The position numbers and the translations under genes are program-made. From NCBI RefSeq assembly GCF_003610195.1, contig NZ_RAPO01000004.1:496001-560000 (forward strand): 64,000 bases of DNA, in the 5' to 3' direction. Of this stretch, positions 1-64,000 are shown one piece after another. Origin of the DNA: Halopiger aswanensis. Its GTDB lineage: Archaea; Halobacteriota; Halobacteria; Halobacteriales; Natrialbaceae. The number at the start of each line of letters is the position of its first letter. Within the stretch, counting starts at the first letter, position 1. The notes under the pieces were generated by a model that was not told the DNA's origin, did no database searches, and saw nothing but the letters and a program-made list of their open reading frames with translations.

Positions 1-1
1 C

Positions 2-1234
2 GCGGGCGGGTCGCTGGCGTTCGTGTACACGGCCGTCTACGAGGGCGAGCGCATCGCGCTGAAGGTTCGACGACCGGATCTCGTCCCGGTGATCGAGCGC
101 GATCTGCGGGTTATCCAAGGACTCGTACCCCTGATCGCCCTGTTCGCCGACGAGAGCCAGCAGTACTCGCTCGAGAACGTCGCAGACGATTTCGAGTCGA
201 TCATTCTCGACGAACTCGACTTCGAGCGCGAGTCGGCGATGATGACCGAACTGAGAGGGAACTTCGAGGACAACGAGCGAGTCGTCATCCCACAGGTGTA
301 CCCGGAACTCTGTTCCGATCGGGTCGTCGCGATGGAGTACGTAGAGGGCGAGAAAGTAACCGACGAGGAGGCGCTCGCGGCCGCCGGCGTCGACGGCACC
401 GAGATGGCGACGCTGATCGCGCGAACGTACCTGCAAATGGGGCTGGTCGACGGCGTCTTTCACGCCGATCCCCACCCGGGAAACCTATCGGTGACGCCTG
501 ACGGGCGCCTCGTGATCTACGATTACGGGATGAGCCAGCGGTTGACCGAGCAGGAACAGGCGGATCTCACTTCCTTGTACCGGGCGCTCGTCCGCCGCGA
601 CGTGGACGAACTAGTCCGCACCCTCGTCGCGCTCGAGGTCCTCGATCCGTCGGTCGATCGCAACGCCGTTCGCCGCGTCCTCGAGATGGTCATCGAGAAC
701 CTCGAAGGGCGGACCGACATCACGTGGCGGACGATCATCACGGACCTGTTCGGACGACTCCGGGAGTTCCCGTTCCGGATCCCGCCGAACGTGATGTTGC
801 TCGTCAGGGTCGGGACGGTCGGCGAAGGCGTCTGTCGGAACCTCGACCCGACGTTCGACTTCCTCGAGACGACGCGGTCGTTTCTCGTCGACCATGGGTT
901 CCTCGAGCGGGAGTTCCAGGTACTGCTCGAGGACTTGCAACGCGATCTTCGCGAATCCGCACCCGTCGTCGCGGGACTTCCCGCACGGGCGGACAGCGTA
1001 CTCGACCGACTCGAGCGCGGCGAGCTCGTCGTCCGAACGGACCCCGTCGATGCACGAACTCGAGACGCAGTGATCCGCGAACTCGGCTACGCGGTCCTGA
1101 CGAGCGCGTTCGTCGTCGCGTCGGCACTGCTGACCTTTCACGACCGTGCCTACGAGATCGTCGGCCTCGCCGCTGCGCTCGTCTTTTTTCTGTGTTACGT
1201 CCGGTCCCGTCGGGCACGAACGCGGTCCCGGTGA
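2..1234 (+). CDS. ABC1/UbiB-family atypical kinase, 5'-truncated by window edge
   Basis: Member of the ABC1/UbiB/AarF atypical kinase family, usually linked to quinone or isoprenoid-lipid metabolism at the membrane. The frame is open from base 2 upstream of the first ATG (base 23), so the true start lies outside the window and 410 residues are visible. The invariant lysine region reads IALKVRRPD. The catalytic loop HADPHPGN lies at visible residues 154-161, followed by IYDYG in place of the usual D-F-G metal site, which is common in this family. Two hydrophobic helices near the C-terminus end in a basic tail, typical of membrane-anchored ABC1 proteins. The HemAT gene converges on it, with 15 bp between the two stop codons. 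The substrate is unknown. Confidence 0.88.
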   Translation, partial: AGGSLAFVYTAVYEGERIALKVRRPDLVPVIERDLRVIQGLVPLIALFADESQQYSLENVADDFESIILDELDFERESAMMTELRGNFEDNERVVIPQVYPELCSDRVVAMEYVEGEKVTDEEALAAAGVDGTEMATLIARTYLQMGLVDGVFHADPHPGNLSVTPDGRLVIYDYGMSQRLTEQEQADLTSLYRALVRRDVDELVRTLVALEVLDPSVDRNAVRRVLEMVIENLEGRTDITWRTIITDLFGRLREFPFRIPPNVMLLVRVGTVGEGVCRNLDPTFDFLETTRSFLVDHGFLEREFQVLLEDLQRDLRESAPVVAGLPARADSVLDRLERGELVVRTDPVDARTRDAVIRELGYAVLTSAFVVASALLTFHDRAYEIVGLAAALVFFLCYVRSRRARTRSR

Positions 1235-1249
1235 GACTTCGGCTCGTCC

Positions 1250-2764
1250 TTACGTCTCCGAGAGGCGAGCGACGGTCGAACTGATCCGCTCGACCTTCTC
1301 GGCTTGCTCCTCGTTGGCGCTGGCGACGTCTTCGATCTCGTCGGCGACGTGGTCGGCTTGCTCGAGGAGTTCGTCGACGAGCGACGCGACCTCTTCGGTG
1401 CTTGCGGCCTGATCGTCCGTCGCGTCGGAGACCTGCCGAACCCCCTCCGACGCTTCCTCGACGGCGCGGGCGATGTCCTGCAGGGTTTCCATCGCGTCGT
1501 TGACCTGCGTGATTCCCCGATCGATCTCCCGGGTCGTCTCCTCGAGGCTCGCGACCGTCTCGGCGGTGTCAGATTTGATTTCGTCGACCAGCCCTTCGAT
1601 CTCGCGGGCGTGCTCCTGGGACTCCTCGGCCAGCGATTTGACCTCGTTGGCGACGACGGCGAACCCGTCGCCGGCCTCGCCGGCGTGTGCGGCTTCGATG
1701 CTCGCGTTCAGCGCCAGCAGGTTCGTTTGGTCGGCGATGTCGTTGATGACGTCGACGATCTCGTCGATCTCGTCGATGCGCTCCTCGAGTTGCGAGACGT
1801 CGGCGGCGACTTCGGCGGTCGAGGAATCGATCGACTGCATCAACTCGATCGCTTCCGTCGCCGCTTCCCGTCCCTCCTGGGCCTGACTTTCGGCCTCGGC
1901 GCTGGTCGCGGCGACCTCCTCGGCCGTCGAGGCGATCTCTTCGACCGTCGCCGACATAGCCGCGACTTCGCTGGTCACGGTCTCCACCGAGTCGGCTTGA
2001 TCGCGGGCCTGCGCGCTGATCTGTTCGGAACTCGCGGCGACGTCGCCGACCGAGGCCTCGAGGTCGGCCAACGGTTGCTGCACGTCCTGGCTGACCTGCT
2101 CCATCAGCGTTTCCTGCTCGTCGATAACCTCGTCGAGGCGCTGGCTGTAGGAGTGGATGTAGGTGTCCATCGCCACCTGCTGGTCGAGGTTCGTCACCTT
2201 CAGGAGCGAGAGCGTTCGCGCCGCCATCTCGTCCAATACCTCGGCCGGCGACTGCGTCTCGCCATCGCCGTCGGCCGCCGCCTCCGCGTCGCGGTCGGGA
2301 AGATCGGCCTTCAAATCCTCGACGATCGCCTCGAGAAGGTGCTCGTAGAAGACGGCGTAGGCCCCGAGATAGATCTTCGGTCCCAGGTCCAACATGTCGT
2401 GGATTTTCCCGATCCGGGCGCGCCGTCGGAAGTACGATTCGTCGTACTGTCCAGCAAAGAGTTGCGTGAGATACTGCTGCTGCGTCTGTTTGAGCTGCTC
2501 GACTGTTTTCGTCGACCGATCGAAAATCTCCAGCGTCTCGTCGTACGACTGGAGATTGTCGTAGAAATCGTCGACCGTCTCGTCAATGATCGGACCGACG
2601 ACATCGTCCAAGGCCTGCAGCCGCCGCTGGTCGGCATCGTCGAATCCGGTAAATTCCTTGCGCCACTCGATTTCGCGTTCGTCGATACCGATCTCGGCGG
2701 CAAGTTGCGCGCCATCGACACCTCGTCTGACTGCCGGCGTGATCCGTTCGTCCCCTGCGTTCAT
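1250..2764 (-). CDS. hemAT: HemAT-type globin-coupled methyl-accepting chemotaxis transducer
   Basis: Soluble aerotaxis transducer of 504 residues. Residues about 30-190 form a sensor globin; the proximal haem ligand is most likely His122 in RIGKIHDMLDLGPK, matching the position in characterised HemAT proteins. After a helical linker, the C-terminal half is a long coiled-coil MCP signalling domain with the conserved hairpin tip DQTNLLALNASIEAAHAGE, which contacts CheA/CheW. No transmembrane segment is visible, consistent with cytoplasmic oxygen sensing. The ATG was chosen because a TATA-like element lies about 30 nt upstream. No other che gene is in the window, so it must act on a chemotaxis system encoded elsewhere. 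Confidence 0.93.
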   Translation of the reverse strand: MNAGDERITPAVRRGVDGAQLAAEIGIDEREIEWRKEFTGFDDADQRRLQALDDVVGPIIDETVDDFYDNLQSYDETLEIFDRSTKTVEQLKQTQQQYLTQLFAGQYDESYFRRRARIGKIHDMLDLGPKIYLGAYAVFYEHLLEAIVEDLKADLPDRDAEAAADGDGETQSPAEVLDEMAARTLSLLKVTNLDQQVAMDTYIHSYSQRLDEVIDEQETLMEQVSQDVQQPLADLEASVGDVAASSEQISAQARDQADSVETVTSEVAAMSATVEEIASTAEEVAATSAEAESQAQEGREAATEAIELMQSIDSSTAEVAADVSQLEERIDEIDEIVDVINDIADQTNLLALNASIEAAHAGEAGDGFAVVANEVKSLAEESQEHAREIEGLVDEIKSDTAETVASLEETTREIDRGITQVNDAMETLQDIARAVEEASEGVRQVSDATDDQAASTEEVASLVDELLEQADHVADEIEDVASANEEQAEKVERISSTVARLSET

Positions 2765-2790
2765 TCACTCATAATTGCAAACACGATCAG

Positions 2791-2800
2791 GTATAATTAC
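2791..2800 (-). promoter_or_regulatory. TATA-like element of the HemAT gene
   Basis: On the minus strand the element reads GTAATTATAC, about 30 nt upstream of the HemAT ATG. This is the usual spacing of an archaeal TATA box to a transcription start just before the start codon. It sits in the 80-bp gap behind the metal ATPase gene, so HemAT probably has its own promoter. Confidence 0.5.
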
Positions 2801-2844
2801 CGGCCAAATAAGGGGACAGCGTCGCCTTGGCAAACGACCGTACG

Positions 2845-5274
2845 TCAGTCGAAGAACCGGTCGGGCCGCAGCCGGGAGAGTCGCATCGCGTTCCCGGTCA
2901 CGCCGAGGCTCATTCCCATGTCGCCGACGACGACGGCCATCGCCACGCTGACGAGACCCAGCGGGACGCCGAGCGCGAGCAGGAACTTCACGCCGAGGCT
3001 CGCCCAGATGTTCTGTCGGATAACGCCGTTTGCCTTCTGCGAAAGCGCGTACAGGTACGGGAGCTTCCCGATATCGTCGCCCATCAGCGCGATATCGGCG
3101 GTCTCGAGGGCCGCATCGGTCCCTGCAGCGCCCATCGCAACGCCGACTTCCGCGGTCGCAAGCGCCGGCGCGTCGTTGATACCGTCGCCGACCATCGCTA
3201 CGGTTCCGTACTCGCGCCGCAAGGACTCGATCGCGTCGACTTTTTCGTCGGGCAGGAGTTCGGCACGGTAGTCATCGACGCCGACCTCGTCGGCGATCGC
3301 TCGGGCGGTGCCTTCGTTGTCGCCGGTGAGCATCACGACGCGGTCGACGCCCAACTCGTGGAGGCGCTCGACGGCTCGCTTGGAGGCGGGCCGGACCTCG
3401 TCGGCGATCGCGATCGCACCCAGCAGCGTCGATTCCGTTCCGACGAGGACGACCGTCTTCCCCTCCCGCTCGAGGTCGGCGAGTGTCTCCTCACTGAAGA
3501 CGGTGTCAGCGGCCGCAGCCGAGTCTATAGCGACGCCGCCGTCAGTCTCGGTCGAGCGACGTGTTCGAGAGAGATCGAAGCCGAGATCCTCGAAGAGCGC
3601 CGGCTTGCCGGCGTAGTAGGTTTCGCCACCGTCGGACGAGTCCGACGAGCCTCCGGCTTCGCCGGAGACGTCGATCTCACCGCGAATGCCTTTCCCGGTG
3701 AGGCTCTCGAACGACGACGGCTCCGGCAAGTCCTCGAGTCCGGCCTCGTCGGCGCGGGAGAGGATCGCGTCGGCGATCGGGTGTTCGCTGCGCCGCTCTA
3801 GTCCGGCGCCGTACCGCAGCAGGTCGGCCTCGCTCGTCTCGCCGAGCGGGACGACATCGGTGACCGCAAGCTCGCCTTTCGTGAGCGTGCCGGTCTTGTC
3901 CAGCGCAACGGCGTCGACCTCACCCATCGCCTCGAGGTAGTTGCCGCCCTTGATGAGGACGCCGTTCTTCGCGGCGCTGGTGATCCCGGACACGACCGAG
4001 ACCGGCGTCGAGATGACGAACGCACAGGGACAGGCGATAACCAGCAACGTCAGTCCGCGGACGAACCACGTCCCCCAGTCGGCGGCGAACGTGAACTCGT
4101 AGCCGACGACGCTCGTCGAGATCGGATCGGTAATGAGAAGCGGCGGCACGGCGGCCGTCAGAATCGCCAGCGCGACCACCAGCGGCGTGTAGTAGCCCGC
4201 AAAGCGGTCGACGAACTGCTCGGTATCGGTCTGCTTGGCTTGGGCACCCTGCACCAACTCGATGATCCGCGAGAGCGTCGAGTCGCCCGCCGTCGACGTG
4301 ACCTCGACCTCCAGGTAGCCCTCCTCGTTGATCGCACCGGCGAAGACCTCGTCGCCGGGCGTCTTGTCGACGGGGACGCTCTCGCCGGTGATCGGCGACT
4401 CGTCGACGGCGCTCTCGCCGTCCTGTACGGTGCCGTCGAGCGGAATCTTCTCGCCCGGGCGGACGACGACCGTTTCGCCGACGGCCACGTCTTCCGCGGA
4501 AACGGTCACCTCCTCGCCGTCGCGGCGAACTGTCGCCTCGTCCGGCGACAGCTCCATCAGCTCGCGCAGGGAATCGCGGGCCCTGTCCATCGCGTAGTCC
4601 TCGAGCAGTTCGGCGATACTGAAAAGCACCGCGAGCGTCGCCGCCTCGACGAAGTAGCCGATTCCGGTGGCGGCGACGATCGCCGTCCCCATCAGCAGGT
4701 CGATGTCGAGGCTCCGGGCCTTCGCGGAGTAGTAGCCGCTGCGGACCACCGGCACGCCGCTGGCTGCGACGGCGCCGAGGAAGAGTACGTCAGCGATCGA
4801 GAGTGGCGTCCCGAGCACGCTCGCGACGGCGACGTTCTGCGCCTCGAGGACGAACTCGAAGAGCAGTCCGAGGACGACGAATGCGGCACCGAGCCACGTC
4901 TTCTTCGCGCGAGGACTCGTCCAGACCTCGGTCGGCGGTGCGACGTCGACGCCGTCGGACGACCCGCCCGCCGCTGCATCGGCGTCGGTGCCAGCGTCAC
5001 TGCCGGTACCGCCCGTTACCTCGTATCCCGCACCCTCGATCGCCGCGACCACGTCGCTCTCGGCGGTTCGCTCGGGATCGTACGTGACGGTCGCCGTCCC
5101 GGTCGTGGGATTGAGATCGGCGTCAACGACGCCGCCGACGCGTTGCAGGCTCTTGTCTACCTTCCCCGCGCAGGAGGGACAGTCCATCTCGGGGACCGCG
5201 AGGCGGGCGGTCAGCGTCTCCGTGCGCTGCCGCTCACCCCCGCTCGGCTGCCGCGCTGCAGTTTCGTCTGTCAT
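2845..5274 (-). CDS. zntA: P1B-type heavy-metal ATPase, Zn/Cd/Pb subclass
   Basis: Heavy-metal exporting P-type ATPase of 809 residues. An N-terminal HMA metal-binding domain carries CPSC at residues 32-35, followed by a Gly/Asp-rich linker and the membrane core. Class motifs are CPCAF in the transport helix, the phosphorylation site DKTGTLTKG, and the hinge MVGDGINDAPAL. The CPC helix continues VISTP, TM7 holds a lysine (GVKFLL) and TM8 reads GDMGMSL; this combination fits the P1B-2 group (Zn2+, Cd2+, Pb2+) better than the Cu+ group. The product should export excess divalent metal from the cytoplasm. A perfect 16-bp palindrome lies 37 bp upstream of the ATG and may be a metalloregulator site. 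No ArsR- or MerR-type gene is adjacent. Confidence 0.93.
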   Translation of the reverse strand: MTDETAARQPSGGERQRTETLTARLAVPEMDCPSCAGKVDKSLQRVGGVVDADLNPTTGTATVTYDPERTAESDVVAAIEGAGYEVTGGTGSDAGTDADAAAGGSSDGVDVAPPTEVWTSPRAKKTWLGAAFVVLGLLFEFVLEAQNVAVASVLGTPLSIADVLFLGAVAASGVPVVRSGYYSAKARSLDIDLLMGTAIVAATGIGYFVEAATLAVLFSIAELLEDYAMDRARDSLRELMELSPDEATVRRDGEEVTVSAEDVAVGETVVVRPGEKIPLDGTVQDGESAVDESPITGESVPVDKTPGDEVFAGAINEEGYLEVEVTSTAGDSTLSRIIELVQGAQAKQTDTEQFVDRFAGYYTPLVVALAILTAAVPPLLITDPISTSVVGYEFTFAADWGTWFVRGLTLLVIACPCAFVISTPVSVVSGITSAAKNGVLIKGGNYLEAMGEVDAVALDKTGTLTKGELAVTDVVPLGETSEADLLRYGAGLERRSEHPIADAILSRADEAGLEDLPEPSSFESLTGKGIRGEIDVSGEAGGSSDSSDGGETYYAGKPALFEDLGFDLSRTRRSTETDGGVAIDSAAAADTVFSEETLADLEREGKTVVLVGTESTLLGAIAIADEVRPASKRAVERLHELGVDRVVMLTGDNEGTARAIADEVGVDDYRAELLPDEKVDAIESLRREYGTVAMVGDGINDAPALATAEVGVAMGAAGTDAALETADIALMGDDIGKLPYLYALSQKANGVIRQNIWASLGVKFLLALGVPLGLVSVAMAVVVGDMGMSLGVTGNAMRLSRLRPDRFFD

Positions 5275-5310
5275 TACGTCGAGCTAAGGGCGTCATCTCG
5301 ATAAGCCTTC

Positions 5311-5326
5311 GTTGGAATATTCCAAC
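5311..5326. promoter_or_regulatory. Perfect 16-bp palindrome upstream of the Zn/Cd ATPase
   Basis: GTTGGAATATTCCAAC is perfectly self-complementary and ends 37 bp upstream of the ATPase ATG. A TATA-like CTTATCG lies between them at about 5299-5305 on the minus strand, so the palindrome would overlap the region where TFB contacts the promoter. Inference: binding site of a dimeric metal-responsive repressor or activator. Confidence 0.55.
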
Positions 5327-5418
5327 TCGAGACGAACGGCGTCACCGCTACGAGAGGAGTGAGAGGGGACACGCAGGACAACCGCTTCGCACCTCGCCTC
5401 TGCACTCGAGCGACGATT

Positions 5419-5613
5419 TCACATATCCACGTCCTCGAGAACAGTCGCATCGGTACTGAGAATTCGCAGATCGCCGTTCCCGCACGTGCAACCGGTAGCC
5501 CGTTCGCTCCCGATCGGTCGTATTTCACCGTCGGGACCGAGCCGTACTGCGTGAGCGGTCCCGCAATTCTCACACACTGCCGCTGCCCGTTGTCGCTCGC
5601 CCTCGTCGACCAT
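5419..5613 (-). CDS. Small zinc-ribbon protein, 64 aa
   Basis: Unrecognised acidic protein of 64 residues with two cysteine pairs: CENC near residue 14 and CTC near residue 42, a spacing suited to one structural Zn2+. Haloarchaea encode many such single-ribbon proteins, mostly uncharacterised; they are thought to bind nucleic acid or protein partners. It lies on the same strand upstream of the Zn/Cd ATPase, with a 144-bp gap holding the ATPase's own palindrome. Co-transcription is therefore uncertain and a link to zinc homeostasis is only suggestive. Codon bias and acidity match real haloarchaeal genes. Confidence 0.7.
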   Translation of the reverse strand: MVDEGERQRAAAVCENCGTAHAVRLGPDGEIRPIGSERATGCTCGNGDLRILSTDATVLEDVDM

Positions 5614-5729
5614 ACGATTGCGTTTTATGTGATTATCTGAGTTAAAACCCTCTTACAACAGTCGAGAGATAGTAACTCGCTGATTTGTTTCGGGCGTAGG
5701 GAGCGGCCGCGTTGATCGAGAGGTGGTCG

Positions 5730-6386
5730 TTAGTAGCCGAAGCGGTCGCGGACGAGAACGACCGTCGTCCGCCCCTCCTCGAGTTCCTGCCGGAAGATCA
5801 GCTGTTTGGCGATCGCGGACTCGACGCCGTAGGCCTCCTTGGCGCGCTCGTTCTCGAGCGGGTAGGCGACCGACTCCAGGCGGTCGAGCGCGTCGTCGAG
5901 CGTCGGGACGATCTTATTGGCGCCGCTGACGATGACGACGTTGCCGGCGGCGAAGGGGTAGGCACCGACGCGGCTACCGGAGCGGTCGGCGGCGACGAGC
6001 TCGCCCGTCTGGGCGATCGCGTTGATCCCGCCGAGGAAGTAGTCGGCCGTCTGGGACTCGCGGCGTGCGGCCTGCCGTTCCGCGTCGTCGTCGATGCTCC
6101 AGATTTCGTCCGGAAGGCTCTCCCACTCGTGGTCGCCCTCGCCGAGGTACTCGACGAAGCCGATCTCCTCGAGGGTCGTCGAGTGGCCGTTCATCACGGA
6201 CGCTCCGGCGGGGATGAGCGACTGTACCTCCGTGAGTGCCTCGTCAGCGGAGTCGACGACGATGACCTCGAACCCGTTCGCTTCCAGGTTCGCGACGGTC
6301 TCCTCGAGGTCGTCGTCGGTCGGCAGTTCGTCCAGCGATTCGTCGATAGCAGCCTCGTCCGCGTAATCAGATTTTTGCTGTGACAT
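5730..6386 (-). CDS. LUD-domain protein (LutC/LutB-like)
   Basis: LUD-domain protein of 218 residues from the chosen start. The domain spans most of the chain, with signature segments VMNGHSTTLEEIGF, DYFLGGINAIAQTGELV and VSGANKIVPTLDDAL. In bacteria LUD proteins (LutC) take part in L-lactate oxidation together with LutA and LutB, but stand-alone archaeal members have no proven role and no Lut partner is encoded nearby. In-frame ATGs at 6410 and 6470 are possible. The start at 6386 (MSQQKSDYADEAA) leaves an ordinary acidic N-terminus; a TATA-like ACTTATGG near 6443-6450 could serve either 6386 or 6410. Overall confidence in the family is high, in the start moderate. Confidence 0.85.
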   Translation of the reverse strand: MSQQKSDYADEAAIDESLDELPTDDDLEETVANLEANGFEVIVVDSADEALTEVQSLIPAGASVMNGHSTTLEEIGFVEYLGEGDHEWESLPDEIWSIDDDAERQAARRESQTADYFLGGINAIAQTGELVAADRSGSRVGAYPFAAGNVVIVSGANKIVPTLDDALDRLESVAYPLENERAKEAYGVESAIAKQLIFRQELEEGRTTVVLVRDRFGY

Positions 6387-6548
6387 ATTCGATGGCGGTT
6401 GTGTCGACATCGACTGATAGTCACAGCTTGGCCATAAGTGCTCGCGGACACCGGTGTCGGCTACTAACACCGGTGTTACCCGCCGTTTCGAGTCATACTA
6501 CCGCAACGGTGTCGCATACTGAGCGAAAGTAGCGACCCGACTGTGCTC

Positions 6549-7298
6549 TCAGAGCGACTGGGACGGTTCGCTCGAGACCGTCCCGTCGGCGACGTACTGC
6601 TTCGCCAGTTGCTCTTCGGCACGTCGAAGTCGGTAGGTGAGCGTCGATCGCGGGACGTCGAGGTGGTCGGCGAGGTCACCGACATCGACGTCCCGCGGGG
6701 ATTCGTAGTACCCGTGTTCGACGGCTGCCCGCAACGCCGCGTCCTGTTCGGGCAAGAGTTCACCGTCGCCCGCGGCCGGTTCGCTTCCCGACGGTTCCGC
6801 CTCGGCCGTCCGGAGCATCTCCATTCGCGCGCAGTCGCCGACGGCCGCCTCGAGCTCGTCGAAGAACGCGCCGACGTTACCCTCGCCGGAGTGAATGAGC
6901 CGCCACGTGTAGTGGCGTCCCTCGTGGCGCGTCTCGAAGAGAACGCCGGTGCCGAGGTGCTCGAGCGCGATGTGGGGGACCGAGGCGCAGTCGGGCGTCC
7001 GTTCCCAGTAGGAGTAGAGTACGAGCGTGTCGTCGGCGTGTTCTAAGACCTGGGTGGTCTGGACGGCGCCGCAGTCGCCGGTCGCGAGACAGTCGGCGTA
7101 GTAGTCGGCGGTGATGAACGCGTCCTCGATGGCCGCGAGCGCGTCCGGATCGCCCGTCGCGTGATCGACGCGCCAGAGCCCGTCCATCGTGGCGTGCAAG
7201 GACAGCGAACGGATCCGAGCGTCGGGGTGGTCGGCGAGCGTATCCGCCACCCTGTTGCAGCCGGGTTCGTACTCGAGAGCAAAGACGAGTTCGCGCAT
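6549..7298 (-). CDS. HTH-10 (bat-type) transcriptional regulator
   Basis: Haloarchaeal regulator of 249 residues. The C-terminal HTH-10 domain (about 185-240) shows the family core: LLPEQDAALRAAVEHGYYE, then DVGDLADHLDVPRSTLTYRLRRAEEQL. The N-terminal 170 residues form an unnamed sensory domain with several cysteines (for example ATGDCGAV and CASVPH), possibly a redox or ligand pocket. A TATA-like GTAATACGTAT lies just upstream, near 7305-7320, supporting this start. It is monocistronic between the LUD gene and a small hypothetical gene. Targets cannot be read from sequence; neighbours are the usual guess. Confidence 0.88.
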   Translation of the reverse strand: MRELVFALEYEPGCNRVADTLADHPDARIRSLSLHATMDGLWRVDHATGDPDALAAIEDAFITADYYADCLATGDCGAVQTTQVLEHADDTLVLYSYWERTPDCASVPHIALEHLGTGVLFETRHEGRHYTWRLIHSGEGNVGAFFDELEAAVGDCARMEMLRTAEAEPSGSEPAAGDGELLPEQDAALRAAVEHGYYESPRDVDVGDLADHLDVPRSTLTYRLRRAEEQLAKQYVADGTVSSEPSQSL

Positions 7299-7388
7299 AC
7301 TCGAGATACGTATTACCGACGTAAAACGGTAGGGAGCGACGCTACCGTGATGGTCCGCGCTCGGACGGTCGGGTTTGCGCCCGGACTC

Positions 7389-7682
7389 TCAGATTACGTC
7401 GTCGGGATCGTGGATCTCGGCCATGCGCTGGGCTTCGGCCGCGTACTGCGCTTGCTGGTCGGGGTCGTCGACGGTTCCGAGATTGGTCGGCGGAACGTCG
7501 ACGGCGGCGGTCGTGTCGCGAATATCGGTAAACGAGGTCAGCGCTCGTTCCTTGCGGAAGTATCGATCCCCGTCAAGCGTGGCGTAGGTGAGGATGATCA
7601 TGTTCTGCTCGTCGTCGGAGTAGGTCCGCTCGACGAGCCACACGCGAACGTCGTCGGTATCATCGCCCGTATCGGTTCCCAT
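7389..7682 (-). CDS. Hypothetical haloarchaeal protein, 97 aa
   Basis: Conserved-looking acidic protein without a recognised domain. The N-terminal half alternates beta-like segments (VRVWLVERTY, NMIILTYAT, DRYFRKERAL), and the C-terminal half is a short helix rich in Gln and Ala (DPDQQAQYAAEAQRMAEIHD). No cysteine pair, signal peptide or membrane segment is visible. It is acidic like its neighbours and lies alone between two oppositely oriented transcription units. It converges with nothing and is divergent from the hydrolase gene, with about 210 bp between their starts. No function is proposed. Confidence 0.7.
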   Translation of the reverse strand: MGTDTGDDTDDVRVWLVERTYSDDEQNMIILTYATLDGDRYFRKERALTSFTDIRDTTAAVDVPPTNLGTVDDPDQQAQYAAEAQRMAEIHDPDDVI

Positions 7683-7892
7683 AGTCGTCTAGTCTTCAGT
7701 ATCGGTAGTGAAAGTGACGACGACTGCTGTCACAGGGGGATACCTGCTGCAAGTGATTCACCACCGGCCGGCGACTCGAGTGAGTATCACGTACCGCCGC
7801 GGGTGGTGTGCGTTGACGCCCTCTCGAGCACGCCGCTGGCAGTGGAATTCTCAGATCGGAACGGCTTAGTTCAATTCGCCGAACAATCACGT

Positions 7893-8837
7893 ATGCAGGC
7901 TGAGAGGATCGATCCGCAGGCGAAGGCCGCCCTGGAGCGCCAAGAGCGAATTCCGATGCCGCACAACCGGTACGGATTGAAATTCCTCAGACTGCTCAGC
8001 CGCGTGACCTCGCGGATCCAGAACCGAAACGGACCGAGCGTCGGGCGAACGATCGACCGGACGATTCCCGGCCCCGACGGCGAACTCGAGACGCGACTCT
8101 ACCTCCCGGCTGCGAGCGGACCGTACCCGACGGTCGTCTTCTTCCACGGCGGCGGCTTCGTCCTGGGGAGCATCGACACGCACGACTGGCTCTGTCGGCA
8201 CCTCACTCGAGAGGGCGGCTGTGCCGTCCTTTCGGTCGACTACCGACTCGCCCCCGAACATCCCTTCCCGGCGGCAGTAGAAGACGCCTACGGTGCCCTC
8301 GAGTGGGTGGCGGCGAATCCGGACGCGGTCGGCGGAAACGGACGGATCGCGGTCGCAGGTGATTCGGCCGGGGGAACCCTCGCCGCCGTCGCGTCGCTCA
8401 TGGCTACCGAACGCGACGGGCCCGAGATCGACTATCAGACGCTGCTCTATCCAGCCATCGGTGTCGACCGAGAACAGGCGTCCGTGCAGGAACACGCCGG
8501 ACTCGTCCTCGACGAGGCCGACATGGAGTGGTTCAACGAGTGCTACTACCGCAACGAGATCCACCGACGCAACCCCTACGCGGACCCGTCGAACGCCGAC
8601 GACGTCTCCGGGGTGGCTCCGGCAACGGTCGTCACCGCCGGCTTCGACCCGCTCCGGGACGGTGGGAAGGCCTACGCTGAGCAACTCGTTCGCGACGGCG
8701 TCCCGACGCGCTACGAGAACTACGAGGACATGGTCCACGGCTTCATGACGATGCGCGACGTCGACCGCGCGCTCGAGGCGATTGCGTCGGTCGGCGACGA
8801 CCTTTCCGAAGCCCTCGAGGGCGACTACGGGAGTTGA
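7893..8837 (+). CDS. HSL-family alpha/beta hydrolase (carboxylesterase)
   Basis: Alpha/beta-hydrolase of 314 residues in the hormone-sensitive-lipase family (bacterial/archaeal type IV esterases). The oxyanion-hole motif HGGGF is at about residues 84-88, the nucleophile elbow GDSAGG at about 154-159, the catalytic aspartate is likely in AGFDPLRDGG, and the histidine in DMVHGFM. These enzymes hydrolyse short- to medium-chain acyl esters in the cytoplasm. The frame is open upstream to 7161, but that extension is non-acidic and overlaps opposite-strand genes. The ATG at 7893 gives the usual family length and is used here. It is monocistronic, and the natural substrate is unknown. Confidence 0.92.
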   Translation: MQAERIDPQAKAALERQERIPMPHNRYGLKFLRLLSRVTSRIQNRNGPSVGRTIDRTIPGPDGELETRLYLPAASGPYPTVVFFHGGGFVLGSIDTHDWLCRHLTREGGCAVLSVDYRLAPEHPFPAAVEDAYGALEWVAANPDAVGGNGRIAVAGDSAGGTLAAVASLMATERDGPEIDYQTLLYPAIGVDREQASVQEHAGLVLDEADMEWFNECYYRNEIHRRNPYADPSNADDVSGVAPATVVTAGFDPLRDGGKAYAEQLVRDGVPTRYENYEDMVHGFMTMRDVDRALEAIASVGDDLSEALEGDYGS

Positions 8838-8924
8838 ACGAGCGGCGACTCGACCGTTTAATACGGGTCGGCCAGCCCTCGATCGTGCGTGGATGGGCGA
8901 GCAATGTGTCCCCTACTGAAAGAA

Positions 8925-10100
8925 TCAGTACGTCCGTGGTGGTCGCTCGAGAATCTCGAAGATTTCCCGTGCTCGATACTCGCGGTTCCGTTCCTTGCCG
9001 GTCGTTTCCTCAAGTACTCCATCCTCCTCGAGCCGATCGATCGCTCGGTAGGCGGTTGGACTCGTGACATCGAGTAGTTCTTCGACAACACCGGCAGTAA
9101 GATACGGCTGGTCGAAGAGCTTACGCGCCAATTTCGCATAGGCAGCAGAGATGTCGCCGTATTCGGCTTCGTACGCTTCCTGTAAGGTGTAAAGCTCCTG
9201 AGACCGGAGCAGAGATTCTTCTGCCTGATATCGGAGCCCTGTCACGAAGAACTCGATCCAGGCCTCCCATTCCCCGTACTTCCGGACAGCGTTCATCCGA
9301 TCGACGTACGTCTCTTTATATCGGTTAAAATACTCACTGAGGTAGAGTGTCGGGTGCTCGAGGTAGCCGTGATCATACAGTTGTAATGTGATCAAGAGGC
9401 GTCCGAGTCGACCGTTTCCGTCCCCGTAAGGGTGTATCGTCTCGAACTGATAATGCGTGAGTGCAATATCGATAACGGGATGGTAACTCCCGTCGGTTCG
9501 AATATACGTCATCAGCGCATCCATCAACCCGTCGACGGCGCTCGGAACGGGAGGAACGAATTCACCGAGGTGATTCGGAACCGTCTTGAATTCGCCAATA
9601 GTGTCCGTTTCTCTGCGGTCTTCGGGGACGTCCGTCAGGAGTATCGTATGGAGCGTATGCAGAAGGTCGATGGAGATCCCATCATCGTGATCGAGCGCGT
9701 TGATTCCGCTTTTCAGCGCCCGCTCGTAGTTGAGCACTTCCTGGACGTCTTTCGTCTCGTCTATCGCTGCTGCTTGCTTATCGGTTGCCCCGGACCGGTC
9801 CAGTGATCGAGTTTCGAAACTGTAGAGCGCATTGTAATCGATATCCGCGCCCTCAATTTCGGACGACTCCATCGCTTCTTTCCGGAGTAACGACGTGTAC
9901 AACACAGGTGCAAAATCCGCGGTCAGACTGAAGCCGCTGAGTTTTCCCAGCCAAAACGTCGCTTCCGAAAGCGTGTCATAGAACTCTTTCTCGAACTGTA
10001 ACTCAGCGTCAGGTGGAAGGGGATCGGGATTGTAATATGGACGCCGATCATACGGGATGAGGCGCCCGGGGGCGTCGTCAGGTAATTCTTGGAGAGCCAT
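8925..10100 (-). CDS. Fic-family protein with inhibitory motif and C-terminal winged helix
   Basis: Fic-domain protein of 391 residues, predicted to transfer AMP (or another phosphonucleotide group) to target hydroxyls. The catalytic motif HPYGDGNGRLGR is complete, with the essential His at its start. An N-terminal auto-inhibitory motif fitting (S/T)xxxE(G/N) is present as SSEIEG, followed by the Fic_N-like segment, so the protein is class II by arrangement. The last 80 residues look like a winged helix (SPTAYRAIDRLEEDGVLEE). The ATG follows a TATA-like GATTTAAC closely, suggesting a leaderless mRNA. No antitoxin gene is adjacent, consistent with intramolecular inhibition. Codon usage appears less GC-rich than neighbours. 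Confidence 0.93.
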   Translation of the reverse strand: MALQELPDDAPGRLIPYDRRPYYNPDPLPPDAELQFEKEFYDTLSEATFWLGKLSGFSLTADFAPVLYTSLLRKEAMESSEIEGADIDYNALYSFETRSLDRSGATDKQAAAIDETKDVQEVLNYERALKSGINALDHDDGISIDLLHTLHTILLTDVPEDRRETDTIGEFKTVPNHLGEFVPPVPSAVDGLMDALMTYIRTDGSYHPVIDIALTHYQFETIHPYGDGNGRLGRLLITLQLYDHGYLEHPTLYLSEYFNRYKETYVDRMNAVRKYGEWEAWIEFFVTGLRYQAEESLLRSQELYTLQEAYEAEYGDISAAYAKLARKLFDQPYLTAGVVEELLDVTSPTAYRAIDRLEEDGVLEETTGKERNREYRAREIFEILERPPRTY

Positions 10101-10411
10101 TTGTGACTACCACGGAATCGATTCCAGTGTTAGTTAAATCTAGTGCCCTCGAATGTAATCTATGGTGTGGGGAGACCGAACTGTCCACAATCACGGCGCA
10201 AATTGTTACGGATGGGACATCGATACCTGTGAGAACGTTCTCGTCGAACGGACGTACCTGGACCGACGACTATGGTTCGATACTCAGTACGAAAGTGCAT
10301 TCCGAGGTTCCGGGGTAGAGGGACGGCCAACTGATGGTGACGGTGACGGATCGCGGTACTGCCGACGGCAGACTGGGTTATCGGAACCGTCTACCGCATC
10401 CACCCCTGCTA
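10101..10411. other. Intergenic gap of about 310 bp
   Basis: Lies between the Fic gene start and the stop of the site-2 protease gene. It contains the Fic promoter (TATA-like element near 10130-10140, minus strand). Plus-strand frames of 71 and 106 codons exist, but they are not acidic and show no domain, so I call no gene. Confidence 0.5.
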
Positions 10412-11590
10412 TTACGGTCGCTCGAGCAGCCGTTCCTGCGTCTGAATCGGACCGAGCGAGCCGCCGGATTGGGCGATATTGAACGCCATCATGAGGTCGG
10501 TTCGTGAGATCAGGCCGGCGAGTTCGTCGTCGACAGTCATGACCGGGATGCGACCGACGCCGTGTTCTTGCATCGTCTCGAGCGCGTCCATGACCGGCTG
10601 GTCGGGACGCACCGTCGGGACGTCGCCGGCCTCGGTCATCACGTCCTCGACGCGGTAGGCGTCCCGTTCGACCTCGCGAACGGACTGGGTGTCCTCGAGA
10701 GTGACCATACCGGCGAACCGGCCGTTTTGCAACACGGGGTAGCCGACGTGGCGTTCCCGGAGCATTCGGTCCAGAAGGTCGGCGATCGTCGTCTCCTGAG
10801 TGACGGTCTCGAGGTCGGCGGCGGGGGTCATGATATCGCGGACGGTGACGCCCTCGAAGGCGGCCTTCAGCGCCGTCTGCTGGGCTTCGCCGGAGGCGCC
10901 CATGTAGATGAAGAAGGCGAGCGCGATCATGATGAGATCGAAGGCGACCAGACCGAGGAGGCCGAGCAGCACGGCGAATCCCTTCCCGACGGCCGCGGCG
11001 ATTTCCGTCGCGCGGACGTGGGTCCGGTTCCGAGCCAGCAGCGCGCGCAGGACCCGGCCGCCGTCCATCGGGAATCCCGGGAGCATGTTGAAACCGGCGA
11101 GCGCGACGTTCATGAGCGCGAGATAGCCCGCGACGAAACGGGCTGCCGGCAGATCTGCGGGGAGTGCGACGAAAACGACGTACGAGACCACGCCGACGGC
11201 GACGCTGACGATCGGCCCGGCGACCGCGACGGCCAACTCCTGGCGCCAGTCCTCGGGCATCTCGGTAAACTGGGCGACGCCGCCGAGCAGCCACAGCTTG
11301 ATGGACTCGATCGTCAAGCCGTAGTGCAGCGCCACGACCGAGTGACCGAGTTCGTGCAACAGAACGCCGACGAACAGGCCGACGGCTGCGGCGAGACCGA
11401 GCAGCCACGGCGTCGATCCCTCCGTGAGCGCGCCGGTCGAAGGGGTTGCCTCCGGAAGAATCCCGAGAATGTCGATCCAAAACTCCACTTGCGAGCCGAT
11501 GATCCAGGCGAACAGCGGCAGGACGAGCAGAAACGTCAGGTCGAGCTCGATCGGAATCCCGAAGATCCGACCGATGCGGAAGCTTGCCAT
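10412..11590 (-). CDS. Site-2-type zinc metalloprotease (M50) with two CBS domains
   Basis: Intramembrane metalloprotease of 392 residues, M50B family. The zinc-binding HELGH is at 79-83 and the third ligand in FNMLPGFPMDGGRV (Asp near 176). About six hydrophobic helices make up residues 10-235. Two CBS domains (about 245-300 and 310-370) follow in the cytoplasm and probably sense adenine nucleotides to gate proteolysis. The start at 11590 (MASFRIGRIFGIPIEL) is the usual N-terminus of this family; the longer frame adds 55 basic residues and is rejected. It follows the ABC efflux operon on the same strand after 91 bp and may have its own promoter. Substrates are unknown. Confidence 0.93.
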   Translation of the reverse strand: MASFRIGRIFGIPIELDLTFLLVLPLFAWIIGSQVEFWIDILGILPEATPSTGALTEGSTPWLLGLAAAVGLFVGVLLHELGHSVVALHYGLTIESIKLWLLGGVAQFTEMPEDWRQELAVAVAGPIVSVAVGVVSYVVFVALPADLPAARFVAGYLALMNVALAGFNMLPGFPMDGGRVLRALLARNRTHVRATEIAAAVGKGFAVLLGLLGLVAFDLIMIALAFFIYMGASGEAQQTALKAAFEGVTVRDIMTPAADLETVTQETTIADLLDRMLRERHVGYPVLQNGRFAGMVTLEDTQSVREVERDAYRVEDVMTEAGDVPTVRPDQPVMDALETMQEHGVGRIPVMTVDDELAGLISRTDLMMAFNIAQSGGSLGPIQTQERLLERP

Positions 11591-11681
11591 AGCGTCCGGT
11601 AGGGAGTCGTGGCTGTTAAACCGTCTGTCTTGTCTACCCGGATTCAGATTTGAATCCGAATCTCGGGTTGCTCGAGAGCGC

Positions 11682-12452
11682 TCAAACCGCTTCGACGCGC
11701 TCGAAGAGGTACGTGCCGACGGCGACCGTGATGGTCGACGAGAGTACGAGCGCACCGAAGTCGACGGCGACCGGATACGCCGAGGTGCCGACGAGCACCG
11801 CCCGCAGGCCGTCGACGCCGTAGGTCAGCGGGTTCGCGAGTGCGAGTAACTGCACCGGTCCCGGAAGGCTCTCGAGCGGGAACAGCGCGCCCGAGAGAAA
11901 AAACAGCGGGAAGATAACGAACTGGACGACCAGTCCGAACCCTTCGCTATCGTTGAACTGCGAGGCCAGCGCCACGCCGAACCCGACGAACGTGACCGCG
12001 ATCAACACCATGAACACCGCGGCGAGCGGGATCGACAGCAGGCTGCTGAGGGGGAACCCGAGCGGGATCGAGAGCAGCAGGATGAGCGTCGCCTGCACCA
12101 GTGCCGTCGTCGACCCGCCGGCGATACGCCCGAGGACGATCGACGTGCGGCTGACGGGGGCAACCAAAATCTCCTTCAGGAAACCGACGTCCTGATCCGA
12201 GAGGATCGACAGGCCCGCGAACGATGCACCGAACAGCATCGTGAACCCGACCATGCCGGGGACGAGGTACTCGAGGTAGTCGACGCCCTCCGGGAGCCCC
12301 GGGACGGCGGCGCCGCTGAATCCGAATCCGAGAAAGACCAAGAACAACAGCGGCATCGCGATCGAGCCGATGATTCGGGAGGGCGCCCGCAGGAATCGCT
12401 TGACGTCCCGCAGCCAGAGCGCGTAGACGCTGCGCGCGTCGACGAGTTTCAT
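11682..12452 (-). CDS. ABC-2 type transporter permease
   Basis: Membrane component (256 residues) of an ABC-2 exporter, DrrB/NodJ-like. Six hydrophobic segments are visible; the family signature region lies around DVGFLKEILVAPVSRTSIVLG and the loop before TM5 (VQFVIFPLFFLSGALFPLESLP). The ATG overlaps the stop of the ATPase gene by 4 bp (ATGA), so the two are translationally coupled. Together they should form a homodimeric permease with an ATPase dimer exporting a drug, lipid or other hydrophobic compound. The longer frame upstream lies inside the ATPase gene and is spurious. Confidence 0.92.
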   Translation of the reverse strand: MKLVDARSVYALWLRDVKRFLRAPSRIIGSIAMPLLFLVFLGFGFSGAAVPGLPEGVDYLEYLVPGMVGFTMLFGASFAGLSILSDQDVGFLKEILVAPVSRTSIVLGRIAGGSTTALVQATLILLLSIPLGFPLSSLLSIPLAAVFMVLIAVTFVGFGVALASQFNDSEGFGLVVQFVIFPLFFLSGALFPLESLPGPVQLLALANPLTYGVDGLRAVLVGTSAYPVAVDFGALVLSSTITVAVGTYLFERVEAV

Positions 12453-13501
12453 CGGTCGTCCTCCGTCGTGGCAGTGCGCCGTCGACGTTCCGCTCCGTCT
12501 CGCCGGCTGCCGGCCGTGCGGCCCACCGTTGTGTCGCCGTCCGCATCGACTGCCGACGAGCGGTCGCCGATCGTCGACCCCGTCAGCGAGAGGAACACGG
12601 TCTCGAGGTTCGGTCGGTGAACGTCGATCGACGCGATCGGCGCGTCGACCTCGTCCGCCAGCCGCACGAGATCGGCGATGCGCTCGGCGCCGCTGTCGAC
12701 GGTGACCCGAACGACGTCGGCATCGCCGTCGGTCGCATAGTCTGTGACCCACGGCCGGTCCTCGAGTTGCCGAGTGAATGTCGCGGTGGGGCCGTCGACG
12801 GTCAGGGAAACGACGTCGCCGCCGAGCGACTCTTTGAGCGCGTCCGGGGTATCGATAGCCGCGATATCCCCGTCGTCGACGATGGCGACCCGGTCGCAGA
12901 GCTGTTCGGCCTCCTCTATGTAGTGGGTCGTCAGGACGATCGAGACGCCGGCCTCCGCGTTCATCCGCTGGATGTACTCCCACGTGTCGCGCCGCGTTCG
13001 CGCATCGAGTCCGACGGTCGGTTCGTCGAGGAAGAGCACCGACGGCTCGTGGAGCAGTCCGCGGCCGATCTCGAGGCGGCGCTTCATGCCGCCGGAGTAC
13101 GAGCCGACGGGCTGGTCGCGCTCGGCCTCGAGGCCGACGAGGTCGAAGATCTCGTCGATGCGCTGGCGGCGAGTGTCGCCGTCCATGCCGTACAGCCGAG
13201 CATGCAAGGCCAGATTTTCTTCGCCGGTCAACTCCTCGTCGAGTGCGGGTTCCTGGAAGACGATGCCGAGACTGTTCCGAACGGCGGCGGTTTCCTCGAG
13301 GATATCGTGCCCGTTTACCGTCGCCGTTCCTGCAGTCGGCCGGAGCAGCGTAACGAGCATGTTGATGAGCGTCGATTTCCCCGCGCCGTTGGGCCCGAGC
13401 AGTCCGAACAGTTCCCCGTCCTCGACGCGGAACGAAAGCTCGTCGACGGCGACCGTCTCGCCGAACGTCTTGGTGAGGTCGTCGACCTGTATCGCTACCA
13501 T
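12449..13501 (-). CDS. ABC transporter ATP-binding protein (DrrA-like)
   Basis: ATPase of 350 residues from an ABC-2 exporter. Walker A GPNGAGKST is at 36-44, the signature YSGGMKRRLEIGRGL at about 139-153, Walker B VLFLDEPTVGLD follows, and the switch His is in TTHYIEEAEQL. The C-terminal 100 residues extend past the usual domain with an acidic regulatory region and an arginine-rich tail, as in DrrA proteins. It is preceded by a TetR regulator gene (70-bp gap) and overlaps the permease gene by 4 bp, giving a TetR-ATPase-permease operon. This arrangement usually means efflux induced by its own substrate. Confidence 0.94.
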   Translation of the reverse strand: MVAIQVDDLTKTFGETVAVDELSFRVEDGELFGLLGPNGAGKSTLINMLVTLLRPTAGTATVNGHDILEETAAVRNSLGIVFQEPALDEELTGEENLALHARLYGMDGDTRRQRIDEIFDLVGLEAERDQPVGSYSGGMKRRLEIGRGLLHEPSVLFLDEPTVGLDARTRRDTWEYIQRMNAEAGVSIVLTTHYIEEAEQLCDRVAIVDDGDIAAIDTPDALKESLGGDVVSLTVDGPTATFTRQLEDRPWVTDYATDGDADVVRVTVDSGAERIADLVRLADEVDAPIASIDVHRPNLETVFLSLTGSTIGDRSSAVDADGDTTVGRTAGSRRDGAERRRRTATTEDDR

Positions 13502-13571
13502 AGTTGTGATTGTTGTATTACATTAGTTCTCCGACACTGAAGTGCGTGCCGGACGGCCCGAATCGACGGGC

Positions 13572-14195
13572 TCAATCGCTCGGCGAGAAATCAGCGTTCA
13601 GGAGGTGCGTCTGGACGTACTGCTCGAACGCAGCGCCCGCACCCTCGACGACCGCATCGGAACCGGTGGCCCGCTGAAACATCGTTCCGGTCGTCACGAT
13701 CATAAGCAGCGCCGCCGTTGCCTCCGGGTCGACCGCCCGGAACACACCGCGGTCGATACCGGTCCGGATCGTCTCCTCGAGGTACGCTTTGATAGAACGG
13801 TCGGTCCGTTCGAAGTATTCCCGGAACGCGTCGTCGTGGGCCGCTTGAGCACGGAGTTCGACGAGCGCCTTCGTGAAGTCGAGGTTCGCTTCCGGGCCGC
13901 CGAACTCGAAGTCGCCGCTACAGATGTCATCGATGTGTTCGTCGTAGCGCTCCTCGTCTTCCGCCGGAATCTCCGATTCGAACTCCGCCAGCATAAACTC
14001 GAGAAAGTCCAGCAGGAGATCGTCCTTACTGTCGTAGTGGTGGTACAGCAGCGATTTACTCTTCGAGAACTCGTCTCCGATCCGCTGGATCGTCAGATCG
14101 CTGTAGCCGTGTTCACAGAGCGCGACGTACGTCGCCTTCATGATCGCTTGCTGCGTGTCGTCCGGCTCCTCGAGGAACGGTGGCAGCTGCGTCAT
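13572..14195 (-). CDS. TetR/AcrR-family regulator of the ABC efflux operon
   Basis: TetR-type repressor of 207 residues from the chosen start (MTQLPPFLEEP). The N-terminal HTH reads ALCEHGYSDLTIQRIGDEF with recognition part SKSKSLLYHHYDSKDDLLLDFL; the remaining 140 residues are the ligand-binding helical domain. An alternative ATG at 14246 would add 17 neutral residues. It is the first gene of the TetR-ATPase-permease unit, so autoregulation and efflux control are likely. An AT-rich CTATAAAAAC near 14308-14317, with GAATGTTC just downstream, could be promoter and operator, but the symmetry is poor. The effector is unknown. Confidence 0.9.
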   Translation of the reverse strand: MTQLPPFLEEPDDTQQAIMKATYVALCEHGYSDLTIQRIGDEFSKSKSLLYHHYDSKDDLLLDFLEFMLAEFESEIPAEDEERYDEHIDDICSGDFEFGGPEANLDFTKALVELRAQAAHDDAFREYFERTDRSIKAYLEETIRTGIDRGVFRAVDPEATAALLMIVTTGTMFQRATGSDAVVEGAGAAFEQYVQTHLLNADFSPSD

Positions 14196-14560
14196 GGTGC
14201 TCGCCGCTCGCGGTGGTCGGGTGTGTTGCTGGTTCCCCGGTTCCATTGGTGATCCCGATGTGCTGCCCTGCAACCCGTCATAACGGCTACCGAATACGGA
14301 CGCCGGCTATAAAAACTGATTGAATGTTCGGTCTAGGTCCGCTCACAGCTGGAGAGATTGAAGGACATCACATTACAGACGGGGTATCAGGAACGCACTA
14401 CGTGCTAGTTGAATAATTAGTCGAGGGTTAGTTCAAAAGTAAACTCTCGATTTGTGACGACTTGCAGCGGCCGAATCTATACGCATCTGTCATCTACCGG
14501 AGAAACACCAACCGGTAATCCGAGAAGAAGATTTATTCACACTGAACAGTTAGTCAGCAT
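14196..14560. other. Divergent promoter region, about 365 bp, no gene
   Basis: Separates the TetR gene (minus) from the zinc-ribbon membrane protein gene (plus). It contains CTATAAAAAC at about 14308-14317, usable as a TATA box on either strand, and the short inverted repeat GAATGTTC nearby. No acidic or conserved reading frame is seen. Confidence 0.5.
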
Positions 14561-15001
14561 ATGCCTCGCTCGGTATCACAGAAGCGACCGTGGCTTGCAG
14601 CACTCCTGGCCGCACTCGTCACCGGATTCGGGCATCTGTACCTTCGACGGTGGCGACGCGCGGTCGGCTGGCTCGTCCTTTCGGTCGCCGCGACCGCGCT
14701 CTTTGTCGATCCGGCGGCGATCGACGAAATTCTGGCCGGAACCGCGACCCCCGACGTGTTGCTCGCAGTCGCACCGTCGTTGTTCATTACCGGACTCAGC
14801 GTTATCGACGCCTACCTCCTCGCTCGCGCCCACGTCGTCCAGTCCCAGCCACCCGTCGAGGGCGCCGCCGATACCGACGACGCGATCTCCTGTCCGCACT
14901 GCGGGAAAGACGTCGATCCCGAACTCGACTTCTGTCACTGGTGTACGACGCGGCTCGACGATCTCGAGCGCGAGCGATCCGACGAGATTCGGGAGCCGTA
15001 G
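14561..15001 (+). CDS. Membrane protein with C-terminal zinc ribbon, 146 aa
   Basis: Small integral membrane protein. Three hydrophobic stretches are visible (WLAALLAALVTGFGHLYL, VGWLVLSVAATALFV and the APSLFITGLSVIDAYLLA region). The first helix followed by GHLYLRRW resembles the TM2-domain layout. The C-terminal tail is a zinc ribbon with CPHCG and CHWC (two CxxC knuckles). The cytosolic ribbon could bind a partner or sense metal. The gene converges on the second TetR gene (15 bp between the stops) and has no operon partner. The family is common in haloarchaea but functionally undefined. Confidence 0.82.
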   Translation: MPRSVSQKRPWLAALLAALVTGFGHLYLRRWRRAVGWLVLSVAATALFVDPAAIDEILAGTATPDVLLAVAPSLFITGLSVIDAYLLARAHVVQSQPPVEGAADTDDAISCPHCGKDVDPELDFCHWCTTRLDDLERERSDEIREP

Positions 15002-15016
15002 CGCCGCTCTACCGCA

Positions 15017-15619
15017 CTACTGACCGTCAGCTACCAACACGTTCGATACGTATTCTGCAGCAGTCCGTCGCGCCGTCGTCAACGCAGCCTCATCGTCGAA
15101 GACGACCGCTCGAGTCCGGGCGCCGTCGACGATCGTCATGAGCGCTCGGGCAGCGTGGTCGGCATCGACGTCGGTAAAGACGCCGTTCGCGATTCCCTGT
15201 TCGATCACCGTCCGAAGGAGGTAGCAGACGTACTCGTCGTTCTCTCGAAACCGCTCCCGGAACCGCTCGTTGTACGGCGCCTGGCTCCGCATCTCCAGCA
15301 TCGCCACGAGGAGGTCCCGATGATCTTCGGGATCGACGAGGAGTTTGTCGAGCAGTGCCCGCAGGCGCTGCTCGGAATCGGTCGTTTCGACCTCGTGGAC
15401 GGCGTCCTTGAACCGATCGAGGACGTAGTCGAGAAACGCCGCGAGCAGGTCTTCCTTCGTGTCGTAGTGGTAGTGGATCGCCGCGGTCGATTTCCCGTAC
15501 TCGTCGGCGATCCGCTGAATCGTGAGCTCGGCGTAGCCGTACTCGCAGAGCGCACGGTACGTTGCCCGCATGATTGCCTCGTTCGGATCGGAACTCGACT
15601 CGTCGGACGGTGCTGCCAT
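15017..15619 (-). CDS. TetR/AcrR-family regulator, divergent from MATE pump
   Basis: TetR-type repressor of 200 residues. The HTH reads ALCEYGYAELTIQRIADEYG with KSTAAIHYHYDTKEDLLAAFL, closely similar to the other TetR protein at 13.6-14.2 kb, implying paralogy. The ligand domain contains the usual long helices and a central EMRSQAPYNERFRERF segment. It is transcribed away from the MATE efflux gene, with a perfect 14-bp palindrome between them, so it very probably represses the pump and itself. The inducer is unknown. Confidence 0.92.
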   Translation of the reverse strand: MAAPSDESSSDPNEAIMRATYRALCEYGYAELTIQRIADEYGKSTAAIHYHYDTKEDLLAAFLDYVLDRFKDAVHEVETTDSEQRLRALLDKLLVDPEDHRDLLVAMLEMRSQAPYNERFRERFRENDEYVCYLLRTVIEQGIANGVFTDVDADHAARALMTIVDGARTRAVVFDDEAALTTARRTAAEYVSNVLVADGQ

Positions 15620-15758
15620 TGTTACTCGTTAGTTAGCTGGCTCGCGGATAACGGTTGCGTCCGTACCGCACCCATATACCACGTATTGGTCCTATACAAT
15701 ACGTTCACGGACTAATGCGTCCGATCAGCCCGAGCGGCTACCCCTTCCAGAACGCTTT

Positions 15759-15772
15759 TGACTGATCAGTCA
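15759..15772. promoter_or_regulatory. Perfect 14-bp palindrome, probable TetR operator
   Basis: TGACTGATCAGTCA is perfectly self-complementary and lies between the divergent TetR and MATE genes, 20 bp upstream of the leader ORF that precedes the pump. Size and symmetry match TetR-family operators. Position suggests it would block promoter access for the MATE transcript. Confidence 0.65.
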
Positions 15773-15792
15773 GTAAGTTCGGTGAGACCGAT

Positions 15793-15858
15793 ATGGAGTA
15801 CCCGCTATCCAACTCGCTGTACGTACCGCGGCCCTCGCGCCTCGAGGTGGTCGCCTAA
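15793..15858 (+). CDS. 21-codon leader ORF coupled to the MATE gene
   Basis: Short ATG frame encoding MEYPLSNSLYVPRPSRLEVV plus a final Ala. Its TAA overlaps the MATE start codon as TAATG (1-bp overlap), the classic form of translational coupling. It starts about 20 nt after the TetR-type palindrome, where a leaderless transcript would begin. No family is recognised. It could be a microprotein, a regulatory leader peptide, or simply an artefact of a 5' UTR; the exact stop-start overlap is the main argument for translation. Confidence 0.45.
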   Translation: MEYPLSNSLYVPRPSRLEVVA

Positions 15859-17357
15859 TGGGCGTCCGCCGGTTCGTCGACTCGCTGCTCAAGGGTCCCG
15901 AGGAGTTCGACCTCACGTCGGGCGGCATCGGGAAGCCGCTGTTCTACCTGTCCCTGCCGATCGTCATCATGAACCTGTTTCAGGTGATGTACAACCTGGC
16001 CGATACCTTCTGGCTCGGCCGCCACAGTACGGTGGCGCTCTCGGCGATCAGTTTCGCCTTCCCGATGGTCTTCCTGATGATCTCGCTCGCGCTCGGACTC
16101 TCCGTCGCCGGCAGCGTCCTCGTCGCCCAACACATCGGGGCGGGCAATCGCCGCGACGCCGAGTACGCCGCCTCGCAGACGATAAGCTACGCCGTCCTCG
16201 CCTCGCTGGTGCTCGGTGTCCTCGGGTACGTCTTCGTCGACGAGTTCCTCGTGCTTCTCGGCACCGGCCCCGACATCTCGCCGCTGGTGGCCGACTACAT
16301 GCGCGTGTTCTCGGTCGGCCTCGTCGCGGTCTTCGGCTTCGCCGTGTTCATCTCGCTCATGCGCGGCTACGGCGACACGGTGACGCCGATGTACGTGATG
16401 GCCGGCTCCGTCGTCCTGAACGTCGTCCTCGATCCGATCCTCATCTTCGGCTTTCAGGACAACCCGCTGTTCGGATACGTCGGTGCTGGCGGCCTCGAGG
16501 CGTCGCTGCTCGGGATGACCGGCTACACGGGCTCGGGAATCGCCGGTGCTGTGATCGCGACCGTGTTCTCGCGGGCGCTCGCATTCGTCGTCGGGCTGGC
16601 GATCATGTTCCGCGGGGATCGCGGCGTCCGGATCAGCCTCGCGGACATGGCACCGGATCTCTCGTTCGGACGGCGGGTTGTCGACATCGGGCTGCCGGCC
16701 TCTATCGAGGGGACCGCCCGATCGGTGTCGATCAACCTCCTGCTGTTCGTGCTCGCCGTCTTCCCCGCGGAGATCAGTGCCGCGTACGGGATCGGGACGC
16801 GGATCTTCTCGGTTGTCTTCCTACCGGCGCTGGCGGTCTCACAGGGCATCGAGACGATGACCGGCCAAAACATCGGCGCCGGCGAGGTAGACCGAGCCGC
16901 CGAAACGAATCACTTCGGCGCCCGCGCCATGCTCGCCATCCTGACCGGTGTCGGCCTCGTCACGCTGGTAGCTGCGCGACCCGTCGCCTCGATCTTCACG
17001 AACGATCCGGCGGTCATCGCCGAGAGCGCGACGTTCCTGCGCTACGCCGCCCTGACGTTCGGCTTCATGGGCGTCATGCGCGCTTACACCGGTGGATTCC
17101 GCGGCGCCGGGAAGACGATCTACGCGGCCGTCATTTCGGTCGTAACGCTCGGCCTCGTTCGGTTGCCGATCGCCTGGATCGGTGCGTCGACGATCGGTCC
17201 CGCCGGACTCTGGATCTCGTTCCCGATCTCGAACGCAGTCGGGGCGATCGTCGCGTCTCTGTGGTTCAAACGCGGTACGTGGCGAAAATCCGATCTCACC
17301 GGCTCGAGTTCCGGACCCGATGTCGCCGGACCGAGCGCTGCGTCGACGGACGATTGA
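15858..17357 (+). CDS. MATE-family multidrug/toxin efflux transporter
   Basis: Multi antimicrobial extrusion transporter of 499 residues with twelve predicted transmembrane helices in two homologous bundles. Typical MATE features are visible near the N-terminus (IGKPLFYLSLPIVIMNLFQ, then YNLADTFWLGR) and in the second half (GLPASIEGTARS, QNIGAGEVDRA). MATE proteins exchange cations or drugs against Na+ or H+; in a halophile Na+ coupling is plausible. The ATG overlaps the stop of a 21-codon leader ORF, and a TetR operator-like palindrome lies upstream. Expression is thus likely drug-inducible through the divergent TetR gene. Confidence 0.93.
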   Translation: MGVRRFVDSLLKGPEEFDLTSGGIGKPLFYLSLPIVIMNLFQVMYNLADTFWLGRHSTVALSAISFAFPMVFLMISLALGLSVAGSVLVAQHIGAGNRRDAEYAASQTISYAVLASLVLGVLGYVFVDEFLVLLGTGPDISPLVADYMRVFSVGLVAVFGFAVFISLMRGYGDTVTPMYVMAGSVVLNVVLDPILIFGFQDNPLFGYVGAGGLEASLLGMTGYTGSGIAGAVIATVFSRALAFVVGLAIMFRGDRGVRISLADMAPDLSFGRRVVDIGLPASIEGTARSVSINLLLFVLAVFPAEISAAYGIGTRIFSVVFLPALAVSQGIETMTGQNIGAGEVDRAAETNHFGARAMLAILTGVGLVTLVAARPVASIFTNDPAVIAESATFLRYAALTFGFMGVMRAYTGGFRGAGKTIYAAVISVVTLGLVRLPIAWIGASTIGPAGLWISFPISNAVGAIVASLWFKRGTWRKSDLTGSSSGPDVAGPSAASTDD

Positions 17358-17434
17358 CGGCCGATCCGGCATCACCGAAACGGCCACACCGGAATCGGCT
17401 TTATCGGCGTGAGTGTGCTAGCTGGGGGCACGGA

Positions 17435-18208
17435 ATGCTTCCAATCCCGCTCGAGCTGTTCTGTCTCCTTATCGTCATCTCTCTCGTCGCCGGGATCGGA
17501 TGTACGACGACTGGTGCGGGTGGAATACTCGTTACGATCTCGCTCTACGTGTTCACATCGCTTTCATCCGCGGAAATCGCCGGGACTGCACATATTGTCT
17601 TCATCGCTGTCGGGATCGTCGGGGCGATTGGGTTCACGCGGTCGGGTGAACTACTCGGGACCGACGGACGTGCGTTAGCGGCGATTCTCAGCGGAACGAG
17701 CATCCTCGGCGCCCTCACTGGCGCATATGTGAACGCCTACATCTCACACCAGTTGTTCAGCATTCTCCTCGGCACGCTGACGGTCATAATCGGCAGTGTG
17801 CTGTTCTACGGGCAAATCCGCGATCTCCCAGCCGTCGTTACTGTTGACGTCAGTGTGACGAGCGGCCGTCTCGCGTTCAGTGGCGTCGGCTTGTTTCTCG
17901 GACTTACCTCGGGAATTGTGGGTATCGGTGGCCCGATACTTGCAGTCCCAGTACTGGTGACGCTGGGTGTTCCACTGTTACTGTCTTTAGGCGTGGCGCA
18001 GGTGCAGGCGATTTTCATCTCGGGATTCGCGGCGAGCGGATACGTTCTACAGGATGCGATCTCGCCGTTCTTCGCGACCCTCACGACGGTTCCGGCTATC
18101 ATCGGGGCCGTAAGTGGTTGGGTCCTCGCACACCACGTCGATCCCGATCATCTAGAACTGGTTCTCAGTATCGTACTGCTTCCGTTGGGACTGTACTTGC
18201 TCACGTAG
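17435..18208 (+). CDS. TauE/SafE-family (DUF81) anion permease
   Basis: Membrane protein of 257 residues, TauE/SafE family, with about eight hydrophobic helices. The two diagnostic repeats are visible: CTTTGAGGILVTISLYVF near the N-terminus and SGIVGIGGPILAVPVLVTLG in the middle. Members export or import sulfite, sulfoacetate or other organosulfur anions, but most are uncharacterised. The start at 17435 (MLPIPLELFCLL) is set by hydrophobicity; the longer frame runs through the MATE gene out of phase. It is 77 bp after MATE on the same strand, so possibly co-transcribed. No sulfur-metabolism gene is next to it. Confidence 0.88.
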   Translation: MLPIPLELFCLLIVISLVAGIGCTTTGAGGILVTISLYVFTSLSSAEIAGTAHIVFIAVGIVGAIGFTRSGELLGTDGRALAAILSGTSILGALTGAYVNAYISHQLFSILLGTLTVIIGSVLFYGQIRDLPAVVTVDVSVTSGRLAFSGVGLFLGLTSGIVGIGGPILAVPVLVTLGVPLLLSLGVAQVQAIFISGFAASGYVLQDAISPFFATLTTVPAIIGAVSGWVLAHHVDPDHLELVLSIVLLPLGLYLLT

Positions 18209-18354
18209 TCCAAGCCGGTATCTACTATCGACTTCTCTGCAGCAGCATCGTTGCCCCTGAGCGGCGGGTCGATCCACACTCGTCTTCGTACTGCTAACTG
18301 CGATGGGCTGGGAGCTGCTCGAGTGTGCCGCCAAAAGCAAAAGCCGAAAGCCGA

Positions 18355-18604
18355 AAGCGAGTTGCGAAGGCGCTTTCGCAATGCGTGGGACAGACCACGG
18401 CAAGTGGGCTTGGTGGGTGGAAGGTGGGTGGTGCGTGAATCGGCTGAGGGTGCGGCCACTGTTCCTGACCGCACCCGTCATTTGGCGGGGGTGAATAATA
18501 AAGCGCGGAACGCGCTCCTACATTCTGGGAATGGTCGAAACCGGCCCGCTACGAGCGGGCCTCGGCGAGTAAGCCGTTGGCCGATCGGCACTCGTAATCG
18601 AGTG
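18355..18604. ncRNA. Candidate structured non-coding RNA (hairpin cluster)
   Basis: In the gap after the TauE gene, five perfect stem-loops occur within about 250 nt: TTGCGAA/TTCGCAA (18362-18381), GGGTGCGG/CCGCACCC (18448-18476, extendable by three pairs), AGCGCG-GAA-CGCGCT (18502-18516), GGCCCGCT-ACG-AGCGGGCC (18543-18561) and CACTCG-TAAT-CGAGTG (18589-18604). A G-rich direct repeat GGTGGGTGG occurs twice at 18412-18431. RNase P and SRP RNA signature sequences were not found. The strand is undetermined because perfect stems fold on either. This is inference from structure only and the identity is unknown. Confidence 0.4.
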
Positions 18605-18676
18605 AACCGTAGTTCGCGTCTGCGGGCACGAAACGTCGTCGCTACTGACGGTCTCGGAATCCACCCCGGTTCTCCG

Positions 18677-18853
18677 TTACGGGAGATACGTTTCTTCACA
18701 CTGTCTACACACCCACAGTCCGTACGCCTCCGTCGTGAGTGTCCGTACGCGACAGAGTTCGCATTCCTGTCGATTCCGGATGCGCTCTAGCATATCGGCG
18801 ACGGTCGTCCGCCGCGTCGACGAGACATCTCGGGGCTGAAATCCGGGAACCAT
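18677..18853 (-). CDS. Small zinc-finger protein, 58 aa
   Basis: Basic-to-neutral protein of 58 residues with CELC and CRQC knuckles about 20 residues apart, forming one treble-clef or ribbon-like zinc site. The spacer TTEAYGLWV is typical of haloarchaeal small zinc fingers. The start at 18853 (MVPGFQPRDVSS) is preferred to the first ATG at 18892. It stands alone, downstream of the polytopic membrane protein gene on the same strand and beside the hairpin-rich stretch. Function is unknown; nucleic-acid or protein binding is likely. Confidence 0.7.
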   Translation of the reverse strand: MVPGFQPRDVSSTRRTTVADMLERIRNRQECELCRVRTLTTEAYGLWVCRQCEETYLP

Positions 18854-18998
18854 AGCACCGTAACTAGCGAATCCGGTGGAAAGAGGGTTCACCCTTCGTC
18901 GTCACGCAGACGCGGTGAAGTACCTCGGGGACAAGCCCCGAGCCGCTCGTCCTGCACAGCCTGTAGAGCACTCGAGGTTCAGATTTCGAGCCGGCGGG

Positions 18999-20198
18999 TC
19001 AAACCTCGAGTTCGAAGTTCGCGAACCGACCGACTACGAGGTAGAGATAGCCGATTGCCCCGAGGAGTGAGAGGCCGATCCCGAACGATCGGACGAGTTC
19101 GAGTTGACCGGCAATACCGAGACCCTGTGCGGCGACACCCACAGCTAGCGCCCCGATCGTCGCCGCGACGCCTCGAGCCGTCGCGCCGGGGACCCGACCG
19201 GTAGCGACTGGGAAAAACTGGAACGCGTAGCCGGTGATCGTCAGCGGGAAGAACCCAGCGAGGACGAACGTTCGGTGTAGCAGGAGCGCGTTTCGGACGC
19301 CGTTGCCGAGCAGAAGCGATCCCGACGCCACAACCGCGAGCACTCCTGCCAGAGCGCCGAACGCGATACCGGAGAGTTCGACGCGCGAGCGATCGGTCCG
19401 GACTGCGACGAACGCGATGACCGCCGCGTAACAGCCCATCGCAACTGCCGCCGACCCGGCGCCGATCCGAAACCACGGCCCCTGCCAGCGGACGGTTCCG
19501 AGCAACCCTGGAGCGACCACGCCGGACAGGAGAAGGAGCCAGACGAGCGACCGCGGCGGCGTGACGTGGTAAAAGCCGACCAGTAGTCGAGCGCCGAGTG
19601 CGAAGACCAACAGGGCACCGAACCCGATCGCGTAGTAGTGGCTCACCTGCGCCGGTCGGATCGAGCCGTCCGTAAGTCCGAGCAGTGGCGTCACCTCGAG
19701 GAGAGCGATCGTCCCGACGAGAAGATAGCCGACCGCGACCGGGAGTACGGCTGTCGCGAGTCGCGTCGACCGCTGCGGCCGATCGCCGAACCGGAGGACG
19801 GCCGCCGGCTCCGTGACGAGAACTGGTCCAATCGTCGCGAGCAGTGCGCCGACGAACGTCGCGACGCCGAGCGCCCAGAGGGCCGCGCCGGCGGTAAACA
19901 GCGTCCCGATGCCGTCGCGAATCCATCCGCCGACGATCAGGGCGGCGCCGAGATATGCGAGCCCGAAGTGAAATCCGGCGAGTCGGTAATCCACGAGCGT
20001 TCGACCCGCGTACGCCGGCAGGAGGAGATACCCCATTCCGAAGATCATCGGACAGACGAAGCCGAACAACCCGATGAGGACGGCCGTTCGGTGGCCTGTG
20101 CCAACGAGCGGCGCCGGAAGAAACGCGACGAACGCGCCGGCACTGGCGATCGTAAACCGCTGCGTCCACCGTCGGAGACCGGCCGACCCCGCATTCAT
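18999..20198 (-). CDS. Polytopic membrane protein, possibly haem-binding (NnrS/haem-copper-oxidase-like)
   Basis: Integral membrane protein of 399 residues with about twelve helices and very little soluble sequence. Histidines occur inside or at the ends of helices: GTGHRTAVL, GFHFGLAYLG, QVSHYYAIGFGALLVFALG and LLHRTFVLAGFFPLTITGY. This pattern recalls NnrS and the subunit-I fold of haem-copper oxidases, but the canonical copper and tyrosine ligands are not evident, so the assignment is tentative. It is a single gene; a 13-bp palindrome lies 34 bp upstream of the ATG. Function could be nitric-oxide-related or purely structural; I cannot decide. Confidence 0.75.
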   Translation of the reverse strand: MNAGSAGLRRWTQRFTIASAGAFVAFLPAPLVGTGHRTAVLIGLFGFVCPMIFGMGYLLLPAYAGRTLVDYRLAGFHFGLAYLGAALIVGGWIRDGIGTLFTAGAALWALGVATFVGALLATIGPVLVTEPAAVLRFGDRPQRSTRLATAVLPVAVGYLLVGTIALLEVTPLLGLTDGSIRPAQVSHYYAIGFGALLVFALGARLLVGFYHVTPPRSLVWLLLLSGVVAPGLLGTVRWQGPWFRIGAGSAAVAMGCYAAVIAFVAVRTDRSRVELSGIAFGALAGVLAVVASGSLLLGNGVRNALLLHRTFVLAGFFPLTITGYAFQFFPVATGRVPGATARGVAATIGALAVGVAAQGLGIAGQLELVRSFGIGLSLLGAIGYLYLVVGRFANFELEV

Positions 20199-20231
20199 CT
20201 CGATCCTACTCCGTCACGTGGGCGCCATCGT

Positions 20232-20244
20232 TCAAGTAACTTGA
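20232..20244. promoter_or_regulatory. 13-bp palindrome upstream of the polytopic membrane protein
   Basis: TCAAGTAACTTGA is a perfect inverted repeat around a central base, 34 bp upstream of the ATG at 20198. A TATA-like CGTATATGTG lies just beyond it at about 20247-20256 on the minus strand. The palindrome therefore sits at the expected transcription start, where a repressor would act. Confidence 0.45.
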
Positions 20245-20408
20245 GCGGCACATATACGGACCGACGCATCGAGTAGCTGAGAGAGCGAGAGCCAGGTCAT
20301 CGTCTTCGGTATCGGACCCGATAGCAACGCATCGAGCGCTTCTGTTGGGCCTTCCGGAGGTGGGTACGGAACGTCGGCGGGGCGTTTCCAGAACGTCTTC
20401 CTGTCGAG

Positions 20409-20651
20409 CTATCTAACATCGACGCTCCCGTCTGCCCACACTGTGACGACCCGCCCGCAGTATCCAAATTCGACGAACCCCGATCCCCGCTCGTGCGTCG
20501 ACGTCGGTTCGAACAATCTGTCCAACGCGTCCGGATCGATCACATCCGCTAACAGACACTCGAGGTCGGCCGGGTCGACACCGCTTTTCGCCGCGACCGC
20601 CTCGACGACAGCGACGCTCGGCGGTTTTTCAACCGAATCGTCTCGCGGCAT
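20409..20651 (-). CDS. HalOD1 output-domain protein, 80 aa
   Basis: Small protein matching the haloarchaeal HalOD1 output domain. The core segments are SVAVVEAVAAKSGVDPADL, then DVIDPDALDRLFE, and a C-terminal beta hairpin with GFVEFGYCGRVVTVWADGSVDV. HalOD1 domains occur alone or after receiver/PAS modules and are thought to be signalling outputs, but the mechanism is unknown. The ATG at 20651 is 4 bp downstream of the stop of the winged-helix gene at 20656, so the pair is an operon. The longer frame (145 codons) runs into the neighbour and is rejected. Confidence 0.85.
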   Translation of the reverse strand: MPRDDSVEKPPSVAVVEAVAAKSGVDPADLECLLADVIDPDALDRLFEPTSTHERGSGFVEFGYCGRVVTVWADGSVDVR

Positions 20652-20655
20652 TCCC

Positions 20656-21054
20656 CTACTTACGGCAGTTTTCGACCGTCTCCGACAACGTCGACACGTC
20701 AACGAGTTCGGTCGGGTCCGGTAACGCTTCGGCGAGGAGTTCCAGAAGCGGGGTGAACGTAACGTCCCCTTCGTCTCGATCCCACTCGACGACTCCCGAG
20801 TCGGAAAGCATCGGCAGATGAACGTGCTGCAACTCGAGGAACGCATCGTGTTGTTGGTCGGTAGTTACGTCTTCGCTCGGAATCCCGCGTTTGAGTGCGG
20901 CGAGCTCGGCAGCTAACCGAGAAACCGGTACTCGATCACGGTGAGCGAGGAGGTACTGAAGCGCGTGTCGACGGGACGCGTCGGCCAAGATTACGTAGAC
21001 CGTATCGAGGAACTCGGGGCTCTCCAGTCGGTCAACGCTGAGTCGTTCAACCAT
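20656..21054 (-). CDS. Winged-helix regulator (haloarchaeal DUF7344-like)
   Basis: Predicted DNA-binding protein of 132 residues. The fold is an ArsR-like winged helix: DTVYVILADASRRHALQYL, then RVPVSRLAAELAAL, a wing region with HDAFLELQHVHLPMLSDSG and VVEWDRDEGDVTFTP. This is the layout of haloarchaeal proteins usually called DUF7344, which sit beside HalOD1 genes. The HalOD1 gene follows after 4 bp on the same strand. The protein probably regulates transcription, perhaps together with HalOD1; targets are unknown. Confidence 0.85.
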   Translation of the reverse strand: MVERLSVDRLESPEFLDTVYVILADASRRHALQYLLAHRDRVPVSRLAAELAALKRGIPSEDVTTDQQHDAFLELQHVHLPMLSDSGVVEWDRDEGDVTFTPLLELLAEALPDPTELVDVSTLSETVENCRK

Positions 21055-21144
21055 GATCCGTAATGGAGTAGAACTCCGAAAGCCTTCGCTCCGTACTACT
21101 CATGGCCTTTATCTTCGTAGTACTGCTTGACCTGAATATCGGCA

Positions 21145-21804
21145 TTACGGGTTTCCGCTTCCGGATTGAAGCAACGCGGCGCGAAGGACTTTGTCCGCTC
21201 CTCGACGCACCCGTTCGGAGAGTGCCTGCACTGAGACGTCGAGTTCTGCAGCGAGTTCGGCGTACTCGACTTCCCGAGGGACTTTGAAGTAGCCGCGCTC
21301 GACCGCGAGCGCGAGCGCTTCGTGCTGTGCATCGGTCAGATCGAAGTCGTGACCGTTGGGTGGACGCTCGGCGAGCGAGGAAACGCGGTTGAGCCGATAT
21401 GTGATATTGTGTTCGGCACAGTACCGGTTGAACCGAGCGAGTCCGGAGTGATCCTCAAACCGAATTCGAAATAACCACTCCTCGTCGCTGTGCGCCTCGA
21501 GTATCGTGGCATTGGTGTTCGTGATCCCGGTAATCAACTGTTCGGCCGGATCTTCCCACACGATCTTGTAGAGCGCCCGATCGTCGTACTGGTCGAGGAC
21601 GGAGATCGATTTGACGTTCGGACTCTCCTCCATCGCGGTCTCGAACGTCTCGAGATCGCTCCCGTAGCCCCAGATATAGGGCATGATCCGTTTTTCGGCG
21701 GGTACCACACGTTCGAGTTCGACCGAGAGACCGTCGTGTTCGGCGATGATCTGCCCGAGGAGAAATTGATCGGCTTGAATCGAAATTTCGGCGATAATAG
21801 TCAT
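21145..21804 (-). CDS. HTH-10 (bat-type) regulator, divergent from a cupin gene
   Basis: Regulator of 219 residues. The C-terminal HTH-10 domain reads LTDAQHEALALAVERGYFK, then VEYAELAAELDVSVQALSERVRRGADKVL. The N-terminal 150 residues are the usual bacterioopsin-activator sensory module, starting MTIIAEISIQADQFLLGQII, the common opening of this subfamily. The ATG at 21804 has TCTATTACCTAG about 25 nt upstream, fitting a leaderless transcript; the longer frame is rejected. It is divergent from the cupin gene, with 119 bp between the starts, so it may regulate that gene. Confidence 0.92.
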   Translation of the reverse strand: MTIIAEISIQADQFLLGQIIAEHDGLSVELERVVPAEKRIMPYIWGYGSDLETFETAMEESPNVKSISVLDQYDDRALYKIVWEDPAEQLITGITNTNATILEAHSDEEWLFRIRFEDHSGLARFNRYCAEHNITYRLNRVSSLAERPPNGHDFDLTDAQHEALALAVERGYFKVPREVEYAELAAELDVSVQALSERVRRGADKVLRAALLQSGSGNP

Positions 21805-21923
21805 GGGGTGGATAGGCGTCACTAGGTAATAGACGCTCCTCACTCGCTCAGATCGATCACTTCGCGTTCGTGCTCGGTCACCTCACTGATATTTTATCTC
21901 GTTGTAAGCCGTCTGTACGTGTG

Positions 21924-22415
21924 ATGAGTGCACATACCACATCCAATCAGAAGTACGACGTCGATCTCGGTAAACTGGGGGCGAAACTGGAGATCGCTCG
22001 GACTGAAAACGAGGCGGACGTCGCCATCGTCGAACATACGCTTCCGCCGCACACGCTCGCCGCCCCACTCCACCGACACAGTCGCGAAGACGAGATCTCT
22101 TACGTACTGGAAGGTGAGATGACCGTGCTTGCTGGCGACGAAATCTGGACCGTCCCTGCGGACGAAGCTACCGTCAAGGGCCGAAACGTCTGGCACACCT
22201 TCTGGAACGCAACCGACGAACCGCTCCGGTTCCTCGAGATCATCGCACCCGGCGAGTTCTCCGAGTTCTTTGCAGAGATCGCACGCGTTTACCCGGTCGA
22301 CCCCACGGACGAGGAGGCGCTCGCTCGCTTCGAAGAGATTTGCGAGCGGTACGGCTTCGAGGCCGACTTGGAAAGCGTTCCGACGCTCTGCGAGGAGCAC
22401 GGACTCCAGATATAG
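21924..22415 (+). CDS. Cupin-domain protein, 163 aa
   Basis: Single cupin of 163 residues. The conserved barrel carries metal-ligand histidines in APLHRHSREDEISYVLEG, with the later motif at NVWHTFWN. A C-terminal helical extension follows (DEEALARFEEICERYGFE). Such cupins are dioxygenases, isomerases or sensors; the activity is not predictable here. A TATA-like GATATTTTATC near 21888-21898 is about 30 nt upstream of the ATG, implying leaderless translation. It lies divergent from an HTH-10 regulator, a common regulator-target arrangement. Confidence 0.87.
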   Translation: MSAHTTSNQKYDVDLGKLGAKLEIARTENEADVAIVEHTLPPHTLAAPLHRHSREDEISYVLEGEMTVLAGDEIWTVPADEATVKGRNVWHTFWNATDEPLRFLEIIAPGEFSEFFAEIARVYPVDPTDEEALARFEEICERYGFEADLESVPTLCEEHGLQI

Positions 22416-22684
22416 AGAGACTATCGACCCAGCCTCAAGGACTCTTCTTGTATCTCACCCCTATTTTTGACCGAGTCAGGAAGTAAGGGATGGCCGACAC
22501 AGATCAGTGCGTCGCTCAACGGGTGAGAGAAACATATAGCCATTTAGTGACAGAGAATCGGTTATCCATCTGTTTGCAACCGGTGACTCGCTATCATCGG
22601 CTGCAATTAGGTCGTGTACTGGGGGAATTGCACTAGATACCTATGTCTCGATTCGTCCCGTCCCAGTACGTAGGACGACTAACT

Positions 22685-23773
22685 ATGACAACAGGGACTC
22701 GTACGCCAGCAGAATCGATTGATGAAGAGAAACTAGATGAACTCGTCGGAACGACCGTAAACGACCTCGGCGGTGCGGTCCAAGCTGCGCTAGCCGAGAT
22801 CGGCGACCGGCTCGGTCTCTATAGAGCAATTGCCGACGCCGGCCCGCTCACGTCCGTCGAACTGGCCGAACGGACCGATACTGCGGAACGCTACGTCCGC
22901 GAGTGGTTGCGCGCACAAGCCGCTGGCGGGTACGTGACTTATGATCCCGAGACTGAACGCTACAGCCTCTCTCCAGAACAGAGGGCCGTGTTAGCTGATG
23001 AGGATAGTCCGGCGTTTATGCTAGGCGGCTTCCAGGGGATGAACACCGTCCTTGCCGACGTGCAAGACGACATCGAAGCGGCATTTCGGACGGGCGATGG
23101 TGTGGGATGGCACGAGCATCATCCAGAACTGTTTCCAGCCACGGAGCGGTTCTTCAAACCCGGCTACGCGGCCAGTCTGGTAAGTGAGTGGCTTCCATCA
23201 CTGGAGGGAGTAGATACAAAGCTGAAAAACGGCGCACGCGTGGCCGACGTCGGCTGTGGCTACGGCGCAACGACGATCCTCATGGCCGAGGGGTATCCGG
23301 ACTCGACGTTCGTCGGCATCGATTATCACGACCACTCGATAGAGATGGCGCGCGAGCGCGCCAATGAGGCCGGTGTCGGCGACCGCGTTGACTTCGAAGT
23401 GGCGACAGCTGAGGAGTACAACGGAACGAAATACGACCTGGTAACCATATTCGACGCCTTCCATGACATGGGTGATCCCGTCAGCGTAGCGGCGCACGTT
23501 CGGGAGACGCTCTCCGACGATGGGACGTTGATGTTGATCGAACCGTACGCCAACGATCGAGTCGAGAACAATCTAAATCCGGTTGGGCGAGTATTCTACG
23601 GCTTCTCGACGATGTTCTGTACGCCGAACTCGCTCGATCAGGGCGGAAATCCTGCACTCGGTGCACAAGCGGGCGAGGAACGGCTGCGCGAGGTGGTTAC
23701 CGAAGGTGGTTTCACCCGATTCCGGCGGGCGGCTGAAACACCGTTCAATCTGGTACTCGAAGTCAGGCCGTGA
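22685..23773 (+). CDS. Class I SAM-dependent methyltransferase with N-terminal winged helix
   Basis: Methyltransferase of 362 residues. The first 110 residues are a dimerisation/winged-helix domain (AALAEIGDRLGLYRAI, LTSVELAERTDTAERYVREW), followed by a Rossmann domain with motif I VADVGCGYGATTILMAEGY, the acidic ribose contact VGIDYHDHS and motif IV DLVTIFDAFHDMG. The architecture matches O-/N-methyltransferases of secondary metabolism found in actinobacteria. The start at 22685 (MTTGTRTPAES) is preferred to the earlier ATG at 22643. The FAD-oxidoreductase gene follows on the same strand after 139 bp, suggesting a joint modification pathway. The base composition is more mixed than in flanking genes, hinting at transfer. 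Confidence 0.9.
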   Translation: MTTGTRTPAESIDEEKLDELVGTTVNDLGGAVQAALAEIGDRLGLYRAIADAGPLTSVELAERTDTAERYVREWLRAQAAGGYVTYDPETERYSLSPEQRAVLADEDSPAFMLGGFQGMNTVLADVQDDIEAAFRTGDGVGWHEHHPELFPATERFFKPGYAASLVSEWLPSLEGVDTKLKNGARVADVGCGYGATTILMAEGYPDSTFVGIDYHDHSIEMARERANEAGVGDRVDFEVATAEEYNGTKYDLVTIFDAFHDMGDPVSVAAHVRETLSDDGTLMLIEPYANDRVENNLNPVGRVFYGFSTMFCTPNSLDQGGNPALGAQAGEERLREVVTEGGFTRFRRAAETPFNLVLEVRP

Positions 23774-23912
23774 TGGTATCCCCGCCTTCTGAACGAGCGG
23801 TCGGGAGAGATCGCCCAAAACCTCGCTCAGTACCCGATCGGTGCGAATGCGAACTCATCGCGACTCCCGAAAATGGCTGCTCGCGAGGTCAACAGATCCG
23901 GGAACAGATATC

Positions 23913-25262
23913 ATGACCTTGGCAACGGTACCACGTTACAACAGTAACCAATCGGGAAAGAGGCGGGGTAACGCGGTGGTGAGTGGAGCGAGTATGGCCG
24001 GGCTACTCGCAGCTCGCATTTTAGCTGATAGATTTAGCGAAGTCACGATCATCGAACGAGATCAACTGCCCACCGAGCCCGTTGTACGCCGAGGAGTACC
24101 CCAAGGCGCGCATCCTCACGCACTACTCGAAGCCGGGCGGGCAACGCTGGAAGACCTGTTCCCCGGGTACGGCGAGGATCTCGTCTCGGCCGGAGGCGTC
24201 GCCGTCGATTTCGCCAGCGACGTGAATTTCTACAGTGAAGGTGACTTCCTCGCTCACGGACGAACGCCGATGGAGACGTACTCCGCAACCCGACCCTTGA
24301 TCGAGCAGATTGTCAGACAACGCGTTTCCGATCTCGATGGCGTTCACATTCGCTCGGGTTGCCAGGTCAACGACTATCTCCTTGACGACACGGCGACGAC
24401 CGTGGAAGGCGTGGTTATCCGTGACGGTGGTGATCGAGCGGAAATCGCCGCCGACCTGGTTGTGGATGCCACCGGGCGGACGAGTCGCACGCCGGCGTGG
24501 CTCGAAAACCACGGCTACACGCCGCCGGAGCTAGAGGAGGTGCACATCGACGTGGCCTACAGCACCGCGTTTATCGAGCGACCTACCGACGACCTCCGCA
24601 CATTTCTCGTTCCACCGTCCGCACCGCACACGCGCGGCGGCATGGCTGCACCTGTAGAAGGAAACCGCTGGGTGGTGAGCGTGCATGGCGTCCACGGTGA
24701 CCACCCCCCAACGGACTCGGATGGATTCGTCGAATTCGCAGCGAGCCTGCTGACCCCTGAGGTAAAGTATCTCCTCGACGACCATCGACAGGTCTCCTCG
24801 GCCATCGAGCAGTATCCGTTTCCGACCAATAGACGGTACCGCTATGCGGACCTTGATCAGTTCCCCGAAGGATTGATCGTCATCGGAGACGCGATTGCGA
24901 GCTTCAACCCGATCTACGGACAGGGCATGTCAGTAGCGGCGCTGGAAGCACTCGTGCTTCACCACGCGCTGGCTACGGACAGCACTGAGGGCCTCGCGCT
25001 TCGGTTTTTCGATCGCGCCGAAGAGGTGATCGACACGGCGTGGCGGTTGGCGGTAGGCAGTGACTTCGCGTTTCCGCAGACAACCGGCCCAAAACCGCGT
25101 GGCACTGACGTCATCCGATGGTATCTTTCCCGGCTGACTCAGAAAGCCCACACCGATAGCACGCTGTCCAGCGCGTTCTTTCGGGTGCTGACGATGGAAC
25201 AACCACCGTCCACGCTACTACGTCCGGAAAAAATGTGGCACGTGTTCAAACCGACCGGCTGA
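23913..25262 (+). CDS. FAD-dependent monooxygenase/oxidoreductase
   Basis: Flavoprotein of 449 residues of the PHBH/squalene-epoxidase fold. The FAD-binding Rossmann motif reads VVSGASMAGLLAARIL, then TIIERDQLP; the second FAD motif is VIGDAIASFNPIYGQGM near residue 320. RRGVPQGAHPHALLEAG is characteristic of a subgroup best known from actinobacteria. It likely hydroxylates or epoxidises an aromatic or terpenoid substrate with NAD(P)H. The start at 23913 was chosen because the 24 upstream residues are basic and unlike the family. It pairs with the upstream methyltransferase. The substrate is unknown. Confidence 0.9.
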   Translation: MTLATVPRYNSNQSGKRRGNAVVSGASMAGLLAARILADRFSEVTIIERDQLPTEPVVRRGVPQGAHPHALLEAGRATLEDLFPGYGEDLVSAGGVAVDFASDVNFYSEGDFLAHGRTPMETYSATRPLIEQIVRQRVSDLDGVHIRSGCQVNDYLLDDTATTVEGVVIRDGGDRAEIAADLVVDATGRTSRTPAWLENHGYTPPELEEVHIDVAYSTAFIERPTDDLRTFLVPPSAPHTRGGMAAPVEGNRWVVSVHGVHGDHPPTDSDGFVEFAASLLTPEVKYLLDDHRQVSSAIEQYPFPTNRRYRYADLDQFPEGLIVIGDAIASFNPIYGQGMSVAALEALVLHHALATDSTEGLALRFFDRAEEVIDTAWRLAVGSDFAFPQTTGPKPRGTDVIRWYLSRLTQKAHTDSTLSSAFFRVLTMEQPPSTLLRPEKMWHVFKPTG

Positions 25263-25594
25263 ACTCGCCTGCCATCAGGTAGTGACCGTCACCGGCTAGT
25301 GCTTATTCGTGGGCGAGTCACTCTGTTTCAATCCGGTGGATCACCTCGTCATCATAGCTGGATTACCATTCATAGGTCATGCTATATTCTACCCTCCCAA
25401 CCACGATAATCCTCCACCGGTAGCCAAACCTGCCTGTCGAATCGGGGTGTCCTCGATGAGGCGGAATATTCGGTTCACCACCGACCGTATAGAAGTAGTT
25501 CCCTCCCTCTTTCTGTCATCTATTCACCGTCGCCGGAGGATTGGATCTGGCGGTACTACAGCGGCCCTGGTGGAGAGACTACAAAATAAGGTTG
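25263..25594. other. Intergenic gap of about 330 bp
   Basis: Lies between convergent genes (FAD oxidoreductase and the downstream paralogue of the secreted pair). I see no acidic frame, no repeat and no RNA signature; composition is less GC-rich than in neighbouring genes. Confidence 0.5.
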
Positions 25595-25921
25595 TTACTC
25601 GAGCGAAGTCGAGAAGAGGTTCAGTCGCGAACTGAACATCGACGCGTCTTCGCTGAGCGTTTCACTGTCATCGACACTAAGCGCCTGTCCGCGAACGAAC
25701 AGAACCGTCGTTGGTTCTAACGGGCCGCTGTCGCTCTGATTCCGGACGACGTAGCCGTCGTACTCGTCGGGTTGGGGAATCTCGGGAACGGTCTCTCCCT
25801 CGCTGGTCTGAAGCAGTCGCACCGACGTTGCCTGCTCGAGTTGGGAGACGACGTCGAACGTTGCGCCGGCTTCGTAATCGTAGGTGAAGAGCAGGACGCG
25901 CGCGTCACCATCTTGCACCAT
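25595..25921 (-). CDS. Uncharacterised protein, paralogue of the upstream Tat protein, 108 aa
   Basis: Acidic protein of 108 residues with no signal peptide. It aligns along its whole length with residues about 40-145 of the upstream protein: shared segments include ATFDVVSQLEQATSVRLLQ versus ANFDVIDPLQQGTTVDILQ, IPQPDEYDGYVVR versus ISQPDEWTGHVIR, and FVRGQALSVDDS versus FVRGDRFSRGDS. Its ATG overlaps the stop of that gene as TAATG (1 bp), so translation is coupled. It should fold like its partner but would stay in the cytoplasm unless carried out with the Tat protein. Function is unknown. Confidence 0.78.
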   Translation of the reverse strand: MVQDGDARVLLFTYDYEAGATFDVVSQLEQATSVRLLQTSEGETVPEIPQPDEYDGYVVRNQSDSGPLEPTTVLFVRGQALSVDDSETLSEDASMFSSRLNLFSTSLE

Positions 25922-26430
25922 TATTCTCCGCCTCCGTTCTCAGTGGGAGTCTCGTTCGTCGTCTGATTCCCCTCGGCTGCCTGATTGTCTCCCGGGCCGC
26001 CACCGTCGCCCAGTGACGTAGTGAGAAGGTTCAGGTCGGAACTCAGCACCGATGCCTCCGGTCCGATCGTTCCGCTGTCGCCGCGGCTGAATCTGTCACC
26101 GCGCACGAACAGGAACGTCGTGATCCCTGCTCCCTGGCCGATATCGTACCGGATGACGTGTCCGGTCCATTCGTCGGGTTGGGAGATCTCCGTCACCGGT
26201 TCGTCATCGACTTGCAGGATGTCGACCGTCGTTCCTTGCTGAAGCGGGTCAATGACGTCGAAGTTCGCTCCGGGGTAGTAACTGTCCGCGAAGACCGCGA
26301 CCTGCTCTCGCTGGGCCGCGACCGTTGCCGTGCCGAACGCGCCCGTTCCGAGCGTCAGCGCCCCCGCAGCAAGGGCGCTCTTCGCCACGAACGATCGCCT
26401 CGTGTCACCTGTCGTTTCTTGTTCACTCAT
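25921..26430 (-). CDS. Tat-signal exported protein of unknown function, 169 aa
   Basis: Exported protein of 169 residues. The N-terminus has a twin-arginine signal (TRRSFVAKSALAAGALTLG) ending near Ala-Gln at about residue 40. The mature domain of about 100 residues is beta-rich (VAVFADSYYPGANFDV, VTEISQPDEWTGHVIRYD, TTFLFVRGDRFS). A Gly/Asn/Thr/Glu-rich low-complexity tail follows, typical of haloarchaeal surface proteins. No lipobox cysteine is seen. The mature domain is duplicated in the coupled downstream gene. The two probably act together at or near the cell surface; no domain name can be given. Confidence 0.8.
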   Translation of the reverse strand: MSEQETTGDTRRSFVAKSALAAGALTLGTGAFGTATVAAQREQVAVFADSYYPGANFDVIDPLQQGTTVDILQVDDEPVTEISQPDEWTGHVIRYDIGQGAGITTFLFVRGDRFSRGDSGTIGPEASVLSSDLNLLTTSLGDGGGPGDNQAAEGNQTTNETPTENGGGE

Positions 26431-26784
26431 GCTCCCCTCATTTCGGTATCATGAATCGGCAACCCGCTGCTGCCGCCTCACAATCGCATCTGTGTGCTTA
26501 TGCCAGAGGTCGCTACCTCGCAGCGAGAGGAGATACGAGCGGGAGGGTTAGATAGGCACCCTCTGGCAATCGAGCATCCACTGACCACCTCACAGCCACT
26601 AAATATCGGTCAGTCTTTGCTCCAAGAAGTCCGAATCTATAGATAACGGAGTAGATAGGAACGACACCTTTTGGAACTCCGAATCAGTCAGGAGAATGCT
26701 TTTCCGAGCAAGTGAACGACTAGAGGTGGGACAGATTCCAGAACGCACGAGGTCGACAAGCAATAAAACCGCTCGGCCGGTCCG
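26431..26784. other. Intergenic gap of about 350 bp
   Basis: Lies between the Tat protein gene start and the acyl-CoA synthetase stop. Short plus-strand frames (about 75 codons) overlap the start of the Tat gene and are cysteine- and serine-rich rather than acidic, so they are not called. No RNA or repeat is recognised. Confidence 0.5.
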
Positions 26785-28800
26785 TTACCGCGCGTTTTCG
26801 ATTTCTTCTAATGCTTCTGGATTCTCAATAGAGGAGAGATCACCAAAGTCTTCGCCGGTGTAAGTTGCCTCAACCGCTCGACGGATGATTTTCCCGGATT
26901 GAGTCTTGGGAAATTCGTCAACGAACAGTACTTCCCGGGGACGGAACGGTTTGCCGTGTGCTTCGCCGACGAGTTCACGGATTTCTTCCCGGAGTTCGTC
27001 GCTTTCTTTGATACCGCCCTCAACAACGACATAGAGGACGACAGCAGTACCGGTGGTGTCATCGGGGACGCCGACAGCAGCTGCCTGGTTGACGACCTCA
27101 TGTTCTATGGCAGCACCTTCGACTTCCGCAGGACCGACTTTCCGGCCAGCTACGTTCAGCGCATCGTCAGCCCGACCATGGAGGAACCAAAATCCATCTT
27201 CATCCTTTTGAGCCCAGTCGCCGTGATCCCACAAGTCATCCCACGTGCTCCAATACTCGTCGAGGTAACGTTCATCGCCACTCCACAGCGACTTGGTCAT
27301 CGACGGACACGAATCTCGAGCCACCAAGTATCCACGCTTGTTATCCTCTTTGACGGAGTTCCCCTCGCTATCGACGATGTCAATGTCCATTCCGAGACCG
27401 GGACCACCGAGCGTGCAGGGTTTAAGGGACTGAATGGGCATCGGCATGAGGAAACAGCCGCATATTTCGGTACCACCGGAGATGTTAATGATGGGCGTCT
27501 CACCGTTTCCGACGTTCTCGTAGAACCACTGCCACGATTCGGGGTCCCACGGCTCACCAGTTGAGCCTAACAGTCTGAGACTGGAGAGGTCGTGTCCCTC
27601 GAGCCACTCATCGCCTTGCTTGCGGAGCGCCCGGATGGCAGTGGGGGAGATGCCGAACTGGGTGAGTTTATGCCGGTCGATCATCTCCCAAAAGCGGTCG
27701 GGGTCAGGGTAGTCCGGAGCACCCTCGTACATGAAAACGGTGCCACCGAACGTGTGGTTGCCGATGAGCGTCCACGGCCCCATCATCCAGCCGATGTCGC
27801 TGACCCAGAAAAAGCGATCGCCGGGTTTGAGGTCGAACCCGAAGTGTAGTTCTTTCGCACACTGTATCTGGGCACCGGCATGGGTATGGACGATACCCTT
27901 GGGCTTGCCCGTCGTGCCCGACGAGTACAGCAACATCGACTCCTGATCACTGGGCAGTTCTTTGGTGTCATACTCGTCGCTTTGCGATTCGACGGCGTCG
28001 ACCCACCACTCATCGCGACCCTCAGTCATCGGTGCGGTGACGTCGCCGCTCTCCTCGCTGGCCCCCAGCCGCTCGTAGACAATGACGGATTCGACGTTTG
28101 TGTCGGCCTCCTCGATCGCCTTGTCGGCAGTCCCTTTGAGCGTCACCGGATCACCGCGGCGGCGGAAACCGTCACCGGTAAACAGCACTGAACACGCTGG
28201 ATCCTCGAGGCGGGTCGCAGTCGCGTCGACACCGAAGCCTGAAAAAATCGGAACGGCAACCGCTCCGATCTTGAAGCAGCCGTAGAGAATCGAGATGACT
28301 TCCGGCACCATCGGCATGTAGAGCCCGACGGTGTCGCCCGTTTCGACGCCGCGCTCCGCCAACGCGTTCGCCACCTGATTGGCCTGCCGATGAAGTTCGT
28401 GGAAGGTGACTTCCCGGATCTCGCCGTCTTCACCCTCCCAGATGCAGGCGACCTTGTTCCGACGCTCGTTATCAATTGCGGCATGGCGGTCAAGGGCGTT
28501 GTGCGCGATGTTGATGGTTCCTTCGGGGAACCAATCGGTGAACTGTGGGCCCGCTGTATCGTCTCGAACTTTGGCATACTCCTCGTAAAACTCGATATCG
28601 AGGTACTCAACTAACTCGTCCCAGAACCACTCGACGCCGGACTCCTCGACGCCCTCGATCTCGGTCGTCGTTCGTTCAATAAGCTCATCGTAGTCGGCGA
28701 TGTCGTACGTCTGCATGAACTCCCAGACGTTCGTCGACTCGACGAACTCCTGACTCGGTTCGTGAACTATCCCGTCAATATCGACCGTCGTATCTGTCAT
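26785..28800 (-). CDS. Acyl-CoA synthetase, AMP-forming (acetyl/acetoacetyl-CoA synthetase-like)
   Basis: Adenylate-forming ligase of 671 residues. The phosphate-binding loop is SSGTTGKPKG, the A5 motif ISGGTEICGCF, A7 DHGDWAQKDEDGFWFLHGR, and the catalytic lysine is in KTQSGKIIRR near the C-terminus. The long N-terminal region (VWEFMQTYDIADYDELI, VEWFWDELVEYL) matches the acetyl-/acetoacetyl-CoA synthetase branch. It follows the hydroxybutyrate-dehydrogenase-type gene after 38 bp on the same strand. Activation of acetoacetate, or of a related short acid, is the best contextual guess. A diverged remnant of another member survives at 48.4 kb. Confidence 0.93.
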   Translation of the reverse strand: MTDTTVDIDGIVHEPSQEFVESTNVWEFMQTYDIADYDELIERTTTEIEGVEESGVEWFWDELVEYLDIEFYEEYAKVRDDTAGPQFTDWFPEGTINIAHNALDRHAAIDNERRNKVACIWEGEDGEIREVTFHELHRQANQVANALAERGVETGDTVGLYMPMVPEVISILYGCFKIGAVAVPIFSGFGVDATATRLEDPACSVLFTGDGFRRRGDPVTLKGTADKAIEEADTNVESVIVYERLGASEESGDVTAPMTEGRDEWWVDAVESQSDEYDTKELPSDQESMLLYSSGTTGKPKGIVHTHAGAQIQCAKELHFGFDLKPGDRFFWVSDIGWMMGPWTLIGNHTFGGTVFMYEGAPDYPDPDRFWEMIDRHKLTQFGISPTAIRALRKQGDEWLEGHDLSSLRLLGSTGEPWDPESWQWFYENVGNGETPIINISGGTEICGCFLMPMPIQSLKPCTLGGPGLGMDIDIVDSEGNSVKEDNKRGYLVARDSCPSMTKSLWSGDERYLDEYWSTWDDLWDHGDWAQKDEDGFWFLHGRADDALNVAGRKVGPAEVEGAAIEHEVVNQAAAVGVPDDTTGTAVVLYVVVEGGIKESDELREEIRELVGEAHGKPFRPREVLFVDEFPKTQSGKIIRRAVEATYTGEDFGDLSSIENPEALEEIENAR

Positions 28801-28838
28801 TGGCTGGTGATCGTATGATTATCGGTTGGCTATCGGTA

Positions 28839-29690
28839 CTACTCGTAGGTGTGGGTGTACCCACCATCCCACAGCAGGTCGTTACCGTTGAGGTGGCGAG
28901 CGTTTTCCGAGAACCCGAAGGCGAAAAGATTTCCAACTTCGACGGGTTCCATCATCTCCTTCGTTCGGGCCTGACCGAGCATCACGTCCTCGACAACCTC
29001 GCGTTCAGTGATGCCGCGACTCTCGGCTGAATCCTCGATCTGGTTCATGACAAGCGGCGTCTTTACGTAGCCGGTGCTAATCGAGAACGAGCGGTTTTCA
29101 CCCTCGCCTTCGGCGGCGATCGACCGCGTGAGTCCCCGGATCCCGAACTTCATCATGTTATACGCGACCTTATCGCGAGTAACGTAGTGGCCGTGAACCG
29201 ACGCCATATTCCCAACGACACCGCCGCCGGTCTCCCGCATACGGGGCAGACAGAGCTTCGACAGATAAAGCGGCGCGCGGAGCATCACCTGGTGCATCAT
29301 ATCGTAGGTATCCATCGGGAAGTCCCCGATGGAGTCGATGTGTTGCATCCCCGCTATGTTCGCGAGGAACCGGATATCTCCCAATTGGGCCGCCTCCTCG
29401 ACGACCGCGTCCATCTCATCGTCGTCGGTGAGGTCACCCGGAAGTGCGTGGATCTCTCCCTCGACAGCTACCTCCTCAGCCTTCTCGAGCGTTCCGTCAA
29501 GGCCGGCCTCGTCGACGTCGGTCGCGACAGTTGTGAGTCCGTTTTCGGCCAGTACGATGGCGGTCGCGCGGCCGATCCCCGACGCTGCGCCCGTGACGAT
29601 AGCGACGTTGTCGGCGGTAAAGCGATCGTCCTCGATCTGCATGATGTCCGACCGCTTCAGCTCGGCCGGCTCCACACTGTCTTCTGACAT
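28839..29690 (-). CDS. SDR oxidoreductase, 3-hydroxybutyrate dehydrogenase-like
   Basis: Short-chain dehydrogenase of 283 residues. The NAD-binding motif is TGAASGIGRA; the active-site residues are Ser in NMASVHG and Tyr/Lys in AYNMMKFG. The segment STGYVKTPLVMNQIEDSA resembles the substrate-binding loop of D-3-hydroxybutyrate dehydrogenases, which convert D-3-hydroxybutyrate to acetoacetate. The start at 29690 (MSEDSVEPAEL) follows an AT-rich TATA-like stretch at 29716-29732 at suitable distance. It forms an operon with the downstream acyl-CoA synthetase; a symporter module lies upstream on the same strand. Substrate assignment is inference. Confidence 0.88.
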   Translation of the reverse strand: MSEDSVEPAELKRSDIMQIEDDRFTADNVAIVTGAASGIGRATAIVLAENGLTTVATDVDEAGLDGTLEKAEEVAVEGEIHALPGDLTDDDEMDAVVEEAAQLGDIRFLANIAGMQHIDSIGDFPMDTYDMMHQVMLRAPLYLSKLCLPRMRETGGGVVGNMASVHGHYVTRDKVAYNMMKFGIRGLTRSIAAEGEGENRSFSISTGYVKTPLVMNQIEDSAESRGITEREVVEDVMLGQARTKEMMEPVEVGNLFAFGFSENARHLNGNDLLWDGGYTHTYE

Positions 29691-29715
29691 CGCCCGCAAC
29701 TACTTCATCTATCAG

Positions 29716-29732
29716 GATATATCTTATTATAT
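29716..29732 (-). promoter_or_regulatory. TATA-box region of the SDR/acyl-CoA synthetase operon
   Basis: On the minus strand it reads CATATAATAAGATATAT, 26-42 nt upstream of the SDR ATG. It is the most TATA-like element in the 216-bp gap behind the symporter module, suggesting a separate promoter for the catabolic pair. Confidence 0.5.
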
Positions 29733-29833
29733 GAATACTGGTAGCTATTCCAGTTTCGAACCATACATTTCAGTAACGGCCATAAAATGCTCCTAGATGG
29801 TTTCTTACCGGCTTCTTCAAACTCAACAGTCAG

Positions 29834-29851
29834 AATTACATATATGTAATT
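29834..29851. promoter_or_regulatory. Perfect 18-bp AT palindrome between symporter and SDR units
   Basis: AATTACATATATGTAATT is perfectly self-complementary. It lies after the 25-codon gene and about 140 bp upstream of the SDR start. It is not followed by a T-run on the minus strand, so a terminator role is unlikely there. A regulator site or an AT-rich spacer is possible. Confidence 0.35.
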
Positions 29852-29906
29852 TTATTTTTTGCCAATATTGTATGTCTGGGTATCAATATTCATCCGAGGC
29901 CTGTCG

Positions 29907-29984
29907 TCAAATCTTCAGGAAGACGACGATCAGGTTGATCAACACCATCGCGACGAACCCGACCAACCAAAGTGGTATTTCCAT
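29907..29984 (-). CDS. 25-aa single-TM peptide after symporter gene
   Basis: Very short gene encoding a 25-residue peptide that begins MEIPLWLVGFVAMVLINLI and ends VVFLKI. Almost the whole chain is one hydrophobic helix with a single Asn inside and a C-terminal Lys, so it should insert in the membrane. It starts 6 nt after a perfect Shine-Dalgarno (AAGGAGGTGA) that overlaps the symporter stop codon, which argues strongly for translation. Bacterial sodium:solute symporters often have tiny accessory peptides (for example MetS beside MetP), and this looks like an archaeal counterpart. It would be missed by ordinary length cut-offs. Confidence 0.72.
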   Translation of the reverse strand: MEIPLWLVGFVAMVLINLIVVFLKI

Positions 29985-29990
29985 CCGGTA

Positions 29991-30000
29991 TCACCTCCTT
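29991..30000 (-). promoter_or_regulatory. Perfect Shine-Dalgarno of the 25-aa gene
   Basis: AAGGAGGTGA on the minus strand, complementary to the 16S anti-SD over ten bases, with 6 nt to the ATG at 29984. It overlaps the TAA of the symporter gene (29999-30001). This decides the start and supports translation of the tiny ORF. Confidence 0.8.
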
Positions 30001-31537
30001 AGAGATCGAACACTGGCTCGAGTTTGTCCGGCATATTTTCGCCACTGGCTCCAGTGGTGACGAGCGATACACCGACTGTCACGACGACCGCAGCGACGAT
30101 CGCGATGAAGTAGAAGTCCATCCCGATCGGGAATTCGAATCCAATCTGAGTCGCGATCAGTAGCACGACGTTCAGGAGGACCGCCGTCAACAGGCCGGCG
30201 ATGACCCCCTCGCGGCTGCAATCCTTCCAGAGAAGGCCGATCACGATGGCGGGAAACGTCCCGCTGACGAAGGTACCCCAACCGAAGGTACCGAGGATCG
30301 CCACGAGGTGGCCCCCGTACAGCCCGAATAGGACCGAGATAACGCCGATGACGAGCGTCGTGATACGTCCGACCCACGTTTGTCTATTTTCACTCAAATT
30401 CCAGCCGAACATCCGGACGAAGTCGCGAGCGATCACGCCCGAAGCCACCGACAGGAAGAACCCGGCGGTCGACATGATCGCCGCGACGAGTCCCGCGTAT
30501 ATGATCAGTTGAATACCGATGTGGAGCTGTTCAACGAACTGCAACGCGGCGAAGTCAGGGTCGGTCATCGGCTCAACCGTTCCGTCGGCGACCAGGTGCA
30601 ACGCCGCAAAGCCGATCAGCATCCACAGAAGACTGCCAACGGCATAGGTCACGCCGCTGATGAGGCCCACCGTACGGAGCCCCTCAGGGTTGTCGATTGA
30701 GTACATGCGTTGGAGTACCTGCGGCTGGCCGACGACGCCGACTGAAAAGACGATGGGCCAAATGAGCAACAGGCCGGGCGCAGATGCCTTCGCGAGCCCG
30801 AACCCGTCCAGCATCTGCGGCGTAAACGTCTTCACGATGTCGCCGTTCGACACCTCGCCGGCCGCCGCGGCAGTCATGGTGACTTCGGTCATCCCGCCGG
30901 CGACCTGGAAGAAGCCGACGACCGCACCAGCCGCACCGACGAGCATCACTGCGCCAGTGTACGCCCCGGAAAGCTGTGCGGCCGCCATTCCGCCGAAGGC
31001 AATGTAGAGGATAATCGCACCGAAGACAATCCAGACGGCGACCTCCATGTTCACCCCGAGCAGCACGGAGAGGACGTATCCCCCGCCCGCAACCTGGGAC
31101 GCGAGATAGGAAATGCAGGCGATAAAGAGGATCAACGCGAGCAATCCACGGGCCAGCGGGCTCTCGAACCGTTCATCGACGATGTCAGGCAGCGTGCCGA
31201 TGTCGGCGGCGTCAGCTATCCCGCGGACGCGCTTGCCGACCATCCAGTACGCCATCGCGAACCCGAGTCCCGCTGCAAAGGTCATGTACAGCGAGGACGT
31301 CCCCATCTGGTAAACGAGACCAGGGCCGCCGATGAATCCGAAAGCCGACATTATCCCTGACATACTCGCGAGAGTGATCACCGCCGCACCGAACAGTTTC
31401 GTCGCGCCGTAGTACTCGTCGGGGTCGGAAATCAGTCGTTCCGCCCAGAGGCCCACGAGAACCGTCGAGATTACAAATAGGATCACGAACACCGTCTGGA
31501 CGACCTGTACGCCTTCGAGCCACGCTTCGAGTGCCAT
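29999..31537 (-). CDS. Sodium:solute symporter (SSS family), ActP-like
   Basis: Integral membrane transporter of 512 residues with about thirteen helices. SSS features include the unwound first helix region (ITLASMSGIMSAFGFIGGPG) and the Na2-site region (GLVAAIMSTAGFFLSVASG), which holds the Ser/Thr ligands. Members take up acetate, other short monocarboxylates, proline or pantothenate with Na+. A multi-TM partner is encoded 1 bp upstream and a 25-residue TM peptide downstream, resembling the ActP-DUF485 and DUF4212-SSS arrangements. The SD GGAGGTG inside the end of the partner gene precedes the ATG. Context (SDR, CoA ligase, thiolase) suggests a short hydroxy- or keto-acid as substrate. Confidence 0.92.
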   Translation of the reverse strand: MALEAWLEGVQVVQTVFVILFVISTVLVGLWAERLISDPDEYYGATKLFGAAVITLASMSGIMSAFGFIGGPGLVYQMGTSSLYMTFAAGLGFAMAYWMVGKRVRGIADAADIGTLPDIVDERFESPLARGLLALILFIACISYLASQVAGGGYVLSVLLGVNMEVAVWIVFGAIILYIAFGGMAAAQLSGAYTGAVMLVGAAGAVVGFFQVAGGMTEVTMTAAAAGEVSNGDIVKTFTPQMLDGFGLAKASAPGLLLIWPIVFSVGVVGQPQVLQRMYSIDNPEGLRTVGLISGVTYAVGSLLWMLIGFAALHLVADGTVEPMTDPDFAALQFVEQLHIGIQLIIYAGLVAAIMSTAGFFLSVASGVIARDFVRMFGWNLSENRQTWVGRITTLVIGVISVLFGLYGGHLVAILGTFGWGTFVSGTFPAIVIGLLWKDCSREGVIAGLLTAVLLNVVLLIATQIGFEFPIGMDFYFIAIVAAVVVTVGVSLVTTGASGENMPDKLEPVFDL

Positions 31538-31538
31538 A

Positions 31539-32057
31539 TCATTCCACCTCCGCTGCTTCTGTCGTTGATCCGGATGGCGATTCCGCGCTTGGCGTAGCTT
31601 CGGCGCCCTCGATTTCCTCGAGTTCGGCGAGGAACTCGTCCCAGGCGCCGTCCGGCAGGTAGTGCTCGCGATAATAGAGACCGTACGCGAGGTTGATGCT
31701 CATGAAGCCGCCGATCCAGTACAGCCAGAAGACCGCCGCGAACGACGGGTGCATTCCGGTGACCAAGAACTCGGGGGTCTGTCCCACGAACAATTCGCTG
31801 TAGTACTGGGCCAAACCGAACCCGGCCAGCGCCAACACCGTGAACACCCCGAGGGGGTACGCGAGCAATTTCAGACTGATCTCGTGGTCGTGTGCCGCTC
31901 CGACGATGAAGTACGGGTGCAGCACGAAAACCGTGACTAGCAACGCCTCGAACCAGTACCCTGCAAAACCCAACAGGAGGGCAGCGAGCCACAGCGCCGC
32001 TCCCGCTACCATCAAGTGAGTTACGTAGGGTTCGATGTCGATTTTCCTGTCTAGCAT
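31539..32057 (-). CDS. Symporter partner membrane protein (small-subunit-like)
   Basis: Membrane protein of 172 residues with about four hydrophobic segments (MVAGAALWLAALLLGFAGYW, ALLVTVFVLHPYFIVGA, PLGVFTVLALAGFGLAQ and FAAVFWLYWIGGFMSINLA) and an acidic Ser/Glu-rich cytoplasmic tail. It sits 1 bp upstream of the SSS gene, the position of DUF4212/DUF485-type accessory subunits, but it is longer than either and I do not assign it to them. The start at 32057 (MLDRKIDIEPYV) is chosen; an ATG at 32159 would add 34 mostly basic residues, though GTTTATGAC near 32197-32205 could serve as its TATA box. Confidence 0.8.
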   Translation of the reverse strand: MLDRKIDIEPYVTHLMVAGAALWLAALLLGFAGYWFEALLVTVFVLHPYFIVGAAHDHEISLKLLAYPLGVFTVLALAGFGLAQYYSELFVGQTPEFLVTGMHPSFAAVFWLYWIGGFMSINLAYGLYYREHYLPDGAWDEFLAELEEIEGAEATPSAESPSGSTTEAAEVE

Positions 32058-32494
32058 AGCTATCACCGATCGTCGTCTCGGTGCCTGTACGTGAACCGTA
32101 CGCCGTGTCGTGCTCTGTTTCTGGTCATCAGTCTCCCCGGTCAGTGCCTCAATAATCATTGATAATCCTGGATAGTGGGTAAACGCCCGGGTTTAGTCAT
32201 AAACCTCGAGTAGCGTCGCCAGCACACCGACTTTACGACAGTTCGACGCCAGACGATATCGGGGTATCCCGGTGGTGAACCCACCCAGTACCCCTGAACC
32301 CATCGCACAATCAGGGACTGGGTTCGACTCTCCACCCGGTGATACGATCGGCGAGCGGTGTCGAGGAACACGAGGGAGACGGTTCGCTCCGGACTGAAAA
32401 TCACGCACCAGTAATCTGAACCGTACGAAAACACCCCGGCAGGGGTTACATGTCAACCCGGCGTTTCTCCACCGTGCTGCGCAATGAGAAACGT
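32058..32494. other. Divergent intergenic region between symporter and thiolase units
   Basis: About 430 bp holding the promoters of two oppositely oriented catabolic units. A TATA-like GTTTATGAC (minus strand) lies near 32197-32205. Near 32091-32105, GTAC occurs twice as an interrupted inverted repeat (GTACGTGAACCGTAC). No gene is called. The plus-strand frame from 32450 belongs to the thiolase, whose likely start is 32495. Confidence 0.5.
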
Positions 32495-33667
32495 ATGAGA
32501 GATGTCCTGATAGCCGGCGTCGGGGCCACCGATTTCGGCGACCACCCGGATCGAACGGGCCGAGAACTATTTGCCGAGGCCCGATCGCTGGCGTTCGAAC
32601 GAAGCGCCGTGCCGCCCGGCGAGGTTGACGTCCTCTACTACGGGAACTTCATGGGCGCAACCGCGGAGGGACAGAGTCATCAGGCGCCGCTGGTGGCAGG
32701 CGATATCGGCGGAACGAACCTCGAGGCGATGCGTATCGAGAACGCCTGCGCCTCGGGGGGTTACGCGGTCGCCGAGGGCGTCCGGGCGATCCGCAGCGGC
32801 GAGGCCGACGTCGCCCTCGTCGGCGGAATGGAACGGATGACCAACCTCGAGACTGACGCGACGACGGCGTCGCTCGCACGGGCTGCCGACGAACTGTACG
32901 AGATCAGCGCCGGGATGACCTTCCCGGGAGCGTACGGCCTTCTTGCGGACGCCTACCTGGACCGCCACGGCGGCACGATCGATGATCTCGCCCGTATCGC
33001 TGTCAAGAACCACGCGAACGCGTCGACCAATCCGAAGGCGCAGTACGGAGACGTGATCGACGTCGACGACGTACTCGAGGCGCCGCGGGTCGCCTCACCG
33101 CTGGGGTTGTACGACGCCTGTCCGATCACCGACGGGGCCGGCGCCGCCGTACTCGTTTCGCCGGAGTACGCCGAATCAGCCGGACTCGAGCCGGAGGTCG
33201 CGATCACTGGTTCAGGCCGCGGGACCGATGCGCTGGCACTGCAGGAACGTGACGACCTGACTCGAACGCCCGCCGCCGAGGCCGCGGCCGAAACGGCGTA
33301 CGAGCAGGCCGCCATCACGTCGGTCGATCTCGACTTCGCAGAGGTTCACGACTGCTTTACCATCGCTGAGGTGCTTGCGCTCGAGGCGCTCGACCTGTAC
33401 GAGCACGGCGAAGCGATTGATGCGGCCCGCAAGGGCGAGACGACCCGCGACGGTCACGTCCCGGTCAACCTTTCGGGCGGACTGAAGGCGAAGGGCCATC
33501 CGGTCGGTGCGACGGGCGTTTCTCAACTGGTCGAGGCGACGAAACTGCTCACGGGCGCCCACCCGAACGCCGACGCAGTACCGGAAGCCTCGACGGCTGT
33601 CACCCACAATGCGGGCGGGACGGTCGCGACCGCCGCGGTCCACGTCCTCGAGGAGGTCGGAGCATGA
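32495..33667 (+). CDS. Thiolase (acetyl-CoA acetyltransferase type)
   Basis: Thiolase of 390 residues from ATG 32495 (MRDVLIAGVGATDFG). The nucleophilic cysteine is Cys85 in ENACASGGYAVAEG; the second-half motifs are HDCFTIAE and GLKAKGHPVGATG, and NAGGTVATAAV closes the active site. The fold belongs to the archaeal/SCP2-like branch, which usually works with a DUF35 protein. Such a gene follows with a 4-bp ATGA overlap. It catalyses reversible Claisen condensation or cleavage of 3-ketoacyl-CoA. The divergent SDR, CoA ligase and symporter genes would supply acetoacetyl-CoA. An alternative role in mevalonate synthesis is less likely, as no HMG-CoA synthase gene is adjacent. Confidence 0.92.
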   Translation: MRDVLIAGVGATDFGDHPDRTGRELFAEARSLAFERSAVPPGEVDVLYYGNFMGATAEGQSHQAPLVAGDIGGTNLEAMRIENACASGGYAVAEGVRAIRSGEADVALVGGMERMTNLETDATTASLARAADELYEISAGMTFPGAYGLLADAYLDRHGGTIDDLARIAVKNHANASTNPKAQYGDVIDVDDVLEAPRVASPLGLYDACPITDGAGAAVLVSPEYAESAGLEPEVAITGSGRGTDALALQERDDLTRTPAAEAAAETAYEQAAITSVDLDFAEVHDCFTIAEVLALEALDLYEHGEAIDAARKGETTRDGHVPVNLSGGLKAKGHPVGATGVSQLVEATKLLTGAHPNADAVPEASTAVTHNAGGTVATAAVHVLEEVGA

Positions 33668-34092
33668 GCGACGACCTTGAGTCCACCGGGATCGGCTACG
33701 ACGACTGGCTCGACGCTTTGGAGGACGGTAACGGTTTTTACCTGCAGGGGAAGAATACAGCGACGATTCCGCCGGCTCCTGAACGAGAGAGTCTCGATCG
33801 CGAGCCACTTCCCGATGAAGGAACGATCGAGGCGGTAAGCACCATCCACGTTCCGCACCCGGCGTTCGCCGACGACGCACCGTACGCGGTCGCGGTGGCA
33901 TCGTTCGGTCCAGTGCGGCTAACCGGACAGGTACAAGACGTCGATCCGACGACCGTCGAAGGAGGGAGCACGGTCGTGCCGACGGTGGTATCCACCAACG
34001 ACACCAAAGACGAAGAGAGGTTCATCGGCTTCATTCCAATCGAGTCGAATGAGCCCGAAGACGGAAGCAAGCACGGGAGACCGACTAGATGA
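33664..34092 (+). CDS. DUF35 OB-fold-like protein lacking the zinc ribbon
   Basis: Protein of 142 residues translated from an ATGA overlap with the thiolase. The order of segments (short N-terminal helix YDDWLDALEDGNGFYLQGK, then a beta-rich OB-like part with YAVAVASFGPVRLTGQV and ERFIGFIPIE) matches DUF35/ChsH2-type thiolase partners. Those proteins normally carry a rubredoxin-like zinc ribbon of four Cys, whereas this protein has no cysteine at all. The partner role (thiolase scaffolding or acyl-CoA transfer) is therefore inferred from position and layout, with reduced certainty. The C-terminal tail is charged and variable. Confidence 0.72.
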   Translation: MSDDLESTGIGYDDWLDALEDGNGFYLQGKNTATIPPAPERESLDREPLPDEGTIEAVSTIHVPHPAFADDAPYAVAVASFGPVRLTGQVQDVDPTTVEGGSTVVPTVVSTNDTKDEERFIGFIPIESNEPEDGSKHGRPTR

Positions 34093-34168
34093 GCGTACTC
34101 GTGGGAGGGAAGCACCTCAGTGGAACGTTCCGACCGATTTCTTCCCGGAGTTGGCCTCCAAATCTATC

Positions 34169-34987
34169 TTAACGGGAACCGATTCCGGCATTAGAATCCC
34201 CGTTGGTGCCCGAGTCCGCGGGTTTTGCCTCTCGCGTCACGTTGTCGGCCGGCCGGTCAGATGACTCATTCTCGAGGTCCGACTGTGCTTCGATGTCGTT
34301 CATTGCGTGAACGACTCGCCGGAGAATCTTCCGCTGGCTCCGGCGGAGATTCTTCGAGGCCCCCATCTTTGAAATGTCGAACTCCTCGGCCAGCCCTTCC
34401 AAGCTCGTCTCTCGAGGAGTTGAGAAGTAGCCCTTCTCGACGGCCGCTTCGAGGGTTTCCCTCTCGGTGTCGGTCAGGTCCTGCAGCCCCGACAGCAGCG
34501 TATACAGAGAATCGACGTTTTGCAGGATGTCAGAGAACTCATCGATGTGGATCGAGTTGTCGTTTTTCACTGTGAACTCGTTGTTCCGATCGAGCTCCGA
34601 CAGCGCGTCGTCCGCCTGTTCGTCACGGTCGAAACCGACGTTCCAGAGTTCGCTCCCGTCGCGAATAACGAAGGGACCGGTCACGTACCCATCGTTTTCG
34701 AGAATTGTCCGCATAGCGTCGGTTTCGTCGATCCGAGACCGGACGACGGCCGTGTTCCCCTTGCGAGTGAGGAGGTCGTACCCCCGAAACATCTGGTACT
34801 CACTCAGCGATTCGAGTCCGTTGCTCAGTTCCTCACGGTTCTGGCCAACGACCATGAGGTGAGTCTCGAGGGTCCGGTCGGCGTGGTTGAAGTCCCAATG
34901 TTGTGTATGAAAGGCAACATCGTGCTCCCGCGTCGTCCTGATATACGGACAATCGTACTGGACCATATCCAGTTTGAGGGATTTCAT
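34169..34987 (-). CDS. HTH-10 (bat-type) regulator, 272 aa
   Basis: Regulator of 272 residues. The HTH-10 domain sits at about 180-235: LTDTERETLEAAVEKGYFS, then TSLEGLAEEFDISKMGASKNLRRSQRKIL. The N-terminal region begins MKSLKLDMVQYDCPYIRTT, the usual opening of this class, and carries several histidines (HDVAFHTQHWDFNHAD) that may bind a ligand or metal. An acidic, Asn-rich tail of about 35 residues follows the HTH. The TATA box ATATAAAA about 30 nt upstream fixes the start; the longer frame to 35329 is not acidic. It is convergent with the thiolase/DUF35 genes and may regulate the surrounding catabolic genes. Confidence 0.9.
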   Translation of the reverse strand: MKSLKLDMVQYDCPYIRTTREHDVAFHTQHWDFNHADRTLETHLMVVGQNREELSNGLESLSEYQMFRGYDLLTRKGNTAVVRSRIDETDAMRTILENDGYVTGPFVIRDGSELWNVGFDRDEQADDALSELDRNNEFTVKNDNSIHIDEFSDILQNVDSLYTLLSGLQDLTDTERETLEAAVEKGYFSTPRETSLEGLAEEFDISKMGASKNLRRSQRKILRRVVHAMNDIEAQSDLENESSDRPADNVTREAKPADSGTNGDSNAGIGSR

Positions 34988-35606
34988 ACTATCTATTACC
35001 ACATAGTGTGCAGCAGTTTTTATATTGTGGATTTTGGATTTAACACCCTTTTTCGAACTAAGGACCGCCACCTTGTCAAAGTAGTATGTATACAGCCCCG
35101 ATTTCACCCTTCTTTCGACGTAGACACCGGTATTCGTAATGTAGTCATGGCAGCGTATGACTTCAAAACGAGCGGCTTGCAAGTTGTGGCAACGAGACGG
35201 TGACTCACTACAACCGTCGTGATATGGATAATCATCAAAGGCACGCCAGTATAGACGTTGTACAGGTTGAACCTGCTTGGGCAATTCAATATATTGAGGG
35301 ACACGCTCAAATTCGATAGGTTCGAGCACGGGCCCTTTCTACTCCATCCTTAACCAACTCTCTCAGGGTCCGACCCCCAAGACCAGTTACACCGAACGTG
35401 CCGAGATGCCCACTTCGAAAATGGCCGTCAGTTTTGGTATACAACGCACCAGCGTGCAGTTACGGACCTACTCGAGAATACCGACGTCGTCGCTGTCGGG
35501 CAGGGCAGTTCTGATCCGACGGAGATACTAACTATCTCTTGGAAGTCGAATGGCAAAAGTATCGATGCGAGTTCGGGCGAAACAAGCGGTGCAGTACCAG
35601 CGCTCG
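34988..35606. other. Intergenic gap of about 620 bp
   Basis: Contains the promoter of the HTH-10 gene: TATA-like ATATAAAA (minus) at about 35018-35025. The remainder, up to the stop of the carboxypeptidase gene, has only short non-acidic frames. It is visibly less GC-rich than the genes. I see no RNA gene or repeat. Confidence 0.5.
35018..35025 (-). promoter_or_regulatory. TATA box of the HTH-10 gene
   Basis: ATATAAAA on the minus strand, centred about 34 nt upstream of the ATG at 34987. It excludes the longer reading frame as the true start and implies a leader of only a few nucleotides. Confidence 0.65.
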
Positions 35607-36770
35607 TTACTCTCGGTAGGCCTCGTGTTCCGGTGACCACTCCTCTCGCGGGAGGTCCTTCCAGAAGTAGTCACCGCGGGGTGGAATTTCGTCGGCAGCT
35701 GCGGGATCAACTTCGTAGAGCGCGCCGGAGGCCAGCCCCTCGAGGATCTCGTTCATGGTCGTATTGATGACGGTCACGAGTTTGCCGTTTGCTGCGTTCC
35801 CGAGCTGCGAAGCCTGTCCACGGAACTCGAAGAGAACGCTGCCGCGTCCCCGAATTCCGTGGGCGTTCCGGGCGATATTAGCGGTGGTCCCGCCAGGATA
35901 GCGGTCCCAAGTGGTATGTCCAAGATCGGTAGTCTCCTGATACGCATGCGCAGAAATCTGGCGCGAGAGGTTTACTGCTTCGTCAGGCGCAGCCTCGTTG
36001 CGCGGCCACATCGTCGACGCATTGATCAGTTCGCAGTCCGAATTCCGGTAGGTGAACTGATGATGCCAATCGCAGATAATATCGGCATCAACCTCATCCG
36101 CCTTGTCGAGTAACGCCTGCGTCTCAGGAGAGGGATTCTCATTCGGAATCAGATCGGGATCAATGCCGTCAGTCTCGGCGAGGATATCCGAATCGATACC
36201 GAAGTAGTGCTGTCGGTTCGGATCGACTGAGCCACACTGATTCTTTCCGAAGTAAGGTCCATCGTGGCAGATGTCTGCCGGTCGTGCGTTCTCTCGCTGA
36301 GGTGTCTCATTGTTGTCGGCCGGCGCCCAGCCGTCAGGATTGAGTCGCGGAACGACATGCAACGTTACCTCGTCACGGATCTTCTCGACTTGGTGTCCGC
36401 CAGCGGCGAACCGCTGGAGAAGTTGGAGGACTGCCTCCGTCGTGTGTTGTTCGTCACCGTGCTGTTGAGTCACGTAGACGACATCGGTGTCGCCGCCGTC
36501 AACCCGAACGTAGGGTACGTCTCGTCCTTCCCACGTCTCGCCAATCGAATCATACTCGAGATTGCTCTTTCTGTCGAGTTTATCGAGAGTGTTGTAGAGG
36601 TCTGCGTTACTCGTGAATGCGTTGTAGTTAATGTTCGCCGTTTCCGGAGGGAACGGGCCGCCCGGTTTGATGAAGTCATCTGTACAGTCGTCGGCACTGA
36701 CGGTGCCGATGCCGAGTGTTCCGACTCCTGCGATTCCACCGAGGGTTCTGAGGATGGTTCGTCGACGCAT
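35607..36770 (-). CDS. Tat-exported M14 zinc carboxypeptidase
   Basis: Secreted metallocarboxypeptidase of 387 residues. The N-terminus MRRRTILRTLGGIAGVGTLG is a twin-arginine signal ending near VSADD. The M14 zinc ligands are His and Glu in TQQHGDEQHTTEA and His in CDWHHQFTYR; VPRLNPDGWAP and DPNRQHYFG are the family's substrate-binding segments (Asn-Arg for the C-terminal carboxylate), and the catalytic Glu is likely in SVLFEFRGQ. It should trim C-terminal residues from peptides outside the cell, folded in the cytoplasm before Tat export. A TATATATAAG element near 36814-36823 (minus) fits its promoter. It is monocistronic. Confidence 0.93.
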   Translation of the reverse strand: MRRRTILRTLGGIAGVGTLGIGTVSADDCTDDFIKPGGPFPPETANINYNAFTSNADLYNTLDKLDRKSNLEYDSIGETWEGRDVPYVRVDGGDTDVVYVTQQHGDEQHTTEAVLQLLQRFAAGGHQVEKIRDEVTLHVVPRLNPDGWAPADNNETPQRENARPADICHDGPYFGKNQCGSVDPNRQHYFGIDSDILAETDGIDPDLIPNENPSPETQALLDKADEVDADIICDWHHQFTYRNSDCELINASTMWPRNEAAPDEAVNLSRQISAHAYQETTDLGHTTWDRYPGGTTANIARNAHGIRGRGSVLFEFRGQASQLGNAANGKLVTVINTTMNEILEGLASGALYEVDPAAADEIPPRGDYFWKDLPREEWSPEHEAYRE

Positions 36771-37776
36771 TCCAAATAGCCATGCAACATTACCATTGAT
36801 AAATCTTTCCTGCTTATATATACACTATTTATTATATTCAGACGATATTACACTATCCAGTAAAGCGTGTTTGAGAAGTGAGCAGGCCGTAATGAGCGGT
36901 GGTCATGTCACTCATATACCGACGTACGCTCGATTCGAATCGTAGATTGGGTCGTTAGACAATGATAGATAGCCATTGGGGACGGTCACGACGGATACCC
37001 CAATCTCGCGGAGGAACGACGTTTCAGGTCGTCCCAAGCATCGATTCGTTGACTCTACTCGCTCGTCGGTATTCGAATACGCCTATGACCTCGCATCGGC
37101 CTCGTTGAAGTCTCTAATCCTCTTCCGTCGATCCTCGGGGTCGTCGACGCCGCCTCGTGCAGTGCCGATACTACTCAGTCCTCGACTTCGGCCGCCTCGG
37201 CGACCCGATGATCGGGGACGGCCTCGGCGGCTAGCCGGCGATTCGCCGTCTGCACGTTCGTCGTCATCCTCCAAACCGTTCGCGCTGAGCCTCGGTCGAT
37301 CAGCAGATGTCGGCGACCGTGGACCCGTGCCATCTGCCGGGACGGCGCCGACAAGCTGACGAACTCGAGTATCAAAGTCGACTGGAGGACTTGCTGCGGT
37401 TGCGCGCCGCTGACCCGCTGAAACACCGTATGGTCTGTGGCTTCGCGGGAGAAGGCGGACGAGTTTCGCTTCGCAGCCCGTTTCCGCGGAGAGTTCGAAA
37501 GGTGCGTAGGAAGGCTTTACTTCAACCCTAATCTCGACGACTACCTCATCCAGGTCGGTTCCTTCGGGTGCGGTCACGAGTACAACGACTCGATCACCGA
37601 TGATCGGCGATATTTATTCACTTGGTACTATAAGTACGCTCCAAAGTTCGATCGGACGTCGAGATTCCGAATCTCGGCATCGAACAGCCATCGGGACGAC
37701 CGACGCGTCGCTACGAGGGTAACGGCGCAGAGCAACCCCGGAGAACCCTACTCTTTAGGACGGGTGAGGAAAAGAA
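36771..37776. other. About 1 kb without a supported gene
   Basis: Holds the carboxypeptidase promoter (TATA-like near 36814-36823) at one end. The middle (about 37080-37580) is GC-rich and open in several frames on both strands. The longest minus-strand frame (164 codons) is arginine-rich in its second half and matches nothing I recognise. The pattern is compatible with a decayed gene. A TATA-like CTACTCTTTAGG near 37748-37759 lies about 25 nt upstream of the next gene. Confidence 0.45.
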
Positions 37777-38325
37777 ATGACCGACTGGCGTGTGAACACA
37801 CGAGACACAGGACACGAAAACGGGGAGGACATGTCGAAGCACTACATCACAACGGAGGAGCATCTGCCCGACGAGGAACTGGCAGAGACGACGCTTCAGA
37901 TCACCGATGCCGAGACGAAGCGAATCTTCGAGGCGCGAGTCCGGATTGCCCGCGAACCCGACGAGCTGACCGACCCGCGGCCGCTGCGGGTCGTCACTGG
38001 ACCGCACGAGAACGTTAGCGAGGAACGGTACGTCGAACTAATCGACGAGATTGACGAGGGAGAGATAGACGACGACCTCCTACATCGGCTCACGACCGAG
38101 CAGGAATCAGCATCGAACATCGTCAATACGCGGTCGGACGACCTCAAGGTGATTCTGCGCTATCTCGTCGAATCGGGCCAGTACGAATCGACCGCTGAGG
38201 CGCTCCGAGAGATCGCGTTCCAGCACCTCGCGGAGAATCGGCCCGCGCTGCTAGAAACGTACGAGGACGTTCGGACCGAGTTCGAAGCCGACCCGCTCCG
38301 TCGCGCCCTCACGGACGGGGAGTAG
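37777..38325 (+). CDS. Small acidic protein heading the UbiD operon, 182 aa
   Basis: Unrecognised acidic protein, 2 bp upstream of the UbiD gene and thus co-transcribed. The middle contains beta-like and charged stretches (LQITDAETKRIFEARVRIA, RYVELIDEIDEGEIDDDLL). The C-terminal 70 residues resemble a ribbon-helix-helix segment (DDLKVILRYLVESGQYES, TAEALREIAFQHL). It might be a dedicated small subunit, as multi-subunit UbiD carboxylases have, or a regulator of the operon. An ATG at 37831 (MSKHYITTEEHLPDEE) is an alternative start. The TATA-like element near 37750 supports 37777 as a leaderless start. Confidence 0.75.
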   Translation: MTDWRVNTRDTGHENGEDMSKHYITTEEHLPDEELAETTLQITDAETKRIFEARVRIAREPDELTDPRPLRVVTGPHENVSEERYVELIDEIDEGEIDDDLLHRLTTEQESASNIVNTRSDDLKVILRYLVESGQYESTAEALREIAFQHLAENRPALLETYEDVRTEFEADPLRRALTDGE

Positions 38326-38327
38326 CC

Positions 38328-39833
38328 ATGTTTGCCGACTCGTTCCGCACGTACCTCCACTTCCTCGAGGACGAAAACGACTGCATCAGGATCTCGGAGC
38401 CGACATCGTGGGATCTCGAGGCGAGTGCGGTCACGACCCTCGCCAACCGAACCGATGGCGAGGTACCGATCTTCGAGTCGATCAAGGAGGACACGATCGG
38501 CGCGGCGCTCGTCGGCGACCCGTACCGTGGTCCGCAGTACCGACCATGGGACCACCTCGCACGTTCGTTCGGGTTGCCGGCCGGGCTTTCCGGGACGGCG
38601 TACTACGAGAGGGTCGTGGAGCGGCTTCGGTCGCCTCGAGAGCCGCGGGTCGTCGATCGGGGTACAGCCCCGTGCAAGGAGGTCGTCCACACCGGGACGG
38701 ACGTCGACCTCCTGTCGATTCCCTGGCCGTACATCCACCAGGGCGACGGGGGACGGTACTCGAACCTCCACACCGTCGTTGCGCCGGATCCGGAGACACG
38801 GTGGGGACACTGGTCGAGCCACCGGATGATGATCCACGACGACGCCCTCGCCAGTTTGCTGTTCTTGGCGGGCGAACAGGCGCCGAACCGTTACTACTAC
38901 GAGTACGAACCGGGCGACGAGCCGATGCCCGTAGCCGTTGTTCTCGGCGCTGAACCGGCCGTTCAGTGCAGCACGGAGATGTGGATTCCGACAGGTCGGA
39001 GCGAGGCCGCCTTCGCAGGCGGTCTGAAAGACAGCCCCGTTAACCTAGTCCCCTGTGAGACGAGCGATCTGTTCGTCCCGGCGACGGCGGAACTGGTCGT
39101 CGAGGGACGGGTGCTTCCGAACGAGCGACTCGACGAGGGGCCGTTCGGCGACTACTTCGGGTACATGAACGGTCCACGGCGGTCCATGCCCGTACTCGCG
39201 GTCGACGCGATTACCCACCGGTCCGAGCCGCGGGTACCGTTCTGTGTCGAGGGAACCGGCGTCGGCTACGGGCAGAACTCGAGCAGCACGCTTCAGACGG
39301 CTGCGGCCGGCCCCGACGCGACCCTCGGGTTACGGGCGGCCGGCTTCGACGTCGAGCTGGCCGTCCCGTGGCGGTTTACCTCCCGGACCGTCTGGATCAT
39401 CGCGACGGACCGCCCGTATCCGGGTTACCTCCACGAACTAGCGAACTTCATCTTCACCACTTGGGGGATGCTCCACATCGATTTCTTCGTGTTCGTCGAC
39501 CCCGACGTCGACCCGCTCGACCCGCGGGCCGTACTGACCGCGATCGCGCTCGAGGCCGACCCGGACGCGGACTTCCACCAGTTCGGCGTCGAACGGATGC
39601 CGAAGGTACCGCTCAACATCTACCAGACCCCCGACGAGAAGGGCAGTGCTGACGTCGGTACCTCGAAAGCAAAGACCGCGAAAGCGTACATCGACGCGAC
39701 CGCCGATCGGCCGGCCGCGGACGGATCCGAGGACGAACGGCTGCGAACGCGAGCACAGGAACTCCTCGTCGACGCGGGGCTCTCGCCGGAGCCGTTCGAT
39801 CTCCTCGGAGAAGGAGGTGGTGAGTCCGGATGA
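38328..39833 (+). CDS. UbiD-family prenyl-FMN decarboxylase (active-site intact)
   Basis: UbiD-family enzyme of 501 residues, which reversibly decarboxylates aromatic or alpha,beta-unsaturated acids using prenylated FMN. The cofactor-binding region contains GHWSSHRMMIHDD (Arg near 166). The catalytic Glu/Asp region reads NERLDEGPFGDYFGYM at about 265-280, the conserved family signature. WPYIHQGDGGRYSN precedes the Mn/K-prFMN site. The flavin prenyltransferase UbiX is not in the window. Its stop overlaps the start of a second UbiD-like gene (ATGA), and a small acidic gene lies 2 bp upstream, so the three products probably form a complex. The substrate is unknown. Confidence 0.93.
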   Translation: MFADSFRTYLHFLEDENDCIRISEPTSWDLEASAVTTLANRTDGEVPIFESIKEDTIGAALVGDPYRGPQYRPWDHLARSFGLPAGLSGTAYYERVVERLRSPREPRVVDRGTAPCKEVVHTGTDVDLLSIPWPYIHQGDGGRYSNLHTVVAPDPETRWGHWSSHRMMIHDDALASLLFLAGEQAPNRYYYEYEPGDEPMPVAVVLGAEPAVQCSTEMWIPTGRSEAAFAGGLKDSPVNLVPCETSDLFVPATAELVVEGRVLPNERLDEGPFGDYFGYMNGPRRSMPVLAVDAITHRSEPRVPFCVEGTGVGYGQNSSSTLQTAAAGPDATLGLRAAGFDVELAVPWRFTSRTVWIIATDRPYPGYLHELANFIFTTWGMLHIDFFVFVDPDVDPLDPRAVLTAIALEADPDADFHQFGVERMPKVPLNIYQTPDEKGSADVGTSKAKTAKAYIDATADRPAADGSEDERLRTRAQELLVDAGLSPEPFDLLGEGGGESG

Positions 39834-41230
39834 TCTCGTTCGCGCAATACCTCCAAGGGCTGGCGGGTAACGGGGATCTGGTGACCCTCGAGGAGCCCAT
39901 CGACGTTCCCTTGGACGTGGTCGCGGCCGAGGCGCTCCGCGCGAGCGGACCGGCGCTCCGGTACGACCGAACCGACGGCGTCGACCTCGCCAGCGGGACG
40001 TTGGCCGGTCCGGACCAGATGCAGCGTCGGAAGTCGCGGCCGTGGTCGCGGCTGGCGCTGGGCCTCGGACTGGATCCGGAGGCGTCGTTCGTCTCCGTAC
40101 TCGAGACGATTACGAGTCTCGGTCCATCCGCCGGCGAAGCAGAGCCGACGTACGCCAGGCAGGCGGCGTCGCGCACCGTCGATAGTGTACAGAAGTTGCA
40201 CCTGCCGCAAGGCACCGACGATGTCTGGCCTTCGCTGACGCTAGGTGTCGCCTCGGTATCGACGGACGAGGGGTCACACTGGGCTCCGATTCACGGCTCC
40301 GTCATCGGCGACGACAAACTTCGCGTACGCACGCCGGCCGCGCTGTCGTCGTTGCTAGCCGACGACGGGACGCTCTCCATCGCGCTCGGCGTGCCGGCGG
40401 CGGCCGTGGCGGCCGCCTACCTGCTCGCTGTGACGGAAGGTATCGAGGTACCGGTACAGGACTGCGGCGTCGCGGACGATGTTCCGCTGGTCCCGACGAA
40501 CGGCGGCCTCGTCCCGAGCGCGACGGAACTAATCGTCGAGACGACGGTCGCGGACCGACACCCCGACTTCCAGTCCGACCGGCGTGAGGCGTGGGAACAC
40601 GGCGTCTCGAGTACGCCGCTTTCCCTCTCCGTCGAGCGAGTGATCGCGACCGACGATCCGGTGATCCCATTCTCGCCCGTCGGACGGCCGCTCGCGGACG
40701 ACCTACAGCTCACTGGGCTGGCGACGGCGGCGACGCTATACCGACGCGTCAACGACTACTGGGGAATCTCGCCCGTCGAGTGGGTTCTGTTGCCGGCAGA
40801 GGCCGAACTCGGCATCTGTTTTGTCGCTACGGACGTCCTTTACGCCGGCTTCGAGTGGCAGCTCGCTAACCTCCTCTTCGCCTTCTCGTCGCTTTTCGAC
40901 ACCGTCGTCATCGTTGACGAAGATGTCTCGCCGCGGGAACTCGGGCGCGTCCTCGGCGATATCTGGGTGAAAGCACATCCCTCTCGAGATTGGATATTCA
41001 GCGAATCGTCCGCACCGGCGGCGAAACGTCCCCGGTATCGCAAGGACGGGACGACCGGCGCTCGGCTGTACGTGAACGCGGCTTGGGATCCTCGCTGGGA
41101 GGATTCGTACATCGCCCCGCGGGTCTCGTTCGAGCAGTCGTTTCCGACGTCCGTTCGCGACGCCGCTCGGGAAGTGTGGAACGACCGTCACGACGCAGCG
41201 TCCGTCGACCGCGACCGGAGCGGATTTTGA
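39830..41230 (+). CDS. UbiD-like paralogue without the catalytic motif
   Basis: Protein of 466 residues showing the UbiD fold in outline but degenerate active-site regions. Matching segments are HWAPIHGSVIGDDKLRV (where the active paralogue has HWSSHRMMIHDD), TNGGLVPSATELIVETTV (before the position of EGPFG in the paralogue) and YAGFEWQLANLLFAFSSLF (versus YPGYLHELANFIFTTWGML). The EGPFG signature and the prFMN-contacting Arg are absent. It is translated from a 4-bp overlap with the active UbiD gene. Coupled pairs of UbiD-like subunits are known in phenylphosphate carboxylase. A structural or regulatory subunit is the likely role; independent catalysis is unlikely. Confidence 0.78.
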   Translation: MISFAQYLQGLAGNGDLVTLEEPIDVPLDVVAAEALRASGPALRYDRTDGVDLASGTLAGPDQMQRRKSRPWSRLALGLGLDPEASFVSVLETITSLGPSAGEAEPTYARQAASRTVDSVQKLHLPQGTDDVWPSLTLGVASVSTDEGSHWAPIHGSVIGDDKLRVRTPAALSSLLADDGTLSIALGVPAAAVAAAYLLAVTEGIEVPVQDCGVADDVPLVPTNGGLVPSATELIVETTVADRHPDFQSDRREAWEHGVSSTPLSLSVERVIATDDPVIPFSPVGRPLADDLQLTGLATAATLYRRVNDYWGISPVEWVLLPAEAELGICFVATDVLYAGFEWQLANLLFAFSSLFDTVVIVDEDVSPRELGRVLGDIWVKAHPSRDWIFSESSAPAAKRPRYRKDGTTGARLYVNAAWDPRWEDSYIAPRVSFEQSFPTSVRDAAREVWNDRHDAASVDRDRSGF

Positions 41231-41355
41231 ACACGTTCGGTATCTTACTAGATGTAAACACTACCGTTTACGCAATACGACGTAGGGACAACCCACCTAC
41301 CGTTCCTAGTTGTATATATTATCAGTGTGTTTTTAGCGAGTAATTTTCCAGTTCG

Positions 41356-41364
41356 TTTATATAT
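41356..41364 (+). promoter_or_regulatory. TATA box of the acyl-CoA operon
   Basis: TTTATATAT centred about 28 nt upstream of the ATG at 41388. This gives a leaderless transcript for the ligase gene and separates it from the UbiD operon, despite only 157 bp between them. Confidence 0.7.
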
Positions 41365-41387
41365 GGGAACGAAATCCGAGGCCGTGT

Positions 41388-43070
41388 ATGGTATCCAGCC
41401 ACAACCTGTCCGACTACGAGACTGAACGGGAGGAGTTCTCGTGGGACGACATTTACGCAGAAGCCGACTGGGACGCACCGGGGGAACTAAACATCGCACA
41501 CGAAGTCGCCGACCGACACGCTACCGACCGCGAGAAGGTCGCGCTTTACCAGGTCGATACCGACGGGGAACTCACGAAACTGACCTTCTGGGAACTGGCC
41601 GATCGCTCGAGTCAGTTCGCGAACGTGCTCGAAGAACTGGGTGTCGAGCAGGGCGATCGGGTATTCTCGTATATGCCGCGGATCCCAGAACACTACGTCG
41701 CCTTGGTCGGGACGCTCAAGCGGGGCGCCGTTTGGGGAAGCGTCAATGAGCGGTTCGGCCCGGACGGGATCTCCTACCGCCTTGACGACTGCGACGCGAA
41801 AGTCGTCGTCACTACGACCGACAACCGCGACACCGTCGAAGACGCACTCGAGGACGCGCCGTCGGTCGAGCACGTCATCACCGTCGACCGCGGTGGCGGG
41901 GCGCCCACCGATGACGTCTCGTTCAACGTGGCGCTCGACGGCGCGAGTACGGCGTACGACGCCGCCGAGACTGATGGCGAGGACGACGCACTGTTGTACT
42001 ACACGTCGGGGACGACCGGACTGGCGAAAGGCGTCCTGCACAAGCACCGCTGGGTGGCCGGCGTGGCGGCGACCCAGAAGTACGCCGTCGACCTCCAGCC
42101 GGGCGACCTCTACTGGAGCACTGGCGACCTGGGATGGTTGACGGGCGCGATCAACACGCTCGGCGCCTGGTTCTGGGGGGCCTCGCTGTTCACCTACGAG
42201 GACGAGTTCGACCCGGAGGAGTGGGCCGACTTACTCGACGAGTACCCCATCAACGTCCTGTTCTCGGTCCCGACGGCCTACCGAATGCTCCGGGAAAAAG
42301 AGGACGTACTGGAGGGCGTCGACCTCGACCTGCGACACGCGCTGTCTATCGGCGAGCCGCTCAGCGCCGGCGTCGTCGAGTGGGGCGAGGACGTGCTCGG
42401 CGTCACCATCCTCGACACGTACGGCCAGACGGAGACGGGCAACATGATCATCAACAACTACCCGACCATGGAGGTCCGGCCCGGCTCGATGGGCAAGCCA
42501 CTCCCCGGAATCGAGGCCGACATCATCGACTCCGAAACGGGCGAAGTACTCGAACCCGGCGAAACCGGCGAAATCGCCCAGCGCGGGGACTACCCCTGCT
42601 TCTTCGCCGAGTACTGGAACAAGCCCGAGAAGACCGCGTCATGTTTCGTCGACGGTCCTGACGGCGAGTGGTACCTCTCCGGTGACCTCGCGCACAAAGA
42701 CGAGGACGGCTACTTCTGGTTCGAGGGACGGGCGGACGACGTCATCCTCTCCTCTGGCTACCGGATCGGCCCGTTCGAGGTCGAGAGTTCGCTGGGCGAG
42801 CACGAGGCGGTCGCCGAGGCCGCCGTCGTGCCCAAGCCGCACTCGGAACGGGGCAACATCGTGAAAGCCTACATCGTCCCCAGCGAGGGCACAACGCCGT
42901 CCGAGGAGCTCAAGGAGGACATCAGGAACCACGTTCGCGACGAATTGTCGGCCCACGAGTACCCCCGCGAAATCGAGTTTCGCGACGAGCTGCCGAAGAC
43001 GGTTACCGGAAAGATCCGACGGACGGAGCTCCAGGACGAGGCGGAAGCGGAGACCGAGGCGTCGCCGTAA
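41388..43070 (+). CDS. AMP-forming acyl-CoA ligase (medium-chain/ACSM-like)
   Basis: Adenylate-forming ligase of 560 residues. The P-loop is YYTSGTTGLAKGVLHKH, A5 is DTYGQTETGNM, A7 is SGDLAHKDEDGYFWFEGR, and the catalytic Lys lies in LPKTVTGKIRRTEL. The sequence follows the ACSM/medium-chain and aryl acid ligase branch, not acetyl-CoA synthetase. It heads an operon with acyl-CoA dehydrogenase, biotin-dependent carboxylase and MaoC hydratase genes, so it probably activates the entry acid of that pathway. A strong TATA box lies immediately upstream. The upstream UbiD operon on the same strand may feed it the acid. The exact acid is not predictable. Confidence 0.93.
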   Translation: MVSSHNLSDYETEREEFSWDDIYAEADWDAPGELNIAHEVADRHATDREKVALYQVDTDGELTKLTFWELADRSSQFANVLEELGVEQGDRVFSYMPRIPEHYVALVGTLKRGAVWGSVNERFGPDGISYRLDDCDAKVVVTTTDNRDTVEDALEDAPSVEHVITVDRGGGAPTDDVSFNVALDGASTAYDAAETDGEDDALLYYTSGTTGLAKGVLHKHRWVAGVAATQKYAVDLQPGDLYWSTGDLGWLTGAINTLGAWFWGASLFTYEDEFDPEEWADLLDEYPINVLFSVPTAYRMLREKEDVLEGVDLDLRHALSIGEPLSAGVVEWGEDVLGVTILDTYGQTETGNMIINNYPTMEVRPGSMGKPLPGIEADIIDSETGEVLEPGETGEIAQRGDYPCFFAEYWNKPEKTASCFVDGPDGEWYLSGDLAHKDEDGYFWFEGRADDVILSSGYRIGPFEVESSLGEHEAVAEAAVVPKPHSERGNIVKAYIVPSEGTTPSEELKEDIRNHVRDELSAHEYPREIEFRDELPKTVTGKIRRTELQDEAEAETEASP

Positions 43071-43124
43071 ACGACCGTCTTTCGAAATAAACGATCTGCA
43101 AATACCTGTTCGACACACTACACG

Positions 43125-44291
43125 ATGAATTTCGAGTCTACGGACGAACGCGCGATGATCCGGTCGACCGCGGAATCGGTCGCGGCCGAGTACGGACCGG
43201 AGTACTGGCGAGAAAAAGAGGAGAACGGCGAGTTCGCCCAAGAGTTCTGGGACGAACTGGCGGAGGCCGGTTTCCACGGGCTGCTGGTCCCGGAGGAGTA
43301 CGCTGGCGCTGGCATGGGGATGCAAGAGATGGGGTTGGTGATGGAGACGCTCTGTGCCGAGGGCTGTGGCATGGCCGGCACCTGGTATCTGGTGCTCACC
43401 GCAGGTATGGCCGCCGTCGGCATCCGTGAGAACGGCACCGAGGCCCAGAAGGAGACCTACCTCCCCGACATCGCGAACGGCGAGCGGAATTTCTCCATCG
43501 GAATCACCGAACCGGAGGCGGGGACGAACACGCTGAACGTTGCGACGCGCGCCGAGAAAGAGGGTGACGAGTACGTCCTCAACGGACAGAAGGCGTGGAT
43601 CACGTTCGCCGATCGGGCGGACAACATGATCATCGTCACGCGGACGACCCCTCTAGAGGAGGTCGACCGCGGCACCGACGGCATCAGCCTGTTCATCGTC
43701 GACATGGACGACCCTGGCATCGACGTCGCGCCGATCCCCAAACACGGCATCAACTACTCGAAGTCCTGTGAGGTTTTCCTCGAGGACGTTCGAGTCCCCG
43801 AAGAGAACCTGCTGGGCGAGGAAGACGAGGGCTGGTGGGTGCTCGTCGATATGTTGAATCCCGAGCGTATCGGCTTCGCCGCGGCCGGGACGGGGATCGG
43901 AAAACTGGCCGCTGACACCGCTGTCGAGTACGCCAACGATCGTGAAGTGTTCGGTGCCCCGATCGGGAGCCATCAGGCCGTCTCGTTCCCCATTACGCAG
44001 GCCTACGCGCGGATGGAGACGGCCGCGTTGATGCGCGAGAAGGCCGCGTGGCTCTACGATCACGACGAGGACTGCGGCTACGAGACCAACATCGCGAAGG
44101 CGACGGCCGTCAGCGCCGGTATCGAGGCGGTCAAGCAGTCGATGCAGGCCTTCGGCGGCTGGGGCTACGCCACGGAGTACGACGTCGAGCGCTGGTGGCG
44201 CGAGATCAACCTCACTCGACTGGCGCCGGTCTCCCAACAGATGGCGTATAATCACATCAGCCAGCAGCTCGGTTTCCCGAAGTCCTACTGA
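43125..44291 (+). CDS. Acyl-CoA dehydrogenase
   Basis: FAD-dependent acyl-CoA dehydrogenase of 388 residues. Family signatures are visible: [17 protein letters not shown] (flavin-binding loop), [17 protein letters not shown], and the C-terminal [19 protein letters not shown], where the segment upstream of the last helix usually positions the base. It introduces a 2,3-double bond into an acyl-CoA and passes electrons to ETF. It is the second gene of the operon (54 bp after the ligase, 2 bp before the biotin carboxylase). Feeding a carboxylase after dehydrogenation is the logic of isovaleryl- or terpenoid-CoA pathways, but this is inference. Confidence 0.92.
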
Positions 44292-44293
44292 CC

Positions 44294-46078
44294 ATGTTCG
44301 AGAAAGTGCTCGTCGCAAACCGCGGCGAAATCGCAGTCCGCGTGATGGCAGCGTGTGAGGAACTGGGCATCGAGACAGTGGCTGTCTACAGCGACGCCGA
44401 CCGCGACGCCGGCCACGTCGAGTACGCCGACGAGGCGTACAACGTCGGCCCGGCACCGGCCAGCGAGTCGTACCTCGACCAGAAGGAGATCCTTGACGTC
44501 GCCCAGCGTGCGGACGCCGACGCGATCCACCCCGGCTACGGCTTCCTCGCGGAGAACGCCGAGTTCGCCGCACGGGTCGAGACCGCCGACGGGATCACCT
44601 GGGTCGGTCCGCCCAGCGGCGCCATGGAGACGCTCGGCGAGAAGACGAAGGCCCGATCCGTCATGCAGGAGGCCGGCGTCTCGGTCGTCCCAGGGACCAC
44701 CGATCCCGTCGAGGATCCCGCGGAAGTGCGCGAATTGGGCGAGGAGTTCGGTTATCCGATCGCCATCAAGGCCGAAGGTGGCGGTGGCGGTCGCGGCATG
44801 AAGATCGTCCGGAGCGAGGCCGAAGTCGAGGACGCACTGGCGAGCGCCAAGCGCGAGGGCGAGGCGTACTTCGACAACGACTCCGTGTACGTCGAGAAAT
44901 ACCTCGGAGCTCCGAAACACATCGAGGTGCAGGTGCTGGCGGACGAGCACGGCAACGTTCGCCACCTCGGCGAACGTGACTGCTCACTGCAGCGGCGCCA
45001 CCAGAAGGTCATCGAGGAAGCACCCAGTCCGGCGCTGGATGCCGAGTTGCGTGCAGAGATCGGCGAGGCTGCCCGCCGGGGTGTCCGCGAGGCCGGCTAC
45101 ACGAACGCCGGGACCGTGGAATTCCTCGTCGAAGATGGGGAGTTCTACTTTATGGAGGTTAACACCCGCATCCAGGTCGAACACACCGTCACCGAGGAGG
45201 TGACCGGGATCGACATCGTGCGCTGGCAGCTTCGGGTCGCCGCGGGCGAGGAACTGGACTTCGCTCAGGACGACGTAGAAATCGGCGGCCACGCCGTCGA
45301 GTACCGGATCAACGCCGAGAACCCGGCTGAGGACTTCGCACCGACGCCGGGACCGCTGACGACGTACGCTCCCCCGAGCAGTATCGGCGTCCGCCTCGAC
45401 CATGCGGTCGCGCAGGGCGACGAAATCGGCGGGGACTACGACTCGATGATCGCGAAACTGATCGTCGCGGGCGAGGACCGCGAACACTGTCTGGATCGGT
45501 CGAGACGCGCCCTCGACCACTTCACCGTCGAGGGAGTTCATACCACGATCCCGTTTCACCGGTTGATGCTCGAGGACGAGACGTTCATCACCGGCGACCA
45601 CACCACGAAGTATCTCGATCAGGAACTCGACGACCGGACCCTCGACGCAGCTGTCGACCGCTGGGGGACCGACGAGGTCGGTGGCGACACACCGTCGGCA
45701 TCGACCGACGAGATTACCGTCGAGGTCGACGGGAAGCGCTTCGACGTCGTCGTCGAGGACGGTCTCCCGCGCGCCCGGCGCAGTGGCGACGCCGGCGAGG
45801 GATCCAGCGCCGGAAGTTCCGGCGGTGGGTCGGCCGGGAGCGCCGCGGTGGACGTGTCCACATCGGGTACGATCACCGCCGAGATGCAAGGGACCGTCCT
45901 GTCAGTGGCGGTTGAGCCCGGCGACGAGGTCGCGGCAGGCGACGTCGTCTGCGTGCTGGAAGCGATGAAGATGGAAAACGACGTGGTGGCGTCTACCGGG
46001 GGGACCGTCGCGTCGGTACCGGTCGCGGAGGGCGACTCCGTGGATATGGGCGACACATTGGTCGTCCTGGAGGAGTGA
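44294..46078 (+). CDS. Biotin carboxylase / biotin carboxyl carrier fusion subunit
   Basis: Alpha subunit of an acyl-CoA carboxylase, 594 residues. The biotin-carboxylase domain (about 1-445) has the ATP-grasp loop [15 protein letters not shown], the [20 protein letters not shown] active-site stretch and NAENPAEDF. After a Gly/Ser-rich linker, the last 75 residues are the BCCP lipoyl-like domain with EAMKMEN, whose Lys is biotinylated. It uses ATP and bicarbonate to make carboxybiotin and hands it to the carboxyltransferase encoded 2 bp downstream. The linker ([16 protein letters not shown]) is longer than in many homologues. Biotin ligase is not encoded here. Confidence 0.95.
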
Positions 46079-46080
46079 GC

Positions 46081-47799
46081 ATGCGAATCAGAATCTCGGA
46101 CGATACGACCGAATCGGAAGCAGCGGCGATCGCGGAGGCATTGGCGACACACTTCGAGGAGGACGTGATCCTCGTCGTCGACAGCGGCGACGAAGTCGGC
46201 AGCGCCACCTACGACGGCGACGAGCGCGACGCGACCGCAGAGACAGTTGACGACGATCTCGGCCCGACCGAACGCGAGGAGACGCTCCTCGAGGAAATCG
46301 AGGAGATTCTCGAAGGCGGTCCCGAGAAGTACAAAGCGCAGCTGCCCGAGGAGGGCAAACTCTTCGTTCGCGACCGGATCGACCTGTGGTTCGGCGACGA
46401 CTTCCTGTTCGAGGACGGCAAGTTCGCGGAGTTCGACGCCGACGACCGGCTCCCGGCTGACGGGCTCATCACCGGAGCCGCGGAGTTCGAAGGCCGTGAC
46501 CTGCACTTTATGGCTAACGACTACACGGTCAAACGCGGCAGCATGGCCGCGAAGGGTGTCGAGAAGTTCCTCCGGATGCAACAGCGGGCCTTGAAGACGG
46601 GACGTCCCGTCCTCTACCTGATGGACTCCTCGGGCGGCCGGATCGATCAGCAGACCGGCTTCTTTGCCAACCGCGAGGGCATCGGGAAGTACTACTACAA
46701 CCACTCGATGCTCTCGGGCAGGGTTCCGCAGATCTGCGTGTTGTACGGTCCCTGTATCGCCGGCGCGGCCTACACCCCCGTGTTCGCGGATTTCACGGTC
46801 ATGGTCCGGGACATGAGTGCGATGGCCATCGCGTCCCCCCGGATGGTCGAGATGGTCACCGGCGAAGAGATCAGCCTCGAAGAGCTGGGCGGCCCCGACG
46901 TGCACGCCCGACATTCCGGGAGCGCGGACCTCGTCGCCGATGACGAGGAAGAGGCGCGGGAACTCGTCGCCAAACTAATCGGCTATCTGCCCGACAACGC
47001 CGACGAGGACCCGCCACGGACCAGCGGCACGGAACCGAAGTTCTCGCCAGCAGGGATCGATGCCATTGTTCCCCAAGAACCGAACAAGGGCTACGACATG
47101 TTCGACGTGATCGACCGGGTAGTCGACGCCGGGTCGACGCTCGAACTGCGGCCCGAGTACGGCGAGGAGATAATCACGTCGTTCGCCCGGATCGACGGCC
47201 GGCCGGTCGGGATCGTCGCCAACCAACCCAACCACCGAGCCGGTGCTATTTTCCCCGATGCAGCGGAGAAAGCGGCCCAGTTCATCTGGACCTGCGATGC
47301 CTACAACATCCCGCTACTGTATCTCTGTGACACGCCCGGGTTCATGGCCGGTTCCGGCGTCGAGAAAGAAGGCATCCTCGAGCAGGGCAAGAAGATGATC
47401 TACGCCACGTCCTCGGCGACGGTTCCCAAGCAGTCAGTCATCGTCAGGAAGGCCTACGGTGCGGGGATCTACGCGATGTCCGGTCCGGCCTACGATCCGG
47501 AATCGACCATTGGTCTTCCAAGCGGCGAGATCGCAATCATGGGGCCGGAGGCGGCGATCAACGCCGTCTACGCCAGAAAGCTCTCCGAGATCGAAGACGA
47601 GCAAGAGCGCAAGCAAAAAGAGCAGGAACTGCGCGAGGAGTACCGTGAAGACATCGATATCCACCGAATGGCCAGCGAGGTCGTCATCGACGAGATCGTC
47701 CCGCCGAGCAGTCTCCGAGAGGAGTTGACGAACCGCTTCGCGTTCTACGAGACCGTCGAGAAAGATCTGCCGGCCAAGAAACACGGAACGATTCTATGA
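46081..47799 (+). CDS. Acyl-CoA carboxylase carboxyltransferase with extra N-terminal domain
   Basis: Carboxyltransferase (beta) subunit, 572 residues. Residues about 90-570 are the crotonase-fold carboxyl transferase, with oxyanion stretches SSGGRIDQQTGFFANREGI, GPCIAGAAYTPVFAD and DTPGFMAGSGVEKEGI. The first 90 residues (MRIRISDDTTESEAAAIAEA, EEDVILVVDSG) form an added acidic domain like the small epsilon/PccX accessory subunit of some carboxylases, here fused. GEIAIMGPEAAINAVYARK near the C-terminus is more PCC-like than MCC-like. It is translationally coupled to the MaoC gene (ATGA). The substrate may be propionyl-, methylcrotonyl- or another acyl-CoA. Confidence 0.92.
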   Translation: MRIRISDDTTESEAAAIAEALATHFEEDVILVVDSGDEVGSATYDGDERDATAETVDDDLGPTEREETLLEEIEEILEGGPEKYKAQLPEEGKLFVRDRIDLWFGDDFLFEDGKFAEFDADDRLPADGLITGAAEFEGRDLHFMANDYTVKRGSMAAKGVEKFLRMQQRALKTGRPVLYLMDSSGGRIDQQTGFFANREGIGKYYYNHSMLSGRVPQICVLYGPCIAGAAYTPVFADFTVMVRDMSAMAIASPRMVEMVTGEEISLEELGGPDVHARHSGSADLVADDEEEARELVAKLIGYLPDNADEDPPRTSGTEPKFSPAGIDAIVPQEPNKGYDMFDVIDRVVDAGSTLELRPEYGEEIITSFARIDGRPVGIVANQPNHRAGAIFPDAAEKAAQFIWTCDAYNIPLLYLCDTPGFMAGSGVEKEGILEQGKKMIYATSSATVPKQSVIVRKAYGAGIYAMSGPAYDPESTIGLPSGEIAIMGPEAAINAVYARKLSEIEDEQERKQKEQELREEYREDIDIHRMASEVVIDEIVPPSSLREELTNRFAFYETVEKDLPAKKHGTIL

Positions 47800-48260
47800 C
47801 GGGCAAGCACTACGAGGAGTTCGCGGTCGGCGAGACCATCGACCACGGAAAGCGACGAACGATCAGCGAGCGGGACAACCAGCAGTTCTGTGACATGACG
47901 ATGAACCAGCAACCGTTACACCTCGATGCCGAGTTCGCGGCCGATACCGAGTTCGGCGAGCGGCTGGTCAACGGACTCTACACGATGAGCCTCGCCGTCG
48001 GGCTGACCATTCCGGAGACGACCGACGGCACTATCGTCGCAAACTTGTCCTACGATAACGTTGAGCATCCGAATCCGGTATACCACGGCGACACGATCCG
48101 CGTCCAGTCGACCGTCACCGACAAACGAGAGACCAGCGACGGCGAACGCGGGGTCGTCACGATGCACGTCGAGGTGTTCAAGGTCAACGCGGCGGAGGAA
48201 CCGCTCGTCTGCGAGTTCGACCGCACCGTACTCTCACTGAAACGCGAACACGCCACGTGA
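47796..48260 (+). CDS. MaoC-like enoyl-CoA hydratase
   Basis: Hot-dog-fold hydratase of 154 residues. The motif region DMTMNQQPLHLDAEFAADT carries the Asp/His pair of MaoC/(R)-hydratases, followed by NGLYTMSLAVGLTIPET. Such enzymes add water to 2-enoyl-CoA; close relatives include mesaconyl-CoA hydratase, which forms methylmalyl-CoA. The gene overlaps the carboxyltransferase stop by 4 bp. A CitE-type lyase gene lies just downstream on the opposite strand, and a hydration plus retro-Claisen sequence would be consistent with that. It is the last intact gene of the operon. Confidence 0.9.
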   Translation: MTGKHYEEFAVGETIDHGKRRTISERDNQQFCDMTMNQQPLHLDAEFAADTEFGERLVNGLYTMSLAVGLTIPETTDGTIVANLSYDNVEHPNPVYHGDTIRVQSTVTDKRETSDGERGVVTMHVEVFKVNAAEEPLVCEFDRTVLSLKREHAT

Positions 48261-48361
48261 GGACACCGTTCCATCGCGGACGAACCGCTCTTCGAACGAG
48301 TCTACTCGGCCACACCGACGACTCAGCGCGACCGCTGCTGGATGGGTCGGTCGAAGGAATC

Positions 48362-48496
48362 GCGGAATTCGCCAAAACCCAATCGGGAACGATCATCCGC
48401 CGCACAGTCGAAGCCACCTCCGAGGGCGAGGACCTCGATGACACGAGTAGCATCGAGAATCACGCTGTACTCGACGGGATCGAAACCGTCCGGTAG
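48362..48496 (+). pseudogene. C-terminal remnant of an acyl-CoA synthetase
   Basis: About 45 codons ending in TAG encode EFAKTQSGTIIRRTVEA and SSIENHAVLDGIETVR. These align with the extreme C-terminus of the acyl-CoA synthetase at 26.8 kb (EFPKTQSGKIIRRAVEA, SSIENPEALEEIENAR). The catalytic lysine of KTQSGK is Thr here, and no upstream ligase sequence is attached, so it is a truncated relic. It is too diverged from the intact gene to be a recent copy. It marks a past rearrangement at the end of the MaoC operon. Confidence 0.75.
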
Positions 48497-48510
48497 GGGT
48501 TCCTAGACAG

Positions 48511-49344
48511 CTACTGTCGACCGGCTTCGCGAGCGCGTTCGAGAATGCGTTCGGCCTGCGAGATGAGTGGCGCGTCGATCATCTCCCCGTCGACCTCGAA
48601 GACGCCGGCATCGGTTTCGGCGTCGGCCTCGACGACGCGTTCGGCCCACGCGATCTCTTCGTCGCTGGGCGTGAACGCGTCGTTAATGACCGGAACTTGA
48701 TCAGGGTGGATCGCCATCTTTCCGTCGTACCCGAATTGGACGGCGCGCTTAGTCGATTCGCGGAGTCCGTCCAGGTCCTCGTAATCCGTATAAATAGTGT
48801 CAATCGCACCGACACCGGCGGCACTGGCCGCGATCACGGTCCGTTCGCGGGCGTACAACACCTCCATCCCTTCGCTCGTGCGAGTCGCACCGATGTCGGC
48901 TGCGAGGTCTTCGGCCCCGAATAGCAGCGCGTCGGTCGCGTCGGCCGCCGCGATATCGTCGGCCCGGAGGACCCCCGACGCGGATTCGATGAGCGACAGC
49001 ACCGGAAGGTCGACACCGCGTTCCTCGAGCAAGCGGTCGATCCTCTGGACGTCCTCGGCTGCTTCCGCCTTCGGCAGCATCACGCTGTCCGGAGTTGCCC
49101 CCTCGAGGACGGCCCCGAGGTCGGTCGCAGCCGAGATACCAATCGGATTCACCCGAACGCAGACCTCGCACTCAGACTCGACGTCGTTGAGTACCTCGCG
49201 GACGGCCTCGCGAGCATCTTCCTTGTCGGCCGGAGCGACTGCGTCCTCGAGGTCGAAGACGACGGTGTCGGCGTCAGTCTTGGCTGCTTTCCGCATCAGA
49301 GCTGGTTTGTCACCGGGGGCGAAAAGAACGCTTCGACGAACCAT
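48511..49344 (-). CDS. HpcH/HpaI-CitE family CoA-ester lyase
   Basis: Lyase of 277 residues in the CitE/malyl-CoA lyase family. The start MVRRSVLFAPGDKPALMRKA is the family's classic N-terminus. The metal-binding residues lie in VVFDLEDAVAP and the LSLIESASGV region; FGAEDLAADIG and GYDGKMAIHPDQV complete the CoA and metal site. Family members cleave malyl-, citramalyl- or methylmalyl-CoA to glyoxylate or pyruvate plus an acyl-CoA. It lies 99 bp downstream of the amidohydrolase gene on the same strand and faces the MaoC hydratase operon, so it may act on the hydrated product. Substrate inferred, not shown. Confidence 0.9.
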   Translation of the reverse strand: MVRRSVLFAPGDKPALMRKAAKTDADTVVFDLEDAVAPADKEDAREAVREVLNDVESECEVCVRVNPIGISAATDLGAVLEGATPDSVMLPKAEAAEDVQRIDRLLEERGVDLPVLSLIESASGVLRADDIAAADATDALLFGAEDLAADIGATRTSEGMEVLYARERTVIAASAAGVGAIDTIYTDYEDLDGLRESTKRAVQFGYDGKMAIHPDQVPVINDAFTPSDEEIAWAERVVEADAETDAGVFEVDGEMIDAPLISQAERILERAREAGRQ

Positions 49345-49443
49345 ACCAGTAGCTGCCACGTATCCCGAGTAAGTGGTGTCGATTCTTATAACGGAGTGAA
49401 GGAGTCCGTCGTGAGGTGCCATCCTCCCGAACGACCGTCTCCG

Positions 49444-50340
49444 TCACTCGAGGGCGAAGTCCGATTCGGACTCGAGCCCGAGATAGTCGGCGGCCGTTCG
49501 GGCGAAGAGATCTCGGACGGTCCCCGCGGGGAGGTCTCGAGCGAGGAGTCCCGCTCGTTCGGCGCGGTAAGGGTACGGAATGTTCGGGAAGTCGGAGCCG
49601 TACATAATCGACTCCGAGAGGTTGACGAGAGTCTCGTCGGCGATCGTCGACGGATCGAACCCCATCGTCTCCGTCGCCGCGGTCGACATCGCGAACGTCG
49701 TGTCGAGATAAACGTTCTCGTGGTCTCGCGCGAGGTCGAGAAAATCCTCGACCTCGTAGGTGCCCATGTGCGCGCAGCAGACGCGAAGCTCCGGATACGA
49801 AGCCACCAGTTCCGCGAACGCGTCCGCGCCAACGTACGGGCTATCCTCGAACATCGGTGCCGTGCCGCCGTGGTAGGTGATCGGCCGATCGGCTGCCGCC
49901 GCAACCTCGAGGGCCGGCTCGAGTCGCGAGTCCGCGGGGCGACACTCTTGGACCGGACAGTGGATCTTCAGGCCCTTCGCTCCCCCGTCGAAGGCGTCTC
50001 GAACGATATCAGCGACGCCGTCGTCGTCGGGATGAACCGTCGCGAACGGGAGTAGCACGTCCGACGCGGCGGCCTGCTCGCGGAGCCATTCGTTCAACCC
50101 GCGTGCGATCCCCGGTTTGTGTGCGTACGGGAGTGCGACGTAGGCGGTGACGCCGGCCGCGCGGAGGACGTCCTCGATCTCCGGGCGAGCCGTCGGGTGC
50201 GAGAACTCCCAGCCGGTCTCGGTGGTAAGCGAGCGGCGGATCGCGTCGCTGAGTCGCTTCGGGAAGAGGTGCGTATGGGCGTCGATCGCGGGACTGAACG
50301 GAGACGATCCATCCTCTGACTGTCGTTCGGTAGCGGACAT
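49444..50340 (-). CDS. Amidohydrolase-superfamily (ACMSD-like) hydrolase/decarboxylase
   Basis: TIM-barrel metalloenzyme of 298 residues. The N-terminal metal motif is DAHTHLFPK, the mid-barrel Lys/His segment GAKGLKIHCPVQ, the third strand CCAHMGTYEVEDF, and the final metal Asp lies in MYGSDFPNIPYPY. This layout matches amidohydrolase_2 proteins such as ACMSD, 4-oxalomesaconate-type hydratases and gamma-resorcylate decarboxylase. Reactions include non-oxidative decarboxylation and lactone hydrolysis. It pairs with the CitE-type lyase on the same strand. With UbiD upstream, an aromatic or dicarboxylate pathway is plausible but unproven. Confidence 0.87.
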   Translation of the reverse strand: MSATERQSEDGSSPFSPAIDAHTHLFPKRLSDAIRRSLTTETGWEFSHPTARPEIEDVLRAAGVTAYVALPYAHKPGIARGLNEWLREQAAASDVLLPFATVHPDDDGVADIVRDAFDGGAKGLKIHCPVQECRPADSRLEPALEVAAAADRPITYHGGTAPMFEDSPYVGADAFAELVASYPELRVCCAHMGTYEVEDFLDLARDHENVYLDTTFAMSTAATETMGFDPSTIADETLVNLSESIMYGSDFPNIPYPYRAERAGLLARDLPAGTVRDLFARTAADYLGLESESDFALE

Positions 50341-50422
50341 CTCGATCTCTGCGCTCCTTCGTCTGAGTTATGTACGGGAAGTGGTTTAACTAACGCTCTC
50401 AGGACCGCTCTCGATATGTTGG

Positions 50423-50716
50423 TTACCTCTCATCGCCTCCGTTCTCCTGTTCAACACGACTCGCGTGTTTCTCGAGTTCGGCTGCAAGCGTTCGGGCTTG
50501 GTCGGGTGTCAATTGCAGTTCCTCCATGTGTGCCGGAAGGTGGGTTTCGGTCATGTTGTCGAGTTCGAACTGCAGACGGACGCAGTCTGGTGCATCCTTG
50601 TCCGTCGTCGCATTCACGACGGCGAACGATTCCGCTTCGAACTCGTGTCCTGCCACGACTGCGTCGACGAGGTCGAGCGTGGTGTACGCGTTCACTTTCA
50701 TCAGGCGGTCGGTCAT
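50423..50716 (-). CDS. Small haloarchaeal protein (DUF6360-like), 97 aa
   Basis: Acidic protein of 97 residues starting MTDRLMKVNAYTTLDLVDAV. Two beta-alpha elements are visible, with VRLQFELDNMTETHLPAH and a C-terminal helix LTPDQARTLAAELEKHAS. It matches my recollection of the haloarchaea-specific DUF6360 family, which has no known function. A second in-frame ATG (50701) is possible. It lies between the amidohydrolase and nitrite/sulfite reductase genes on the same strand, with 82-85 bp gaps, so operon membership is uncertain. Confidence 0.75.
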   Translation of the reverse strand: MTDRLMKVNAYTTLDLVDAVVAGHEFEAESFAVVNATTDKDAPDCVRLQFELDNMTETHLPAHMEELQLTPDQARTLAAELEKHASRVEQENGGDER

Positions 50717-50801
50717 TGGTATCTATTTGGAATCCGCGAAGGTACTTAGGCTATCTGAGAGTGACGATCAGAACGCAGACGAAGCGACCCCGATTAAACC
50801 G

Positions 50802-52577
50802 TCAGTCGTCAGACGGGATCGGTGTTCCGTCAGCCCGTGCAGGTGCCGGACTTGCGTCGAGATCGTCGTCTTCGGCGTACGGATACCAGGTTCGCTTCGT
50901 GTTGTGCATGTACGGATCCTCGTAGTCCGTCTCCTCGGGTTCGATCAACTCGGCGAGTTCGTCGTCCTCACGGGCGAGAACGAACTCCCGGAAGCTCTCG
51001 GTCCTCTCTCGAGCGGCAGCGAAGTTTTCGATAAGGTTCGCGATCGCGCCCGGAACCTCGTCGGCGGGGATGCGTTCGGCGACCCAGGAAGCGAACTGCG
51101 GGTTCTCTCCGAGTCCGCCCCCGAGTCCGATGTCGAGCGCTTCGACCGGTTCGCCGTTCTTGCGCGTCTTCATTCCGCGCAGGGAGACGTCGGCGATCTG
51201 GGGCTGGGCACAGGACGCCGTACAGCCCGAGAGGTGGATGTGGAAGTCGTCGACACCCACCGGCAGTTCGACGTTCTCCTTCAGCCAGCGCGCGAACCGC
51301 ACCTGGCGGTTCTTCGTCTCGACGATCGACAGCGAACAGAACTCGGTCCCGGTGCAGGCGATCGACCCGCGCTGGAAGGGATGCGGATCGGGGCTGTACT
51401 CCTCGAGGACCGGTTCGTCGAGAAGTTCGTCCAGCCGTTCCTCCGGGACGTCCGTCAGGACGACGTTCTGACGTTGGGTGAGCCGGACCTCGCCCGACCC
51501 GTACGTCTCGGCGGCGTCGGCGAGTTCGTAGGCCTCGTCGACGCCGATCCGTCCGACGAGGGCGTTCAGTCCGACGTAGTAGTTTCCGTCGGTCTGTTCG
51601 TGAACGCCGACGTGGTCGTGCTTGCCGTCGGCGTCGCCCGCGTTGTACGAGTAGGAGTCGCGGAGATCCTCGCCCGCCGTCTCGAGTTCGAAGTCGACGT
51701 ACTCCGCCTGGAGCATCTCGCGGATCGTGTCAGGCCCCAACTCGTCGACGAGGAACTTCATGCGCGCGTTATAGCGGTCTTCGCGGTCGCCGTGGTCCCG
51801 GAACAGCGCCGAGATGCCGCCGGCGACGTCGACGGCCTGCTCGGGCGTGACGAAGACGTCGATATCGCGCGCGAATCGGGGCTCGTTGCGCGAGAGGCCG
51901 CCGCCGACGCGGACGTTATATCCCGTCACCGTCTCGCCGTCGATTTCCTTTTCGGCGGGTTCGAACGAGAGATCGTTGATGTCTCCCTGTCCGCAGCCCT
52001 CGTCACACCCGGTCACCGAAACCTTCCACTTGCGCGGGAGGTTCGAGTGCGCCTCGTTCCGCTTGAACGTGTCGTTGAGTTCGGTCGCGAGCGCGCCGGC
52101 GTCGACGTGTTCGTGTTTGTCCTTGCCGGCGACCGGACAGCCGACGATGTTTCGCCACGAGTCGCCGCAGGCCTGGACCGTCGACAACCCGACGTCCTCG
52201 AGCCGATCGAAGATTTCGGGAACGTCCTCGAGGCGGATCCAGTGCAGTTGAATCGCCTGTCGCGTCGTCACGTCGAGCCAGCCGTTGCCGAATTCGGGGT
52301 TCGCGACGGGGCCGCGGGAAAAGTCGTCGGCGATCTCGACGATCCGACGGAACTGGCCCGGCTCGAGGACGCCGCTCGGCGGTCCGATCCGCATCATGAA
52401 GTACGATTCCTGGCCGGCTCGCTGGTGGTACAGTCCGTACCACTTGAACCGCTCGAACCACGCGTCTCGTTCGTCGTCGGGGATCGATTCCCATCCTGCG
52501 TCGGCGAAGCGCTCGATTTCCGCTCGGATATCCGTCCCGTAGAGTTCGTCCTTCCACTGCTCCACGTCGCTTGGCAT
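50802..52577 (-). CDS. nirA: Ferredoxin-dependent nitrite/sulfite reductase
   Basis: Assimilatory sirohaem reductase of 591 residues. Two ferredoxin-like half domains alternate with two sirohaem/Fe4S4 domains. The cluster ligands are Cys-x5-Cys in ACTGTEFCSLS and Cys-x3-Cys in SGCTASCAQPQ near residues 410-460; an N-terminal pseudo-repeat shows SVTGCDEGCGQGD. The six-electron reduction of nitrite to ammonia (or sulfite to sulfide) uses reduced ferredoxin in the cytoplasm. Haloarchaeal homologues are nitrite reductases more often than sulfite reductases, but no nitrate reductase or transporter gene is adjacent. A TATA-like CTTATGAATAG precedes the start near 52600. Confidence 0.92.
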   Translation of the reverse strand: MPSDVEQWKDELYGTDIRAEIERFADAGWESIPDDERDAWFERFKWYGLYHQRAGQESYFMMRIGPPSGVLEPGQFRRIVEIADDFSRGPVANPEFGNGWLDVTTRQAIQLHWIRLEDVPEIFDRLEDVGLSTVQACGDSWRNIVGCPVAGKDKHEHVDAGALATELNDTFKRNEAHSNLPRKWKVSVTGCDEGCGQGDINDLSFEPAEKEIDGETVTGYNVRVGGGLSRNEPRFARDIDVFVTPEQAVDVAGGISALFRDHGDREDRYNARMKFLVDELGPDTIREMLQAEYVDFELETAGEDLRDSYSYNAGDADGKHDHVGVHEQTDGNYYVGLNALVGRIGVDEAYELADAAETYGSGEVRLTQRQNVVLTDVPEERLDELLDEPVLEEYSPDPHPFQRGSIACTGTEFCSLSIVETKNRQVRFARWLKENVELPVGVDDFHIHLSGCTASCAQPQIADVSLRGMKTRKNGEPVEALDIGLGGGLGENPQFASWVAERIPADEVPGAIANLIENFAAARERTESFREFVLAREDDELAELIEPEETDYEDPYMHNTKRTWYPYAEDDDLDASPAPARADGTPIPSDD

Positions 52578-52693
52578 TGACGCACCGTATAACGGCTATT
52601 CATAAGGCTCTCCGTCCTCCGTCAGTTCTTCCCCCCTCTCGTGGCTACCGGCTATTGTTACCTATATTTATTATACCCGTACCATGAGTATCG

Positions 52694-53011
52694 TTAGTTT
52701 GGCTTTGGCTCGAGAATCGACTGTACGGCGTCAGGATCGTACGGCCGAAATTCGCCGTCGACGATTTGGCCGACTGGTAATCCATCGACCGAATCGCGCG
52801 TTCCGCACTCGAGACACTGGCCGACTGCATCCGCAGTGATAATCGGACCGTCGGCGTTTGCGTCGACAAACGTCTCGAGGAGGATCGATGCGGGTTCACA
52901 TTCACAGAATACACCGCGAGAAAGCATCCAAATGTCGCTCACGCTTACCTGTCGAGCGTCGTTGACGCTGATCCACGCGCCATCGTCCAGCGTTCGAATT
53001 GCAACCGTCAT
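52694..53011 (-). CDS. Hypothetical protein with zinc-binding Cys motifs, 105 aa
   Basis: Protein of 105 residues with CECEP near residue 36 and CLECGT near residue 66, forming one probable zinc site. The first half (MTVAIRTLDDGAWISVNDAR, VSVSDIWMLSRGVF) is beta-rich. It is acidic and well formed, so likely real, but I do not recognise the family. It lies upstream of the nitrite/sulfite reductase gene on the same strand, with a 116-bp gap. An AT-rich stretch at 52656-52690 within that gap may hold regulatory DNA. Confidence 0.72.
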   Translation of the reverse strand: MTVAIRTLDDGAWISVNDARQVSVSDIWMLSRGVFCECEPASILLETFVDANADGPIITADAVGQCLECGTRDSVDGLPVGQIVDGEFRPYDPDAVQSILEPKPN

Positions 53012-53345
53012 ATACCCACTTCAGCGGTCAGTAACCTCCGTTCGTCGACCAACACAATGTTTACCGGTGTGGTGACTCTCTGCAGTTCTATTCTCTCTAC
53101 GACAGGTTAAGGATAATCTGCGATCGTACTGAATCACTCGTAGCAGCTGTCCCTGAACATGAACCGCCCTACTCGAGGTAGTCTACATTGCCGAGCGTCC
53201 CCAAAAGGTGTCGATTTTCACATCGATAATAGGGTATAGAGAAAAAGAAATCATCCCACACCATCTTGCGAGCGTTCTGAGGAATGTACACCACCCTGCA
53301 AGTGTTTAAATACACCAGAAATGAGGAGTTAGACGTCACTGTATA

Positions 53346-54019
53346 GTTTAGCACCTCAGGCTATATCTGTCGGTTAAGTGATTGGTGTATTCACTGTGTA
53401 TTGTAGTAGTGTACAAACTACTCAATACATACCCTGATGCTCGCCTGACTGCCTACCCACGAGTTATAGGAGGGTTTGACCCGCATTTTGAGGGTATAGA
53501 ACCACTCTTCGATGTGGTTCCGATCGACAGAATTCAGGTGCTTTTCAATCCTGATCGGAAGATGAGATTTAGATAACCGTAACCATCGACGACAAATACA
53601 GTATCGGAAAGACCGTGTTTCTCGGTTAATCGATGCAAGAACGCAACAACTAGATCGGTGCTTTATCGTCCGAACATTGTGACATCGAGAATGAATCTCG
53701 AGCCCACTATTATTGCAATTCATACCCAATACCATTCGCTGTTAATAATGACGTTTTTCTTATTAATGATGGCCTACGACGGCTTCGCCGTCAGCAGGTC
53801 CGAAAGGCTATCAGCCAGCCGATGTACCCAGCGGCGGATTGCTTGATGAGATCGTTTGACGCCGCTCGAGCGATTCTTCGCTTGTGTCTCTCAAAGCGAA
53901 TATCCGGTCACGTAGAGGCAAACGGCGAACACCCTGACGGGCATCGCCGTCCACTCACGCTTCCAACATTCATCAAATTCCGCCGCGTAATACTCGCTGA
54001 GCAGGTCTGCGAGTATCAT
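53346..54019 (-). pseudogene. Degenerate IS transposase (IS6-like, haloarchaeal)
   Basis: A full-length but ruined transposase. Reading from 54019 on the minus strand: MILADLLSEYYAAEFDECW, WTAMPVRVFAVCLYVTGYSL, then a stop, SHQAIRRWVHRLADS, SRFILDVTMFGR, a stop, FLHRLTEKHGLSDTVFVVDG, a frameshift near 53545, DRNHIEEWFYTLKMRV, NSWVGSQAS, a stop, FVHYYN, a stop, HQSLN, a stop, PEVLN. I count seven in-frame stops and one frameshift. The pattern is that of compact haloarchaeal DDE transposases usually filed under IS6. The element is immobile and old. No terminal repeats or target duplication could be identified with certainty. Confidence 0.8.
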
Positions 54020-54142
54020 AGCCAAAATAGCTCTACGACCCGCTCACTTTTCAAACCACGCTAACTAGATGGGACCTCTTTAGAGATAATTTCGCAGCTC
54101 GGTGATTTCAGAGTGTGTATTTTAATCGACAACAGTGTGTAC

Positions 54143-54163
54143 ATGGGCTCCGTTAGAGCCCAT
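54143..54163. repeat. Perfect 8-bp-stem hairpin near IS remnant
   Basis: ATGGGCTC and GAGCCCAT flank the 5-nt loop CGTTA. It lies about 125 bp upstream of the transposase remnant start and 48 bp past the RidA stop. It could be a RidA transcript end structure or part of the old IS border; neither is proven. Confidence 0.4.
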
Positions 54164-54210
54164 TTGCTAACATTATGCAGTCGTACAGCGCTTTTGGCAA
54201 AGACTCTTCA

Positions 54211-54588
54211 TCATTCAGCGCGCGCGATGACTTCGATTTCGACACCGATCTCGATTGGAAGTTGTGATATTTCTACGGCCGCTCGTGCCGGATACGGCTC
54301 GTCCATGTACTTGGCGTATACTTCGTTCACCGCCTCGTAGTCGTCCATGTCGGTGACATAGACGTTCGCTTTTAGTATATCGTCGAGAGATGCGTTGGCA
54401 GCTTCTAAGATAGCTGAAATATTCTCGATTGTCTGGGCTGTCTGCTCACGAATATCCTCCGATACGACCTCTCCGGTTTCGGGGTTAACCGGACCCTGTC
54501 CGGATACGTATATCCGCCCCTCATCCTTGATTCCCTGAGAGTACGGTCCAATTGCACTGGGGTCCTCGTCAGTCACAATCTCTTCCAT
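54211..54588 (-). CDS. RidA-family reactive enamine/imine deaminase
   Basis: RidA (YjgF/YER057c/UK114) family protein of 125 residues. Signatures are IGPYSQGI near the N-terminus, ANVYVTDMDDYEAVNEVY, and PARAAVEISQLP, which contains the substrate-carboxylate-binding Arg. It hydrolyses reactive 2-aminoacrylate-type enamines/imines and protects PLP enzymes. Family trimer size and residues are complete, so the gene should be functional. It is divergent from an IclR regulator pseudogene, with about 40 bp between the RidA start and the first recognisable IclR codons. The pair was probably once a regulated unit. Confidence 0.92.
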   Translation of the reverse strand: MEEIVTDEDPSAIGPYSQGIKDEGRIYVSGQGPVNPETGEVVSEDIREQTAQTIENISAILEAANASLDDILKANVYVTDMDDYEAVNEVYAKYMDEPYPARAAVEISQLPIEIGVEIEVIARAE

Positions 54589-54625
54589 ACTTCAGGTATC
54601 TCATAACACACCCGACCGGTCGCCT

Positions 54626-55300
54626 GGTACTACTCACACCTATCTATCGACGCTTCAGAATCTAGGTTACGTTCGCACTGTTAAAGGCAAATACACGTCG
54701 GCCTGTTCGCGTTACCGCTCGGCGAATACGTGCGATCGCACTCGCGACTTTATCAAGTCGGCAAGTCAGAAGTCGATAAACTCGCTCAAGAAACAGGCGA
54801 AGCCAGTCACTTAGTGGTCGAAAGCCACGGTCGAGAGATTTTACTGTACGAACGGTTCGGACCAGAAGCAGTTGGCGAGGACCTCTACACTCGGATCAAG
54901 GGATTTCCAAGGCGAAATCTCCACTGTTCAGCGGCCAGCAAGGCAATTCTCGCTCACCTCGAACCGGAGCGTCGAGATGATATTCTCGAAGACTACGAAT
55001 TCATCTCGAGGACGCCGAATACAATCACAGATGAGGAAACCTTGCGAGAAGAGTTTGAGAACGTACGCGCGAAAGCATTTGCTCGCAACGACGAAGAACA
55101 GATAGCTGGAGTAACGAGCCGTCGCTGCACCGATAATTCAGGATGAGACAGTGCACGGTGCGATCAGCCTCTCCGCGCCGACGAGTCGAATGCGGGGCGA
55201 ACGATTTTCGACTACAGTTCCAGAGCGAGTTGTTGATTCCGCTAATGTGATTGAGGTTAATTTACAGATGCCCGAACCAACGGTGGGATCTAATATATAA
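54626..55300 (+). pseudogene. IclR-family regulator pseudogene (two frameshifts, 5' truncation)
   Basis: Remnant of an IclR regulator. Codons from about 54629 read TTHTYLSTLQNLGYVRTVKG, the end of the HTH; the first part of the HTH is missing. One base is lost after 54694 (TACACGTC, expected TAC-CAC-GTC), after which VGLFALPLGEYVRSHSRLYQ continues. The ligand domain is open to about 55110, where one extra base (GTA-A-CGA-GCC) shifts the frame; the continuation AVAAPIIQDETVHGAISLS runs to a TAA at 55298-55300. Undoing both shifts restores the C-terminal two thirds. Inactivation appears recent because no other stop occurs. Confidence 0.82.
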
Positions 55301-55769
55301 TATCAGTACGAATTAAATTTTCGTTTAACCGTTAAGGGTCTTCCCATTCATGAGGTTGTGTGTCACCCTAAATTTTGACGATGACAAAACTGACTCCCGT
55401 AACTGAAACTCACAGGCAATCTCGAACCCGACACATATTACACTAGTACCGTTGTAAATAACACATTAAGCTTTCAACGGAAAAGTGCTAATTCCGGAGC
55501 ATAGAATTAGAATGCTACAAACGAAACTTGACCACAACAGTATACCCGTGGACTATACGTAGGGGCAACCACGCTGCAGTTCGGGTTGAGATAGATGAAA
55601 TGCAGAATACTATAGTATATTATATGATGTATATTTTTACAGTTGTACTCTTGTAACGGATCACTGACTGTCCGGTTCCGATTTTATACACAACGAGTGA
55701 CCGTCGATTCGGTACCTGCATTCGAATATATCGAATACCGCCTGGATCGACTGATCCCCTGCGTCCGAG
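55301..55769. other. AT-rich region of about 470 bp without genes
   Basis: Contains no acidic frame and many short AT stretches, for example around 55605-55640. It separates the IclR pseudogene from an intact IclR gene whose stop is at 55770. Its composition is markedly different from the GC-rich genes. I see no recognisable repeat, RNA or transposase fragment in it. Confidence 0.55.
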
Positions 55770-56546
55770 CTACGAGTGTGCGATATTGAGCTCGAGTTCG
55801 TTCGCGGCGCCAAGCAGCAGATTCGGAAGTTCTTCCTCGAAGCGCTCGCCCTTTAGGCGGTGACTCGGACCGGTAACGCTGAGTCCGCCGATGACGTCGC
55901 CATCTGGTCCACAGATGGGGACACCCACCGCGTGTGTGCCGCGCAGGGATTCCTCACGGTTGAAGGCGTACCCGCGCTCGCGGACTGTTTCAAGTTCGGC
56001 ACGAAGCTCATCGGGATCGGTGATCGTGCGCTCCGTCACGGGCTCAAAGGCCATGCGTTCGAACATATCGGACAGTTTTGGCTCGGGAAGTTCCGACAAG
56101 ATCGCCTTCCCGGCTGACGCTGCGTACAGCGGGATACGGCTCCCGATACCGGGGTCAGTCCGGACCGCGTGTTCGCCGACTGACCGCGCTAAGTACACCG
56201 CCTTCCCGTGTTCCTCAACAAAGAACTGTGCTCGTTCGCCGGTCTCCTCGGCGAGCGCCTCAACTTTTTCTCGGACAAGGCCGTACCCCCGATAGCTGTT
56301 CCGGGCAGTCACCCCGATCTCAAGGAATTGGAGGCCAACGTGATAGCCGTCTTCGCGCTCAACGACGTACTCGAGGTCCTCGAGCGTCCGCAGGTGCCGA
56401 TGAATCGTACTCTTCGCATAGTCGAGATCAGCCGCGAGCGCTGACAATGACGCACCCTCTCTATCTGCGATATATTCGACTATGCTGAACATCGTTCGTG
56501 CCGTCTGGACTGAATCTGTTGGACCAGCCCTGTTTGGTGTGTCCAT
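55770..56546 (-). CDS. IclR-family transcriptional regulator
   Basis: IclR regulator of 258 residues. The winged HTH is MFSIVEYIADREGASLSALA, then YAKSTIHRHLRTLEDLEYV; the effector domain contains GERAQFFVEEHGKAVYLAR, YAASAGKAILSELPE and the conserved NREESLRGTHAVGVPI, plus GGLSVTGPSHR. Such proteins repress or activate catabolic genes in response to pathway acids. It is divergent from an MFS transporter gene with 51 bp between the starts. A perfect palindrome lies there, overlapping the MFS promoter, so it very likely controls the transporter and perhaps the downstream sugar-acid genes. Confidence 0.94.
   Translation of the reverse strand: MDTPNRAGPTDSVQTARTMFSIVEYIADREGASLSALAADLDYAKSTIHRHLRTLEDLEYVVEREDGYHVGLQFLEIGVTARNSYRGYGLVREKVEALAEETGERAQFFVEEHGKAVYLARSVGEHAVRTDPGIGSRIPLYAASAGKAILSELPEPKLSDMFERMAFEPVTERTITDPDELRAELETVRERGYAFNREESLRGTHAVGVPICGPDGDVIGGLSVTGPSHRLKGERFEEELPNLLLGAANELELNIAHS
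56475..56490. promoter_or_regulatory. Second, imperfect copy of the IclR palindrome inside the regulator gene
   Basis: TTCGACTATGCTGAAC matches the promoter palindrome (TTCGACTATGTCGAAC) at 14 of 16 positions, 106 bp away and in the same orientation. It lies within the first codons of the IclR gene, where it encodes the conserved FSIVEY region, so the match could be due to protein constraint. Confidence 0.3.
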
Positions 56547-56570
56547 GAGGCATGTTAGGATTCGCCACCA

Positions 56571-56578
56571 TTAAAAAG
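56571..56578. promoter_or_regulatory. Shared AT box of the divergent IclR/MFS promoters
   Basis: TTAAAAAG is centred about 24 nt upstream of the MFS ATG on the plus strand and about 28 nt upstream of the IclR ATG on the minus strand. Either gene could use it as TATA box, giving two leaderless transcripts in competition. Confidence 0.5.
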
Positions 56579-56580
56579 TA

Positions 56581-56595
56581 TTCGACTATGTCGAA
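56581..56595. promoter_or_regulatory. Perfect 15-bp palindrome, probable IclR operator
   Basis: TTCGACTATGTCGAA has two perfect 6-bp arms around TAT. It lies between the AT box and the MFS start codon, only 2 bp from the ATG, and on the other side covers the upstream element of the IclR promoter. Binding there would block the MFS transcript. Confidence 0.65.
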
Positions 56596-56597
56596 CA

Positions 56598-57941
56598 ATG
56601 GTGTCCGTGCTGTGCGACGTTCAGGGAACCAGTCCAGCGTATAGTACCTATAAACATACCTTTAATTTAGACACGCTCGAGTTGTCCGGTGTGGTATCGC
56701 TCTCGTCTGTCGTCGGAGACGACACGGATCTCGTGAGTGAACGGCCGTTCCAGTTACTGTTGCTCATTAATGTTCTCCCACCGCTCGGCACAGCACTCCT
56801 CTCGCCGGTGTTGGGTTCGCTCGTTAAGCCGTTAGGTGCGTCGACGGCGAACATCGGGCTGCTGCTGTCCACGTTCACTGCGCCAGCCATCTTCGTCATC
56901 CCTGTCGCGGGCGTCGTTTCCGATAGATACGGCCGTCGTCCGGTTCTCATTTTTGGACTGTTGTGGTTCGGCCTTACCGGGACGGCTATCGCACTCGTCT
57001 CAACGTTCGAGGCCGCGCTCATGCTCCGGTTCCTCCAGGGCATTGGCTTCGCCGCGCTCACACCCATCATCATCACTAGCCTCGGTGATCTCTATACGGG
57101 AACCAAGGAGGCGACTGCGCAGGGGTTGCGGTTCTCCGGATCGGGGCTCTCCCAGACAGTTTTCCCACTCGCCGCTGGCGTCCTCGTCGGGATGGCATGG
57201 CAGTATCCGTTCCTCCTATATGCCGTCGCATTCCCCATTGCAGCGATCGTCTACGTCTGGTTCGAGGAGCCAATCGAGCCGACGTCGGACGATGACTCGC
57301 CCACGGACTTCCGCGAACAACTCTCGGATCTGTGCACGCTCGTTGCCCATCGACGCGCGTGGTCAATGGTTGTCGCCCGTGGCTCTGCGAACCTCGCGTG
57401 GTTCGGTTTTCTCACGTACAACTCTATCCTCATCGTGGACGTGCTCGGCGGCACACCTGCCCAAGCTGGGCTGCTCGCGGCACTTGCCAGTCTCACGTAT
57501 GCACTCGCGGCGACGCAGGCGGGCCGTATTGCTGATCTGTTCGATGATCGGGTCTACCCGCTCATCGCGTCAAACACATCGATGGGTGTGGGGCTCGCGC
57601 TCGTCTTCCTCGCAACGTCGCTGGCTGTAGCCGCCATTGGCGTCGTCCTCATGGGCATCGGCTTTGGGCTCGTGCTCTCGATATACCGCAGCATCATTAC
57701 GGGCCTCGCACCGTCGGATCTCCGCGGCGGCCTCGTCAGCCTCAGCGAGGGCAGCGGCCGCGCAGCCGCGACGATGACGCCGGTTCTGATGGGAGCCGCT
57801 ATCGCCGTTACCACATCGCACCTCGGCTTCGCGGTGGCTGTGCGAACTGTGGGTGTAGCGATAGGGCTGCTCAGCGCGGGGACGGGCATTGCGTGCCTGC
57901 TTGCGATGAGTACGGCAGCACCGCTTCGTATGGACCGTTGA
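56598..57941 (+). CDS. MFS transporter
   Basis: Major facilitator transporter of 447 residues with about twelve helices. The loop 2-3 signature reads GVVSDRYGRRPVLIFG; the second-half loop reads AGRIADLFDDRVYPL. The N-terminal 45 residues before the first helix are long and polar, so a GTG near 56689 or 56731 could be the true start, but the AT box 24 nt upstream favours 56598. It likely imports (or exports) an organic acid for the adjacent catabolic genes. It is divergent from the IclR regulator and converges with the glutaryl-CoA dehydrogenase-like gene. Confidence 0.9.
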   Translation: MVSVLCDVQGTSPAYSTYKHTFNLDTLELSGVVSLSSVVGDDTDLVSERPFQLLLLINVLPPLGTALLSPVLGSLVKPLGASTANIGLLLSTFTAPAIFVIPVAGVVSDRYGRRPVLIFGLLWFGLTGTAIALVSTFEAALMLRFLQGIGFAALTPIIITSLGDLYTGTKEATAQGLRFSGSGLSQTVFPLAAGVLVGMAWQYPFLLYAVAFPIAAIVYVWFEEPIEPTSDDDSPTDFREQLSDLCTLVAHRRAWSMVVARGSANLAWFGFLTYNSILIVDVLGGTPAQAGLLAALASLTYALAATQAGRIADLFDDRVYPLIASNTSMGVGLALVFLATSLAVAAIGVVLMGIGFGLVLSIYRSIITGLAPSDLRGGLVSLSEGSGRAAATMTPVLMGAAIAVTTSHLGFAVAVRTVGVAIGLLSAGTGIACLLAMSTAAPLRMDR

Positions 57942-58035
57942 GGCTGCAACTCCAGAAATTTTGATCGCCTCTCCACGGTGCTCGTCGATCAGCGAGGCCG
58001 GCAAGTACGTCAACCTCAGAAGTTCAATTTCGTGA

Positions 58036-59196
58036 TTACTGGTATGCTTGGATACCGGTGAGGTCCTCGCCGAGGATTAGCGTGTGGATGTCATGGGTAC
58101 CCTCGTAGGTGTAGACGGTTTCCATGTTCGCCATGTGGCGCATCGGTGAGTAGTCTGCGGTAATGCCGTTTCCGCCGAGCATCTCGCGGGCGACCCGAGA
58201 CTGGTCGCGGGCCATCCGGACGTTGTTGCGCTTGGCCATTGAGACGTGCTGGGGACGCATTCTCCCCTCCTCTTTGAGCTCCGCAAGCCGATGAGCGAGC
58301 AGTTGCGCGAGCGTGATCTGGGTGGCCATTTCGGCGAGTTTCTGCTGTTGCATCTGGAAGCCGCCGATAGGCTTCCCAAACTGCTCGCGATCGGTAGCGT
58401 AGTCGCGTGCGGTCTCGAAGCAGTCGCGAGCGGCACCGACCGCACCCCACGCGATACCGTATCGTGCCTGCGTAAGACATGACAGCGGCCCCTTCATTCC
58501 TGAGACGCCAGGCAGCAGGTTTTCCTTTGGAATGTGTACGTTTTGCAGGCTGATTTCGCCTGTAATCGAAGCTCGCAGCGAGAGTTTCTCCTCAATCTTG
58601 TTCGTGGTGACGCCGTCACGGTCGGTCTCCACGAGGAATCCCCGGACAGGATTATCGTCCTCGCTGGTATCTTTTGCCCAGACGACCGCGATATCTGCGA
58701 TAGGTGAGTTCGTAATCCACGTCTTCGAGCCGTTCAGGACGTATTCGTCACCGTTACGTTCGGCAGTGGTCTCCATTGCGGACGGATTCGAGCCGTGTTC
58801 GGGCTCGGTAAGACCGAAACATCCGACTGCCTCGCCAGTGCCGAGCTTCGGTAGCCACTCGTCTTTCTGCTCGTCGCTGCCGTACGCATGGATGGGGTAC
58901 ATCACGAGTGCCCCCTGCACGCTCGCCATTGAGCGCAGTCCGGAGTCGCAGGCCTCCAACTCCTGCATCAGGAGGCCGTAGGCCGTCTCGCTGACGTTCG
59001 CCGAACCGTATCCCTCCAAGTTCGGTGCGTAGAACCCCATCTCTCCCATCTTCGGGATGAGATCTCTCGGAAACGTACCGTCTATCCAGTGTTGGCCGAT
59101 ATCGTCGACTTCGCCTTCAACGAACTCGCGAGCGGATTCGACGAGTAACTGCTCCGATTGGGAAAGTGATGCCTCCAGGTCGAAGTAATCGAGCAT
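58036..59196 (-). CDS. gcdH: Glutaryl-CoA dehydrogenase-like acyl-CoA dehydrogenase
   Basis: Acyl-CoA dehydrogenase of 386 residues, closest in motif pattern to glutaryl-CoA dehydrogenases: LRSMASVQGALVMYPI, EAVGCFGLTEPEHGSNPS, GSKTWITNSPIADIAVVWAK, SLRASITGEI, ARYGIAWGAVGAA and the C-terminal YEGTHDIHTLILGEDLTG. The catalytic Glu is in TYEGTHD. GCDH oxidises and decarboxylates glutaryl-CoA to crotonyl-CoA. The start at 59196 (MLDYFDLEASLSQ) is the family's usual N-terminus. It is the third gene of a unit with two enolase-superfamily genes (49-bp gap). A dicarboxyl-CoA substrate is plausible. Confidence 0.88.
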   Translation of the reverse strand: MLDYFDLEASLSQSEQLLVESAREFVEGEVDDIGQHWIDGTFPRDLIPKMGEMGFYAPNLEGYGSANVSETAYGLLMQELEACDSGLRSMASVQGALVMYPIHAYGSDEQKDEWLPKLGTGEAVGCFGLTEPEHGSNPSAMETTAERNGDEYVLNGSKTWITNSPIADIAVVWAKDTSEDDNPVRGFLVETDRDGVTTNKIEEKLSLRASITGEISLQNVHIPKENLLPGVSGMKGPLSCLTQARYGIAWGAVGAARDCFETARDYATDREQFGKPIGGFQMQQQKLAEMATQITLAQLLAHRLAELKEEGRMRPQHVSMAKRNNVRMARDQSRVAREMLGGNGITADYSPMRHMANMETVYTYEGTHDIHTLILGEDLTGIQAYQ

Positions 59197-59245
59197 ATGC
59201 CAACTTACGTGTCCACCAATAAATAACCAACCTACGCGAGGGGGT

Positions 59246-60463
59246 TCAGAACCCAGATGTGCCGTCGAGACGGTGCTCCTCAACCACCGCTTCGTCAAGT
59301 TCGATGCCGAGGCCAGGCTCTTCTGGTACCTCGATGGATCCGTCCTGAATTAGGGGTTCGTCGCGCTCGAGCAGGTCGTCCCACCACTCGACTTCCAGCG
59401 CGTGGTACTCCAGCAGGTCAAAGTTCGGAACGGCAGCACCGAGGTGGACGCATGCCATCGTTCCAACGGGGCTGCAGACGTTGTGCGGGGACATCGGGAT
59501 GTAGTTCTCTTCTGCACGGTCTGCAACCCGCATCGTCTCCGTGAGTCCGCCGACTGTCGTCGGGTCTGGGGTGATAACATCGACGCCGTGTTCGTAGATA
59601 AGTTCGGAGAGTTCGAATACGCGGAATCGGTTCTCACCGGTCGCAACCGGCGTCCGTGTGGCCTGTGTGACTTCCTTCTGAGCATCCATATTCTCCGGCG
59701 GCACGAGGTCCTCGAGCCACATCAGGTCGAACTCCTCGAGCTCGTAGGCTAGTCGCTTGGCGCTCTCGACGGAGTAATCCCAGTGGCAGTCGAACGCTAG
59801 GTCTACGTCGTAGCCGATCTCCTCACGGACCGCTGCCACTATTTCTCGCTTCTCCCGGACGGCAGCGTTCGTAAGGCGGCCGTTGTACGGGTCGTTGGCG
59901 TTGTCCGCGGGCAGGTCGAGGTCGAATTTGAGCGCGTCGAAGCCCATATCGGTGACGCGCGCAGCCTCCGCGGCGTACGCCTCCGGCGTGTACGCTTCGG
60001 TATCCGCGTAGTCGGTCGCGCCGTCCTCGACGGCGTACGCCTCGCCGGCGTGGCAGTCGCAGTAGAGCCGGACTTCGTCACGGTACTTCGAACCAAGCAA
60101 CTGGTACACCGGGAGGCCGAGAATTTTCCCGGCAGCGTCCAGCAAGGCGACCTCGATTCCCGAGGCTGCGGTAACAACCTTTCCGGTGGTACCGCCGTGG
60201 CCGGACATCTCCTGGAAGATATACCGAACAAGGCGCTCCACGTCAAGCGGGTTCTCGCCGACGAGAAACCGGTTGGTATACTCTACGAGTTCGGGGATTC
60301 CACCACCCCGATAGGACTCGCCGATACCAGTGACGCCGGCATCCGTCTCCACTTTGATGAGGTTCCATTCGAAGTTGCCTTCGACAACGCACGCGTCGAT
60401 GCTTGTGATTGCTACGTCTCTGTCCGGGTCGCGAGTCTCGATGTGGTCCGAAAAGTCTCTCAT
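59246..60463 (-). CDS. Enolase-superfamily (mandelate racemase-like) dehydratase/epimerase
   Basis: Enolase-superfamily enzyme of 405 residues. The N-terminal capping domain (about 1-130) precedes the barrel with FDALKFDLDL, the metal ligands in AFDCHWDYS, WLEDLVPPEN and ATGENRF, and the base pair in ITPDPTTVGG and MSPHNVCSPVG. The Lys-x-Asp pattern (KFD) and a final His resemble mandelate racemase-type acid-sugar dehydratases rather than muconate cycloisomerases. It abstracts the proton alpha to a carboxylate and dehydrates or epimerises the substrate. It overlaps the next gene upstream by 4 bp (ATGA). Confidence 0.88.
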   Translation of the reverse strand: MRDFSDHIETRDPDRDVAITSIDACVVEGNFEWNLIKVETDAGVTGIGESYRGGGIPELVEYTNRFLVGENPLDVERLVRYIFQEMSGHGGTTGKVVTAASGIEVALLDAAGKILGLPVYQLLGSKYRDEVRLYCDCHAGEAYAVEDGATDYADTEAYTPEAYAAEAARVTDMGFDALKFDLDLPADNANDPYNGRLTNAAVREKREIVAAVREEIGYDVDLAFDCHWDYSVESAKRLAYELEEFDLMWLEDLVPPENMDAQKEVTQATRTPVATGENRFRVFELSELIYEHGVDVITPDPTTVGGLTETMRVADRAEENYIPMSPHNVCSPVGTMACVHLGAAVPNFDLLEYHALEVEWWDDLLERDEPLIQDGSIEVPEEPGLGIELDEAVVEEHRLDGTSGF

Positions 60464-61569
60464 TGGTCTTTGAACTGCTGGAGGGCGTTTTCGTCGAGCG
60501 GTACGCCGTGGCCGGGGCGGTCCGGAAGGGCAATCATCCCGTTGTCGTCGGGCTGTACAGGGTCAGCGACGACATCGTCGAACGCCTTCACGTCCATGTC
60601 GCGGTAGAAGTACTCCACCCAGAGACCGTTCTCGATAGCGCCGAGCAGCGAGGCGTGGATGTTCCAGTTGTAGTGGGGCGCAATGGGGATGTCGTAGGCG
60701 GCAGCGTAGTGGGCGATCTTCAGCCACTCAGTAATGCCGCCACAGACAGTGACGTCCGGCTGGAGGATGGTTGCAGCGCCCTGATCAGCAAGGCGCGCGA
60801 AGTTGTGCCGCGTTCCCTCTAGTTCCCCGGTCGCGACCGGATAGTTCAGAGCACTGTTGACCTCCGCCATCGTATCCACTCGGTCGATCATCACGGGCTC
60901 CTCGATAAAGTACGGGTCGTAGGGCTCGAACGCACGGCACGCCCGCGTAGCCGCTGTCGTTGATGACCAGACTCCATTGGCGTCTAGAAGGAGCGTGCGC
61001 TCGTCGCCGATCGCTTCACGGACTGCAGCGACACGATCCACCTCCTCGTCGATAGATCGGCGGCCGACCTTCATCTTCACGATGTCATGGCCCTCGTCAA
61101 GGTACCGCTGTATCTCGTTACGGAGGCCTTGGTGACCCTTGTCGTCGCGGTAGTATCCGCCACTGGCGTACGACGGCACGCGCTCGGAGTGCCCGCCGAG
61201 CAGCTTGTGCAGCGGCTCACCTGCGGCTTTCCCTTTTAGGTCCCAGAGCGCGATGTCCACCGTTGAGATGGCGCGCAACAGCAGACCTGTCCGTCCGATC
61301 TGGACATTACCGTCGTACATTTCGTGCCACAGTCGCTCTGTGTCTCGAGGGTCCTCGCCGCGGAGGACCGGCGCCAGTAGCTCCTCGACCGCGTCGGCGA
61401 TGAGTCCGGCGCCCTCGTACCCCAGCGAGTAGCCGACTCCCTCGTGGCCGGTATCAGTTCTTACGTACGTTATCGCGTGGTCTCGGTATGTGAGCGTGCG
61501 ATTGGAGAACGATACTGGGGTCTCCAAGGGTAACTTGATTGGAAACGATTCTACGTCTGTGATTTCCAT
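60460..61569 (-). CDS. Enolase-superfamily (MR/MLE) enzyme, second paralogue
   Basis: Enolase-superfamily enzyme of 369 residues from ATG 61569 (MEITDVESFPIKLPLETPV). Catalytic acid/base Lys pair is in DIVKMKVGRR (Lys-x-Lys); metal ligands are in LLLDANGVW, YFIEEPV and ATGELEG, with QPDVTVCGGI and APHYNWNIH closing the barrel. The Lys-x-Lys motif places it nearer muconate-lactonising and racemase branches, different from its operon partner. Its stop overlaps the start of the partner gene, so both are made together, suggesting two successive steps. The first 20 codons of the longer frame are not used. Divergent from LarA-like gene. Confidence 0.88.
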   Translation of the reverse strand: MEITDVESFPIKLPLETPVSFSNRTLTYRDHAITYVRTDTGHEGVGYSLGYEGAGLIADAVEELLAPVLRGEDPRDTERLWHEMYDGNVQIGRTGLLLRAISTVDIALWDLKGKAAGEPLHKLLGGHSERVPSYASGGYYRDDKGHQGLRNEIQRYLDEGHDIVKMKVGRRSIDEEVDRVAAVREAIGDERTLLLDANGVWSSTTAATRACRAFEPYDPYFIEEPVMIDRVDTMAEVNSALNYPVATGELEGTRHNFARLADQGAATILQPDVTVCGGITEWLKIAHYAAAYDIPIAPHYNWNIHASLLGAIENGLWVEYFYRDMDVKAFDDVVADPVQPDDNGMIALPDRPGHGVPLDENALQQFKDQ

Positions 61570-61661
61570 GCTACGAGGGGTGACACACGTACACAAGTAG
61601 CCAATTGTAGCGGCAACACTCTCACCCATAGTATTAGTGGGACGCCCGCAACAGCCCGGAC
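61570..61661. promoter_or_regulatory. Divergent promoter between enolase and LarA-like units
   Basis: Only 92 bp separate the two start codons. On the plus strand CATAGTATTAG (61627-61637) lies about 30 nt upstream of the LarA-like ATG. On the minus strand ACAATTGG lies near 61600-61610. A GTGACACACGTACAC stretch near 61580-61595 could bind a regulator. Coregulation of both units is likely. Confidence 0.5.
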
Positions 61662-62960
61662 ATGAAGTTTCCTGATCGTAGCGACGTCGATCACCTCATC
61701 GAGCCACAGTCGCTACCCGAATTCGCGCGAATCCGGTACGAGCCGGGCAGCGAATCGCTGGCCGATCCCGTCACCGACGTCCGAGCCGAACTCGACGCGC
61801 TCGCCGTAGACGAACTGGACGAGGGCGCGACGGTCGCCGTCGGCGTCGGCAGCCGCGGCATCCACCGCATCGACGACGTCGTACACGGTATCGTCGCCGA
61901 GCTCGAGGAGCGCGGCTTTGCTCCCGTAATCGTCCCTGCGATGGGAAGCCACGGCGGCGCAACGCCCGAAGGACAGCGCGAGGTGCTGGCGTCGCTCGGC
62001 ATCACCGATGAGACGGTGGGTGCGCCGATAGACGCGCGGATGGACGCCAAATTGCTGGCGACGGTCACGGTCGGCGACGCGGACGTTCCGGTGTACTTCG
62101 CGACGGCCGCCCTCGAGGCCGACGCAATGCTCGTGGTGAACCGTGTGAAGGCGCACACGAACTTTAGCGGCCCCATCGAGAGCGGGCTCGCGAAGATGAC
62201 CGTCGTCGGCCTCGGAAAGCAACGCGGCGCAAAGTCGTTCCACTCGACGGCCATCGCAGAAGGGTACGTTGAGACGTTGACCGCCGCGCTGGACGCCATC
62301 GAGTCCTCGGTGCCACTGCTCGGTGGCGTCGCGCTCGTCGAGAACTTCGAGGATGAACTCGCGTACGTCGAGGGTGTTCCCGCGGGATCGTTTACGGAGC
62401 GCGAACCGGAGCTCCTAGAGCGCGCGTACGACGAGATGGCGACGCTCCCAGTCGACGACATCGACCTGCTCGTCGTGGACGAAATCGGCAAAGAGATCTC
62501 CGGTGCGGGGATGGACACGAACGTTATCGGTCGGTACCGCGTACTCAACGCGCCCGACCCGCAGAATCCCGATATCGACCTGATCTACGTCCGCGGACTC
62601 ACCGAGGAGACGAACGGGAACGGCAACGGTATCGGGCTCGCGGACCTTACGCGGCGGGCCGCCGTCGACCAACTCGATCTGAAAAAGACGTACGCAAACG
62701 CGCTCACGAGCGGCTCGCTCGCGAAGTCCAAGCTCCCCGTGGTCGCGCCCGACGATGAGTTCGCGCTCCGCACGGCGCTGGCTGCGCTCGGCAGCTACGA
62801 TCCGGAGACGGTCCGCATCCTCTGGATCGAGAACACCGAAGACCTCGGTGAGCTTCGCGTCTCGGCGGCCGTCGTCGAGGACCTGCCGGCGTCAGCGACC
62901 GTAGCGGCCCGTGAGACGCTGATCTTCGAAGATGGTACGGCACGGTTCAGGGACGCGTAG
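61662..62960 (+). CDS. LarA-like (DUF2088) protein, putative racemase/epimerase
   Basis: LarA-like protein of 432 residues. The N-terminal domain contains VAVGVGSRGIHRIDD and PAMGSHGGATPEGQR, which correspond to the histidine-bearing loops of nickel-pincer lactate racemase; NRVKAHTNFSGPIESGLAKM and VGLGKQRGAKSFH follow. The C-terminal half is Rossmann-like. Members racemise 2-hydroxy acids or related substrates using NPN cofactor made by LarB, C and E, which are not in the window. It is first in an operon with an SDR and a cupin gene, divergent from the enolase-type pair. A hydroxy- or sugar-acid substrate is likely. Confidence 0.85.
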   Translation: MKFPDRSDVDHLIEPQSLPEFARIRYEPGSESLADPVTDVRAELDALAVDELDEGATVAVGVGSRGIHRIDDVVHGIVAELEERGFAPVIVPAMGSHGGATPEGQREVLASLGITDETVGAPIDARMDAKLLATVTVGDADVPVYFATAALEADAMLVVNRVKAHTNFSGPIESGLAKMTVVGLGKQRGAKSFHSTAIAEGYVETLTAALDAIESSVPLLGGVALVENFEDELAYVEGVPAGSFTEREPELLERAYDEMATLPVDDIDLLVVDEIGKEISGAGMDTNVIGRYRVLNAPDPQNPDIDLIYVRGLTEETNGNGNGIGLADLTRRAAVDQLDLKKTYANALTSGSLAKSKLPVVAPDDEFALRTALAALGSYDPETVRILWIENTEDLGELRVSAAVVEDLPASATVAARETLIFEDGTARFRDA

Positions 62961-63013
62961 GCGCGATTGCCTTTACGTAAACGTTTTCCCGTTGCCCTCT
63001 GATTGCCATTCAC

Positions 63014-63802
63014 ATGGACCTGCAGATAGATGGTAACGCGGCGCTGGTGACGGCGTCGTCCAGCGGACTCGGCAAAGCGTCAGCGAAGGCGCTCGCTCGC
63101 GAGGGCGCGAACGTCGTCATTAACGGTCGCGACGAGGACCAGCTCGAGGAAGCTCGCAAGGAAATCGAAGACGTGGCAACGGGCGATGTTGTCGCCCAGC
63201 CCGGCGACCTCACGGAGTCTGAGGACATACGGACACTCGTCGAGACGACGGTCGAGGAGTTCGGCACTATTGACCACCTCGTCACGAGTGCGGGTGGTCC
63301 ACCCTCCGGCGCGTTCCTTGACACGGATGACGATGACTGGGAGGACGCCTATCAGCTTCTCGTGATGAGCGTTGTTCGCCTGGCTCGGGAGGCCGCGCCC
63401 CACTTGAAGGAGGGCGAGGGCGGCACGATCGTCAATATCACGTCCCGGACGGTCAAGGAAGCCAAGGAGAACCTCGTATTGTCGAACTCCGTCCGAATGG
63501 GCGTTATCGGCCTCGAGAAGACACTCTCGAAGGAGTTCGCGCCCGACGTGCGTGCGAACGCCGTCCTCCCCGGCTCCCACGAGACCTCGCGCATCGAGAA
63601 CCTCATCGAGAGCGCCATCGAGCGCGGCGACTACGAGAACTACGAGGAGGGACTGGCAGCGTGGTCGGACAACCCCCTCGAGCGCATCGGCGACCCGATG
63701 GAGCTGGGGGACACGGTGGCGTTCCTGAGCTCGCCGAAGTCCGGGTACATCAATGGTGCCGCATTGCCCATCGACGGCGGTTCCGTGGGGGCGAACCTAT
63801 GA
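63014..63802 (+). CDS. SDR-family oxidoreductase lacking the Tyr-x3-Lys motif
   Basis: Short-chain dehydrogenase fold, 262 residues. The coenzyme motif reads TASSSGLGKA, with VINGRDEDQLEEA pointing to NADP, and SAGGPPSGAF follows. The Ser of the triad is in NITSRTVKE, but the usual Tyr-x3-Lys is replaced by LVLSNSVRMGVIG. This variant occurs in a known SDR subgroup with GGPP motifs, whose chemistry is unclear. The C-terminal IDGGSVGANL is typical. It follows the LarA-like gene by 53 bp and overlaps the cupin gene by 4 bp, so it belongs to the same catabolic operon. Confidence 0.87.
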   Translation: MDLQIDGNAALVTASSSGLGKASAKALAREGANVVINGRDEDQLEEARKEIEDVATGDVVAQPGDLTESEDIRTLVETTVEEFGTIDHLVTSAGGPPSGAFLDTDDDDWEDAYQLLVMSVVRLAREAAPHLKEGEGGTIVNITSRTVKEAKENLVLSNSVRMGVIGLEKTLSKEFAPDVRANAVLPGSHETSRIENLIESAIERGDYENYEEGLAAWSDNPLERIGDPMELGDTVAFLSSPKSGYINGAALPIDGGSVGANL

Positions 63803-64000
63803 AGCCGGTGCGCTTCGACGACGCGGAAACCTACGAGCCCGACGAAGGCTGGCGCCGCGTCGCGATGGCGGGCAGCGACCAGTTCTCCTTCGAGTGGTTC
63901 GAGAAGCCGCCGGGCCACAGCTCGCCGATGCACGATCACGAAAACGAGCAGGTGTGTCTCTGTCTCGAGGGCGAGTTGACGGTCGCCACGGAGGACGACG
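63799..64000 (+). CDS. Cupin-domain protein, 3'-truncated by window edge
   Basis: Only the first 67 residues are visible. The start ATG overlaps the SDR stop (ATGA). The cupin signature appears at PPGHSSPMHDHENEQVCLCL (metal-binding His and Glu) followed by EGELTVATEDD. It is a small cupin like those involved in pectin or sugar-acid degradation (KdgF-like) or in ectoine and polyketide metabolism. In this operon with LarA-like and SDR genes, a step in sugar-acid breakdown is the best guess. The frame remains open at base 64000. Confidence 0.82.
   Translation, partial: MKPVRFDDAETYEPDEGWRRVAMAGSDQFSFEWFEKPPGHSSPMHDHENEQVCLCLEGELTVATEDD

Follow-up and report, generated by a model that had tools for sequence, protein, structure and literature searches.

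The flavin prenyltransferase UbiX is thought to make the cofactor needed by all UbiD enzymes. The window analysed here, a 64,000-nucleotide stretch of the 4.87 Mb genome of the haloarchaeon Halopiger aswanensis, contains a tightly coupled trio of genes, A, B and C, the last two of which code for UbiD-related proteins. The trio stands for a large and coherent archaeal group that has UbiD and lacks a recognisable UbiX, with extra proteins of its own and an altered cofactor site, and it makes testable the question of whether there is a second route to prenylated FMN (prFMN) or a UbiD enzyme that has no need of prFMN. A literature search for a haloarchaeal UbiD trio or for a UbiX-less UbiD returned nothing directly on either.

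Arrangement and distribution of the trio

The three genes are located on the forward strand. Gene A (37831 to 38325) codes for a protein of 164 amino acids of no known family and is followed, after a gap of 2 bp, by gene B (38328 to 39833), coding for a UbiD-family protein of 501 amino acids, which shares an ATGA overlap with gene C (39830 to 41230), coding for a UbiD-fold protein of 466 amino acids. The gene order and coupling given in a preliminary description of this DNA were borne out by these coordinates, and only its start for gene A, at 37777, had to be moved: the homologous proteins begin at the residue encoded at 37831 (MSKHYITT), annotated relatives have the equivalent start with a CDS of 165 amino acids, and comparison with 15 close relatives shows no conservation of the ATG at 37777. 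In the annotation of relatives, B and C are each named 'UbiD family decarboxylase' and A 'hypothetical protein'.

We searched the proteins of 199 haloarchaeal relatives. Matches to A and strong matches to C were found in an identical set of 56 genomes, all 56 of which also carry a UbiD domain (B), and the co-occurrence on which the preliminary description had made its reading depend is thereby borne out; the weak C matches left over were mostly ordinary UbiDs. The joint conservation of A and C is far beyond chance. In the fetched loci A, B and C adjoin one another with rare exceptions and nearly everywhere in the order A-B-C, with a B/C overlap of -4 bp in 55 of the 56 measured loci and an A/B spacing ranging from -11 to +34 bp. 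The pairwise distance matrices of the three proteins are correlated with r = 0.92-0.94, to which shared species history contributes, and the sequences indicate that A, B and C co-evolve, with that history as part of the correlation. A scan of named genomes found C in Halobacteria only (Natrinema, Haloarcula, Natrialba, Halorubrum, Haloferax and others), and a plasmid scan was consistent with this restriction. In a phylum sample of 394 genomes, 22 strong matches to A were obtained, all in the window's own order, together with one weak match of 43 residues.

Analysis of the neighbouring genes splits the trio loci into type I, to which the window belongs, and type II, each with a different acyl-CoA pathway. 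A, B and C each tell the two types apart: the lowest identity within a type is about the highest identity between types, with medians well apart. Two genomes hold two trio loci each, G111 with one of each type, and G022. In the latter (loci L092, L109 and L132), one BC pair has no A next to it, the second pair has a short divergent A, and an additional stand-alone copy of A lies elsewhere on the same contig.

Residues of the two UbiD-fold proteins

Protein B matched the Pfam UbiD models over all three domains (PF20695, PF01977 and PF20696, for the N-terminal, rift and C-terminal domains), all above cut-off, with an E value of 7.8e-63 for PF01977. No other UbiD rift domain is encoded in its own genome, and a control search of Haloferax volcanii returned no UbiD domain. 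The best PDB relatives of B are Fdc1 structures (5e-46). The EGPFG signature and the flavin-contact arginine earlier attributed to the first UbiD are both present, the signature as EGPFGD with its glutamate at Glu270 of B. Residue tables were obtained by aligning 57 B and 58 C sequences with Fdc1 and E. coli UbiD. In Fdc1 numbering, R173, E277, E282 (as Asp) and E233 are kept in all 57 B sequences, so that the Arg-Glu-Asp network, which is needed for prFMN maturation and catalysis, is intact as judged from the alignment.

The manganese ligands N168, H191 and E233 are usual for UbiD enzymes and are not kept in every active member. Together with K391, these three residues coordinate the cofactor's Mn ion in Fdc1 (PMC4947166). 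In trio B proteins Asn168 is kept in only 2 of 57 sequences and His191 is replaced by Gln in all 57. Type I proteins have any of Arg, Ser, His, Thr and Asn at position 168, and those of type II nearly always have Asp; the residue is Asn in 17 of 19 UbiX-partnered haloarchaeal UbiDs. HudA, which requires prFMN (PMC7976604), has Ser at this position in the PDB profile alignment, so the change at N168 alone does not exclude prFMN in B. Position 191 also varies in some classical UbiDs. In the same residue table, the UbiX-partnered UbiDs of two loci (L211 and L222) carry Gly in place of N168 and Arg in place of H191, and two classical UbiD proteins have Lys at E233, so that the cofactor-metal site is unusual in some classical UbiDs too. 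Residues 417-458 of B (window 39576-39702) hold a near-invariant motif of the trio B proteins, HQFGVExMPKVPLNIYQTPxEKG...GTSKxKTAKAYIDA, with no counterpart seen in the aligned region of the Fdc1 matches.

Protein C matched the Pfam model UbiD_C, matched UbiD_N weakly, and did not match the rift-domain model PF01977. A profile search of the PDB with C returned Fdc1/HudA at 1e-17, and its predicted model, of low confidence in the C-terminal third, matched the HudA fold at 7e-20; by profile and by model, C has a UbiD fold. The EGPFG motif is missing in all 58 C sequences, in which E277 and E282 are both lost, and the position equivalent to R173 holds His in the window's C and Arg in 22 of 58. 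Our results thus agree with the earlier view of C as a protein that keeps the outline of the fold without an intact active site. The accompanying statement that C lacks both motif and arginine holds family-wide for the motif; for the arginine it holds in the window, yet not for the 22 relatives that keep it. The C-terminal domain is the most conserved part of C which, together with the kept fold, would fit C as a structural partner of B. We also considered C as a chance or decayed gene and rejected this: the gene is intact, and 58 loci conserve it.

UbiX and protein A

UbiX (TIGR00421, above cut-off) was found in 18 of the 199 relatives, and these are exactly the 18 genomes that have a UbiD domain but no trio (18/18); none of the 56 trio genomes and none of the 125 others gave a match. 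The PF02441 model, which covers both UbiX and CoaBC, found a second member only in the UbiX genomes, the trio genomes holding a single one at the CoaBC score level. In the genome of the window CoaBC is the sole superfamily member, with nothing better at E values up to 10. With relatedness ignored, such a split would arise by chance once in C(74,18), about 1e-17, a figure that relatedness weakens. The same contrast recurs within one genus (g9, where G112 differs from its trio-bearing congeners) and within one family (f4). An assembly artefact is unlikely, as completeness is 94% or more in nearly all trio genomes and the two models agree. A divergent UbiX below the HMM thresholds may be present in trio genomes. 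Replacement of UbiX by a shared neighbour gene was rejected as well: in the neighbour analysis, the two locus types have no neighbour in common besides A and C. Since the trio genomes have no recognisable UbiX, the co-expression with UbiX proposed earlier would mimic a situation absent from the native host.

Protein A consists of a beta-rich N-terminal half with an invariant GPHE, followed by NTRS and a ribbon-helix-helix-like C-terminal half. Searches of Pfam, NCBIfam and the PDB returned nothing convincing for it. In the AlphaFold model (pTM 0.44) the N-terminal half is rich in beta structure and the C-terminal half is helical, and a fold search with the model returned no match, LpdD-like fold included. 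No likeness of A to LpdD/VdcD, in sequence or fold search, or to PhdC was detectable. From its sequence, A could be a regulator, an accessory subunit or a cofactor protein.

Proposed function and rival explanations

On balance, we consider it probable that the trio codes for a heteromeric UbiD-type (de)carboxylase with C as its non-catalytic partner, A as accessory protein or regulator, and no canonical UbiX involved. The three products would act as one functional unit, a reversible (de)carboxylase that may assemble into a complex. B would carry the active site, with the Arg173/Glu277/Asp282 network, and C, a paralogue minus the catalytic glutamates, probably stands in for one of the two protomers of the usual homodimer. 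A would be a dedicated accessory for cofactor handling or for regulation.

A rival to this assignment of A is that it could be an autoregulatory DNA-binding protein outside the enzyme, leaving a (de)carboxylase of B and C only, an explanation that we regard as possible but doubtful. A opens the operon, one genome combines a BC pair that has no A beside it with an isolated A at another place, and residues 93-131 of A align gaplessly with the ribbon-helix-helix of E. coli NikR, with a median z of 4.3 over 58 homologues. However, the Pfam ribbon-helix-helix models matched none of 18 A members, and the AlphaFold model contains neither a ribbon-helix-helix fold nor its strand. The ribbon-helix-helix-like end previously assigned to A has some support, from the likeness to NikR. 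Also against the regulator explanation, visual inspection of the DNA upstream of A in 16 close relatives showed no conserved palindrome, the co-evolution of A with B and C is as tight as that between B and C, and both operon types, whose downstream genes differ, draw on one A family.

A second group of explanations concerns the cofactor. With no recognisable UbiX, prFMN would come from an unrelated enzyme, or another flavin cofactor would be used instead, an alternative with which the changes at the Mn-phosphate site in B would be compatible. We give an even chance to a UbiX-independent UbiD heteromer with a dead UbiD subunit, whose cofactor either comes from a new, non-homologous prenyltransferase or is not prFMN. 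A, as the only universal partner besides C, would be a candidate if the cofactor comes from a new flavin prenyltransferase. Slightly short of even, in our estimate, is the explanation that B is an ordinary prFMN-dependent UbiD, supplied by a strongly diverged or non-homologous prenyltransferase elsewhere or by moonlighting CoaBC. The invariant Arg-Glu-Asp network and the activity of HudA with Ser at the N168 position (PMC7976604) are consistent with it, and CoaBC, a member of the UbiX superfamily, is universal in these genomes. Nevertheless, CoaBC is equally present in genomes without UbiD, those with a classical UbiD always add a separate UbiX, and the two operon types share no neighbour except A and C. 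The loss of UbiX and of two Mn ligands and the unusual near-invariant C-terminal motif of B might also point to B and C being no longer (de)carboxylases and having been recruited to another flavin-dependent or ligand-binding role; this is improbable, for the catalytic Arg, Glu and Asp are invariant in 57 B sequences across two divergent types.

The surroundings of the trio bear on the substrate of the proposed (de)carboxylase. A CoA ligase and acyl-CoA genes flank both types. In the window, and conserved beside type I trios, an AMP-binding acyl-CoA synthetase (41388 to 43070, forward strand, as are the following) opens the downstream acyl-CoA module. It is followed by an acyl-CoA dehydrogenase (43125 to 44291), a biotin carboxylase with a biotin carrier domain (44294 to 46078), an acyl-CoA carboxylase carboxyltransferase of the propionyl/methylcrotonyl type (46075 to 47799) and a MaoC-type enoyl-CoA hydratase (47796 to 48260) conserved in type I loci. 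Counterparts of the type I dehydrogenase, 71-87% identical, are also found in trio-free genomes, in many cases next to the carboxyltransferase gene, and the carboxyltransferase is near-universal in relatives; we infer that the trio is an add-on front end of an existing pathway. Type II neighbours are an MBL-fold hydrolase, enoyl-CoA hydratases, an epoxidase of the PaaA/PaaB/PaaC/PaaD type, a ferredoxin, a CoA ligase scoring above the benzoate-CoA ligase family cut-off, a thiolase and an aldehyde dehydrogenase, and these loci probably encode a haloarchaeal aryl-CoA epoxidase pathway. Three of them (L130:9767-17660, L226 and L227) show the Paa-type di-iron epoxidase set, a stand-alone 2Fe-2S ferredoxin and an enzyme of the benzoate-CoA-ligase family. 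Tentatively, the unit would make or trim the carboxylate of an unsaturated or aromatic acid, which the neighbouring CoA ligase would then activate. Equally tentatively, this acid might in type I be a short branched one that feeds the biotin-carboxylase pathway and in type II an aryl acid that feeds the epoxidase pathway of the PaaABC type. The trio also points to unexplored routes of branched-acid and aromatic-acid catabolism in haloarchaea.

Further downstream, a RipC/CitE-like lyase (48511 to 49422) had hinted at an itaconate-type pathway as part of the unit, which was rejected as the lyase is not a conserved neighbour. It is adjoined by an Amidohydro_2 protein (49447 to 50340, reverse strand), for which we found no NCBIfam match and no PDB relative at 1e-10. 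The window also includes a stretch (53000 to 55900) of low G+C content, about 47-50% compared with 60-66% in the surroundings, where long ORFs are scarce. Inside it lies a piece of 138 amino acids resembling an IclR regulator (54730 to 55146); an intact IclR-type gene is found at 55770 to 56546 on the strand opposite to this piece.

Comparison with known systems

Fdc1 and HudA are single-subunit homo-oligomers whose prFMN comes from UbiX/Pad1. The Fdc1/HudA (PA0254) branch contains the nearest solved relatives of B (Fdc1) and of C (HudA), and the Arg-Glu-Glu/Asp network of B is shared with it. The trio differs in adding a crippled second UbiD and a small protein, in having no UbiX and in its altered Mn ligands. 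The vanillate and gallate decarboxylases VdcBCD/LpdBCD resemble the trio in combining a UbiD enzyme with a small companion, D; they have a UbiX gene of their own (B) and no second UbiD-fold subunit, whereas the trio is without UbiX and its A is unlike LpdD/VdcD. Among such small companions of UbiD, LpdD is a prFMNH2-binding chaperone (PMC10865409) and PhdC a prFMN maturase (PMC13040415).

Phenylphosphate carboxylase (PpcABCD), to which the trio had initially been likened, has two UbiD-like subunits and a small one in one complex, a composition that the gene arrangement of the trio would fit, and the analogy is structural only: with the Ppc models TIGR02723/TIGR02724, B scored 150/96 bits against cut-offs of 564.6 (alpha) and 469, and C 18.5 bits, also far below the cut-offs. 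A matches no described small subunit, no phosphatase subunit was seen, and the trio is haloarchaeal. Two UbiD-like subunits also work together in the phenylphosphoamidate carboxylase of Desulfatiglans anilini, for which FMN was reported in one study to suffice (PMC7500099), and which provides a precedent for a two-subunit UbiD-like carboxylase with FMN only.
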